Shown: piece after piece, positions 1-35,818 of the stretch
Numbering within the stretch: the stretch's first letter is position 1
Layout: the number at the start of each line of letters is the position of its first letter
DNA from: Acidimicrobiales bacterium
Lineage (GTDB): Bacteria; Actinomycetota; Acidimicrobiia; Acidimicrobiales; UBA8190
Direction of reading: 5' to 3'
Assembly: GCA_030040015.1 (NCBI GenBank)
Contig: JASHUM010000090.1
Location: forward strand, 1 to 35,818
Length of the DNA: 35,818 nucleotides
The notes under the pieces: generated by a model
What the model saw: the letters and a program-made list of their open reading frames with translations, nothing else
Database searches by the model: none
What the model was told of the DNA's origin: nothing
Position numbers and translations under genes: made by a program

Positions 1-1586
1 AGGGGGAGCACGAGCGGGTCGAAGACGAGATCGCTCGGCTCCAGGTGATACCGCTCGACGGCGACGTCATGGATCGCCTTCGCCGCTCGTAGCTTCCACT
101 CCGCCGTTCGAGCCTGGCCGTCTGTGTCGATGCACGTACAGACGACGGCAGCCCCGTATTCACGGGCCAGGGTCAGGAATCGGTCGAGGCGCCCGCCGGG
201 GTCGTCACCCTCCTCGAGGTTGACCGAGTTGAGGATGGAGCGCCCGCCCAGCCGACGCAGGGCGGTCTCGACGACCGGTGCCTCGGTCGAGTCCACCATG
301 ATGGGGACGCTGGCCTGGGTGGCGAAGCGCGCTGCCACCTCGGCCATGTCGGCCACACCGTCGGCGCCGGTGTAGTCGACGCAGACGTCGAGGAGATGCG
401 CGCCTTCTTTGACCTGGTCCTTGGCCATCGTCACGGTGGTCTCCCAGTCACCGGCGAGCATGGCCTCCCGGAAGCGTTTCGAACCGTTGGCGTTGGTGCG
501 TTCACCCACCACCAAGAACGAGGTCTCCTGGTGCAGCGGCACGGGGGCGTAGATCGAGGAGAGTGATGGCTCGTCGACGGGCTCCCGGGCGGCAGGGGTG
601 AGGTCCCGGCACCGTTCCACCACAGCCGCCAGGTGGGCGGGCGTCGTCCCGCAGCAACCTCCGACCACGGACACCCCCAGCTCGGTGACGAAGCGGGCCA
701 GGTGCTCGGCGAGTTGCTCGGGAGAGAGGTCGTAGTGCATCTTCCCGTCGACCACCGAGGGCAGGCCGGCGTTGGGCTGGGCCGACACCGGGATGCGAGC
801 GTGTTGGCTCAGGTGGCGCAGGGCTTCGCCCATTTCGGCTGGCCCGGTGGCGCAATTGAGCCCGATGACGTCGGGATGCAGCGCTTCGAGGGCGGCGAGG
901 GCGGCGCCGATCTCGGTTCCGGGCAGCATGCGCCCGGTCAGCTCAATGGTCACCTGCACTTGGAGCGGGACTCGCCGCCCGCGTTCGACCATGGCCGCCT
1001 TGCACCCGTTGATCGCCGCTTTGGCCTGGAGAAGGTCGTACACGGTCTCGACGATGAGGAGGTCGACCCCACCGGCGAGCAGTGCCGTTGCCTGCTCCCG
1101 ATAGGCGTCGCTCAAATCGGGGTAGGCAATTTGCCCCAGCGTCGGGAACTTCGTCCCCGGACCGAGGTTCCCGGCCACCCACCGAGGCCGCTCGGGCCGG
1201 CTCACGGCATCGACGGCCTCACGGGCGATACGAGCCGCGGCCAGGTTGATCTCTTCGACCCGGTCCTCCAGGCCGTACTCGGCCAGCACCACCCGGAAGG
1301 CGCCGAAGGCGTTGGTCTCCACCACGTCCACGCCGGCATCGAGGAAGGCCCGGTGCACGGCACCCACCACCTCAGGACGCGTGACCGACAGGAACTCGTT
1401 GCAGCCCTCGAGGGTGGGGCCGCCGAAGTCCTCGGCGGTCAGGTCGGCCAGCTGAAGATTGGTCCCCATGGCCCCGTCGAAGATGACGACCCGTCGCCTG
1501 ACCGCGTCGAGATAGGCGGCGCCCGCTTCCTCGAGGGGCATGGCGTCGTGCGCGAGGACGGTGGGAGGAGCGGAAACGTCGAGCAC
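1..1586 (-). CDS. metH: Cobalamin-dependent methionine synthase, 5' part (runs off left edge)
   Basis: This is the N-terminal 528 codons of a methionine synthase, which moves a methyl group from methyltetrahydrofolate to homocysteine through enzyme-bound cobalamin in the cytosol. The homocysteine-binding barrel starts near residue 25 (FDGAMGTN) and carries the three zinc-ligand cysteines expected of the family: C245 in GLNCATGP, and C311 and C312 in GGCCGTTP. The pterin-binding barrel follows from about residue 350 (VVGERTNANGSKRF) and reaches LVFDPLVLP at the window edge. The cobalamin and reactivation domains would lie outside the window. I chose GTG at 1586 because a TAGACT box sits 9 nt upstream. 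ATG at 1541 is the alternative. No cobalamin riboswitch precedes it; there is no room if the transcript is leaderless. The family call is secure; the start is less so. Confidence 0.95.
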   Translation of the reverse strand, partial: MLDVSAPPTVLAHDAMPLEEAGAAYLDAVRRRVVIFDGAMGTNLQLADLTAEDFGGPTLEGCNEFLSVTRPEVVGAVHRAFLDAGVDVVETNAFGAFRVVLAEYGLEDRVEEINLAAARIAREAVDAVSRPERPRWVAGNLGPGTKFPTLGQIAYPDLSDAYREQATALLAGGVDLLIVETVYDLLQAKAAINGCKAAMVERGRRVPLQVQVTIELTGRMLPGTEIGAALAALEALHPDVIGLNCATGPAEMGEALRHLSQHARIPVSAQPNAGLPSVVDGKMHYDLSPEQLAEHLARFVTELGVSVVGGCCGTTPAHLAAVVERCRDLTPAAREPVDEPSLSSIYAPVPLHQETSFLVVGERTNANGSKRFREAMLAGDWETTVTMAKDQVKEGAHLLDVCVDYTGADGVADMAEVAARFATQASVPIMVDSTEAPVVETALRRLGGRSILNSVNLEEGDDPGGRLDRFLTLAREYGAAVVCTCIDTDGQARTAEWKLRAAKAIHDVAVERYHLEPSDLVFDPLVLP

Positions 1587-1595
1587 GGTCGCACC

Positions 1596-1601
1596 AGTCT
1601 A
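1596..1601 (-). promoter_or_regulatory. -10 box TAGACT for metH
   Basis: Read on the minus strand, TAGACT lies 9 nt before GTG 1586. It fits the TANNNT pattern seen before many genes here and would give a leaderless or nearly leaderless transcript. I see no convincing -35 box. Confidence 0.5.
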
Positions 1602-1679
1602 CGGTCCTGACCTGGGACGCCGTTTCGACCTGGCACGACGGTGTGCCCGGGGCCACGGGGAGCCAGCGTGGCCCGCCGG

Positions 1680-1685
1680 TAGCAT
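1680..1685 (+). promoter_or_regulatory. -10 box TAGCAT for the adenosyltransferase
   Basis: TAGCAT lies 8 nt before ATG 1694. No ribosome binding site is present between them, so a leaderless transcript is likely. Confidence 0.55.
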
Positions 1686-1693
1686 GCGCCGCG

Positions 1694-2260
1694 ATGCCGA
1701 GGATCTACACCCGTCGAGGTGACGACGGAACCACCGGCCTGCTGTTCGGCGGCCGAGCCTCCAAGGACTCGCCGGTGATCGAGGCGAATGGCGCCGTCGA
1801 CGAAGCTCAGGCTGCCCTGGGGGTGGCCCGGGCCGAGACCGAACGAGGGTCGGAGCTCGACGGCCTGCTGGTGGACATCGAGCGCGATCTGTGGGTGCTC
1901 ATGGCCGAGGTCGCCACCGCTCCCGAGAACCGGTCCAAGCTCCAGCCCGGAGCGTCGGAGGTCACCGGGGAGATGGTGCAGGCCCTCGAGAGCCACATCG
2001 ACGAGTTGAGTGAGCGGTTCGATATGCCGGCGCAGTTCGTGGTGCCCGGACAGAACCGGGTGTCCGCCGCGCTCGACGTCGCCCGGACGGCGGTGCGGCG
2101 AGCCGAGCGGCTGGTGTTACGGGTGTCGATGCCCGAGAGCTCGGTCGTGGGGCAGTACCTCAACCGGCTCTCCGACCTGGTCTGGGTCATGGCCCGCTGG
2201 CAAGAAGGCGAGCACCTCACCTCGCGCAGTGTTGGCCGATCCGCCGGCCCGCCGCGTTGA
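1694..2260 (+). CDS. PduO-type cob(I)alamin adenosyltransferase
   Basis: This 188-residue protein should transfer the adenosyl group of ATP to cob(I)alamin, making adenosylcobalamin for mutases such as the one at 8350. The N-terminal TRRGDDGTTGLLFGG (residues 6-20) is the ATP-binding signature of the PduO/MMAB family. Near the C-terminus are FVVPGQN followed by ARTAVRRAER, and then YLNRLSDLVWVMAR, which are the conserved helices of the family. The length is normal for a single-domain enzyme. The start is fixed by the signature lying at residue 6 and by the TAGCAT box 8 nt upstream. It diverges from metH across about 100 nt, so two cobalamin-linked genes share an intergenic region. Confidence 0.93.
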   Translation: MPRIYTRRGDDGTTGLLFGGRASKDSPVIEANGAVDEAQAALGVARAETERGSELDGLLVDIERDLWVLMAEVATAPENRSKLQPGASEVTGEMVQALESHIDELSERFDMPAQFVVPGQNRVSAALDVARTAVRRAERLVLRVSMPESSVVGQYLNRLSDLVWVMARWQEGEHLTSRSVGRSAGPPR

Positions 2261-2318
2261 CCCCGATCCGGGTGGACCCGAAGCCGGCCACAGAGCCAGT
2301 CCGACACGAGGAGCATTG

Positions 2319-3944
2319 ATGCCTGATTGGCGCCGGTCCACCCGCATCGACGTCACAGCAGGTGACCTTCGGTCGCTCGTGTCCCCGAACCCGGCTGTCG
2401 CGCTCGGCGTACCCGCCCTGCAGAGCGACGACGGACCGCAAAGCCCACCCGGGCTCTCGACCGTCGCCTTGCCCGGCGAGCTCGGGATCGATGGATCGCA
2501 GTTGGCTGTGCCCGGCCGGCTTGCCTCGCTCAGGGGCTTCGCCGGCAAGGCGGGTGAAACACTCGTCGTGACCGAAGGGGACGGCCCGATCGTGGTTCAC
2601 GTCGGATGTGGGCGGATCGAGGCCCTCACGACCGACGTGCTCAGGCGGGCTGCCGCCGCGTTGGTGCGCGCTGCCGGGCGCCGCGGTCGGGCCTGCTTCG
2701 TGCTGCCCGCGTCGTTGGTTGCTGCTCTGCCGACAGGGCCGGCCGAGCATCCGCCCTTGCCGCCTCCCGCCCGGCGTGCCTCCCAGGCCCTCACCGAAGG
2801 AGCCGTGCTGGCCAGCTACCGGTACACGGCGTACCGCAGCCACGACGAGGACGGGGGGCAGATCGAAGCCATGGTGATCGTCTCAGCCGACCTCGAGCCG
2901 GAGATCCTGGCGGAAGGAGTGCGTCGCGGAGAGGTCGTGGCAGACGCGGTGTGCTTCGCCCGCGACCTCGTCAACGAGCCGCCCAGCTCGATGACTCCGC
3001 GTGTCCTGGCCGCAGCCGCGCAGGACTACCTGGCGGACGGGGCCGGGGTGCAGCTCGAGGTGTGGGACGAGGACCGCATCCGGTCGGAGCGGCTCGGGGG
3101 GCTCCTCGGGGTGGCGCGGGGATCGGCCGAGCCACCCCGGCTACTGATCGCCTGCTACGAGCCCGCCGACCCTGTCGAGGTTTCGGGCCGGGTCCCCCAC
3201 GTCGCCCTCGTCGGCAAGGGCATCACGTTCGACTCGGGGGGGCTGTCCTTGAAGACGCCGGATGGCATGGTGACGATGAAGACGGACATGAGCGGTGCCG
3301 CCGCCGTCATGGCCGCCGTCGGCGCCTGCGGGCGCCTCGGCGTACGGGTGCGGGTCACGGCCATCGCCCCGGTTACGGAGAACATGCCCGGTGGAAGGGC
3401 ACAGAAGCCCGGTGACGTGCTCACCATCCGAAACGGCCGGACCATCGAGGTGCTCAACACGGACGCCGAGGGCCGCCTCGTCCTGGCCGACGGGTTGTCC
3501 TTGGCCGTCGAGCGGGATCCAGACGTCGTCCTCGACCTGGCCACGCTCACCGGAGCCGCTGTCGTTGCGCTGGGGAGGACGATCGCCGGGGTGTTCGCCA
3601 ACGACGACGCAGTCCTCTCCCGGTTGCAACAGGCTGCCGATCAAGCCGGGGAGCGCATCTGGGCCCTTCCTCTCGCCCAGGAGTACGTGCCCGACATCGA
3701 CTCGGACGTTGCCGACATGAAGAACGTCGGCAAGGCCGGCCAGGCCGGCTCCATCGTGGCGGCGCTTCTTCTCGAGCAGTTCGTCGCCGGCGTCCCGTGG
3801 GCTCATCTCGACATCGCCGGGCCCGCTCGTTCCGATGAGAGCACGGGGGTGCTCACCAAGGGCGGGACCGGTTTCGGTGTCCGGACCGTGGTGGAGTTCC
3901 TGGAGCGCCTGAGCTCGGATCCGCTGCCTGCGCGTCAGCGCTGA
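2319..3944 (+). CDS. pepA: Leucyl aminopeptidase (M17 family)
   Basis: This is a 541-residue cytosolic metallo-aminopeptidase that releases N-terminal residues from peptides. The catalytic domain has the full M17 set: K300 in VGKG, D305 in TFDSGGLSLK, D323 in KTDMSGAAAV, and the signature NTDAEGRL at residues 380-387 with its metal-binding D382 and E384 and the active-site arginine R386. The N-terminal 190 residues are the variable M17 domain. The start is ATG 2319 with GAGGAG at 2308-2313, one of the few clear Shine-Dalgarno sites in the window. The frame is open much further upstream (to 2010), but that part overlaps the adenosyltransferase and is not coding. The 3' end lies inside a strong hairpin shared with the convergent ACT gene. 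Confidence 0.96.
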   Translation: MPDWRRSTRIDVTAGDLRSLVSPNPAVALGVPALQSDDGPQSPPGLSTVALPGELGIDGSQLAVPGRLASLRGFAGKAGETLVVTEGDGPIVVHVGCGRIEALTTDVLRRAAAALVRAAGRRGRACFVLPASLVAALPTGPAEHPPLPPPARRASQALTEGAVLASYRYTAYRSHDEDGGQIEAMVIVSADLEPEILAEGVRRGEVVADAVCFARDLVNEPPSSMTPRVLAAAAQDYLADGAGVQLEVWDEDRIRSERLGGLLGVARGSAEPPRLLIACYEPADPVEVSGRVPHVALVGKGITFDSGGLSLKTPDGMVTMKTDMSGAAAVMAAVGACGRLGVRVRVTAIAPVTENMPGGRAQKPGDVLTIRNGRTIEVLNTDAEGRLVLADGLSLAVERDPDVVLDLATLTGAAVVALGRTIAGVFANDDAVLSRLQQAADQAGERIWALPLAQEYVPDIDSDVADMKNVGKAGQAGSIVAALLLEQFVAGVPWAHLDIAGPARSDESTGVLTKGGTGFGVRTVVEFLERLSSDPLPARQR

Positions 3945-3954
3945 ACGCGCAGGC
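3926..3954. terminator. Hairpin shared by convergent pepA and ACT-domain gene
   Basis: GCCTGCGCGT (3926-3935) and ACGCGCAGGC (3945-3954) are perfect 10-bp inverted arms. The nine bases between them contain the pepA stop codon and can pair further with one bulge. The hairpin ends directly before the stop codon of the opposing gene (3955-3957). It is placed as a bidirectional terminator, but no T-tract follows on either strand. Confidence 0.6.
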
Positions 3955-4683
3955 TCACACCGCCTGGCTGGGGTGGTTCCGTCCCGGATAGGTCCGGCTC
4001 GGATGGACGGGGCTCGAACGGGCACGCGACAACTCAGCCCACCGAGCGTCGCCGAGCATCGCCAGTGCCGCCAGTCGCTCCCGTTCGGCCTGGACGAACC
4101 GCCGGCCCGGCCGTCCAACCATGAGCACCAGGTCCCATGCCGCCAGGGGTGCCGACGCCAGCTCGACGGCGGGAAGGCGGCTGCCTTCCTCCAGATCGAG
4201 GCTGTAGGCGGTCAACCAGCAGGCCGCGGGTGCCGGGCCGTCGCTGCACACGATGGCCACGTCTCCTCTGCGCTCGCCCACCTCCTCGGTGGCGGCGGCG
4301 TGGTCCACCACCGCCGCCCAGCCAGCGCCGAGCTCGCGGCGGGCGAGGGTGACGAGCTGACGGAGCGCTCCCTCCGGCGAGGACTCGGTGAGCAGTGCGG
4401 CTGCCGCCTGGTAGGCATGGCGACGCAGGTCACCGGGTGAGCTCACCAGAGGGTGCACCGTCTCGACGACGGCGCCGTCGACCTCCTCGATCTCGGAGGT
4501 GAGCAACTCCACGTGAGCGTCGTCGGGCAGTTCGACCACGAACTCGTCGACGGCCCTCCCGTCGTTTCGGTCGAGGATCTCGAGACCGATGACGTCACCT
4601 CTCACGGCGCCGATCCTGCTGGCCACCGCCCCCAGGGCCCCAGGCCGGTCGGCCAGGTTCACGCGGACGAGGTACACCCCCAT
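3955..4683 (-). CDS. ACT-domain protein with C-terminal GAF-like region
   Basis: This 242-residue soluble protein begins with an ACT fold (about residues 4-75; VRVNLADRPGALGAVASRIG is the typical first strand-helix unit), a domain that usually binds amino acids and regulates enzymes. The remaining 150 residues have the alternating pattern of a GAF-type sensor domain (WAAVVDHA, VAIVCSDG, WDLVLMVGRPGRRF, ending in a long helix). No catalytic domain is visible, so it is probably a ligand-binding regulator. The start at ATG 4683 is supported by a TAGCGT box 7 nt upstream and by the ACT domain beginning at residue 4. The ligand is unknown. The ACT call is firm and the GAF call tentative. Confidence 0.85.
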   Translation of the reverse strand: MGVYLVRVNLADRPGALGAVASRIGAVRGDVIGLEILDRNDGRAVDEFVVELPDDAHVELLTSEIEEVDGAVVETVHPLVSSPGDLRRHAYQAAAALLTESSPEGALRQLVTLARRELGAGWAAVVDHAAATEEVGERRGDVAIVCSDGPAPAACWLTAYSLDLEEGSRLPAVELASAPLAAWDLVLMVGRPGRRFVQAERERLAALAMLGDARWAELSRARSSPVHPSRTYPGRNHPSQAV

Positions 4684-4690
4684 CCTCGTG

Positions 4691-4696
4691 ACGCTA
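4691..4696 (-). promoter_or_regulatory. -10 box TAGCGT for the ACT-domain gene
   Basis: On the minus strand TAGCGT lies 7 nt before ATG 4683, with no ribosome binding site between. The same hexamer and spacing precede the nitroreductase gene at 6993. Confidence 0.6.
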
Positions 4697-4760
4697 GAGG
4701 GTGAAGATGAACGGAGAGTTTCGTCGACGCGAGGTGAGTGTTACGGCTACGGGCAGTGGC

Positions 4761-5504
4761 CTACGGACACGCTGGCTCGGAACCGGCCGGTCCGGGGCCG
4801 CCACGGCGTGGGTCGGAGGCCAGCGAGCCGGGCAGGTGCACTTGCCGTGCCCAGGTCACCGCCTCGTTGGTCAGGGACGGGTGGACTCCCCAGCGCAGGA
4901 GCTGGGTCTCGGCCCCGTCGAACGTCTCTCCGAGGGCGACCAACCCGAGAGCCAGTCGTCGCGCTCGGTCCCGGTGCTGCTCGAAGGACGGTGAGGAGAC
5001 TCGGTGGCGGGCAGTCGCCGTCCAGCGAAGGTGGTCCTCCTGCAGGGGCAGGGGAAGGCGCAGGACGTGACGCCTGGCCAGAGGTGGCAGCGTACGTCGC
5101 ACCGCCAACGTCCCCGGGCCCTGCCACCGAGCGAGCTCGAAGGTGATGCATCGGCTGAGCGCTCGGGCGAAGGGGGAGTGCCGGCCCTGCCGTCCGCCCA
5201 GGCCCAGGGCCCGAGCAGTCTCGTCGAGGTCGAGGACGAAGCCGGGCTCACTGCGCTCGAAGCGGGTCGCGGCACGCCGGAGGAACCACGTGCAGGTGGG
5301 CCCGACGATCGGCAGCCAAAACTGCTCGACGTACCACGAGCGTGGGTCGAGGCCGAGCGAGTCCACCAATGGGTCGCGCCAGGGGATCACCCGCAGGGTG
5401 GACCTCGAGAGCTGGTTGGGCGCCCCGGGCTCGCCAGCCGGGTTGGAGTGGTCCTCGGGTTCCTCGGGTTGGATCGGGTCCTGGTGGGCGTCGATGAGGG
5501 CCAT
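4761..5504 (-). CDS. Conserved actinobacterial protein of unknown function
   Basis: This is a 247-residue soluble protein that I cannot assign to a functional family. The first 35 residues are acidic and probably disordered. A conserved-looking core follows: DPRSWYVEQFWLPIVGPT (residues 53-70), then FVLDLDETARALGLG (89-103), SPFARALSRCITFELAR (110-126), then LAVRRTLPPLARRHVLRLP (133-151). The middle part resembles a helical, possibly winged-helix unit. From memory, similar proteins of similar length occur in many actinobacteria without a known role; that recollection is not a search result. The start at ATG 5504 has a perfect AAGGAGG (5514-5508) 3 nt upstream. It is divergent from the GGDEF gene. 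Confidence 0.82.
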   Translation of the reverse strand: MALIDAHQDPIQPEEPEDHSNPAGEPGAPNQLSRSTLRVIPWRDPLVDSLGLDPRSWYVEQFWLPIVGPTCTWFLRRAATRFERSEPGFVLDLDETARALGLGGRQGRHSPFARALSRCITFELARWQGPGTLAVRRTLPPLARRHVLRLPLPLQEDHLRWTATARHRVSSPSFEQHRDRARRLALGLVALGETFDGAETQLLRWGVHPSLTNEAVTWARQVHLPGSLASDPRRGGPGPAGSEPACP

Positions 5505-5647
5505 CTGCCTCCTTCTGGCGAGGAGCGCAGTTTCGAGAACCCTTCTTGCCGGTCACCTGGCCGAGCACCTCACCGGTGTGGGATCCTCGAAGGCCCCCGA
5601 CCGAGTTCACTGGGCAGGACCAGGTCGGGCAGACGACTGGAGTGCTG

Positions 5648-6499
5648 GTGGGAGCGCAGGTGGGAGCAGGGTCGGGACCCGAGCCGGCCGATGCCGTCAA
5701 CGGGCCAGAAGCGGCAACGCCCCGGCGCCGCGGCCTCGGGCGAGGGCTCGGCGCCATCCTCCCGGCTCGGACCCCGGCGCCGGTGCGGTTTCTGGACACC
5801 GACGGGAGTCACGTCGACTCGGACTGGCTCCCGGGGGACAAAGGCGAGCCGGCGTGGGCGGGCACCTCCGCTCACGGCCCCGGTGAGCTCCTCGCCCAGC
5901 TCGACCGGGCGCTCGAGGGGGCCAGCGCGACCCGATCGACGCTCGCCGTGGTCGTCCTGGGCGTGGACGGATTCCGTCACGTCAACACCGCCTTCGGCCG
6001 GCGGGTGGGTGACGCCTTTCTCGAGGGGATCGAGGATCGCCTCGTGCGCTCCCACGGGCGCCGTGGTGACGTCGTGGGCAGGATCCGAGGTGACCAGTTC
6101 GTCGTGGCGTGCCCTCACCTCGACGGTCCCTTGGGCGCTCGGCGGTTCCTCGAGCGCGTCGCCGCTGACTTCGAGACTCCCATCTCCGCTGCGGGGGTGG
6201 AGCACAGTCTGCGGGCGACGCTCGGGTTGGTTCTCCTCGCCCCCGACCGCCCCGACGATGCCGACGTGACAGACAGCGACGATGCCGGCATGTCGGCCGA
6301 GGTCCTCCTCGGGTGCGCCGAGATGGCGAGATGGCGCGCTAAGGATGCCGGCCTGCGCCTGGCGGTGTTCACTCCCGAGCGCGATGTTCACCAGCCGCCG
6401 CGATGGAAGACCTCACTGAGCTCCCGGCGCGACCGGGTAGCCGATGCCGACGGGCGGTCGTCGTCCCCCGGCTCACCGAGAAGCACCGCTCCGAGGTAG
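5648..6499 (+). CDS. Degenerate GGDEF protein with ParB-like N-terminal motif
   Basis: About 283 residues if translation starts at GTG 5648 (GGAG at 5639-5642, 5 nt upstream); GTG 5642, GTG 5660 or TTG 5546 are alternatives. Residues 26-39 read RRRGLGRGLGAILP, very like the basic GLGRGL motif at the N-terminus of chromosome-partitioning ParB proteins. The second half is a GGDEF fold: LGVDGFRHVNTAFG matches the first metal-binding segment, but the signature is RGDQF (147-151) instead of GGDEF. The fourth-position Glu needed for diguanylate cyclase activity is thus Gln. It is therefore more likely a c-di-GMP or nucleotide sensor or a structural partner than an active cyclase. No membrane segment or EAL domain is seen. 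Its last 112 nt overlap the end of the opposing nitroreductase gene. Confidence 0.8.
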   Translation: MGAQVGAGSGPEPADAVNGPEAATPRRRGLGRGLGAILPARTPAPVRFLDTDGSHVDSDWLPGDKGEPAWAGTSAHGPGELLAQLDRALEGASATRSTLAVVVLGVDGFRHVNTAFGRRVGDAFLEGIEDRLVRSHGRRGDVVGRIRGDQFVVACPHLDGPLGARRFLERVAADFETPISAAGVEHSLRATLGLVLLAPDRPDDADVTDSDDAGMSAEVLLGCAEMARWRAKDAGLRLAVFTPERDVHQPPRWKTSLSSRRDRVADADGRSSSPGSPRSTAPR

Positions 6500-6993
6500 C
6501 GCCGGTCGTCCGGGACACCGAGGAGCTCCCGAAGCTCGCCCTCCCCCCGGAAGTTGCCCAGGAAGCAGGCCCCGAGCCCGAGGTCGACGGCACCGAGGAG
6601 GAGGAGCATCACTCCCATGGCCGCGTCGACGTCCCAGTAGCCCACCGGCCATTGCTCGATCCCCTGCCCAAGGCCCGACTCCGACTTGTCCTCCTCGAGG
6701 TACCGGGCCAGATATGCCCCGGGATTCGAGAAGACGGCGACCACGACGGGCGCTCGGCTGAGCCGTGGCCAGCGCGGCGATCGCCGGCGCCAATCCTCGG
6801 TGGTGGTGGCATCCCAGAAGCGGGCGGTCTCTCCGGCGCCCTCGAGGACGACGGCGTCCCAGCCCTGGGCGTTGCCTGCGCTCGGCGCCCGGCGAGCCAA
6901 GTCGAGCAGTCGCTCCAGCACGCCATGTTCGGGAGCAACGCCGGAGAAGCTCCGGACCATGCGCCGCCGGCGAACTGCCTCGGCGAGCTCCAT
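6388..6993 (-). CDS. Nitroreductase family flavoprotein
   Basis: This 201-residue protein should bind FMN and reduce a nitro, quinone or similar substrate using NAD(P)H or reduced F420. Typical family features are the N-terminal RRRRMVRSFSG, which contacts the flavin phosphate, ARRAPSAGNAQGWDAVVL (residues 33-50), the central helix DVDAAMGVMLLLLGAVDLGLGACFLGNF, and the closing HRGGW. The length is normal. The substrate cannot be read from the sequence; cofD and cofE in the same window make F420 a possible electron donor, which is inference. The start at ATG 6993 has a TAGCGT box 7 nt upstream. Its C-terminal coding region overlaps the GGDEF gene tail-to-tail. Confidence 0.9.
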   Translation of the reverse strand: MELAEAVRRRRMVRSFSGVAPEHGVLERLLDLARRAPSAGNAQGWDAVVLEGAGETARFWDATTTEDWRRRSPRWPRLSRAPVVVAVFSNPGAYLARYLEEDKSESGLGQGIEQWPVGYWDVDAAMGVMLLLLGAVDLGLGACFLGNFRGEGELRELLGVPDDRRYLGAVLLGEPGDDDRPSASATRSRRELSEVFHRGGW

Positions 6994-7000
6994 CGTGGCG

Positions 7001-7006
7001 ACGCTA
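7001..7006 (-). promoter_or_regulatory. -10 box TAGCGT for the nitroreductase
   Basis: TAGCGT on the minus strand ends 7 nt before ATG 6993, which points to a leaderless transcript. Confidence 0.6.
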
Positions 7007-7061
7007 CTGCCGGGTCAGCGGCCCCCCCCGTTCGCCGGACCGGGAATGTCGACCACGCTGG

Positions 7062-7067
7062 TAGGGT
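7062..7067 (+). promoter_or_regulatory. -10 box TAGGGT for the rhodanese-ThiF gene
   Basis: TAGGGT lies 54 nt before GTG 7122. Unlike most neighbours, this gene would have a leader of roughly 48 nt containing AGGAGG at 7110-7115. It diverges from the nitroreductase promoter at 7001-7006. Confidence 0.45.
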
Positions 7068-7121
7068 TTTTCCAGGTGCGGGCGGGCGTGCACACGGATG
7101 CGACGAAGCAGGAGGTTTGTC

Positions 7122-8303
7122 GTGGCCACCCCTCGGGAGCTGTTGAACCAGGCCAAGGCGGCCATCAGGGAGGTGACTCCGGAAGAGGTCGAGCCCCTTC
7201 TCGGCAAGGTGGCGGTGCTGGACGTCCGCGAGCCCGATGAATACGAGCAGGGCGCCATTCCCGGAGCCGTCCACCTTCCCCGGGGGAACCTCGAGTTCCA
7301 GGTGGAGGGCCGTCTGCCCGACAAGAGCGTCCCGGTCGTCGTCTACTGCGCCGGGGGTGTTCGCTCGGCTTTTGCCGCCAAGACCCTGAACGACCTCGGG
7401 TACCAGGACGTCGTCTCCATGGTCGGCGGCTTCAACCGCTGGAAGGACGAGGGGCACCCCTGGACGAGCCCCAAGGCCCTCACGCCCGATCAGCGCAACC
7501 GGTACCAGCGCCACCTTCTCCTTCCCGAGGTCGGGGAGGAAGGTCAGCTGAAGCTGCTCGACTCCAAGGTTCTGCTCCTGGGCGCCGGTGGCCTGGGATC
7601 GCCTGCTGCGCTGTACCTGGCCGCCGCCGGGGTGGGCACGATCGGGATCATCGACATGGACGTGGTGGACGCCTCGAACCTTCAGCGTCAGATCCTGCAC
7701 AACCTCGACCGCATCGGCGAGCGAAAGGTCGACTCGGCCAAGAAGACCCTCTCGGCGCTCAATCCCGACGTGGACGTCGTGACCTACGACATCCGGCTCG
7801 GTGCCGACAACATCCTCGACGTGATCGACGGTTACGACCTGATCGTGGACGGGACCGACAACTTCCCGACCCGGTACCTCGTCAACGACGCCTCGCTCCT
7901 CAAGCGCATTCCCGTCGTCCACGGGTCGATCTTCCGGTTCGAGGGCCAGGTGACCGTGTTCGCTCCCTACGAGGGCCCGTGCTACCGGTGCTTCGTGCCC
8001 CAGCCCCCTCCGTCCGAGCTGGCTCCGTCGTGCGCCGAGGCGGGCGTGCTCGGGGTGCTGCCCGGGATCGTGGGTTCCATCCAGGCCATCGAGGCCATCA
8101 AGATGCTCCTCGGGATCGGTGACCCGCTCGTCGGTCGCCTTCTCGCCTACGACGCGCTCGAGGAATCGTTCCGCACCTTCAAGCTCCACCGGGACCCTGC
8201 CTGCCCGGCGTGCGGCGAGGACGCCGGCGAGATCGTCATCGCCGAGTACGACGACCTGTGCATGCCGCACGCGTCACAGCCGGCGCAGCGACCGGTGCCG
8301 TGA
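7122..8303 (+). CDS. Sulfur-carrier adenylyltransferase with N-terminal rhodanese domain (MoeZ/MoeB-like)
   Basis: This 393-residue protein should adenylate the C-terminus of small sulfur-carrier proteins (MoaD, ThiS or CysO type) and load sulfur onto them. Residues 17-115 are a rhodanese domain with C76 in the loop YCAGGVRSA. Residues 122-380 are a ThiF/MoeB domain with the nucleotide loop GAGGLGS (154-160), the segment NLQRQILH, the conserved C304 in SCAEAGVLG, and zinc cysteine pairs C287/C290 and C361/C364. In the mycobacterial MoeZ I know, the ThiF part comes first and rhodanese last, so the order is reversed here. The start is GTG 7122 with AGGAGG 6 nt upstream; an in-frame ATG at 7098 lies before that site and is less likely. 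No carrier-protein gene is adjacent. Confidence 0.93.
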   Translation: MATPRELLNQAKAAIREVTPEEVEPLLGKVAVLDVREPDEYEQGAIPGAVHLPRGNLEFQVEGRLPDKSVPVVVYCAGGVRSAFAAKTLNDLGYQDVVSMVGGFNRWKDEGHPWTSPKALTPDQRNRYQRHLLLPEVGEEGQLKLLDSKVLLLGAGGLGSPAALYLAAAGVGTIGIIDMDVVDASNLQRQILHNLDRIGERKVDSAKKTLSALNPDVDVVTYDIRLGADNILDVIDGYDLIVDGTDNFPTRYLVNDASLLKRIPVVHGSIFRFEGQVTVFAPYEGPCYRCFVPQPPPSELAPSCAEAGVLGVLPGIVGSIQAIEAIKMLLGIGDPLVGRLLAYDALEESFRTFKLHRDPACPACGEDAGEIVIAEYDDLCMPHASQPAQRPVP

Positions 8304-8337
8304 TCTGCCTCGACGGGCGTTCGGGCGCCGTACTCCG

Positions 8338-8343
8338 TAGCCT
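8338..8343 (+). promoter_or_regulatory. -10 box TAGCCT for the mutase gene
   Basis: TAGCCT lies 6 nt before GTG 8350, in the 46-nt gap after the rhodanese-ThiF gene. A separate leaderless start is therefore likely even though the two genes are close and codirectional. Confidence 0.6.
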
Positions 8344-8349
8344 GGGAGT

Positions 8350-9981
8350 GTGACCAGCACCGGGACGGGCAGCACCGGAAAGGGCGAGAACCGGGGTTCG
8401 GCCGGCGACCCGCGGCACACCGACTCCGGGATCGAGATCCACCCCGTGTACCGCCCCGAGGACCTCGACGGCTGGGACCCGGCCGAGAAGTTGGGCGAGC
8501 CCGGCGCACCCCCGTACACCCGGGGCATCTACCCGAGCATGTACCGGGGCCGGCTGTGGACCATGCGCCAGTACGCCGGGTTCGGTACGGCGGAGGCCAC
8601 CAACGAACGTTTCAAGTTCCTCCTGGCCGCCGGGCAGACAGGGCTCTCGTGCGCCTTCGACCTGCCCACCCAGATGGGGCTCGACTCGGACCACCCCCGG
8701 GCCGAGGGCGAGGTCGGCAAGGTGGGCGTGGCCATCGACTCTCTCGCCGACATGCGGCTGCTTCTCGCCGACCTCCCGCTCGACAAGGTGACCACGTCGA
8801 TGACGATCAACGCCACGGCGGCGATCCTCCTGTTGCTCTACGAGCTGGTGGCCGAAGAGCAGGGAGTGGATCCCGCCGTGCTTGGTGGCACCGTCCAGAA
8901 CGACATCCTGAAGGAGTACGTCGCTCGCGGGACCTACGTGTACCCGCCCCGTCCTTCGATGCGGCTCATCACCGACACTTTCGCTTACTGCAACGAGCAC
9001 CTGCCCAGTTGGAACACCATCTCCATCTCCGGGTACCACATCCGCGAAGCGGGCTCCACAGCCGTCCAGGAGATCGCCTTCACAATGGCCAACGGCATCG
9101 CCTACGTGGAGGCGGCCAGGGCGGCCGGTCTCGACGTCGACTCGTTCGCGCCGCGGCTGAGCTTCTTCTGGAACGCCCACAACCACCTGTTCGAGGAGGT
9201 GGCCAAGTTCCGAGCGGCACGGCGAATGTGGGCCAGGATCATGACCGAGCGTTTCGGGGCGACCGACGAGCGGTCCAAGCTGCTTCGCTTCCACACCCAG
9301 ACCGGTGGGTCCACGCTCACCGCTCAGCAGCCAGAGAACAACATCGTGCGCGTCACCGTCCAGGCCTTGTCTGCCGTGCTGGGCGGAACCCAGAGCCTGC
9401 ACACCAACGGGTTCGACGAGGCGCTGGGGCTGCCCACCACCAAGGCAGCCAAGATCGCCCTACGGACCCAGCAGATCGTGGGGCACGAGTCGGGGGTTGC
9501 CGACACGGTCGATCCGCTGGCCGGCTCGTACTTCGTGGAGAAGCTCACCGATGAGGTCGAGAAGGCGGCATGGGAGTACCTGGAGCGGATCGACGCCGTG
9601 GGCGGTGCGGTGGCGGCGATCGAGGCCGGGTTCATGCAGGGGGAGATCGAGCAGGCCGCCTACGCCTATGCCAAGGCAGTCGACGACGATGAGAAGGTGG
9701 TCGTCGGCGTGAACCGCTTCACGGACGACGAGCTCGAGCCGACGGAGGTGTTCCCGATCGACCCGACACTGCAGCGGTCCCAGGTCGAGCGCACCAGGAA
9801 GGTGCGTGCCGAGCGGGACCGAGCCGCCGTCGACGCAGCCTTGGAGGACGTATCGCGAGCCGCCCGAGGCACGGCCAACCTGCTCGTGCCCATGCGGGTG
9901 GCCCTCAAGGCCATGGCCACGTTGGGAGAGGTGTCAGACGTGCTCCGCCAGGAGTTCGGCGTCTACCAGCCGGGACGCTGA
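8350..9981 (+). CDS. Methylmalonyl-CoA mutase, large (catalytic) chain
   Basis: This 543-residue chain is the substrate-binding barrel of an adenosylcobalamin-dependent acyl-CoA mutase. It interconverts methylmalonyl-CoA and succinyl-CoA if the usual residues guide specificity. Y75 (in MRQYAGFG), R193 (in [11 protein letters not shown]) and H230 (in [12 protein letters not shown]) line up with Y89, R207 and H244 of the Propionibacterium enzyme at a constant offset of 14. Isobutyryl-CoA mutases have Phe and Gln at the first two sites. The chain stops at FGVYQPGR without a cobalamin-binding domain, so it needs a separate small chain of about 140 residues, not found in the window. The start is GTG 8350, 6 nt after a TAGCCT box. 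Its stop is 1 nt from that of the convergent M20 gene. Confidence 0.93.
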
Positions 9982-9982
9982 G

Positions 9983-11188
9983 CTAGCTGCTTCGCTCGTC
10001 GAGAAGCTGGTCCAGGTGTCGACGTAGCCCGGAGTCGGTAGCGGCGTCGACGGCCGTCCAGGCCATGGACAGCGCTCCGTCGTGGATCACGCGTTCGGCG
10101 CTCGGACCGACGGCGGCGTCGGCGAACGCCGGCTCGTGGACCACCGCTCCATGCGAGTCGAGCCCCACGAGCGGATGGATCGTGGGAAGCGTCTTCGAGA
10201 CGTTGGCCATATCCGTCGAAAAGCGGGGAAGCGGCGCTCCTGCCTCGTCGGCGTCGAAGCGCCGTCCCAGCGACTCGGCGTTCGTCCTCCACGCAGAGAG
10301 CAACGGCTCGTCGGGCACGTAGTCGCTGTAGCGCGGGGAGAGGTCGCTCATCTCGAAGGAGCATCCGGTGGCCAGAGCGCCGGCTTCGAAGCAACGTTCG
10401 ACCCGGACCCGAAGCACGTCGAGGTCCTCCGAGGTGCCGGCCCGGATCATGAACCGTCCGGTGGTCTCCTTGGCGATGACGTTGGCGGCGTCCCCTCCCT
10501 TGGTGACGATGCCGTGGACCTGGTCGCCGGGGACGAAGTGCTGACGCAGCAGCCCGATGGCGACTTGGGAGACGACCATGGCGTCGGCGGCGTTGACCCC
10601 CTTGTAGGGGGCGGCCGAGGCGTGGGCCTCCCGGCCGGTGAAGCGGACGTCGACGTGGTCGACGGCGAGGCACACCGCCCTCAGGCGGTCCTCGTGCCAG
10701 GGGTGGACCATCATCGCCGCGTGGGCGCCGTCGAAGGCGCCTCGCTCGAGCAGCAGCACCTTCCCGCCGCCCCCTTCCTCGGCTGGCGTACCCAGCACGG
10801 TGACCTGGAGACCCAGATCGTCGGCCACGGCGGCCAGGCCGGCCCCGGCCCCGACCGCGGCGGCGGCGATCAGATTGTGGCCGCAGGCGTGCCCCACACC
10901 GGGAAGGGCGTCGTACTCGGCGCACACCACGATCGAGAGCGGGCCACCCCCCGCCGTCGCCTGGAACGCCGTCTCCAACCCGAATACCCCCGTCTGGACC
11001 TCGAGCCCCGCGGCCGCCAGGGCGTCTGCCACCGCCCGGGCGGCGTGGCGCTCCTCGAAGCAGAGCTCGGGTCGATCGTGGATGCTCCGGCTCAGCGCCA
11101 CCAGGTCCCGGAGGGCCCCGCCGACGACGGTGCGAACCGCCCCCTTGGCCTCGTCCGCTCGATGATCCGTGCCCGGAGCCTTGCCCAC
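9983..11188 (-). CDS. M20-family amidohydrolase/peptidase
   Basis: This 401-residue zinc hydrolase of the M20D type (AbgB/aminoacylase-like) should cleave an amide or peptide bond in a small cytosolic substrate. Metal-binding motifs are visible: AEYDALPGVGHACGHN (residues 90-105, with C102 and H104), the paired glutamates in GTPAEEGGGGK (137-138), and the dimerisation-domain stretch FTGREAHASAAPYKGVNAADA. The length is normal. The true substrate (acyl amino acid, dipeptide, aminobenzoyl-glutamate) cannot be read from the sequence. It starts with GTG 11188, 4 nt after the stop of the carboxylase alpha gene, so the two are almost certainly cotranscribed and perhaps translationally linked. Confidence 0.9.
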   Translation of the reverse strand: MGKAPGTDHRADEAKGAVRTVVGGALRDLVALSRSIHDRPELCFEERHAARAVADALAAAGLEVQTGVFGLETAFQATAGGGPLSIVVCAEYDALPGVGHACGHNLIAAAAVGAGAGLAAVADDLGLQVTVLGTPAEEGGGGKVLLLERGAFDGAHAAMMVHPWHEDRLRAVCLAVDHVDVRFTGREAHASAAPYKGVNAADAMVVSQVAIGLLRQHFVPGDQVHGIVTKGGDAANVIAKETTGRFMIRAGTSEDLDVLRVRVERCFEAGALATGCSFEMSDLSPRYSDYVPDEPLLSAWRTNAESLGRRFDADEAGAPLPRFSTDMANVSKTLPTIHPLVGLDSHGAVVHEPAFADAAVGPSAERVIHDGALSMAWTAVDAATDSGLRRHLDQLLDERSS

Positions 11189-11192
11189 GCCT

Positions 11193-12962
11193 CTATTCGA
11201 TCACGGCGACGACGTCGCCGGTTCCGACCGAATCCCCGGCCGCAACTCGGACCTCGGCGACGGTCCCCGCCTTCTCGGCCACGATGGCGTTCTCCATCTT
11301 CATGGCCTCGAGCACACAGATCGTCTGGCCCACTTCCACCTGGTCGCCTACGGCGACCAGCACTTTCACGACCGTGCCCTGCATGGGCACACTGACCGTC
11401 CCCGATCCGGTGCCGGCGGAAGCGGCGCGAGAGCGGCTCGGCCGGCTTCCACCCCGTGCCGACGTCCCGATCGTGGACGACTCGGGGACCCAGAGCCTGA
11501 CCGTGTAGCGGCGCCCGTCCACCTCGGCCGTGACCTCTCGCAGCACACGGTCCTCACCACGAGTGTCCCCCTCGTTCGTTCCGACACCGCCAATGGGCCC
11601 ACCGACCGGAGGCAGTGACGAGAGGTCCACTCGATCCTCCACCCATCTGGTCGAGTGCCGGGCGGCCACGAAGTCGGGGTGTTCCAGGATCACCACGTCG
11701 GCCGGGATCGTCGTGGACACGCCCACGATGGTGGTCTCGCCGAGCGCCCTGAGCATGCGACGGCGGGCGGCCTCCCGGTCGGCTCCCCAGACCACAAGCT
11801 TGGCGATCAGGTTGTCGTAGTACTGGCTCACCGTGTCGCCTGACTCGTAACCGGCGTCGAGCCGGACGCCGGGGCCGGCGGGCGGTTGAAAGAGCGAGAT
11901 CCTCCCGGGCGACGGGGTGAAGCGTCCGCCCGAAGGGTCCTCGGCGTTGATCCGCACCTCGATGGCGTGCCCGTCGCGTCTCACGTCCCCCTGGGAGAAG
12001 CCCAGTGGCTCGCCTGCCGCCACCCGGAGCTGCCATTCCACCAAGTCGAGCCCGGTCACCATCTCGGTCACGGGGTGCTCCACCTGCAGGCGGGTGTTCA
12101 TCTCCAAGAAGAAGAATTCGCCGTCCTGGTAGAGGAACTCGACGGTCCCGGCGTTCACGTACCCGCAGGCCTTCGCCACGGTGACGGCTGCTTCGCCCAT
12201 GGCCTGGCGTACGTCGGCGGGGAAGTCAGGCGCCGGGCTCTCTTCGATCAGCTTCTGATGGCGGCGTTGACACGAGCAGTCGCGCTCACCGAGCCACAAC
12301 GCATTCCCGTGGCTGTCGGCCATGACTTGCATCTCGACGTGCCGAGGCCAGTCGAGGTACTTCTCGAGATAGATCTCGGGCCGCCCGAAGTAGGCCTGGG
12401 CCTCACGTTGTGCCGACTCCATCGCTTCGGCCGCGTCGCCGGGCCCGTCGACGACCTTCATCCCCCGGCCGCCACCGCCGAAGGCGGCTTTGATGGCAAC
12501 TGGCCACCCGTGTGTGTCGCCGAAGGCTGCGACCTCGCCGGGGTCGGTGACCGGCTCGGTCCGCCCCGGGACACCCGAGACCCCAGCTGCCTCGGCGGCG
12601 CGTCGGGAACTGATCTTGTCGCCCATGACCTCGATGGCCTCGGGCGGCGGCCCGATGAAGACCACGCCCTGGCTGGCGACGGCTCGAGCGAAGTCGGCGT
12701 TCTCGGAGAAGAAGCCGTAGCCCGGGTGCAGGGCCTGTGCCCCGCTTCGCCCCACGGCGTCGAGGATGGCCGGCGTGTTCAGGTAGCTCTCCGCCGCCGT
12801 CTGTCCGCCCAGGGCATAGGCCTCGTCGGCCATGCGGACGTGGAGTGCCTCGCGGTCGAGCTCGGAGTAGACGGCCACGGTGCCGATGCCGAGCTCCCGG
12901 CAGGTCCGGATCACCCGGACGGCGATCTCTCCCCGGTTGGCGATGAGGACCTTGTCGAACAC
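11193..12962 (-). CDS. Biotin-dependent acetyl/propionyl-CoA carboxylase alpha chain (BC + BCCP)
   Basis: This 589-residue protein joins biotin carboxylase (residues 1-445) to a biotin carrier domain (about 515-589). It carboxylates biotin with ATP and bicarbonate for transfer to acetyl- or propionyl-CoA by a separate beta chain. Evidence is the N-terminal [17 protein letters not shown], the ATP-grasp loop GGGGRGMK (162-169), the active-site segment [15 protein letters not shown], and the biotinylation motif EAMKMEN with K555. A Ser/Arg-rich linker separates the domains. The length matches actinobacterial AccA-type chains. It starts with GTG 12962, preceded by AAAGG. It is divergent from the biotin ligase that should modify K555, and upstream of the M20 gene. 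A mutase at 8350 suggests propionyl-CoA as a physiological substrate, which is inference. Confidence 0.94.
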
Positions 12963-13057
12963 GAACTGCCTTTCCGCTTACGGAGCTACTGGCTCGGACC
13001 CACTCGGCGCGCCCGCGCCCGGGTCGACGCCGGGAGCCACCACACTGGCACGCCCCG

Positions 13058-13063
13058 TAGGGT
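13058..13063 (+). promoter_or_regulatory. -10 box TAGGGT for birA
   Basis: TAGGGT lies 7 nt before ATG 13071 with no ribosome binding site between them. The 108-nt gap to the divergent carboxylase gene presumably holds both promoters. I could not place a convincing -10 box for the carboxylase. Confidence 0.6.
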
Positions 13064-13070
13064 GAGTGCC

Positions 13071-13913
13071 ATGTCCGAGAAGGCGCCCGATGCGTCCGGC
13101 ACGGTGGAGAGTGGCCCGGCCGGGACACGGTTCACCGAGATCCGGCTCTTCGGCCGTCTCGACTCGACCAACCAGTACCTCCTCGACGCCGCCCGTGTGG
13201 AACCGATCCCCGGGCTGGTGGCCACGGCCCAGCACCAGAGCGCCGGTCGAGGTCGTCTTGGCCGGAGCTGGGAGGCGCCACAGGGCGCCAACCTCCTCGC
13301 GTCGGTCTTGCTGGTGCCGAGACTCCCGGTCGACCAACTGCACTTGTGCAGCGCGGCGCTGTCCTTGGCTGCAGCCGCTGCGTGCGAGGAGGCCGTCGGC
13401 ACGATGGCCGTGTCGCTGAAGTGGCCCAATGACCTGGTGGTGGGGGAGCGCAAGTTGGCCGGCGTCCTGGCAGAGACCGTGCCGATCGACGAGCAGATGG
13501 GCGAAGGAGCCAGGGCTGTCGTCGTTGGTGTCGGGATCAACGTCCGATGGCCACCATCCGACGGCGATCCCGAATGGTCGTCGGTGCCTTCGGAGCTTCG
13601 CCGGTCGGCCACCTCGATCGTGCGGGAGTCCGGGTTGGACGTCGATCCGCGGAATCTGCTCGACACGCTTCTCGTGCACCTCGATGGGCGCCTGGGCCAG
13701 CTCGACTCACCACAAGGGCGGATCGAGCTCGCCCGGCACTACCGGGCCCGGTGCGCAACGATCGCCAGTCGGGTGCGAGTCGAGACGGCCGACGGAGCGA
13801 TCACGGGCACCGCCGTCGACGTCACTGCCGAAGGGCACTTGCTGGTCGACGTGGGCACCCGCCTCGCCACCGTCACCGCCGGTGACGTGGTGCACGTGCG
13901 GGGAGGCGACTGA
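13071..13913 (+). CDS. birA: Biotin--[acyl-CoA carboxylase] ligase, HTH-less
   Basis: This 280-residue enzyme activates biotin as biotinyl-AMP and attaches it to the carrier lysine of carboxylases. The biotin-binding signature GRGRLGRSW (residues 59-67), KWPNDLVV (117-124) and the lysine of GERKLAGVL (126-134) are intact. A C-terminal SH3-like domain follows (GTAVDVTAEGHLLVDV, ending VTAGDVVHVRGGD). There is no N-terminal helix-turn-helix, so it is a monofunctional ligase and not a repressor. The frame stays open upstream but that part is antisense to the carboxylase. The start at ATG 13071 is set by the TAGGGT box 7 nt upstream. The divergent neighbour encodes its likely substrate. Confidence 0.95.
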   Translation: MSEKAPDASGTVESGPAGTRFTEIRLFGRLDSTNQYLLDAARVEPIPGLVATAQHQSAGRGRLGRSWEAPQGANLLASVLLVPRLPVDQLHLCSAALSLAAAAACEEAVGTMAVSLKWPNDLVVGERKLAGVLAETVPIDEQMGEGARAVVVGVGINVRWPPSDGDPEWSSVPSELRRSATSIVRESGLDVDPRNLLDTLLVHLDGRLGQLDSPQGRIELARHYRARCATIASRVRVETADGAITGTAVDVTAEGHLLVDVGTRLATVTAGDVVHVRGGD

Positions 13914-13924
13914 GCCGCCCGGTC

Positions 13925-13930
13925 TAGGAT
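13925..13930 (+). promoter_or_regulatory. -10 box TAGGAT for the RmlB-like gene
   Basis: TAGGAT lies 7 nt before GTG 13938 in the 24-nt gap after birA. It marks the likely 5' end of the sugar-nucleotide transcription unit and implies a leaderless message. Confidence 0.6.
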
Positions 13931-13937
13931 TCCGGCC

Positions 13938-14948
13938 GTGAATCTCCTCGTGACCGGGGGCGCCGGGTTCATCGGCTCGAATTTCGTTCGATACTGGGTC
14001 GAGCACCACCCAGAGGACACGGTCGTCGCCTACGACGTGCTCACCTACGCCGGGAACCGCGAGAACCTGGACGACTTGGCCGGTCGAGTGGTCTTCGTCC
14101 AAGGCGACATCTGCGATACCGACACCGCGCTGGCCACGCTGGAGGCGAAGGACATCGACACGGTGGTGCATTTCGCCGCCGAGTCTCACAACAGCCTGGC
14201 CGTCCTCGATCCCGCCCGGTTCTTCCGTACCAACGTGTTGGGCACCCAGTCGATGCTCGAAGCCGCCCGCCGGGCCGAGGTCGCCAGGTTCCACCACATC
14301 TCGACGTGTGAGGTGTACGGAGATCTCCCCCTCGACACCGACCAGGCCTTCAAGGAGGACGACCCGTACCGGCCGCGCACGCCCTACAACGCCTCCAAGG
14401 CCGGCGCCGACCACGCCGTGCGTGCCTACGTCGAGACGTACGGGCTGTCCGCCACCATCACGAATTGCTCGAACAACTACGGGCCCTATCAGTTCCCCGA
14501 GAAGGTCATCCCCCTCTTCACCTCCAACGCCCTCGACGACCAGCCACTGCCGTTGTACGCATCGACACAGAACCGGCGCGAGTGGCTGCACGTGGTGGAC
14601 CACTGCCGCGCCATCGAAGCCGTGCTGGAGCGAGGCAGGATCGGGGAGACGTACCACGTGGGGAGCGGGATCGAGGCGAGCATCGCCGAGATCGCCGACG
14701 CCGTCCTGAAGACACTCGGCAAGCCAGACTCGCTCAAGACCATCGTCCCCGACCGTCCCGGCCACGACCGGCGGTACCTCCTCGACTGCACCAAGATCCG
14801 GACCGAGCTCGGATGGGAGCCGACCATCGGGTTCGACGATGGGCTGGCGGATACGGTTCGTTGGTACGCGGAGAACCGGGAGTGGTGGGAGCCGTTGCGC
14901 GACCGAGCCCCGGTGGTGGAGACGTCCTGGGCCCCGAGCCCGGGCTGA
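13938..14948 (+). CDS. dTDP-glucose 4,6-dehydratase-like protein (RmlB family, variant active site)
   Basis: This 336-residue extended short-chain dehydrogenase resembles RmlB, which turns dTDP-glucose into the 4-keto-6-deoxy sugar on the way to rhamnose. It has the NAD loop GGAGFIGS (7-14), YNASK with Y150 and K154, SNNYGPYQFPEKVIPLF and PDRPGHDRRYLLD, all typical. Two signature spots differ. The catalytic Ser-Thr-Asp-Glu is S-T-C-E (122-125), replacing the Asp general acid by Cys. The usual ESHVDRS segment reads AESHNSLAVLD. It may be a divergent subgroup with altered chemistry or substrate. The next gene, an RmlD homologue 9 nt downstream, supports a rhamnose-type role. No rmlA- or rmlC-like gene adjoins it. 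GTG 13938 is chosen from the TAGGAT box. Confidence 0.85.
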   Translation: MNLLVTGGAGFIGSNFVRYWVEHHPEDTVVAYDVLTYAGNRENLDDLAGRVVFVQGDICDTDTALATLEAKDIDTVVHFAAESHNSLAVLDPARFFRTNVLGTQSMLEAARRAEVARFHHISTCEVYGDLPLDTDQAFKEDDPYRPRTPYNASKAGADHAVRAYVETYGLSATITNCSNNYGPYQFPEKVIPLFTSNALDDQPLPLYASTQNRREWLHVVDHCRAIEAVLERGRIGETYHVGSGIEASIAEIADAVLKTLGKPDSLKTIVPDRPGHDRRYLLDCTKIRTELGWEPTIGFDDGLADTVRWYAENREWWEPLRDRAPVVETSWAPSPG

Positions 14949-14957
14949 GCCCGCCAC

Positions 14958-15863
14958 GTGCGCATCCTCGTCACCGGCGCCGGTGGCCAACTCGGTCATG
15001 ATCTGGTCGACGTCCTAAACGGGTGTCGTCCACCGGGGGCGGTGTCGGCACCCGGATCGGCCCACGACGAGGTGTTCGGGCTCGAGCACAGCCGGCTCGA
15101 TGTGTCCGACCGTCACCGGGTCGCCGCCGCCTTCGACGCGCTGGCTCCCGACGTCGTCGTCCACTGTGCCGCCTGGACAGCCGTGGACGCCTGCGAGGGT
15201 GATCCCGATCGCGCCTACGCCGTCAATGCCATGGGCACAAGGAACGTCGCCGAGGCGGCGCGCCGCCACGGCGCGCACGTCGTGTACCTGTCCACCGACT
15301 ACGTCTTCGACGGAACGGCGCCGCATCCCTATACGGAGTGGGAGCTCCCCAACCCGGTGTCGGTCTACGGCAAGAGCAAGCTCGGGGGTGAGTCCGAGCT
15401 CGACCCGGAGTGGACCGTGGTCCGTACGTCGTGGGTGTGTGGCTTTCACGGGTCGAACATGGCGCGGACCGTGATGCGCCTGGCCGGGAGCCCAGGGCCG
15501 ATGCGTTTCGTGGACGACCAACGAGGGAGTCCGAGCTTCACCGCCGATCTCGCCGGCGCACTGACGCTCGTGGCCCGGGAGCGGCTTCCCGGTACGTTCC
15601 ACCTGACCAACCAAGGCGTGACGTCCTGGTTCGGCTTCGCCCAGGCGGTGCTGCGTGCCGTCGGCGGCGATCCCGGACGGGTCGAGCCCATCGCCACGGC
15701 TGACCTCGACCCTCCCCGGCCCGCCCCTCGCCCCGCCAATTCCGTGCTCGACAACGTGGCGTGGCGGGCCCTGGGCATGACGGCACTGCCTGCCTGGGAG
15801 GACGGCCTGGCGCGGTTGGTGGCGGCACTCGGCTCTGGCATCGAGGCGCCGAGCCAGTCGTGA
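14958..15863 (+). CDS. rfbD: dTDP-4-dehydrorhamnose reductase (RmlD family)
   Basis: This 301-residue cytosolic reductase is expected to make dTDP-L-rhamnose from the 4-keto sugar using NAD(P)H. The N-terminal nucleotide loop VTGAGGQLG, the CAAWTAVDACEGDPDRA segment, STDYVFDG and YGKSKLGGE (catalytic Tyr and Lys) are all canonical for RmlD. It starts with GTG 14958, 9 nt after the upstream stop, and its TGA overlaps the GTG of the next gene (GTGA at 15860-15863), so translation is probably coupled to the glycosyltransferase. An insertion near residues 22-40, rich in Gly, Pro and Ala, is unusual but lies in a surface loop. Confidence 0.9.
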   Translation: MRILVTGAGGQLGHDLVDVLNGCRPPGAVSAPGSAHDEVFGLEHSRLDVSDRHRVAAAFDALAPDVVVHCAAWTAVDACEGDPDRAYAVNAMGTRNVAEAARRHGAHVVYLSTDYVFDGTAPHPYTEWELPNPVSVYGKSKLGGESELDPEWTVVRTSWVCGFHGSNMARTVMRLAGSPGPMRFVDDQRGSPSFTADLAGALTLVARERLPGTFHLTNQGVTSWFGFAQAVLRAVGGDPGRVEPIATADLDPPRPAPRPANSVLDNVAWRALGMTALPAWEDGLARLVAALGSGIEAPSQS

Positions 15864-16732
15864 CCGAGGTCGGGGCCGTCGTCGTCAACCACGACGCCGG
15901 AGAGGCGCTCATGGCGTGCGTTGCGTCGCTGCGCGCCGAAGGCGTGGGACGCGTGGTCGTGGTCGACAACGCCTCGACCGACGATTCGATCGAACGTCTC
16001 GAGAAAGCCGACCCTCAGACACAAATCGTCCGCAGCGCCGTCAACCTCGGCTACGGCGCAGGTGCAAATCGTGGGATGGGTCTCCTCGCTGACGAGTACG
16101 TGCTCGTCAGCAACCCCGACGTCGTCGTGCACCCCGGCGCCTTGGCGGTGCTCGCCCGAGCGCTCGACGACGACCCCACCGCCGCCATCGTCGGTCCGCT
16201 CATCGAGGAGCCCGATGGGTCGCGCTATCCATCGGCTCGTCGGTTCCCTTCGTGGATCGACGCAGCCGGTCACGCTCTTCTCGCCGATGTGCGTCCTGAC
16301 AACCGGTTCACCAGGCGCTACCGGATGCACGACCTGCCCGTGGACCGGTCCTCGGCCGTCGACTGGGTGTCGGGCGCGTGCTTTCTCGCCCGGCGGTCGG
16401 CTCTCGACGAGCTGCACGGGTTCGACGAGGGGTACTTCATGTACATGGAGGACACTGACCTGTGCTTCCGGGCATCTCAGGCGGGGTACCGCGTCCAGTA
16501 CGTGCCCGGGGCCGTCGTCTCGCACATCCAGGGTCTGTCCACGCGGCGGCGGCCTTATCGCATGCTGGTGGCTCACCACCGCTCGGCGTTGCGGTTCGCC
16601 GCCCGGACGACGAAGGGATGGCGGCGGCTCGGGTTGCCGGCGGTGGCGCTGCTCCTGGGGCTCCGACTGGGGGTTGTGGCGAGCCGGCAGGCCGTCGTTT
16701 CGTGGCGCGGGACGAGACATCGCCGCGACTAG
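15860..16732 (+). CDS. GT2 glycosyltransferase, WbbL-like (probable rhamnosyltransferase)
   Basis: This 290-residue inverting GT-A glycosyltransferase has VVVNHDAGEAL at the start, VVVVDNASTDDS (32-43) in the nucleotide site, the metal-binding SNPDVVV (84-90), and FMYMEDTDLCFRA (193-205) with the ED pair near the catalytic base. A hydrophobic, basic C-terminal segment (LGLPAVALLLGLRLGVVA) may attach it to the membrane. The GTGA overlap with the RmlD-like gene suggests that it uses the sugar made by the two preceding enzymes, as WbbL does in mycobacterial linker synthesis; that specificity is inference. Its stop codon TAG (16730-16732) is also the first half of a TAGGGT promoter box for the next gene. 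Confidence 0.9.
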   Translation: MTEVGAVVVNHDAGEALMACVASLRAEGVGRVVVVDNASTDDSIERLEKADPQTQIVRSAVNLGYGAGANRGMGLLADEYVLVSNPDVVVHPGALAVLARALDDDPTAAIVGPLIEEPDGSRYPSARRFPSWIDAAGHALLADVRPDNRFTRRYRMHDLPVDRSSAVDWVSGACFLARRSALDELHGFDEGYFMYMEDTDLCFRASQAGYRVQYVPGAVVSHIQGLSTRRRPYRMLVAHHRSALRFAARTTKGWRRLGLPAVALLLGLRLGVVASRQAVVSWRGTRHRRD

Positions 16733-16735
16733 GGT
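16730..16735 (+). promoter_or_regulatory. -10 box TAGGGT overlapping the GT2 stop codon
   Basis: TAGGGT starts at the TAG stop of the glycosyltransferase and lies 12 nt before ATG 16748. It could give a very short leader. The spacing is longer than at the other sites, so this call is weaker. Confidence 0.4.
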
Positions 16736-16747
16736 GGCGGGCCGGTC

Positions 16748-17530
16748 ATGGCACGGACGGACACTGGCAGATGGGTGGCGCGCGCCGCCGCCACGGGGGG
16801 CGGCCGCACGTATCGCGGGCAGCGCCCCATGCGGTGGTACACCGCGCTGGCGCTCATCGTCCTGCTCGGGGTCGCCCTGGTCGTCTACAGCCGCTACGAA
16901 AAGGAGCACCCGGCGGCGTCGACACCGCCCACCATCGGGTCCCACTGGTACGTCGCTCTGGCCATCGACATCTGCGGGAGGGTCGAGCCCAACCTTCCCG
17001 CCAACCCCAATGAGGCGACTGCTGCCCCGGGCCTCCACACGGCCGGTGACGGCGTCATCCAGATCAACCCGGCGACGTCGGCCGATGCCGGCAACAACGC
17101 CACTCTGGGGCGCTTCGTCAAGGAGTACCCCAGTCTGGCGCTGAGCCCCACCTCGGTGCGGTTGCCGGGTGAATCCACGTATCACAACGGCGAGACCTGC
17201 CCGTCGGGGACGCCCGACGCCCGTCGCAAGGGCGCGCTCAGGACCCAGGTGTGGTCGAGCTTCGCACCGCCGGGCTCGAACCATCCCTTCACGGCATCGG
17301 ACCCGACGACGCTCAAGCTGGCCGACGGCGAGCTCATCACCATCGCCTTCGTCCCGGCCAATGCCGGCATTCCCAAGCCGCCCCAGACGGTGATCACCGC
17401 CATGCTCAACGACCGGGCCTCGCAGGGGAGCTCGACGACGACCACGACCACGCCGGTGACCACCACGACCACGCCGGTGACAACCACGACGACCACGGCG
17501 ACGACCACCACGACCACTACGAAGCCGTGA
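16748..17530 (+). CDS. Membrane-anchored extracytoplasmic protein with poly-Thr tail
   Basis: This 260-residue protein has a basic N-terminus and one hydrophobic segment (about residues 31-47, WYTALALIVLLGVALVV), which suggests a type II anchor with the rest outside the membrane. The core (HWYVALAIDICG, then GLHTAGDGVIQINPATSADAGNNATLG) resembles a small domain I have seen in many actinobacterial membrane proteins without known function; that is recollection. The last 32 residues are almost all Thr (24 in a 29-residue stretch, 17435-17521) broken by Pro-Val and Ala, a likely O-glycosylation or wall-spanning stalk. Its TGA overlaps the GTG of the sugar nucleotidyltransferase, so it is translated together with glycan genes. 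It may be a structural or accepting partner; no enzyme motif is visible. Confidence 0.85.
   Translation: MARTDTGRWVARAAATGGGRTYRGQRPMRWYTALALIVLLGVALVVYSRYEKEHPAASTPPTIGSHWYVALAIDICGRVEPNLPANPNEATAAPGLHTAGDGVIQINPATSADAGNNATLGRFVKEYPSLALSPTSVRLPGESTYHNGETCPSGTPDARRKGALRTQVWSSFAPPGSNHPFTASDPTTLKLADGELITIAFVPANAGIPKPPQTVITAMLNDRASQGSSTTTTTTPVTTTTTPVTTTTTTATTTTTTTKP
17435..17521 (+). repeat. ACN-codon repeat encoding a threonine tract
   Basis: Twenty-nine codons of which 24 are Thr, mostly alternating ACG and ACC, interrupted by two Pro-Val pairs and one Ala. Because units are multiples of three, length changes would alter stalk length without a frameshift. Confidence 0.9.
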
Positions 17531-18609
17531 AGGCCGTGGTCCTCGTCGGTGGCGAGGGCACGCGCCTTCGCCCCTTGACCCTCACCACCCCCAAGCAACT
17601 CCTGCCAGTGGCAGAGATGACAATGCTCGAGCGCGTCATCGGCGCACTGGCACCGCACGGAATCGACGAGACCGTGCTCTCTCTCGGGTACCGCCCAGAC
17701 GCGTTCATGGATGCCTTCCCCGAAGGAGTGGCGGGCGGGGTCCGGCTGGCCTACGCCGTCGAGCCCGAGCCGCTCGACACCGCGGGGGCCATCCGGTTCG
17801 CCGCCGACCAGGCCAAGATCGACGAGACATTCGTCGTCGCCAACGGTGACGTGCTCAGCGACGTCGACCTGACGGCGCTGGTGGCATTCCATCGTCGGAG
17901 TCGAGCCACGGCCACGATCTCGCTGGTCGCCGTGGACGACCCGTCACGCTTCGGGGTCGTGCCCACCGACGCCGATGGGCGGGTGCAGGAGTTCGTCGAG
18001 AAGCCGGCGCCCGGTCAAGCCCCCACCAACTGCATCAATGCCGGGACCTACGTTCTCGAGCCCGAAGTCCTGGATCGCGTCCCCTCGGGTCGTCCGGTGT
18101 CGATCGAGCGCGAGACGTTTCCCGCACTCGCCTCAGAGGGTCTTCTCTTCGCCCTGCGCTCGGACGCCTATTGGCTCGACACCGGTACCCCGCAGGCGTA
18201 CTTGCGGGCGAACGTTGATGCCGTCCTGGGGCGCAGAGGCACCCCCCCCGTCCCCGGCGCCCGGCTCCTGGCCGAAGGCGTTTGGGTCGTGGGCGACGCC
18301 ACGATCGACGGCACCGTCCATCCGTCCAGCCTGATCGGGGCGGGCGTCAGCGTGGCCGCCGGGTCGCTCGTGGTGGGGAGCGTGGTGGGCGCCGGCGCTC
18401 GGCTCTCCCCCGGAGCCCAGGTCGAGGACTCTGTGCTCCTTGCCGGAGCCGAGGTGGGGGAGGGTTCGACCGTTCGGGGCTCGATACTCGGCCACGGTGC
18501 CCGAGTAGGCCGGCAGTGCAGGCTGGAGCCCACTTCCGTCGTCGGGGACGGGGCGGCGATCGCCGACCGCAGCCAGCTCGTCGATGGGCGCGTTGCACGA
18601 ACGGGTTAG
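17527..18609 (+). CDS. Sugar-1-phosphate nucleotidyltransferase (GDP-mannose pyrophosphorylase-like)
   Basis: This 360-residue protein has an N-terminal nucleotidyltransferase domain with the signature VLVGGEGTRLRPLT (5-18) and PKQLLPVA, followed by FVVANGDVLSDVD (metal-binding Asp), FVEKP and YWLDTGTPQAYLRAN. From about residue 255 it has a left-handed beta-helix of hexapeptide repeats (GVWVVGDATIDGTV, LIGAGVSVAAG, VVGAGARLSPG). This two-domain plan is that of GMPP-type enzymes, which make GDP-mannose from mannose-1-phosphate and GTP; a glucose- or dTDP-specific enzyme cannot be excluded. GTG 17527 overlaps the previous stop (GTGA), so translation is coupled. The mutase at 35388 could supply its substrate. 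Confidence 0.88.
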   Translation: MKAVVLVGGEGTRLRPLTLTTPKQLLPVAEMTMLERVIGALAPHGIDETVLSLGYRPDAFMDAFPEGVAGGVRLAYAVEPEPLDTAGAIRFAADQAKIDETFVVANGDVLSDVDLTALVAFHRRSRATATISLVAVDDPSRFGVVPTDADGRVQEFVEKPAPGQAPTNCINAGTYVLEPEVLDRVPSGRPVSIERETFPALASEGLLFALRSDAYWLDTGTPQAYLRANVDAVLGRRGTPPVPGARLLAEGVWVVGDATIDGTVHPSSLIGAGVSVAAGSLVVGSVVGAGARLSPGAQVEDSVLLAGAEVGEGSTVRGSILGHGARVGRQCRLEPTSVVGDGAAIADRSQLVDGRVARTG

Positions 18610-18617
18610 GAGGGCGG

Positions 18618-19568
18618 GTGCGGGCACTGGTCACCGGCGGGGCCGGCTTCATCGGATCGACCCTCGTCGACCGTCTGCTCGCCGAAGGCCACGCCGTTGA
18701 CGCCGTCGACGACCTGTCGACTGGGTCCCTGGCCAACCTGGCCGACGCCAGAGCGGCAGGACGCCACGAGCTGACCTTCCACCAGCTCGACGTCCGCTCG
18801 GACGAACTCGTCGAGCTCATGGCTCGGCGGCGTCCCGACGTCGTCTTCCATCTGGCCGCACAGGCCGACGTTCGGGTGTCGGTGCAGAGGCCGATCTTCG
18901 ACGCCTTGGTCAACGTCGTCGGCACGGTCCGGGTGCTCGAAGGTGCCCGCGCCGGAGGAAGCACTCGGGTGGTCTTCGCCGCCAGCGGAGGGACGCTGTA
19001 CGGAGAGGTGGATCCCTCCGACCTTCCTGCGCGCGAGGGCCATCCCCACCAGCCCCTGTCTCCCTATGGCGTCTCCAAGAAGGCAGGGATCGACTATCTC
19101 GTGGCCTATCGCCAGCTCCACGCCGTGGAGTTCTGCGCTCTTGCCCTGGCCAACGTGTACGGGCCCCGTCAGGATCCCCATGGTGAGGCCGGCGTGGTGG
19201 CGATCTTCGCCGAGCACCTGCTCGCCGACGAGCCTCTGACCGTGTACGGCGACGGTGAGCAGACGCGTGACTTCGTCTATGTGGACGACGTGGTGGACGC
19301 GTTCGTGCGGGCATCCACCAGAGGCGGCGGGCTCCTTCTCAACATCGGGACCGGTCGCCAGGTGAGCGTCAACGAGCTGGCCACCGTCATGGCGGAGCGT
19401 GCCGGGCGACAGCGCAGCGTCGTGCATGCGCCGGCACGCCACGGAGAGCTGCGGGCGAGCGCGTTGGACCCGGAGCGGGCTGCCATCCATCTCGGTTGGC
19501 GGCCGTGGACCGAGTTGGCGCGCGGCGTCGACAGCGTCTTGGCCTCCCGGACCGGCACGCGTCGCTGA
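18618..19568 (+). CDS. NAD-dependent sugar-nucleotide epimerase (GalE-like)
   Basis: This 316-residue extended short-chain dehydrogenase has the NAD loop GGAGFIGS (7-14), HLAAQADVRVSV, the catalytic S123 in AASGGTLYGE, Y150 and K154 in YGVSKKAG, and YGPRQDPHGEAGVVAIF. It ends with GDGEQTRDFVYVDDVVDA and LGWRPWTELARGV. The pattern fits UDP-glucose/UDP-GlcNAc 4-epimerases more than dehydratases, as there is no Thr-Asp-Glu triad. The start is GTG 18618 with AGGAGGG at 18608-18614 overlapping the end of the upstream gene. It is the last gene of the plus-strand sugar cluster and faces cofE. The exact substrate is not determined. Confidence 0.88.
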   Translation: MRALVTGGAGFIGSTLVDRLLAEGHAVDAVDDLSTGSLANLADARAAGRHELTFHQLDVRSDELVELMARRRPDVVFHLAAQADVRVSVQRPIFDALVNVVGTVRVLEGARAGGSTRVVFAASGGTLYGEVDPSDLPAREGHPHQPLSPYGVSKKAGIDYLVAYRQLHAVEFCALALANVYGPRQDPHGEAGVVAIFAEHLLADEPLTVYGDGEQTRDFVYVDDVVDAFVRASTRGGGLLLNIGTGRQVSVNELATVMAERAGRQRSVVHAPARHGELRASALDPERAAIHLGWRPWTELARGVDSVLASRTGTRR

Positions 19569-19601
19569 CGCTGGGCGAGTGCGGACCGCCCGCGGTCAGC
19601 G
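19563..19601. terminator. Possible hairpin between convergent epimerase and cofE
   Basis: CGCTGAC (19563-19569) pairs with GTCAGCG (19595-19601). An alternative smaller hairpin GACCG-CCCG-CGGTC lies at 19584-19597. The arms include the last coding bases of both genes. There is no T-tract. This is a weaker case than the hairpins at 3926 and 24624. Confidence 0.35.
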
Positions 19602-20297
19602 AAAGAGGTCCTCAGCCGGGGGCCGGACGATCTCCTCGGCCACTGAACCGGGCCGGAGCCAGCTGGGATCCACGCCCCGGACGACGGCCACCGGGATGCC
19701 GCCGGCCTTGCCCATGACCAGTTCCGCGGCCGCAGCGATCTCGTCGGCTACGCACACCTCGGTCGCTTGGAGCACGCGTCCCCGGTCATCGTGCGTCCCT
19801 CGAAGGTCGACCACGCCGGCGATGCCGGCACAGCCGATGGCGACGTCCGTCACCCCCCGTCGCCAGGGCCGGCCGAACGTGTCCGAAACGACGACGCCCA
19901 CGTCGACGCCGAGGCGCGCCCCGAGACCGTCGCGGATGCGCCGGGCAGAACGGTCGGGGTCATCGGGGAGCAATGCCGCCCATCCCGAGTCGACGTTGGA
20001 GAGATCGACACCGGCGTTGGCGCAGATGAAGCCGTGACGCGTCTCGCTGATCACCAGTTCGCCTCGCCGGCGAACCACCCGCACCGACTCCTCAAGGATG
20101 AGGGCCAGCCGTTCCGACGGATCCGAGTCGTCGATGGGCACCAGACGTCCTTCCGCTTTCGACACGATCTTCTGGGTGACGACGACGACGTCGCTCGGGC
20201 GGAGCTCGACGGCACCGGCGATGACCGTGGCGAGATCGGTGCCGCGGGTGATTTCACCGATGCCCTTGACTCCGAAGATCTCGAGACGGCCGGTCAC
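19596..20297 (-). CDS. cofE: Coenzyme F420-0:L-glutamate ligase (stand-alone CofE domain)
   Basis: This 233-residue enzyme adds gamma-linked glutamate to F420-0 in a GTP-dependent reaction. Family features are IFGVKGIGEITRGTDLA (7-23), VVVVTQKIVSKAEGR, the segment ISETRHGFICANAGVDLSNV, VVVSDTFGRPWRRGVTDVAIG and VRGVDPSW. In mycobacteria the same activity is fused to a nitroreductase domain (FbiB); here the protein stops after the CofE part. The start is GTG 20297, overlapping the cofD stop (TGA 20296-20294), so translation should be coupled. The frame stays open upstream to 20975, but that is antisense-frame sequence within cofD. Confidence 0.93.
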   Translation of the reverse strand: MTGRLEIFGVKGIGEITRGTDLATVIAGAVELRPSDVVVVTQKIVSKAEGRLVPIDDSDPSERLALILEESVRVVRRRGELVISETRHGFICANAGVDLSNVDSGWAALLPDDPDRSARRIRDGLGARLGVDVGVVVSDTFGRPWRRGVTDVAIGCAGIAGVVDLRGTHDDRGRVLQATEVCVADEIAAAAELVMGKAGGIPVAVVRGVDPSWLRPGSVAEEIVRPPAEDLFR

Positions 20298-21229
20298 CCG
20301 GTTCGCCCGGCGGTCAGCGCCACCTTGGCCAGCTCGGCCGCCTCCTCGGGCCCGTGCATGACGGTGGGGGCCACCACGCACCGCATCCCCAGCGCCTCGA
20401 TCGAAGGTTGCGACGAGGCGTCGAGGCCGTCGATCACGAGCGTGCCGACGAACTCGAGGTACTGGTGGGCCACTCCCAGGACCGAGGACTCGCCGCCGAG
20501 CTCGGTGAGCAGGCGATCGGCCGGGCCTTTCAGGGCGGCTCCGCCGATGATGGGGGAGACGGCGACGACCGTGCCCCGTCGTGCCCGCAGTGCCCCCTCG
20601 ATCCCCGGAACCGACAAGATGGGGGCGATCGACAGTACGGGGTTGGACGGGCAGACGACGACCACCTCGGCGTTCCCGATGGCGTCGAGCACACCAGGTC
20701 CCGGCCGGGCCCGATCGGCCCCGTCGAAGGTCACCGAGACCACGGGCACGGCATGGGCGAGGGCGACGAAGTACTCCTGGAACCCGATCTCGTGACCGTC
20801 TGCGGCCAAGGTGAGGCGGGTGCGTACCGGGTCGTCGGACATGGGGAGGACCCGCAGCCCCAATCCCAGTCGGGCTGCCAGTTCCGTTGTGACCGTCGAG
20901 AGCGAAGCCCCCTCTGCCAACCGCTGGGTGCGGTAGAGGTGGGTGGCGAGGTCCCGGTCGCCGAGACGGAACCAACTCTCACCTCCGAGCCCCTCGAGCG
21001 CCTCCATCACCGTCCAGGTCTCTCCGGCGAGGCCCCAGCCGCGCTCCTCGTCGTTGCGGCCCGAGAGCGTGTAGCAGACCGTGTCCAAGTCGGGGCTGAT
21101 GTGAAGCCCGTGGAGGATCGTGTCGTCCCCGGTGTTGACCACGGCGGTCAGCTCTCCGTCGGGAACGACTCGCACCATGCCCCGCAGCAGGCGGGCGGCG
21201 CCCACCCCTCCGGCGAGGGTGGTGATCAT
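20294..21229 (-). CDS. cofD: 2-phospho-L-lactate (or PEP-derived) transferase of F420 synthesis
   Basis: This 311-residue enzyme joins the activated phospholactate or phosphoenolpyruvate moiety to the deazaflavin Fo, giving F420-0 or its dehydro form. The N-terminal [14 protein letters not shown] (4-17), [19 protein letters not shown] (32-50), the DPVRTRL segment, and [13 protein letters not shown] are diagnostic for CofD/FbiA. It is immediately upstream of and overlaps cofE, as in other actinobacteria. ATG 21229 is taken as the start because the first strand of the fold begins at residue 2. It diverges across 67 nt from a glycosyltransferase gene. Enzymes for Fo synthesis are not in the window. 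Confidence 0.95.
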
Positions 21230-21296
21230 GGCGGCGATGATGCCACGGCGCCCCTCGAGGTCCGTAATCGAGGACGGCGTGTGTCAGGCTCGTGGC

Positions 21297-22397
21297 GTGC
21301 GCCGCTCCAGCGTCCTGCTCATCGTCGAGCAGCTGCGCCGCACTCCTGCCGGCGGGATCGGCACCTACGTGCGCGGTCTGCTGCGTGGCTTGAGTCAGCT
21401 CCAGGCCGAGACCTCTGGTCTCGAGGCACCTTGGCTGACCTTGTACGCCAGTCGATCGCCAAGCCGTGAGGACCCCCTGGCCGCGCTGGGTCACCCGATC
21501 GTGACGTCGGCGCTGCCTGGCCCGATGCTCACCGAGGGGTGGCTGTGGGGGGTGAGCGACGTCCCCAAGGGGTTCGAGCTCGTTCACGCCACGTCCTTGG
21601 CGAGCCCCCCGAGCGGCCATGGCACCTTGGTCGTCACCGTCCACGACTTGGCGTTCCGGTCCGTGCCCGAGGCCTTTCCGACCCGCGGCCGTCATTGGCA
21701 CGAGCGCGCCTGGCGCAACACCCTTCAACGCGCCGAGGCGTTGGTGGTGCCGTCGGATCAGGTGGCGGAGACGGTGTCGGCAGCCGGAGCGACTCGGTCC
21801 GCGGTGCACGTGATCCCGCACGGAAGCGACCACCTGCCGCCGCCCGACGAGACCGGCGCCGACGCCGTGCTCGCTCGCCTCCGGCTACGTGGACCGTTCC
21901 TGTTGAGCGTGGGCACCATTGAGCCGCGCAAGAACCTGCCGCGGTTGCTCGACGCCTACGCCCGCGCCCGTGGCCAGCTCGACGACGTGTCACTGGTGGT
22001 CGTGGGGCCATCCGGTTGGGGCCCCCTGTCGTCGGAGGACCGAGTCCGACCGGGCGTGCACCTGGCCGGTGCGGTCTCCGCCGCCACGTTGGCGGCCCTG
22101 TACCGCAGAGCCCGGGGACTGGTTTTCGTCCCGTTGACCGAGGGGTTCGGCCTCCCCGTGCTGGAGGCCATGGCCTGCGGCGCACCCGTTTTGTGCAGCC
22201 CGGTGCCGAGCGCCGACGAGGCGGCACTCGTGGTCGATCCTGTCGACGTAGAAGAGATGAGCCAGGGCATGATCCGGTTGTGCGCCGACGAGGTGTTGCG
22301 TCAGAAGCTCTCGGAGGCAGGCCGGCATCACGCCTCCGAGCACACCTGGGCAAACAGCGCTTCTGCGCACGTGAGGCTCTGGGACGCGCTCTCATGA
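21297..22397 (+). CDS. GT4-type glycosyltransferase
   Basis: This 366-residue GT-B glycosyltransferase opens with VLLIVEQLRRTPAGGIGTYVRGLLRGL, the N-terminal acceptor-side loop. It contains LVHATSLASPP and VTVHDLAFRSVPEAF in the first domain, SVGTIEPRKNLPRLLDAY at the domain junction, and LTEGFGLPVLEAMACGAPVL with the conserved Glu pair starting about residue 282. This is the pattern of mannosyl- or rhamnosyl-transferases using nucleotide sugars. The start GTG 21297 follows a weak CAGGCT box by 6 nt; an upstream extension of the frame lies in cofD antisense. Its last codons overlap the ATG of the next glycosyltransferase (ATGA at 22394-22397), so the two act as a coupled pair. The sugar is not determined. 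Confidence 0.88.
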   Translation: MRRSSVLLIVEQLRRTPAGGIGTYVRGLLRGLSQLQAETSGLEAPWLTLYASRSPSREDPLAALGHPIVTSALPGPMLTEGWLWGVSDVPKGFELVHATSLASPPSGHGTLVVTVHDLAFRSVPEAFPTRGRHWHERAWRNTLQRAEALVVPSDQVAETVSAAGATRSAVHVIPHGSDHLPPPDETGADAVLARLRLRGPFLLSVGTIEPRKNLPRLLDAYARARGQLDDVSLVVVGPSGWGPLSSEDRVRPGVHLAGAVSAATLAALYRRARGLVFVPLTEGFGLPVLEAMACGAPVLCSPVPSADEAALVVDPVDVEEMSQGMIRLCADEVLRQKLSEAGRHHASEHTWANSASAHVRLWDALS

Positions 22398-23611
22398 TCT
22401 CGGTGTCGCTCGACGTGAGCGCCGTGCCGGCGGAACCGGTCGGCGCCGGCCGCTACACGATCGAGCTGGTGCGGGCACTCTCTGTTCGAGACGACGTCGA
22501 CCTGGCGCTGTGGAGCCGGCGCTCAGACGGGGATCGATGGCGCGCTCTGCACGACGGCGGTAAGCGGGCGTTCGTTGATGGGCCGGTCGTCGGCGGGGCT
22601 GTCGGGGCCGTCGAGGACAGGGCTCCGGACCATCGCCTCACGAGGATGGCGTGGGAGCAGCTCCGGCTACCTCGCCTTCTTGCTGGTAGCGAGGCGCAGG
22701 TCCACCATGCGCCGCACTACACGATGCCGGGACGGACGCGACTGCCCGTGGTCGTCACTATCCACGACATGACCTTCTTCGACCATCCCCAGTGGCACGA
22801 ACGCGTCAAGGTGCCGGTGTTCCGGGCCGCTATTCGCCGGGCCGCTCGCCGGGCCGACGCCCTGGTGTGCGTGAGCCACCACACCGCCTCCCGGCTGACC
22901 GCGCTCCTCGCTGTGCGGGGGCGGGTCTTCGTGGTCCCCCACGGTGTCGACCACCACCGGTTCCGTCCTGTCTCCCCCGATCCCGATACCGATGCCGAGC
23001 TCCTTGCCGTCATGGGCGTGCAGCGGCCGTACGTGCTCTTCGTCGGAACCCTCGAGCCACGCAAGGCCGTCCCCGACCTCGTGGCGGCGTTCGCCACGGT
23101 GGCCTCCCGACAGCCACGGCTGCAGCTCGTCCTGGCCGGCCGCCCCGGATGGGGCGCCGACGAGGTGGCCAGGGCCATCGACGAGTCTGGGGTTGCGTCT
23201 CGCATCCGGAGGACCGGATACGTCCCTGATCCCGCAGTGCCCGCCCTGTTGAGGAGCGCAAGCGTGGTCGCTTACCCCGCCCGCGACGAGGGATTCGGCC
23301 TTCCCGCCCTCGAAGCGCTCGCCTGCGGTGCTCCGTTGGTCACCACCGCCGGCACGGCGATGGCGGAGATGGCCGGTGACGGAGCCCTCCTCTTCCCGCC
23401 TGGCCGAGTCGACCTCCTCGCCGAGGCCCTCGGTACCGCGCTCCACGAAGGACCCGACGGGCAAGAGCGCCGCCGCCGAGGTTTGCTCACGGCGGCCGAA
23501 CACACCTGGGAGCGCTCGGCGGCCGGCCATCTGGCTGCCTATCGCTGGGCGGCAGATCGGGCCGACCACGGGCCCGATCGCACCGGAGAGGCGCACAGGG
23601 AGGCCCGGTAA
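22394..23611 (+). CDS. GT4-type glycosyltransferase (second of a coupled pair)
   Basis: This 405-residue GT-B enzyme is homologous in layout to its upstream neighbour: SLDVSAVPAEPVGAGRYT at the N-terminus, VHHAPHYTMPG and VTIHDMTFFDHPQWHE, VCVSHHTASRL, VPHGVDHHRF, VGTLEPRKAVPDLVAAF, and DEGFGLPALEALACGAPLV with the catalytic-site Glu at about residue 299. The start overlaps the previous stop as ATGA. The pair may come from duplication, but similarity between them looks modest. Its TAA stop (23609-23611) is also the first half of a TAAGGT promoter box for the next gene. It probably acts on a surface polysaccharide or glycolipid; the acceptor is unknown. Confidence 0.9.
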   Translation: MISVSLDVSAVPAEPVGAGRYTIELVRALSVRDDVDLALWSRRSDGDRWRALHDGGKRAFVDGPVVGGAVGAVEDRAPDHRLTRMAWEQLRLPRLLAGSEAQVHHAPHYTMPGRTRLPVVVTIHDMTFFDHPQWHERVKVPVFRAAIRRAARRADALVCVSHHTASRLTALLAVRGRVFVVPHGVDHHRFRPVSPDPDTDAELLAVMGVQRPYVLFVGTLEPRKAVPDLVAAFATVASRQPRLQLVLAGRPGWGADEVARAIDESGVASRIRRTGYVPDPAVPALLRSASVVAYPARDEGFGLPALEALACGAPLVTTAGTAMAEMAGDGALLFPPGRVDLLAEALGTALHEGPDGQERRRRGLLTAAEHTWERSAAGHLAAYRWAADRADHGPDRTGEAHREAR

Positions 23612-23614
23612 GGT
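23609..23614 (+). promoter_or_regulatory. -10 box TAAGGT overlapping the upstream stop codon
   Basis: TAAGGT begins with the TAA stop of the glycosyltransferase and lies 8 nt before GTG 23623. No ribosome binding site is visible, so an internal leaderless start is plausible. Confidence 0.5.
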
Positions 23615-23622
23615 CGCCCTCC

Positions 23623-24525
23623 GTGCGTGCGCTCGTCACCGGCGGCAAGGGGTTCGTCGGGACGTGGTTGGTGGCCCATCTCCAGGAGTGCGGTGACGAC
23701 GTGGTCTCCTTCGACAGGGAGATCGATGTCACGGACGGGCGCGCCGTGCAGAGGGCCGTCGGGGAGGCGGTGCCCGACGCCGTCTACCACCTCGCTGCCC
23801 AGACCCACGTGGGGCGTTCGTGGGACGACCCCGAAGCGGTCGTGCGCGTCAACACCTTGGGCACGCTGCACGTGCTCGAGGCGGCTCGACGGTGCTCCGA
23901 GCCGCCCACCGTGTTGCTGGTGAGTTCGGCCGAGGTCTACGGCATCATCGACGAGAGGCGACTTCCGGCTGACGAGGACACTCCGCTGGCGCCTGTCTCG
24001 CCCTATGCCGCCAGCAAGGTCGGCGCCGAGTTCCTCGGGCTCCAGGCATACCTGGCCCATGGGCTGAGGGTCATCCGGGTTCGCCCCTTCAATCACATCG
24101 GGCCGGGGCAGGGCGACGGGTTTGTGGTGCCGTCGGTGGCCAAGCGCATCGTCGAGGCACGCCGGAGCGGCAGTAACACCGTGAAGGTGGGCAATCTGAC
24201 CCCCCGCCGCGATCTCACCGACGTGCGAGACGTGGTTCGGGCCTATCGCAGTCTCGTCGAGCAGGGCCAACCTGGCGACGTCTACAACGTCTGCTCGGGT
24301 CGGGCCCCCTCGGTCGAGGAACTGGTCACCCGCATGGTGGAGCTCGCCGGCGGTGGACTCGAGCTCGTCCCTGATCCGGACCTGGTGAGGCCAGTCGACG
24401 TGCCAGTTCTGTGCGGTAGCCCCCGAAAGCTCGCCGCCGTCACGGGTTGGGCGCCCCAGGTCCCCATCGACCGATCGCTCGCCGACGTCCTCGTCCAATG
24501 GGAGCGCCTCGTTCCCGCAGACTGA
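23623..24525 (+). CDS. GDP-4-keto-6-deoxy-D-mannose reductase-like protein (RMD family)
   Basis: This 300-residue short-chain dehydrogenase has the nucleotide loop GGKGFVGTW (7-15), YHLAAQTHVGRSWDDPE, SSAEVYG (101-107), and Y128 and K132 in SPYAASKVGAE. The segment RPFNHIGPGQGDGFVVPSVAKRI is the mark of RMD/GMD-type enzymes, which act on GDP-mannose derivatives to make GDP-D-rhamnose or related sugars. A separate GMD dehydratase is not in the window. The GMPP-like gene at 17527 could supply GDP-mannose. GTG 23623 is fixed by the GTGCGTGCGCTCGTCACC reading frame and the TAAGGT box 8 nt upstream. It ends just before a minisatellite and terminator. Confidence 0.87.
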   Translation: MRALVTGGKGFVGTWLVAHLQECGDDVVSFDREIDVTDGRAVQRAVGEAVPDAVYHLAAQTHVGRSWDDPEAVVRVNTLGTLHVLEAARRCSEPPTVLLVSSAEVYGIIDERRLPADEDTPLAPVSPYAASKVGAEFLGLQAYLAHGLRVIRVRPFNHIGPGQGDGFVVPSVAKRIVEARRSGSNTVKVGNLTPRRDLTDVRDVVRAYRSLVEQGQPGDVYNVCSGRAPSVEELVTRMVELAGGGLELVPDPDLVRPVDVPVLCGSPRKLAAVTGWAPQVPIDRSLADVLVQWERLVPAD

Positions 24526-24590
24526 CGGGTGGCGTCGGTCTGGCGGGTGGCGTCGGTCTGGCGTCGGTCTGGTGGGTGGCGTCGGTCTGG
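24526..24590 (+). repeat. 18-bp tandem repeats after the RMD-like gene
   Basis: The unit CGGGTGGCGTCGGTCTGG occurs at 24526-24543 and 24544-24561, and again with one change at 24573-24590. A truncated 11-bp copy, CGTCGGTCTGG, sits between the second and third (24562-24572). The repeat starts right after the stop codon. It is non-coding in this reading. Confidence 0.9.
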
Positions 24591-24623
24591 CGGCGCCGGG
24601 GCGGGTGAGACCGGGTCTGGACG

Positions 24624-24653
24624 CGCCGAAGGCCCCCGGAGGGGCCTTCGGCG
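24624..24653. terminator. Strong hairpin between convergent genes
   Basis: CGCCGAAGGCCCC (24624-24636) and GGGGCCTTCGGCG (24641-24653) form a perfect 13-bp stem with loop CGGA. It lies between the ends of the RMD-like gene and the helical-protein gene and is the best terminator candidate in the window for both directions, although no T-tract follows. Confidence 0.75.
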
Positions 24654-24665
24654 GAGTCGACTCCG
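24652..24665. repeat. 14-bp perfect palindrome
   Basis: CGGAGTCGACTCCG is fully self-complementary and overlaps the last two bases of the terminator stem. It could be an extension of the termination structure or a protein-binding site. Confidence 0.6.
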
Positions 24666-24692
24666 GGTGGGGGGGGGAACCCGGGGCCGGGG
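24665..24692 (+). other. G-rich run with quadruplex potential
   Basis: GGGT, a run of nine G (24669-24677), AACCC, GGGG, CC and GGGG follow in sequence. This has the G-tracts needed for a G-quadruplex on the plus strand. It ends about 10 nt before the stop codon of the opposing gene. Confidence 0.5.
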
Positions 24693-24701
24693 ATCAGAGG
24701 G

Positions 24702-25067
24702 TCAGGCGGGGCTGATCAGCAGGGCACGCAGTTGCTGGCGCGCCTCGCGGGCCTGGGCCCGAGCTTGCTCGAGCAGTGACCGGGCTTGTGCCGGGAGACG
24801 CTGCTCCACGGGCTCCCAGGTCGACTCGAGCCGGGTGATGACCTGCTCGACGCGGTCGTCCACGTCCTTGACCCGCTGGGTCAGCTGGTGGCGGACGTCC
24901 TCGAGGGCGGTCTCCACCTGGGAGCGGGGTTCGGACAGCCGCTTGGTCAGCTCCTGGCGACGAACCTGGGCCCGCTGGAAGCCCAGCACCCCGAGACCGA
25001 CGACGACATAGGCGGCGTCACGGGCGGTCTTGGAGAGCTCTTCGGTGATGTCCTTGATCTCGGGCAA
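24702..25067 (-). CDS. Small helical coiled-coil protein, function unknown
   Basis: A 121-residue protein starting at TTG 25067, with AAGGAGG (25080-25074) 6 nt upstream. The start is chosen for this site; reading further upstream in frame crosses the promoter. Residues 18-31 (AAYVVVGLGVLGFQ) are a short hydrophobic helix that may touch the membrane. The rest is a long charged helix with heptad-like spacing (ETALEDVRHQLTQRVKDVDD, then LPAQARSLLEQARAQAREA), suggesting a coiled coil. I do not recognise a characterised family; phasin-like or apolipoprotein-like helical proteins look similar in composition only. It has its own canonical promoter within an inverted repeat and no operon partners, which suggests separate regulation. 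Confidence 0.8.
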   Translation of the reverse strand: MPEIKDITEELSKTARDAAYVVVGLGVLGFQRAQVRRQELTKRLSEPRSQVETALEDVRHQLTQRVKDVDDRVEQVITRLESTWEPVEQRLPAQARSLLEQARAQAREARQQLRALLISPA

Positions 25068-25086
25068 CTCGTTCCTCCTTCGAAAT

Positions 25087-25134
25087 GAACTGCTAGCTAG
25101 TGTAACCTGATCTGCTAACAATTGCAAGCAGTTC
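25087..25134. promoter_or_regulatory. Inverted repeat enclosing the promoter of the helical-protein gene
   Basis: GAACTGCTAGC (25087-25097) and GCAAGCAGTTC (25124-25134) are inverted with one mismatch in 11. They bracket the -10 and overlap the -35 box of the gene on the minus strand, so they are placed like an operator pair. The stretch is AT-richer than its surroundings. Confidence 0.5.
25099..25127 (-). promoter_or_regulatory. Canonical promoter: TTGCAA, 17 nt, TACACT
   Basis: On the minus strand, TTGCAA (25127-25122) is followed by exactly 17 nt and then TACACT (25104-25099). This is the only well-formed two-box vegetative-type promoter I could see in the window. It drives the small helical-protein gene, which also has a full Shine-Dalgarno site, unlike the leaderless genes around it. 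Confidence 0.65.
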
Positions 25135-25219
25135 TCCGGGTGTCCTCCCGGCCTCGGGGGATGGCGGGACTCCGTATTTCGGGGCTCCCCGGGCCTTGGG
25201 GGCGTTCGCCAGCCGCCTG

Positions 25220-25225
25220 TAGCCT
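25220..25225 (+). promoter_or_regulatory. -10 box TAGCCT for the large glycosyltransferase gene
   Basis: TAGCCT lies 10 nt before ATG 25236 in the 168-nt divergent gap. A very short leader or leaderless message is likely. Confidence 0.5.
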
Positions 25226-25235
25226 CGTCGCCCTG

Positions 25236-28200
25236 ATGGAGAACCTGGCGCCCCCGGTGGTGGCCGTGATCGTCACCAACGATCCGGGGCCCTGGTTCGA
25301 GGAGACCCTGCGGTCCTTCGCCCAACAGGAGTACCCCGAGCTGTCGGTTCTCGTTCTCGATGCCGCCAGCGCCGAGGACCCGACACCGAGGGTGGCTGCG
25401 ATCCTCCCCAATGCGTTCGTGCGGCGGCTGCCCGAGAACAGGGGCTTCGCCGCGTCGGCCGACGCCGTTCTCGGCATGGTGAGCGGGGCCTCCCACTTGC
25501 TCCTGTGCCACGACGACGTCGCCCTCGACCCCGACGCCGTCCACATCATGGTCGAGGAGTCCTTCCGGTCCAACGCCGGAGTGGTGGCCCCCAAGCTGGT
25601 GAGCTGGGAGGACCCCTCACGCCTCCTCCACGTCGGCATGGCGGTCGACAAAGGTGGGGCCGTCGTCGACCGCGTGGAGCCGGGTGAGGTCGACCACGGC
25701 CAGCACGACGCCGTGCTCGACGTGTTCCTGGCTCCCGGCGGGTGCACCTTGGTCCGGGCCGATCTCTTCGCCGAGCTGGGTGGGTTCGACCCCGCCATCA
25801 CGGCGATGGGCGACGACTTGGACCTCTGCTGGCGAGCCCAAGTCGCCGGAGCCCGTGTCGTGGTGGCCCCGGCTGCCCGGGTGCGGCACCTCGAGCGTCT
25901 CGCTGCTGGCCGGCGGCCACTTCCCCCCGGCGTCCCGAACCTGCAGGCGCTCCAGCGGCGCCACGAACTGCGCACCGTCCTCGTGTCCTACAGCCGCCTG
26001 CACCTGGTGCGTGTCCTTCCCCAGGTGTTCGCCCTCGCCGTGGGGGAGAGCCTCCTCGCCCTGCTCTCCGGCCATCCCGAGCGGGCCCGTGCCGTCGCCC
26101 ATGCGTGGCGGTGGAATTGGTCGCATCGCAAGGAGCTCAGGGCGGCGCGGCGGGCGGCAGATGCCCGACGCCTTCTGTCCGACTCCGAGGTGCGCCGGAT
26201 GCAGCTGCACGGAAGTGCCCGGCTGACCACGTACCTGCGGCGGGTGGCGGCGCATGGCCTGGAGGCCGCCCATGCCGGAGGTGCGTACCTGTGGGCTCAG
26301 CGCACGGAAGAGCCACCCCCGGGCGAGTATGCCGCTGCGGCAACAGAGGCGCCCCGGAGCGCCGGACCGCTCGGTTCCGGCCGGCGCCTGATGGTGTGGG
26401 CGATCGTCGCCGTCGTGCTCTTGGTGGGCAGCCGCGAGATCCTCGGGGCGGGGCTGCCGTCGATGGCCGGCCTGCTGCCCTTTCCGTCGTGGTCGGCGCT
26501 CCTCCATCGGTTCGTCGACGGCACCGGCTCCGGCATCGGCACGGCCCAACCCACCAGCCCCGTCACCGGCCCGCTCGGTGTCGTGGGCTTCATCCTCGGT
26601 GGGTCCGTGGGACTGCTCCAGAAGATCGTGGTGTTGGGCTGCCCGCCCCTGGGAGCCATCGGCATGTCCCGTTTGGCCCGCCCCCTGGTCTCGACGCGGG
26701 GACGCCTTGCCGCCTCGATCAGCTACCTGGCGCTGCCGGTCGCGTACGACGCACTCGCCCTCGGCCGGTGGGACGCGCTGGTGGCCTTCGCATTCGCGCC
26801 GTGGGTCGTGGCCCGCCTTCTTCAAGCCTCCGGCCTGACCGGGCCGGTCGTCTCGAGTGGGTCGCGAGCCGTCAACAGGCTCCGCAGCCGACGCTTGCGA
26901 GCGCCGGCGCGCCAGGCGCTGGGGCTCGGTGTTCTCGACGCCATCTTCTGCGCGCTGGCGCCCGGGGGCGCAGCGCTCACGCTCCTCATGGCCCTCGGGC
27001 TGGCGTCAGGAGTGGTCCTGGTTCTCGGTCGCGCTGCCTGGCAACCGGTTCGACGCATGGTGGGAGTGGCACTGGGCGCGACGGTGGCGGCGGCGGTCCT
27101 CCTCGCTCCGTGGTCGTACACCTTGCTCTCGGGACCGAACCGGTGGCAGGCGTTGACCGGGGTGGCGATGGCGCCGGGAACCGGAGCGTCCTGGCCCAGC
27201 CTCGTGCGCTTGGCCGTCGGCCCCATCGGGGACACGCCGCTCGCCTACGGCTTGGTCGCGGCCGGTCTCGTGTGTCTGTTCGTCGGTGTACGCCGACGCC
27301 TCACCTGGGGCGCCATGAGCTGGGGTCTGGTCATCTCGGCATGGATCGTCGCCTGGGTCGAGAGCCGGGGATGGACGGCGGGTATGGCGCTCGACGTCAA
27401 CATGCTGTTGGTGCCCGCCGCGGTGGGGGTCGCTCTTGGTATCGGGCTCGGGGTGTCCGCCTTCGAGCAGGACCTGCCTGCTTTCCGGTTCGGCTGGCGC
27501 CACTTGGTCGCTGTGGTGGGAGCCGCCGCCTCGGTGGTCGGAACGCTGCCCGTTCTCGCCGCGGTCGGGAGCGGTCGATGGGACCTTCCCCAGAGCGGCC
27601 TGGGGGAGGCCACGGCGTGGTTGGCGGCCAAAGCTCCCCGGGGTGGCTTCCGCACGTTGTGGCTCGGCGACCCTCGGGCATTGCCGGGGGGAGGCTGGCA
27701 GGTCCAGCCCGGACTCGGGTACTCGGTGACCGAGGGAGGCCTGCCCGAGGTCACCGCACTGTGGGTGAGCTCCAGCCCCGGGCCAGCCACCTCCGTCGGA
27801 CACGACGTCGTTCTCGCTGAGCGAAGTGACACCGTGGAGCTCGGCCACCTGTTGGCCCGGTCGGGGATCCGCTATGTCGTCGTGGTCGGCGCGCTCGCTC
27901 CGCAGATCCCGGGCTACCAGACGCCTCCCAGCTACGCGCCGCCGGCCGTGCTCGATGGTGCGCTGGCTGCCCAGACCGACCTGCAATCGGTGCCGGGTCA
28001 GACCGGGCTCGACGTGTACGTCAACTCCGCCGCCGTCACGGCGCCGGTACCGCCGCCGCGGCCGATGTCGTGGGCCTTTCGCGGCGGCGTCACCGCCGAG
28101 ATCGTCGTGTGGGTGTCGCTGGCCGCGTACCTGGCTCGGCGCCGCTGGTACGACGTCCCTGGACGGCGCCGACGCCGACGCTCGCGCTCCGCTGTCGCCC

Positions 28201-28274
28201 GCAGCCGAGCCGAAACCCGACGGGCGGGCCGCCAGGAGCGGATCGCGGTGGGGGCGCGGTCCGCAGCCGGATGA
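25236..28274 (+). CDS. GT2 glycosyltransferase fused to a multi-pass membrane domain
   Basis: This 1012-residue protein begins with a GT-A domain (about residues 8-230): VVAVIVTNDPGPWFEETL, the metal-binding HDD (92-94), and GDDLDLCWRAQ (192-202). A basic linker leads to a large polytopic region from about residue 380 with roughly ten hydrophobic segments (for example VWAIVAVVLLVGSREILG and GLVAAGLVCLFVGV). An extracytoplasmic part (about 850-940) and a last membrane helix with an Arg-rich cytosolic tail follow. It may transfer a sugar and also export or polymerise the product, or the membrane half may be a GT-C-like second enzyme. ATG 25236 is chosen over an open upstream frame because of the TAGCCT box and domain start. 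It is coupled (ATGA) to the DUF5719 gene. Confidence 0.88.
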   Translation: MENLAPPVVAVIVTNDPGPWFEETLRSFAQQEYPELSVLVLDAASAEDPTPRVAAILPNAFVRRLPENRGFAASADAVLGMVSGASHLLLCHDDVALDPDAVHIMVEESFRSNAGVVAPKLVSWEDPSRLLHVGMAVDKGGAVVDRVEPGEVDHGQHDAVLDVFLAPGGCTLVRADLFAELGGFDPAITAMGDDLDLCWRAQVAGARVVVAPAARVRHLERLAAGRRPLPPGVPNLQALQRRHELRTVLVSYSRLHLVRVLPQVFALAVGESLLALLSGHPERARAVAHAWRWNWSHRKELRAARRAADARRLLSDSEVRRMQLHGSARLTTYLRRVAAHGLEAAHAGGAYLWAQRTEEPPPGEYAAAATEAPRSAGPLGSGRRLMVWAIVAVVLLVGSREILGAGLPSMAGLLPFPSWSALLHRFVDGTGSGIGTAQPTSPVTGPLGVVGFILGGSVGLLQKIVVLGCPPLGAIGMSRLARPLVSTRGRLAASISYLALPVAYDALALGRWDALVAFAFAPWVVARLLQASGLTGPVVSSGSRAVNRLRSRRLRAPARQALGLGVLDAIFCALAPGGAALTLLMALGLASGVVLVLGRAAWQPVRRMVGVALGATVAAAVLLAPWSYTLLSGPNRWQALTGVAMAPGTGASWPSLVRLAVGPIGDTPLAYGLVAAGLVCLFVGVRRRLTWGAMSWGLVISAWIVAWVESRGWTAGMALDVNMLLVPAAVGVALGIGLGVSAFEQDLPAFRFGWRHLVAVVGAAASVVGTLPVLAAVGSGRWDLPQSGLGEATAWLAAKAPRGGFRTLWLGDPRALPGGGWQVQPGLGYSVTEGGLPEVTALWVSSSPGPATSVGHDVVLAERSDTVELGHLLARSGIRYVVVVGALAPQIPGYQTPPSYAPPAVLDGALAAQTDLQSVPGQTGLDVYVNSAAVTAPVPPPRPMSWAFRGGVTAEIVVWVSLAAYLARRRWYDVPGRRRRRRSRSAVARSRAETRRAGRQERIAVGARSAAG

Positions 28275-29749
28275 TCCCTGAAGACTCGGCACCGTCAAGT
28301 CGTTCTCGCGCTGGTAGTGGGCGTAGGTCGAGCCTCGACGCCCCGCGTCGGTTGACGCTCCTGGCCGGCGTCGTCGCAGCCGTGGCCGGCGTCTCGGTGG
28401 CAGAAGCCGTGTTGCCGTCCTCGTCGGTTCCCGGCGCCAGCACTCCTCCCGCCTCGGCGATCCTGGCCGGCGCGTCGGCCTCCAGCTCGTCGTGGTACTG
28501 CGCCGCGCCTGCCGCCGCTCCGGCCGGTTCCCAGGCGACGGTGTTGCTCACCAATCTCCGCTCTCGACCGGTTCGGGCGAGCCTGCAAACGGTCTCGACG
28601 ACCGGGGCCAGCACCGAGGAGCAGGTCACCCTCCCGGCATACGGTTCGTCCGGCATTCCGGTGCCCCTGTCCGCCGTGGAGGTCGTGCTCCGAGGCGGGG
28701 AGGTGAGCGCCGCCCAACAGGTCACCGACTCGCTCGGCTCGAGCGCGGCACCGTGCGCCTCGGCGCCCTCGACGAACATGTACTTCGGGGCCGGATCGAC
28801 GGCCGGCGGAGCAGGCATGCAGGTGGCGGTGTTCAACCCCCTGCCCACGCCAGCCGTCGTCGACGTGTCCTTCGTCTCCCCTTCGGGACTGGTCGTCCCT
28901 CCCGCCTATCAGGGGATCCCGGTTTCTCCGGGAACGGTGGTGACGGAGAACGTGTCCGACCACGTCCCCTCCAACGGTTCGCTGGCAGCGGTTGTGAACG
29001 CTTTGTCGGGCTCGGTGGTCGCCACCGAGATGGAGGAGGGGGGAGCCCCGGGCGCCCTCTTCTCCGTCGTCGATGGCGCCAACCAACTCGGGTCGGTGTG
29101 GTCGTTCGCCCAGAACGCCGACCCGGCCGGGGGCGGCACCACCTTCACCCTGGTCAACCCGGCCAGCGGCCCTGTGACGGTCACCGCCTCGATCTCTCTC
29201 GGCCAAGGGCGCGCTTCCCCGCTCGTCGTGCAGGTACCGGGTCAGTCCTCGGCGTCGTTCTCTTCACAGAACGAGACACGCATCCCGAGCGGGTCCGTCT
29301 TCGGCATCGTCTTCCGCACCCTGTCCGGCCAGGGGATCTTCGTGGGCCGCCAGGTGTCGCTGCCCGCCGGAGGTCCACTCCCGGCCAACAGCTTCGGCAA
29401 CGCCCAATTGGGCGGGGTGAGCCGGTGGCTCGTGCCGGCCGTCCTCCCCGGTGAGACGGTTGGGAGCTTGGGCATGGTCGACCTGGCTGGCGCGCCGGAG
29501 CGCGTGACCATCGCGACCTTCGGCTCCGGCACCGACAGCGGCAGGTCGCACTCGAACGTGGTGGACCGGGTCACGCTCGTTCCCGGAGCCCTGGTCGTGC
29601 TCACTCCGAGCACCGGGTTCCCGTTGGGCTCGGAACCTCTCGTGCTGCACGCCGACGGGCCGGTCTCTGTCGAGCTCGACCCGTCTCCGGCTGCGACGCC
29701 GGGAAGCGCACCCGTGCCGCTGTGGCCGCTCCTTCTTGGAGAGAGTTAG
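28271..29749 (+). CDS. DUF5719-family extracytoplasmic protein
   Basis: This 492-residue protein has one N-terminal hydrophobic helix (about 29-46, LTLLAGVVAAVAGVSVAEAV), then a Ser/Ala/Pro-rich linker and a long beta-rich region. The region holds repeated immunoglobulin-like strands (TVLLTNLRSRPVRASLQTVS, VAVFNPLPTPAVVDVSFVSP, FTLVNPASGPVTVTASISLG). These repeats around Asn-Pro motifs are typical of DUF5719, which in actinobacteria I recall lying next to a glycosyltransferase, as here. The function is unknown; it probably sits on the outer face of the membrane. The start ATG 28271 overlaps the glycosyltransferase stop (ATGA). The stop codon interlocks with that of the convergent ftsH gene. 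Confidence 0.85.
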   Translation: MIPEDSAPSSRSRAGSGRRSSLDAPRRLTLLAGVVAAVAGVSVAEAVLPSSSVPGASTPPASAILAGASASSSSWYCAAPAAAPAGSQATVLLTNLRSRPVRASLQTVSTTGASTEEQVTLPAYGSSGIPVPLSAVEVVLRGGEVSAAQQVTDSLGSSAAPCASAPSTNMYFGAGSTAGGAGMQVAVFNPLPTPAVVDVSFVSPSGLVVPPAYQGIPVSPGTVVTENVSDHVPSNGSLAAVVNALSGSVVATEMEEGGAPGALFSVVDGANQLGSVWSFAQNADPAGGGTTFTLVNPASGPVTVTASISLGQGRASPLVVQVPGQSSASFSSQNETRIPSGSVFGIVFRTLSGQGIFVGRQVSLPAGGPLPANSFGNAQLGGVSRWLVPAVLPGETVGSLGMVDLAGAPERVTIATFGSGTDSGRSHSNVVDRVTLVPGALVVLTPSTGFPLGSEPLVLHADGPVSVELDPSPAATPGSAPVPLWPLLLGES

Positions 29750-31830
29750 TCGCCCGCAGTCGGGTGCGTACTCTGCGCCCCGTGGGTCCCGCTCTGCGCC
29801 CCGTGCGTCCCGCTCTGCGCCCCGTGCGCCGAGCTCTGCGCCCCGTGCGCCGGGCTCCCAGAACTCGAGCCATCGGCTGCCGGGGCACCACTGTGCTCCC
29901 GGGCTGAGGCAGAGGGGAGGTGACGCACGGTCTCCGATTCGTGGACCGGGCGCCCGTAGGCCTCCTCCACCAGCCGGCCGACCTCTTCTCCATCGAGGGT
30001 CTCCCGCCCGAGAAGGCCGTGAGCCACTGACTCGAGGCCACCCCGATGCCGGCTGAGGAGTTCGATCGCCCGCTCCTCCTGCTCACGCAGGATGCGGGCC
30101 ACTTCGGCGTCCACTACCCGGGCCGTGTCCTCGGAATAGTCACGCGAGTGGAGAAGGTCCTCCCCCAGGAAGACCATGCCCTGTGATCCCCACGCCATGG
30201 GCCCGAGCTCCTCGCTCATGCCCCATTCCCGCACCATCTTGCGTGCCAACTCGGTGTTCCCGACCAGATCGTTGCTGGCGCCGGTGGACAGGTCGCCATA
30301 GATGAGGATCTCGGCGGCGCGTCCTCCCATACGGACGCACAAGGAGTCCTCGATGACCTCGCGGGGGTAGATGTGTCGCTCTTCGATGGGCAGCTGCTGG
30401 GTCACGCCGAGGGCCATGCCGGTGGGGAGGATCGTCACCTTGTGGACCGGATCTGCGTGCTCGAGCACGTAGGCCAGGACGGCGTGGCCGGACTCGTGGA
30501 AGGCGACCCGCTCTTTTTCCTGGTCCGAGAGCACCAGGCTCTCCCGCCGTTGGCCCATGAGCACTCGGTCGCGCGCCGACTCGAAGTCCTGCATCTCGAC
30601 CTGGTGCGATCCCCGCCGCACGGCGTAGAGGGCGGCCTCGTTGACCAGGTTGGCCAGATCGGCCCCGCTCATCCCCGGGGTGCCGCGGGCCACCAGCTCC
30701 AGGTCGACGTCGGGACCGATGCGCTTGTCCTTGCAGTGCACCTGGAGGATGGGAAGCCGCTCCTCCAGATCCGGGAGGGGGACAACGATCTGCCGGTCGA
30801 AGCGACCGGGCCTGAGGAGGGCGGGATCGAGGATGTCGGGCCGGTTGGTGGCCGCCATGATGACCACACCCTCGGCCGGGTCGAACCCGTCCATCTCCGA
30901 GAGCATCTGGTTGAGGGTCTGCTCCCGCTCGTCGTGGCCGCCGCCGAGACCGGCACCCCGCTTGCGACCGATCGAGTCGATCTCGTCGACGAAGATGATC
31001 GCCGGGGCCTGCTTGCGTGCCGTCTGGAACAGGTCGCGCACCCGGCTGGCACCTACGCCGACGAACATCTCCATGAAGTCGGACCCGCTCACCGACATGA
31101 AGGGGACGCCGGCCTCGCCTGCCACCGCTCTGGCTATGAGGGTCTTGCCCGTGCCCGGTGGCCCGACGAGAAGGATGCCCTTGGGGATCCGCGCCCCGAT
31201 GTCGCGGAAGCGATGGGGCGACTTCAAAAAGTCGACGACCTCACTGATCTCCACCTTGACGCCCTGGTAGCCGGCCACGTCGGCGAAGGTGGTGCGTGGC
31301 CGCTCGGTGGTGTACAGGCGGGCACGCGATCGGCCGATCGACATGATGCCGCTCATCTGCCCCTGGGCACGGCGGCTGATCCATATGAAGACTCCCACGA
31401 AGGCCAGAAGAATCAGGATCGTGGGGAGCCACTGGCCCAAGGCGCTCTCGGTGGGCGTGTTGAAGTGGACGGTGGCGACGTCGGATCGGAGGGTGTCGAC
31501 CTCGTCCTGGACGGCGGGGTCAGGGCCGCTCACCGAGTAGTGGACCCCGTCCTTGAGCTGTCCGGTGATCACCCCGGTGGAGTTGTTCACCGTCGCCGTC
31601 TCGACCTGCTTCTGGGGGACGTAGGTGCCGATGAAGGCCTTGTAGCCGATCGTCTTGACCGAAGGCTTCGAAACCAGCGGCGGGATGATCAAGAAGGCGA
31701 CGACCGCCACCAGAAGCAGCGCGAAGACCCACCGCCAGCTCTGGTCCCCGCCTCCGCCCGCGCCCTGCGCGGAGCCTCCCGGCCCGGTGGGCACGGGCCG
31801 ACCGGTCCGACGGTCCGGGAACGGGCTCAT
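29746..31830 (-). CDS. ftsH: ATP-dependent zinc metalloprotease FtsH
   Basis: This 694-residue membrane protease degrades misassembled membrane proteins and some regulators. Two membrane helices (about 33-53 and 134-151) flank an external domain. The AAA domain has GPPGTGKT (223-230), IIFVDEID (278-285) and the second region of homology [20 protein letters not shown]. The protease has zinc motif HESGH (445-449) and the third ligand D521 in TGASND. The motif is usually HEAGH; Ser in place of Ala should be tolerated. The C-terminal tail (about 640-694) is low-complexity and holds four near-identical seven-residue units around HGAQS. ATG 31830 has a TAGCAT box 6 nt upstream. It is divergent from a CPBP protease gene. 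Confidence 0.96.
29773..29856. repeat. 21-bp minisatellite in the ftsH 3' end
   Basis: Four tandem 21-bp units (29773-29793, 29794-29814, 29815-29835, 29836-29856) differ at only a few positions. They encode the heptapeptide set around AHGAQS or THGAQS in the FtsH tail. Unit gain or loss would keep the reading frame. Confidence 0.95.
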
Positions 31831-31836
31831 TGCCCC

Positions 31837-31842
31837 ATGCTA
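31837..31842 (-). promoter_or_regulatory. -10 box TAGCAT for ftsH
   Basis: On the minus strand TAGCAT lies 6 nt before ATG 31830. This is the expected spacing for a transcript that begins at or next to the start codon. Confidence 0.6.
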
Positions 31843-31899
31843 CGCGCCCCCCACGGTCGACCTGCCGCGCCTTGCGTCGGTACCGGGTACCTGCGTCTG

Positions 31900-31905
31900 T
31901 AACCT
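31900..31905 (+). promoter_or_regulatory. -10 box TAACCT for the CPBP protease gene
   Basis: TAACCT lies 6 nt before ATG 31912. It faces away from the ftsH box at 31837-31842, so both divergent genes would be leaderless, with about 57 nt between the boxes. Confidence 0.6.
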
Positions 31906-31911
31906 CGACGC

Positions 31912-32817
31912 ATGGAGCGTCATCCGCTCGGCTCGCCCGACGGGGACCCCCTGCCGGCTCCCTGGGCGTCCGACTGGCCGCCACCCTCTGGTCCGCCGTT
32001 CGACCCTCCCGACCTCCCCGACGACTGGGTGGATCCGGACTGGGGGAGCGGGCACGCCCCGGCCGTGCCTTCCACCCCCGGCCAGGGATGGAGATGGATG
32101 GCCATCGCCGTCGTGGGCTTCGTCGTCGGCCAGGTCGCCAGCACGCTTGTCCTTGTGGTCATGGCGGCGGTGAACGGCCACCTCCACGACTTGGCCCAGC
32201 TCTCCTCGCGAGCCATCCCCCCGGCCTGGGTGGTGGTGGGAGGACTGGCGGGATTGTGGATGGGCTTCGTGGGGTCGGTGATCTTCGCCAGCCGGACGTC
32301 GGGCACCGGGAGCGTGCGACACGACATGGGCCTGTGGTTCCGGCCCGTTGACTTCCTCGTGGGTCCGCTGGTGGGTTTCGCAGGACAGCTGATCCTTCTC
32401 CCGCTGCTGTACCTGCCACTCGAGCAACTCGTACCCAACCTGTCCAAGAAACTCTCTCAACCGGCGAAGCACTTGACCGGTGGCTTCCCCGGTGCCGACC
32501 TGGCCGTCATCGGCGTGCTCACCGTCATCGTGGTGCCGGTGATCGAGGAGACCGTCTTTCGCGGGCTGTTCCTGCGAGGCGCGCTGCGCGCCTTTGCCAG
32601 GGTCGGGCCAACGGCCGGTCCCGTCCTGGCCACGGTGTGCACGGGCATCGTTTTCGCGCTGGCCCACTTCGAGGCGTTGCAGCTGCTCGGCCTGGCCGCC
32701 TTCGGCATCATTCTCTCGGTCATGGCGTACCGGGCCAAGCGGATCGGGCCCTGCATCATGGCGCACGCCGCCTTCAACCTGGTTGCCATCCTGGCCGTCG
32801 CCACCGTCGGGCGCTGA
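31912..32817 (+). CDS. CPBP-family intramembrane metalloprotease
   Basis: This 301-residue membrane protein has a Pro/Asp-rich cytosolic N-terminus (about 1-58) and then six or more hydrophobic segments. It has the three CPBP (Abi/RCE1-like) motifs: EETVFRG (E212, E213, R217), H252 in FALAHFE, and HAAFN (H285, N289). These build a glutamate-based metal site inside the membrane. Such proteins cleave CAAX-like or other membrane substrates, or take part in bacteriocin immunity; the substrate here is unknown. ATG 31912 has a TAACCT box 6 nt upstream. It sits opposite ftsH, another membrane protease, with a 81-nt shared promoter region. Confidence 0.92.
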   Translation: MERHPLGSPDGDPLPAPWASDWPPPSGPPFDPPDLPDDWVDPDWGSGHAPAVPSTPGQGWRWMAIAVVGFVVGQVASTLVLVVMAAVNGHLHDLAQLSSRAIPPAWVVVGGLAGLWMGFVGSVIFASRTSGTGSVRHDMGLWFRPVDFLVGPLVGFAGQLILLPLLYLPLEQLVPNLSKKLSQPAKHLTGGFPGADLAVIGVLTVIVVPVIEETVFRGLFLRGALRAFARVGPTAGPVLATVCTGIVFALAHFEALQLLGLAAFGIILSVMAYRAKRIGPCIMAHAAFNLVAILAVATVGR

Positions 32818-32823
32818 ACCTTC

Positions 32824-32852
32824 GCGCCCCGGCGCCAGGCGCCCCGGCGCCA
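32824..32852. repeat. 14-bp direct repeat, 15-bp period
   Basis: GCGCCCCGGCGCCA occurs at 32824-32837 and 32839-32852. It lies just after the CPBP gene stop and contains GGCGCC palindromes, so it could also fold. It may help end transcription before the next gene. Confidence 0.7.
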
Positions 32853-32886
32853 CCAATCTCCCGCCCGCTTCGGGCACGATGGTCCG

Positions 32887-35334
32887 ATGCGACGGCCCTC
32901 TGTTCCCGCCGCGGTCTCGCTGCTCGCCGTCGTGGGCGTGATCGCCATCACCGTCTCCCAGCTCGACCCCACGCAGTTGGTGACGACCAGCCTCATCACC
33001 GGAGGCGATACGGGTGCCCACGTGGCGCTGGCCTACTTCTTGAAGACCACCCTCCTGCCGCACCTGCACGTCACCGGTTGGGACCCCGGCGCGTACGACG
33101 GGTTCCCCCTCTACACCTTCTACTTCCCTCTTCCCGACTTGTTGGCCGCGCTGGCCGGGTTCGTCATCCCCTTCACCGTCGCGTTCAAGCTCGTCACCAT
33201 CCTCGGATCGGTCACGTTGCCGGTGGCCGCCTGGGCCTTCGGCCGGTTGGCCGGCCTCGAGCGCCCGCGGCCCGCGGTCCTGGCCGTGGCGACGCTGCCG
33301 TTCCTCTTCGACCAGACGTTCACCATCTACGGGGGCAACCTGTACTCCACCATGGCCGGGGAGTACGCCTACTCCCTCGGGCTCTCCGTCGCCTTGGTCT
33401 TCTTGGGGCTGGTCGTCCGGGGCCTGCGCACCGGCCGCCATCGTGCCCTCGCCGCCGCCCTGCTCTTCGTCTGCGTGCTGTGCCACCTGATCGCCACGCT
33501 GTTGGCGCTGGCCGGGGTTGCTGTGGCGCTCCTGCTCATCGGCGTCACACGGCGCCGGTTGTGGTGGGCGATCAGCGTGGTGGGGACGGCCGGGCTCCTC
33601 GCCGCCTGGTGGGCGGTCCCGTTCGTCTTCGAACAGCCCTACAGCACCAACATGGGCTGGACCAACGTGACCACCTACGCCGCCATGCTGGCACCGCGAG
33701 CCGACCGTTGGGCGCTGGCCCTGGCGGCAGTGGGGCTGCTCATCGCCCTGGCCCGACGCCAGTGGGTCATGACCATGGTGGCGCTGCTCGGGGCCGGTTC
33801 GGCGGTGGCGCTGGTCATCGACCCCCAGGGCAAGCTTTACAACACCCGGTTCCTGCCCCTGTGGTGGCTGGGCGTGTATCTCGTGGCCGGCTATGCCATC
33901 GCCGAGCTCGGCGTCGCCGTTGCCTCGTGGTGGCGAGAAGGACGCACTCCACTTGCCGAGTCGGGCCAACACAGCGTGCTTCGCTCGACCATGCGGGCGA
34001 TGGCGGACGAGGCGGGTGGCATCGGCGCGCCACCCCGCCCTCCGTCCGACGCGCCCTTGCCCGACGCGCCTCCGTCGGGACGGGGACGCCTGCCCGCGCC
34101 GGGGGGTCCTGTCCCGGAACCGGGGCGGCGACGCCGGCGTTGGCGCTGCGCACCGGGAGCGGTGTCCGTGCCGCTGGCGTCGCTGGGACTGGCCTGTCTG
34201 GTTGTGCTCCCACCCCTGCTCATCTCCCCCACATCGAGCTATCAGATCGGCCCTCTTCACCTGACCGCTGACAACGTCCCGTCGTGGGCGCAGTGGAATT
34301 ACTCGGGATACCAGGGCAAGCCCGGATGGAAGGAGCTCGACGACGGGATCGTGGACACCATGGACCGCGTCACCGCTCGATATGGATGTGGCCGCGCCAT
34401 GTGGGAGTACAACGCCGACCTGGACCGCTTCGGCACGCCCGAGGCCCTCATGATCCTGCCCTACTTCACGAACAACTGTGTGGACTCCATGGAGGGGCTG
34501 CTCTTCGAGTCGGCATCGAGCACCCCGTATCACTTCATCAACCAGTCCGAGCTCTCCGCCGCGCCGTCCGACGCCATGGTGGGATTGCCGTACGCCGGGC
34601 TGAACGTCGTCGAAGGAGTCGAGCATCTCCAGCTCATGGGCGTGAAGTACTTCCTCGCCTCTTCCCCCGAGGTCGAGGCGCAGGCCGATCTCGATCCCGA
34701 GCTCACCCTCGTCGCCACCACGGGGCCGTGGCACACCCCGTACCAGGGCACGATCATCACCACGACCTGGCAGATCTTCGTGGTCCACGACAGCGCCATG
34801 GTGGCGCCCCTCACCGAGGAGCCCTCGGTGCTCCAGGGGGTGGCACCTCAGCAGGGCTCGCTCGACACAGCCGTTTCCGGCGTGACCTACGCGGACCTTC
34901 CCCTTACTTCCTGGCTTCCCGTGGCGGTGCGCTGGTACGACGACCCGGCGGAATGGTCGCACCAGTTGGTGGCGGGCGGGCCGGTCGACTGGCCGAGGCA
35001 GACCGCAAAGACCGCACTGGCAAGCAGCGGCAAACCGCTCCCGGCCGTGACGGTCTCCGACATCCACACGACCACCGACACGGTTCGGTTCCATGTCAGC
35101 CGCACGGGAGTGCCGGTGCTCGTTCGCGTCTCGTACTTCCCGGCTTGGCACGCCGCCGGCGCGGTGGGGCCGTGGCGCGCCGAACCCAACTTGATGGTCG
35201 TGGTGCCGACCTCGCACGAAGTCACCTTGTCGTACGGGACGACTTCCTCCGGTTGGCTCGGCCGGGCGCTCACCGTGATCGGCCTGGGAGCGCTCGTCGT
35301 GCTGGTGCGACGACGGAACACCTTCACGGTGTAG
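32887..35334 (+). CDS. Large polytopic membrane protein, GT-C/PTPS-related-like
   Basis: This 815-residue protein starts with a membrane helix and a first external loop with ITGGDTGAHVALAYF (D41, H45) and GWDPGAYDGFPLYTFYFPLP (65-84). This resembles the acidic loop of GT-C transferases and of proteins annotated as 6-pyruvoyl-tetrahydropterin-synthase-related. About nine further hydrophobic segments follow to residue 360, then a Pro/Arg-rich cytosolic stretch (about 350-425), another helix (LASLGLACLVVLPPLLI), an extracytoplasmic domain of some 340 residues, and a final helix with a short basic tail. It could move a lipid-linked sugar onto an external acceptor; this is inference. ATG 32887 follows a weak CACGAT box by 6 nt. 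It lies between the CPBP gene and manB. Confidence 0.82.
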   Translation: MRRPSVPAAVSLLAVVGVIAITVSQLDPTQLVTTSLITGGDTGAHVALAYFLKTTLLPHLHVTGWDPGAYDGFPLYTFYFPLPDLLAALAGFVIPFTVAFKLVTILGSVTLPVAAWAFGRLAGLERPRPAVLAVATLPFLFDQTFTIYGGNLYSTMAGEYAYSLGLSVALVFLGLVVRGLRTGRHRALAAALLFVCVLCHLIATLLALAGVAVALLLIGVTRRRLWWAISVVGTAGLLAAWWAVPFVFEQPYSTNMGWTNVTTYAAMLAPRADRWALALAAVGLLIALARRQWVMTMVALLGAGSAVALVIDPQGKLYNTRFLPLWWLGVYLVAGYAIAELGVAVASWWREGRTPLAESGQHSVLRSTMRAMADEAGGIGAPPRPPSDAPLPDAPPSGRGRLPAPGGPVPEPGRRRRRWRCAPGAVSVPLASLGLACLVVLPPLLISPTSSYQIGPLHLTADNVPSWAQWNYSGYQGKPGWKELDDGIVDTMDRVTARYGCGRAMWEYNADLDRFGTPEALMILPYFTNNCVDSMEGLLFESASSTPYHFINQSELSAAPSDAMVGLPYAGLNVVEGVEHLQLMGVKYFLASSPEVEAQADLDPELTLVATTGPWHTPYQGTIITTTWQIFVVHDSAMVAPLTEEPSVLQGVAPQQGSLDTAVSGVTYADLPLTSWLPVAVRWYDDPAEWSHQLVAGGPVDWPRQTAKTALASSGKPLPAVTVSDIHTTTDTVRFHVSRTGVPVLVRVSYFPAWHAAGAVGPWRAEPNLMVVVPTSHEVTLSYGTTSSGWLGRALTVIGLGALVVLVRRRNTFTV

Positions 35335-35372
35335 CGGTTCCGTTCCCCCCGGGGACCACAGCATCCACGGGC

Positions 35373-35378
35373 TAGGCT
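35373..35378 (+). promoter_or_regulatory. -10 box TAGGCT for the hexose-phosphate mutase gene
   Basis: TAGGCT lies 9 nt before ATG 35388 in the short gap after the membrane-protein gene. It fits the pattern seen across the window. Confidence 0.5.
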
Positions 35379-35387
35379 CGCCGCGTC

Positions 35388-35818
35388 ATGGTGATCACCG
35401 ACGCCGTGTTCAAGGCCTACGACATCAGGGGCACGGTCCCCGATCAACTGGATGCGACCGCCTGCCGATCGATCGGCTGGGCCTTCGCCACCTTCGCCAA
35501 CTCCCCCCGCATACTCGTCGCCCGCGACATGCGTGGGTCTGGGGAGGAGCTGTCTGCGGCCTTCGCCCGGGGAGTGAGTGCCGCTGGAGCCGCCGTCATC
35601 GACCTCGGCCTGGCGTCGACCGACCTCATGTACTTCGCCTCCGGACGACTCGACGCCCCCGGCGCCATGTTTACCGCCTCGCACAACCCGGCCGCCTACA
35701 ACGGCATCAAGCTCTGTCTCGCCGGCGCCCGCCCCGTGGGCCAGGACACCGGGTTGGACAGGATCCGCGCCTTGGTCGAGCAGGTCCCGACGGGACCTGC
35801 GAGCGGAGCTTCGAGCAC
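35388..35818 (+). CDS. manB: Phosphomannomutase/phosphoglucomutase, 5' part (runs off right edge)
   Basis: The first 143 codons of an alpha-D-phosphohexomutase, which interconverts hexose-6-phosphate and hexose-1-phosphate. FKAYDIRGTVPDQLD (8-22) is the usual N-terminal strand and VARDMRGSG (44-52) the sugar-phosphate loop region. TASHNPAAYNGIKL carries the catalytic phosphoserine S98. The product mannose-1-phosphate would feed the GMPP-like enzyme at 17527; the glucose isomer would feed other sugar-nucleotide enzymes. ATG 35388 is preferred, as it follows a TAGGCT box by 9 nt, but GTG 35391 is equally in frame. The rest of the gene, with domains 2-4, is outside the window. Confidence 0.93.
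   Translation, partial: MVITDAVFKAYDIRGTVPDQLDATACRSIGWAFATFANSPRILVARDMRGSGEELSAAFARGVSAAGAAVIDLGLASTDLMYFASGRLDAPGAMFTASHNPAAYNGIKLCLAGARPVGQDTGLDRIRALVEQVPTGPASGASS

Follow-up and report, generated by a model that had tools for sequence, protein, structure and literature searches.

A ParB-type N-terminal motif on GGDEF proteins of Acidimicrobiia suggests a link between c-di-GMP and ParA

The motif-GGDEF gene and its locus

The window, a stretch of 35,818 nucleotides from an Acidimicrobiales bacterium, carries a gene hereafter named MGG (motif-GGDEF gene), located between a divergent gene and a convergent nitroreductase gene. The features of the locus are listed below, with their basis in brackets.

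4761 to 5504, minus strand: divergent neighbour gene (WYVEQFWLPIVGP...), conserved, no Pfam or NCBIfam match
5660 to 6499, plus strand: MGG, 279 amino acids from the GTG at 5660; alternative GTG starts at 5648 and 5642
5723 to 5764, plus strand: RRRGLGRGLGAILP, by sequence a ParA-binding motif of the ParB type, in a disordered tail (pattern, codon comparison, model)
5765 to 5878, plus strand: linker between motif and GGDEF domain, unconserved and predicted disordered (codon comparison, model)
5879 to 6370, plus strand: GGDEF-fold domain (Pfam PF00990, AlphaFold2 model, PDB fold matches)
5960 to 5974, plus strand: GVDGF, in place of the D-x-D-x-F of active cyclases (alignment)
6059 to 6070, plus strand: RRGD, an inhibitory (I) site of the RxxD type, spaced as usual from the signature that follows it (alignment)
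6086 to 6100, plus strand: RGDQF, degenerate GGDEF signature (reading, alignment)
6391 to 6499, plus strand: C-terminal tail of MGG, antisense to the end of the nitroreductase gene (ORF map, locus comparison)
6388 to 6993, minus strand: nitroreductase gene, convergent to MGG (ORF map, locus comparison)

MGG belongs to a plus-strand frame that is open from a TTG at 5546 to 6499. Its start is most likely the GTG at 5660, which has GGGAG five bases 5' of it. A preliminary description, made from the DNA letters, had proposed that a motif nearly identical to that of ParB precedes a GGDEF domain with RGDQF at its signature and no ParB domain, and this layout is confirmed here. The motif is inside the translated region: PRRRGLGRGLGAILPAR (5720–5770) reads uninterrupted into the GGDEF domain, and in the G001 orthologue an ATG stands immediately 5' of the motif, giving MGRRGLGRGL. 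The domain is recognized by Pfam PF00990 with E=5.4e-17, and NCBIfam returns generic GGDEF matches only. A ParB/Srx nuclease-like CTPase domain (GERRxR) and a helix-turn-helix are absent from MGG, for which Pfam and the fold search give GGDEF only. In the AlphaFold2 model, calculated with six orthologues, residues ~71–240 form a GGDEF fold, with blocks mostly at pLDDT 76–90, and residues 1–70 form a disordered tail that contains the motif, with a short helical turn near it. The nearest PDB structures are GGDEF domains, for example those of PA0575, YfiN and PleD.

MGG and the nitroreductase gene overlap tail to tail over ~110 bases (6388–6499), which correspond to the last ~36 codons of MGG. 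Because of this antisense overlap, conservation of the MGG C-terminus does not count as independent evidence.

Six MGG orthologues were identified in three genera: G000, G001 and G002 (genus g1), G008 and G014 (g6) and G010 (g8). Neighbours common to their loci are genes for a leucyl aminopeptidase, an ACT-domain protein, the divergent gene, the nitroreductase, MoeB and methylmalonyl-CoA mutase. Whether or not MGG is present, most genomes of the family keep the divergent gene at this position. In G004, G009, G013, G015, G016 and the g1 genome G003, at most ~550 bases separate the divergent gene from the nitroreductase gene, and no copy of MGG was found between them. Most genera of the family, in a genome set with many fragmented and incomplete members, yielded no MGG, and the gene is not close to parAB. 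Given this patchy distribution, the distance from parAB and the lack of a copy at the G003 locus, MGG is not essential to segregation, which counts against the docking role proposed below. So does the fast evolution of the g1 proteins, which have 41–49% identity within the genus as against 87–89% for the neighbouring MoeB.

In g6 and g8 only, an extra gene of ~350 codons separates the divergent gene from the MGG orthologue (L056:3610-4677, minus strand; L057:9003-10073, minus strand; L055:9194-10219, plus strand). These are also the genera whose orthologues keep an EAL domain. The extra gene is a possible functional partner.

Specificity and conservation of the motif

In the window's family, the ParB motif follows the pattern RRxGLG[KR]GL[GSA]A[IL][IL]P, and the MGG motif fits it. 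In the AlphaFold2 model, its position in a disordered tail is like that of the ParB tag. Hence the likeness to ParB claimed in the preliminary description extends from sequence to position and disorder.

At the family level, we searched with a degenerate DNA pattern encoding [RS]GLG[RK]GLxA followed by two hydrophobic residues, the reversed pattern serving as control. This gave 17 matches in 13 of the 17 genomes of the family and none for the control. Eight of them were read on the plus strand of their loci, four being ParB and four MGG or its orthologues; matches in G002:C134 and G010:C45 are likewise MGG orthologues. The remaining seven lie ~230–260 bases from a strong ParA match, the placement expected of parB. 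A stricter pattern was applied to 296 genomes of the phylum and yielded at most one match per genome, again with no control match. From several hundred pattern matches, we read 60 from the phylum search individually, together with a selection from the class survey. The 60 comprise 58 ParB proteins (57 assigned by script, L165 through its AGERRFRA), a different GGDEF protein (L125/L175) and a DUF4388 protein (L169/L176). With 58 of the 60 phylum matches read being ParB, a protein with the motif is, as judged from these patterns, almost always a ParB, which makes the GGDEF proteins real exceptions.

A chance match can be ruled out as the source of the motif, as the controls gave no match in family or phylum. 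A common low-complexity linker is also ruled out, the full motif occurring once in the genome bin of the window. A looser pattern added one match in this bin, GFGRGLDEVV in a CoA-transferase-like protein. The contigs of the genome, searched for MGG orthologues, gave no useful one and one remote GGDEF. Elsewhere, four loose-pattern matches were rejected as false: an FtsK-like protein (L189), an acyl-CoA dehydrogenase-like protein (L191), L184 and L190.

Two further occurrences were recorded. The DUF4388 protein (L176:1-1569, minus strand, G669) carries RRKSGLGRGLAAIIPPS in its C-terminal low-complexity part, and no second motif-bearing case was found in 35 genomes of its family. In G702, a 329-codon open frame (L188:2811-3797, plus strand) has ARRTGLGRGLQALLP at its N-terminus; it gave no convincing Pfam or NCBIfam match and no GGDEF. 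A GLGRGL tail by itself is insufficient to identify a ParB.

The preliminary description had also made conservation among orthologues a point to be checked, and the motif is retained in all three genera. Over the 11 codons of the motif core, 72 synonymous codon differences stand against 27 non-synonymous ones in the 15 sequence pairs of the six orthologues; the non-synonymous ones are mostly K/R or I/L exchanges or changes at the free x position. In the flanking linker, taken as 11 codons on each side, the ratio is 7 synonymous to 132 non-synonymous upstream and 8 to 144 downstream. From these core and flank counts, a short peptide is under purifying selection within a freely changing linker, with no selection visible on the flanks.

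A class-wide search for motif carriers ahead of GGDEF domains was also called for in the preliminary description. Our survey of the class, with selected second matches read, gave a second family, made of xR[RQ][SG]GLGRGLAALLP, a ~110-residue α/β domain and a canonical GGDEF domain (members L175-L187 and L195-L211, for example L179:5154-6026, minus strand). D-x-D, an RxGD-type I-site and IGGDEF are all present, which by sequence makes it an intact diguanylate cyclase. The middle domain has no family match, is GAF-like by secondary structure only, and the fold search matched the GGDEF part only. AlphaFold2 predicts a disordered tail over residues 1–35, with a short helix where the motif lies, and a GGDEF domain with pLDDT mostly >92. 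Of the 119 genomes of the class, 22 have one copy each of the second family. Among 197 genomes sampled from the phylum it was matched in two only, both members of the class. In several genomes the gene is divergent from an argS-like gene and near lysA- and hom-like genes, names that were given by inspection. In the GGDEF tree, the second family and MGG form separate clades, each with 100/100 support, so that the tag is found on two unrelated GGDEF proteins.

The second family carries the tag in orders sister to that of the window. Among its 22 orthologues, the motif is intact in 13 of 18 core members and decayed in five (e.g. QQSSIARGLGALFP, ERRGLSALIP); four distant orthologues, from the window's own order, have no motif. 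Where it decays, it does so by steps. This decay or absence implies that the putative interaction would be dispensable there. Codon differences nevertheless follow the same trend as in MGG, with a synonymous to non-synonymous ratio of 530:128 in the core and of 64:358 and 58:751 in the flanks.

A degenerate cyclase with a conserved I-site

The first metal-binding aspartate of D-x-D is a glycine in MGG and an alanine or glycine across all six orthologues. The signature is badly degraded in two of them (RGDQF in MGG, DGDVF). A GG[DE]EF signature and the full pair of metal-ligand acids are absent from MGG in the alignment. The cyclase is therefore very likely dead, in agreement with the inactivity suspected in the preliminary description.

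The closest relatives of the six MGG proteins in the GGDEF tree are the REC-GGDEF-EAL proteins of the family (e.g. G000:C21, a 724-codon open frame), with which they are grouped at a fork of 99/93, a support that concerns the whole fork and not the order inside it. In these relatives the N-terminal domain is of the receiver type (VLVVDDD...), and D-x-D, GGDEF and EALxRW are all intact. Their GGDEF-EAL order recurs in the g6 and g8 orthologues, where the EAL domain is still recognized (Pfam E=5e-36 and 9e-39). However, this domain is degenerate: its signature reads SARLGW, SALLGW or SAILVW, VAEG has become VAQG and the EAL glutamate is gone. In the g1 orthologues, the EAL domain is deleted. No REC domain appears in the Pfam results for the window protein or the long g6 and g8 forms. 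Thus, unlike its relatives, the MGG group has a motif tail instead of REC and has lost the metal aspartate and the EAL glutamate. As read from the tree and the alignments, MGG descends from an active REC-GGDEF-EAL protein, with the docking tail in place of REC.

The fate of the I-site is different. R134 and D137 of RxxD, five residues before the signature in MGG, are invariant in the six orthologues, at 33–49% identity to the window protein. RxxD is established as a c-di-GMP-binding site in PleD and in proteins of the PopA type, which are GGDEF effectors without catalytic activity whose I-site binds c-di-GMP. MGG, characterized here from its sequence, resembles the PopA type by its degenerate active site and kept RxxD. 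We know of no PopA-type member with a ParA-binding peptide. Since the I-site is invariant, the GGDEF domain of MGG is more likely to receive c-di-GMP, without making it, than to be a relic. RxxD may on the other hand persist without c-di-GMP binding. The most serious competing explanation keeps the docking on ParA and takes the GGDEF domain, without ligand, as a dead-enzyme scaffold or cargo adaptor that acts through dimers or protein contacts. Dead GGDEF domains are known as protein-protein modules, and both the two badly degraded signatures and the loss of EAL from the g1 copies would suit such a role. It does not explain why R134 and D137 stayed invariant over the six sequences when the signature did not, and we consider it unlikely.

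ParA as candidate partner and proposed working

The PF13614 ATPases of the family include two strong kinds: a chromosomal ParA beside parB (14 genomes), and an orphan ParA (ParA2). In Myxococcus ParA, Y81, E82, D110 and E117 receive the central arginine of the ParB motif (PMC12462528). We located these positions by counting from the asparagine of motif 2 (N64). They are Tyr, Asp, Asp and Glu in chromosomal ParA, without exception in the 14 family genomes where it was found, and His, Asp, Asp and His in 12 of 12 orphan ParA2 proteins. Because the receiving residues are kept in the former and half lost in the latter, chromosomal ParA is the predicted partner of the MGG tag. The window's own bin, which is 77% complete, yielded neither chromosomal ParA nor ParB, and the partner is thus deduced from relatives.

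ParA2 (G000:C20:7754-8281; homologues L079-L091) has ~260 amino acids and is similar to PDB 5IF9/4PFS. Its histidines in place of Tyr and Glu may distinguish ParA-like ATPases that work without the ParB tag. ParA2 is an example of another ATPase of the ParA/MinD group that might read the MGG tag. In favour of this, most genomes of the family carry it, no parB was seen next to it in eight loci that were read, and in several genomes a GGDEF-EAL gene lies a few kb away. That genomic link was rejected, as this GGDEF gene lacks the motif and the two genes are not adjacent. Moreover, ParA2 occurs also where MGG is absent, and it has His at two key positions that are invariantly Tyr and Glu in the motif-binding ParA. 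ParA2 is thus disfavoured as main partner, and a reader other than chromosomal ParA seems improbable.

The peptide is short and rich in Arg and Leu/Ile, so it could also be an amphipathic helix that binds membrane or nucleic acid, its likeness to ParB being convergent. This we judge equally improbable, as GLG[RK]GLxA[IL][IL] is matched in detail in two GGDEF families, including the K/R alternation of ParB, and the other pattern matches are almost all ParB. Least probable is that the window copy is a decaying, functionless relic of a g6/g8-type protein, as its missing EAL part, RGDQF signature and long branch and the G003 locus without a copy might suggest, since the frame is open in three g1 species and motif and RxxD are exact despite turnover at third codon positions.

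The best explanation is then that MGG is a dead GGDEF protein that would dock on chromosomal ParA through its ParB-type N-terminal peptide and read c-di-GMP through its I-site, a reading to which we give about an even chance. GGDEF proteins are known to form pairs, either by c-di-GMP bound at the I-site or as catalytic dimers. In ParB, where the ParA-binding motif sits in the N-terminal tail, the peptide alone suffices for ParA binding and, with DNA, for ParA stimulation; two paired peptides are needed for strong or productive action, and pairing is done by CTP-driven closure (PMC12462528). Since paired ParB peptides act on ParA and GGDEF proteins pair through c-di-GMP, we propose that c-di-GMP at RxxD could join two MGG GGDEF domains and place two N-terminal peptides side by side. 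The paired peptides would be the requirement for firm binding to the nucleoid-bound ParA-ATP dimer and for stimulation of its ATPase. Through MGG, the c-di-GMP level would compete with ParB or add to it in the control of ParA. In the second family, the tails would put a cyclase dimer on ParA, and c-di-GMP might be made there. We infer ParA binding, c-di-GMP binding, the pairing mechanism and the biological role of MGG from its sequence features.

By the features tested, MGG is neither a ParB nor an active cyclase, and in its working it would resemble a ParB tail, with a GGDEF dimer as the driving part. With chromosomal ParB of ParABS systems it shares a disordered N-terminal tail with RRxGLG[KR]GLxA[IL][IL]P (PMC12462528), but it has a GGDEF fold, and no ParB/Srx CTPase domain or helix-turn-helix was found. 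As proposed, it also resembles partners that bind or stimulate a positioning ATPase. PomX and MinE are such adaptors of ParA/MinD-type positioning ATPases. McdB is a further one (PMC12204374). However, each of the three serves its own dedicated ATPase with other sequences, whereas MGG would reuse the ParB peptide. In Myxococcus, CdbA, a c-di-GMP-dependent nucleoid protein, and CdbS tie c-di-GMP to chromosome organisation (PMC10313047); the link is made there by a DNA-binding protein and PilZ proteins, and here by a putative ParA-docking peptide. No description of a ParA-docking cyclase or GGDEF protein was found in the open-licence literature.

The prevailing view is that ParA serves ParB. The ParB-type grip on two unrelated c-di-GMP families suggests that a second messenger and segregation are connected in an undescribed way. 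The broader idea, with chances for and against that we see as balanced, is that the ParB tag can move between proteins as a ParA-docking module, with ParA a second-messenger hub beyond ParB. At least two c-di-GMP proteins would have acquired the tag, one a dead receptor and the other an intact cyclase, as perhaps did the DUF4388 protein and one further unassigned protein. If so, a second messenger could read or steer the segregation ATPase, or be made at a site defined by ParA, and c-di-GMP would be connected directly, at the molecular level, with chromosome segregation or cell polarity in this lineage.
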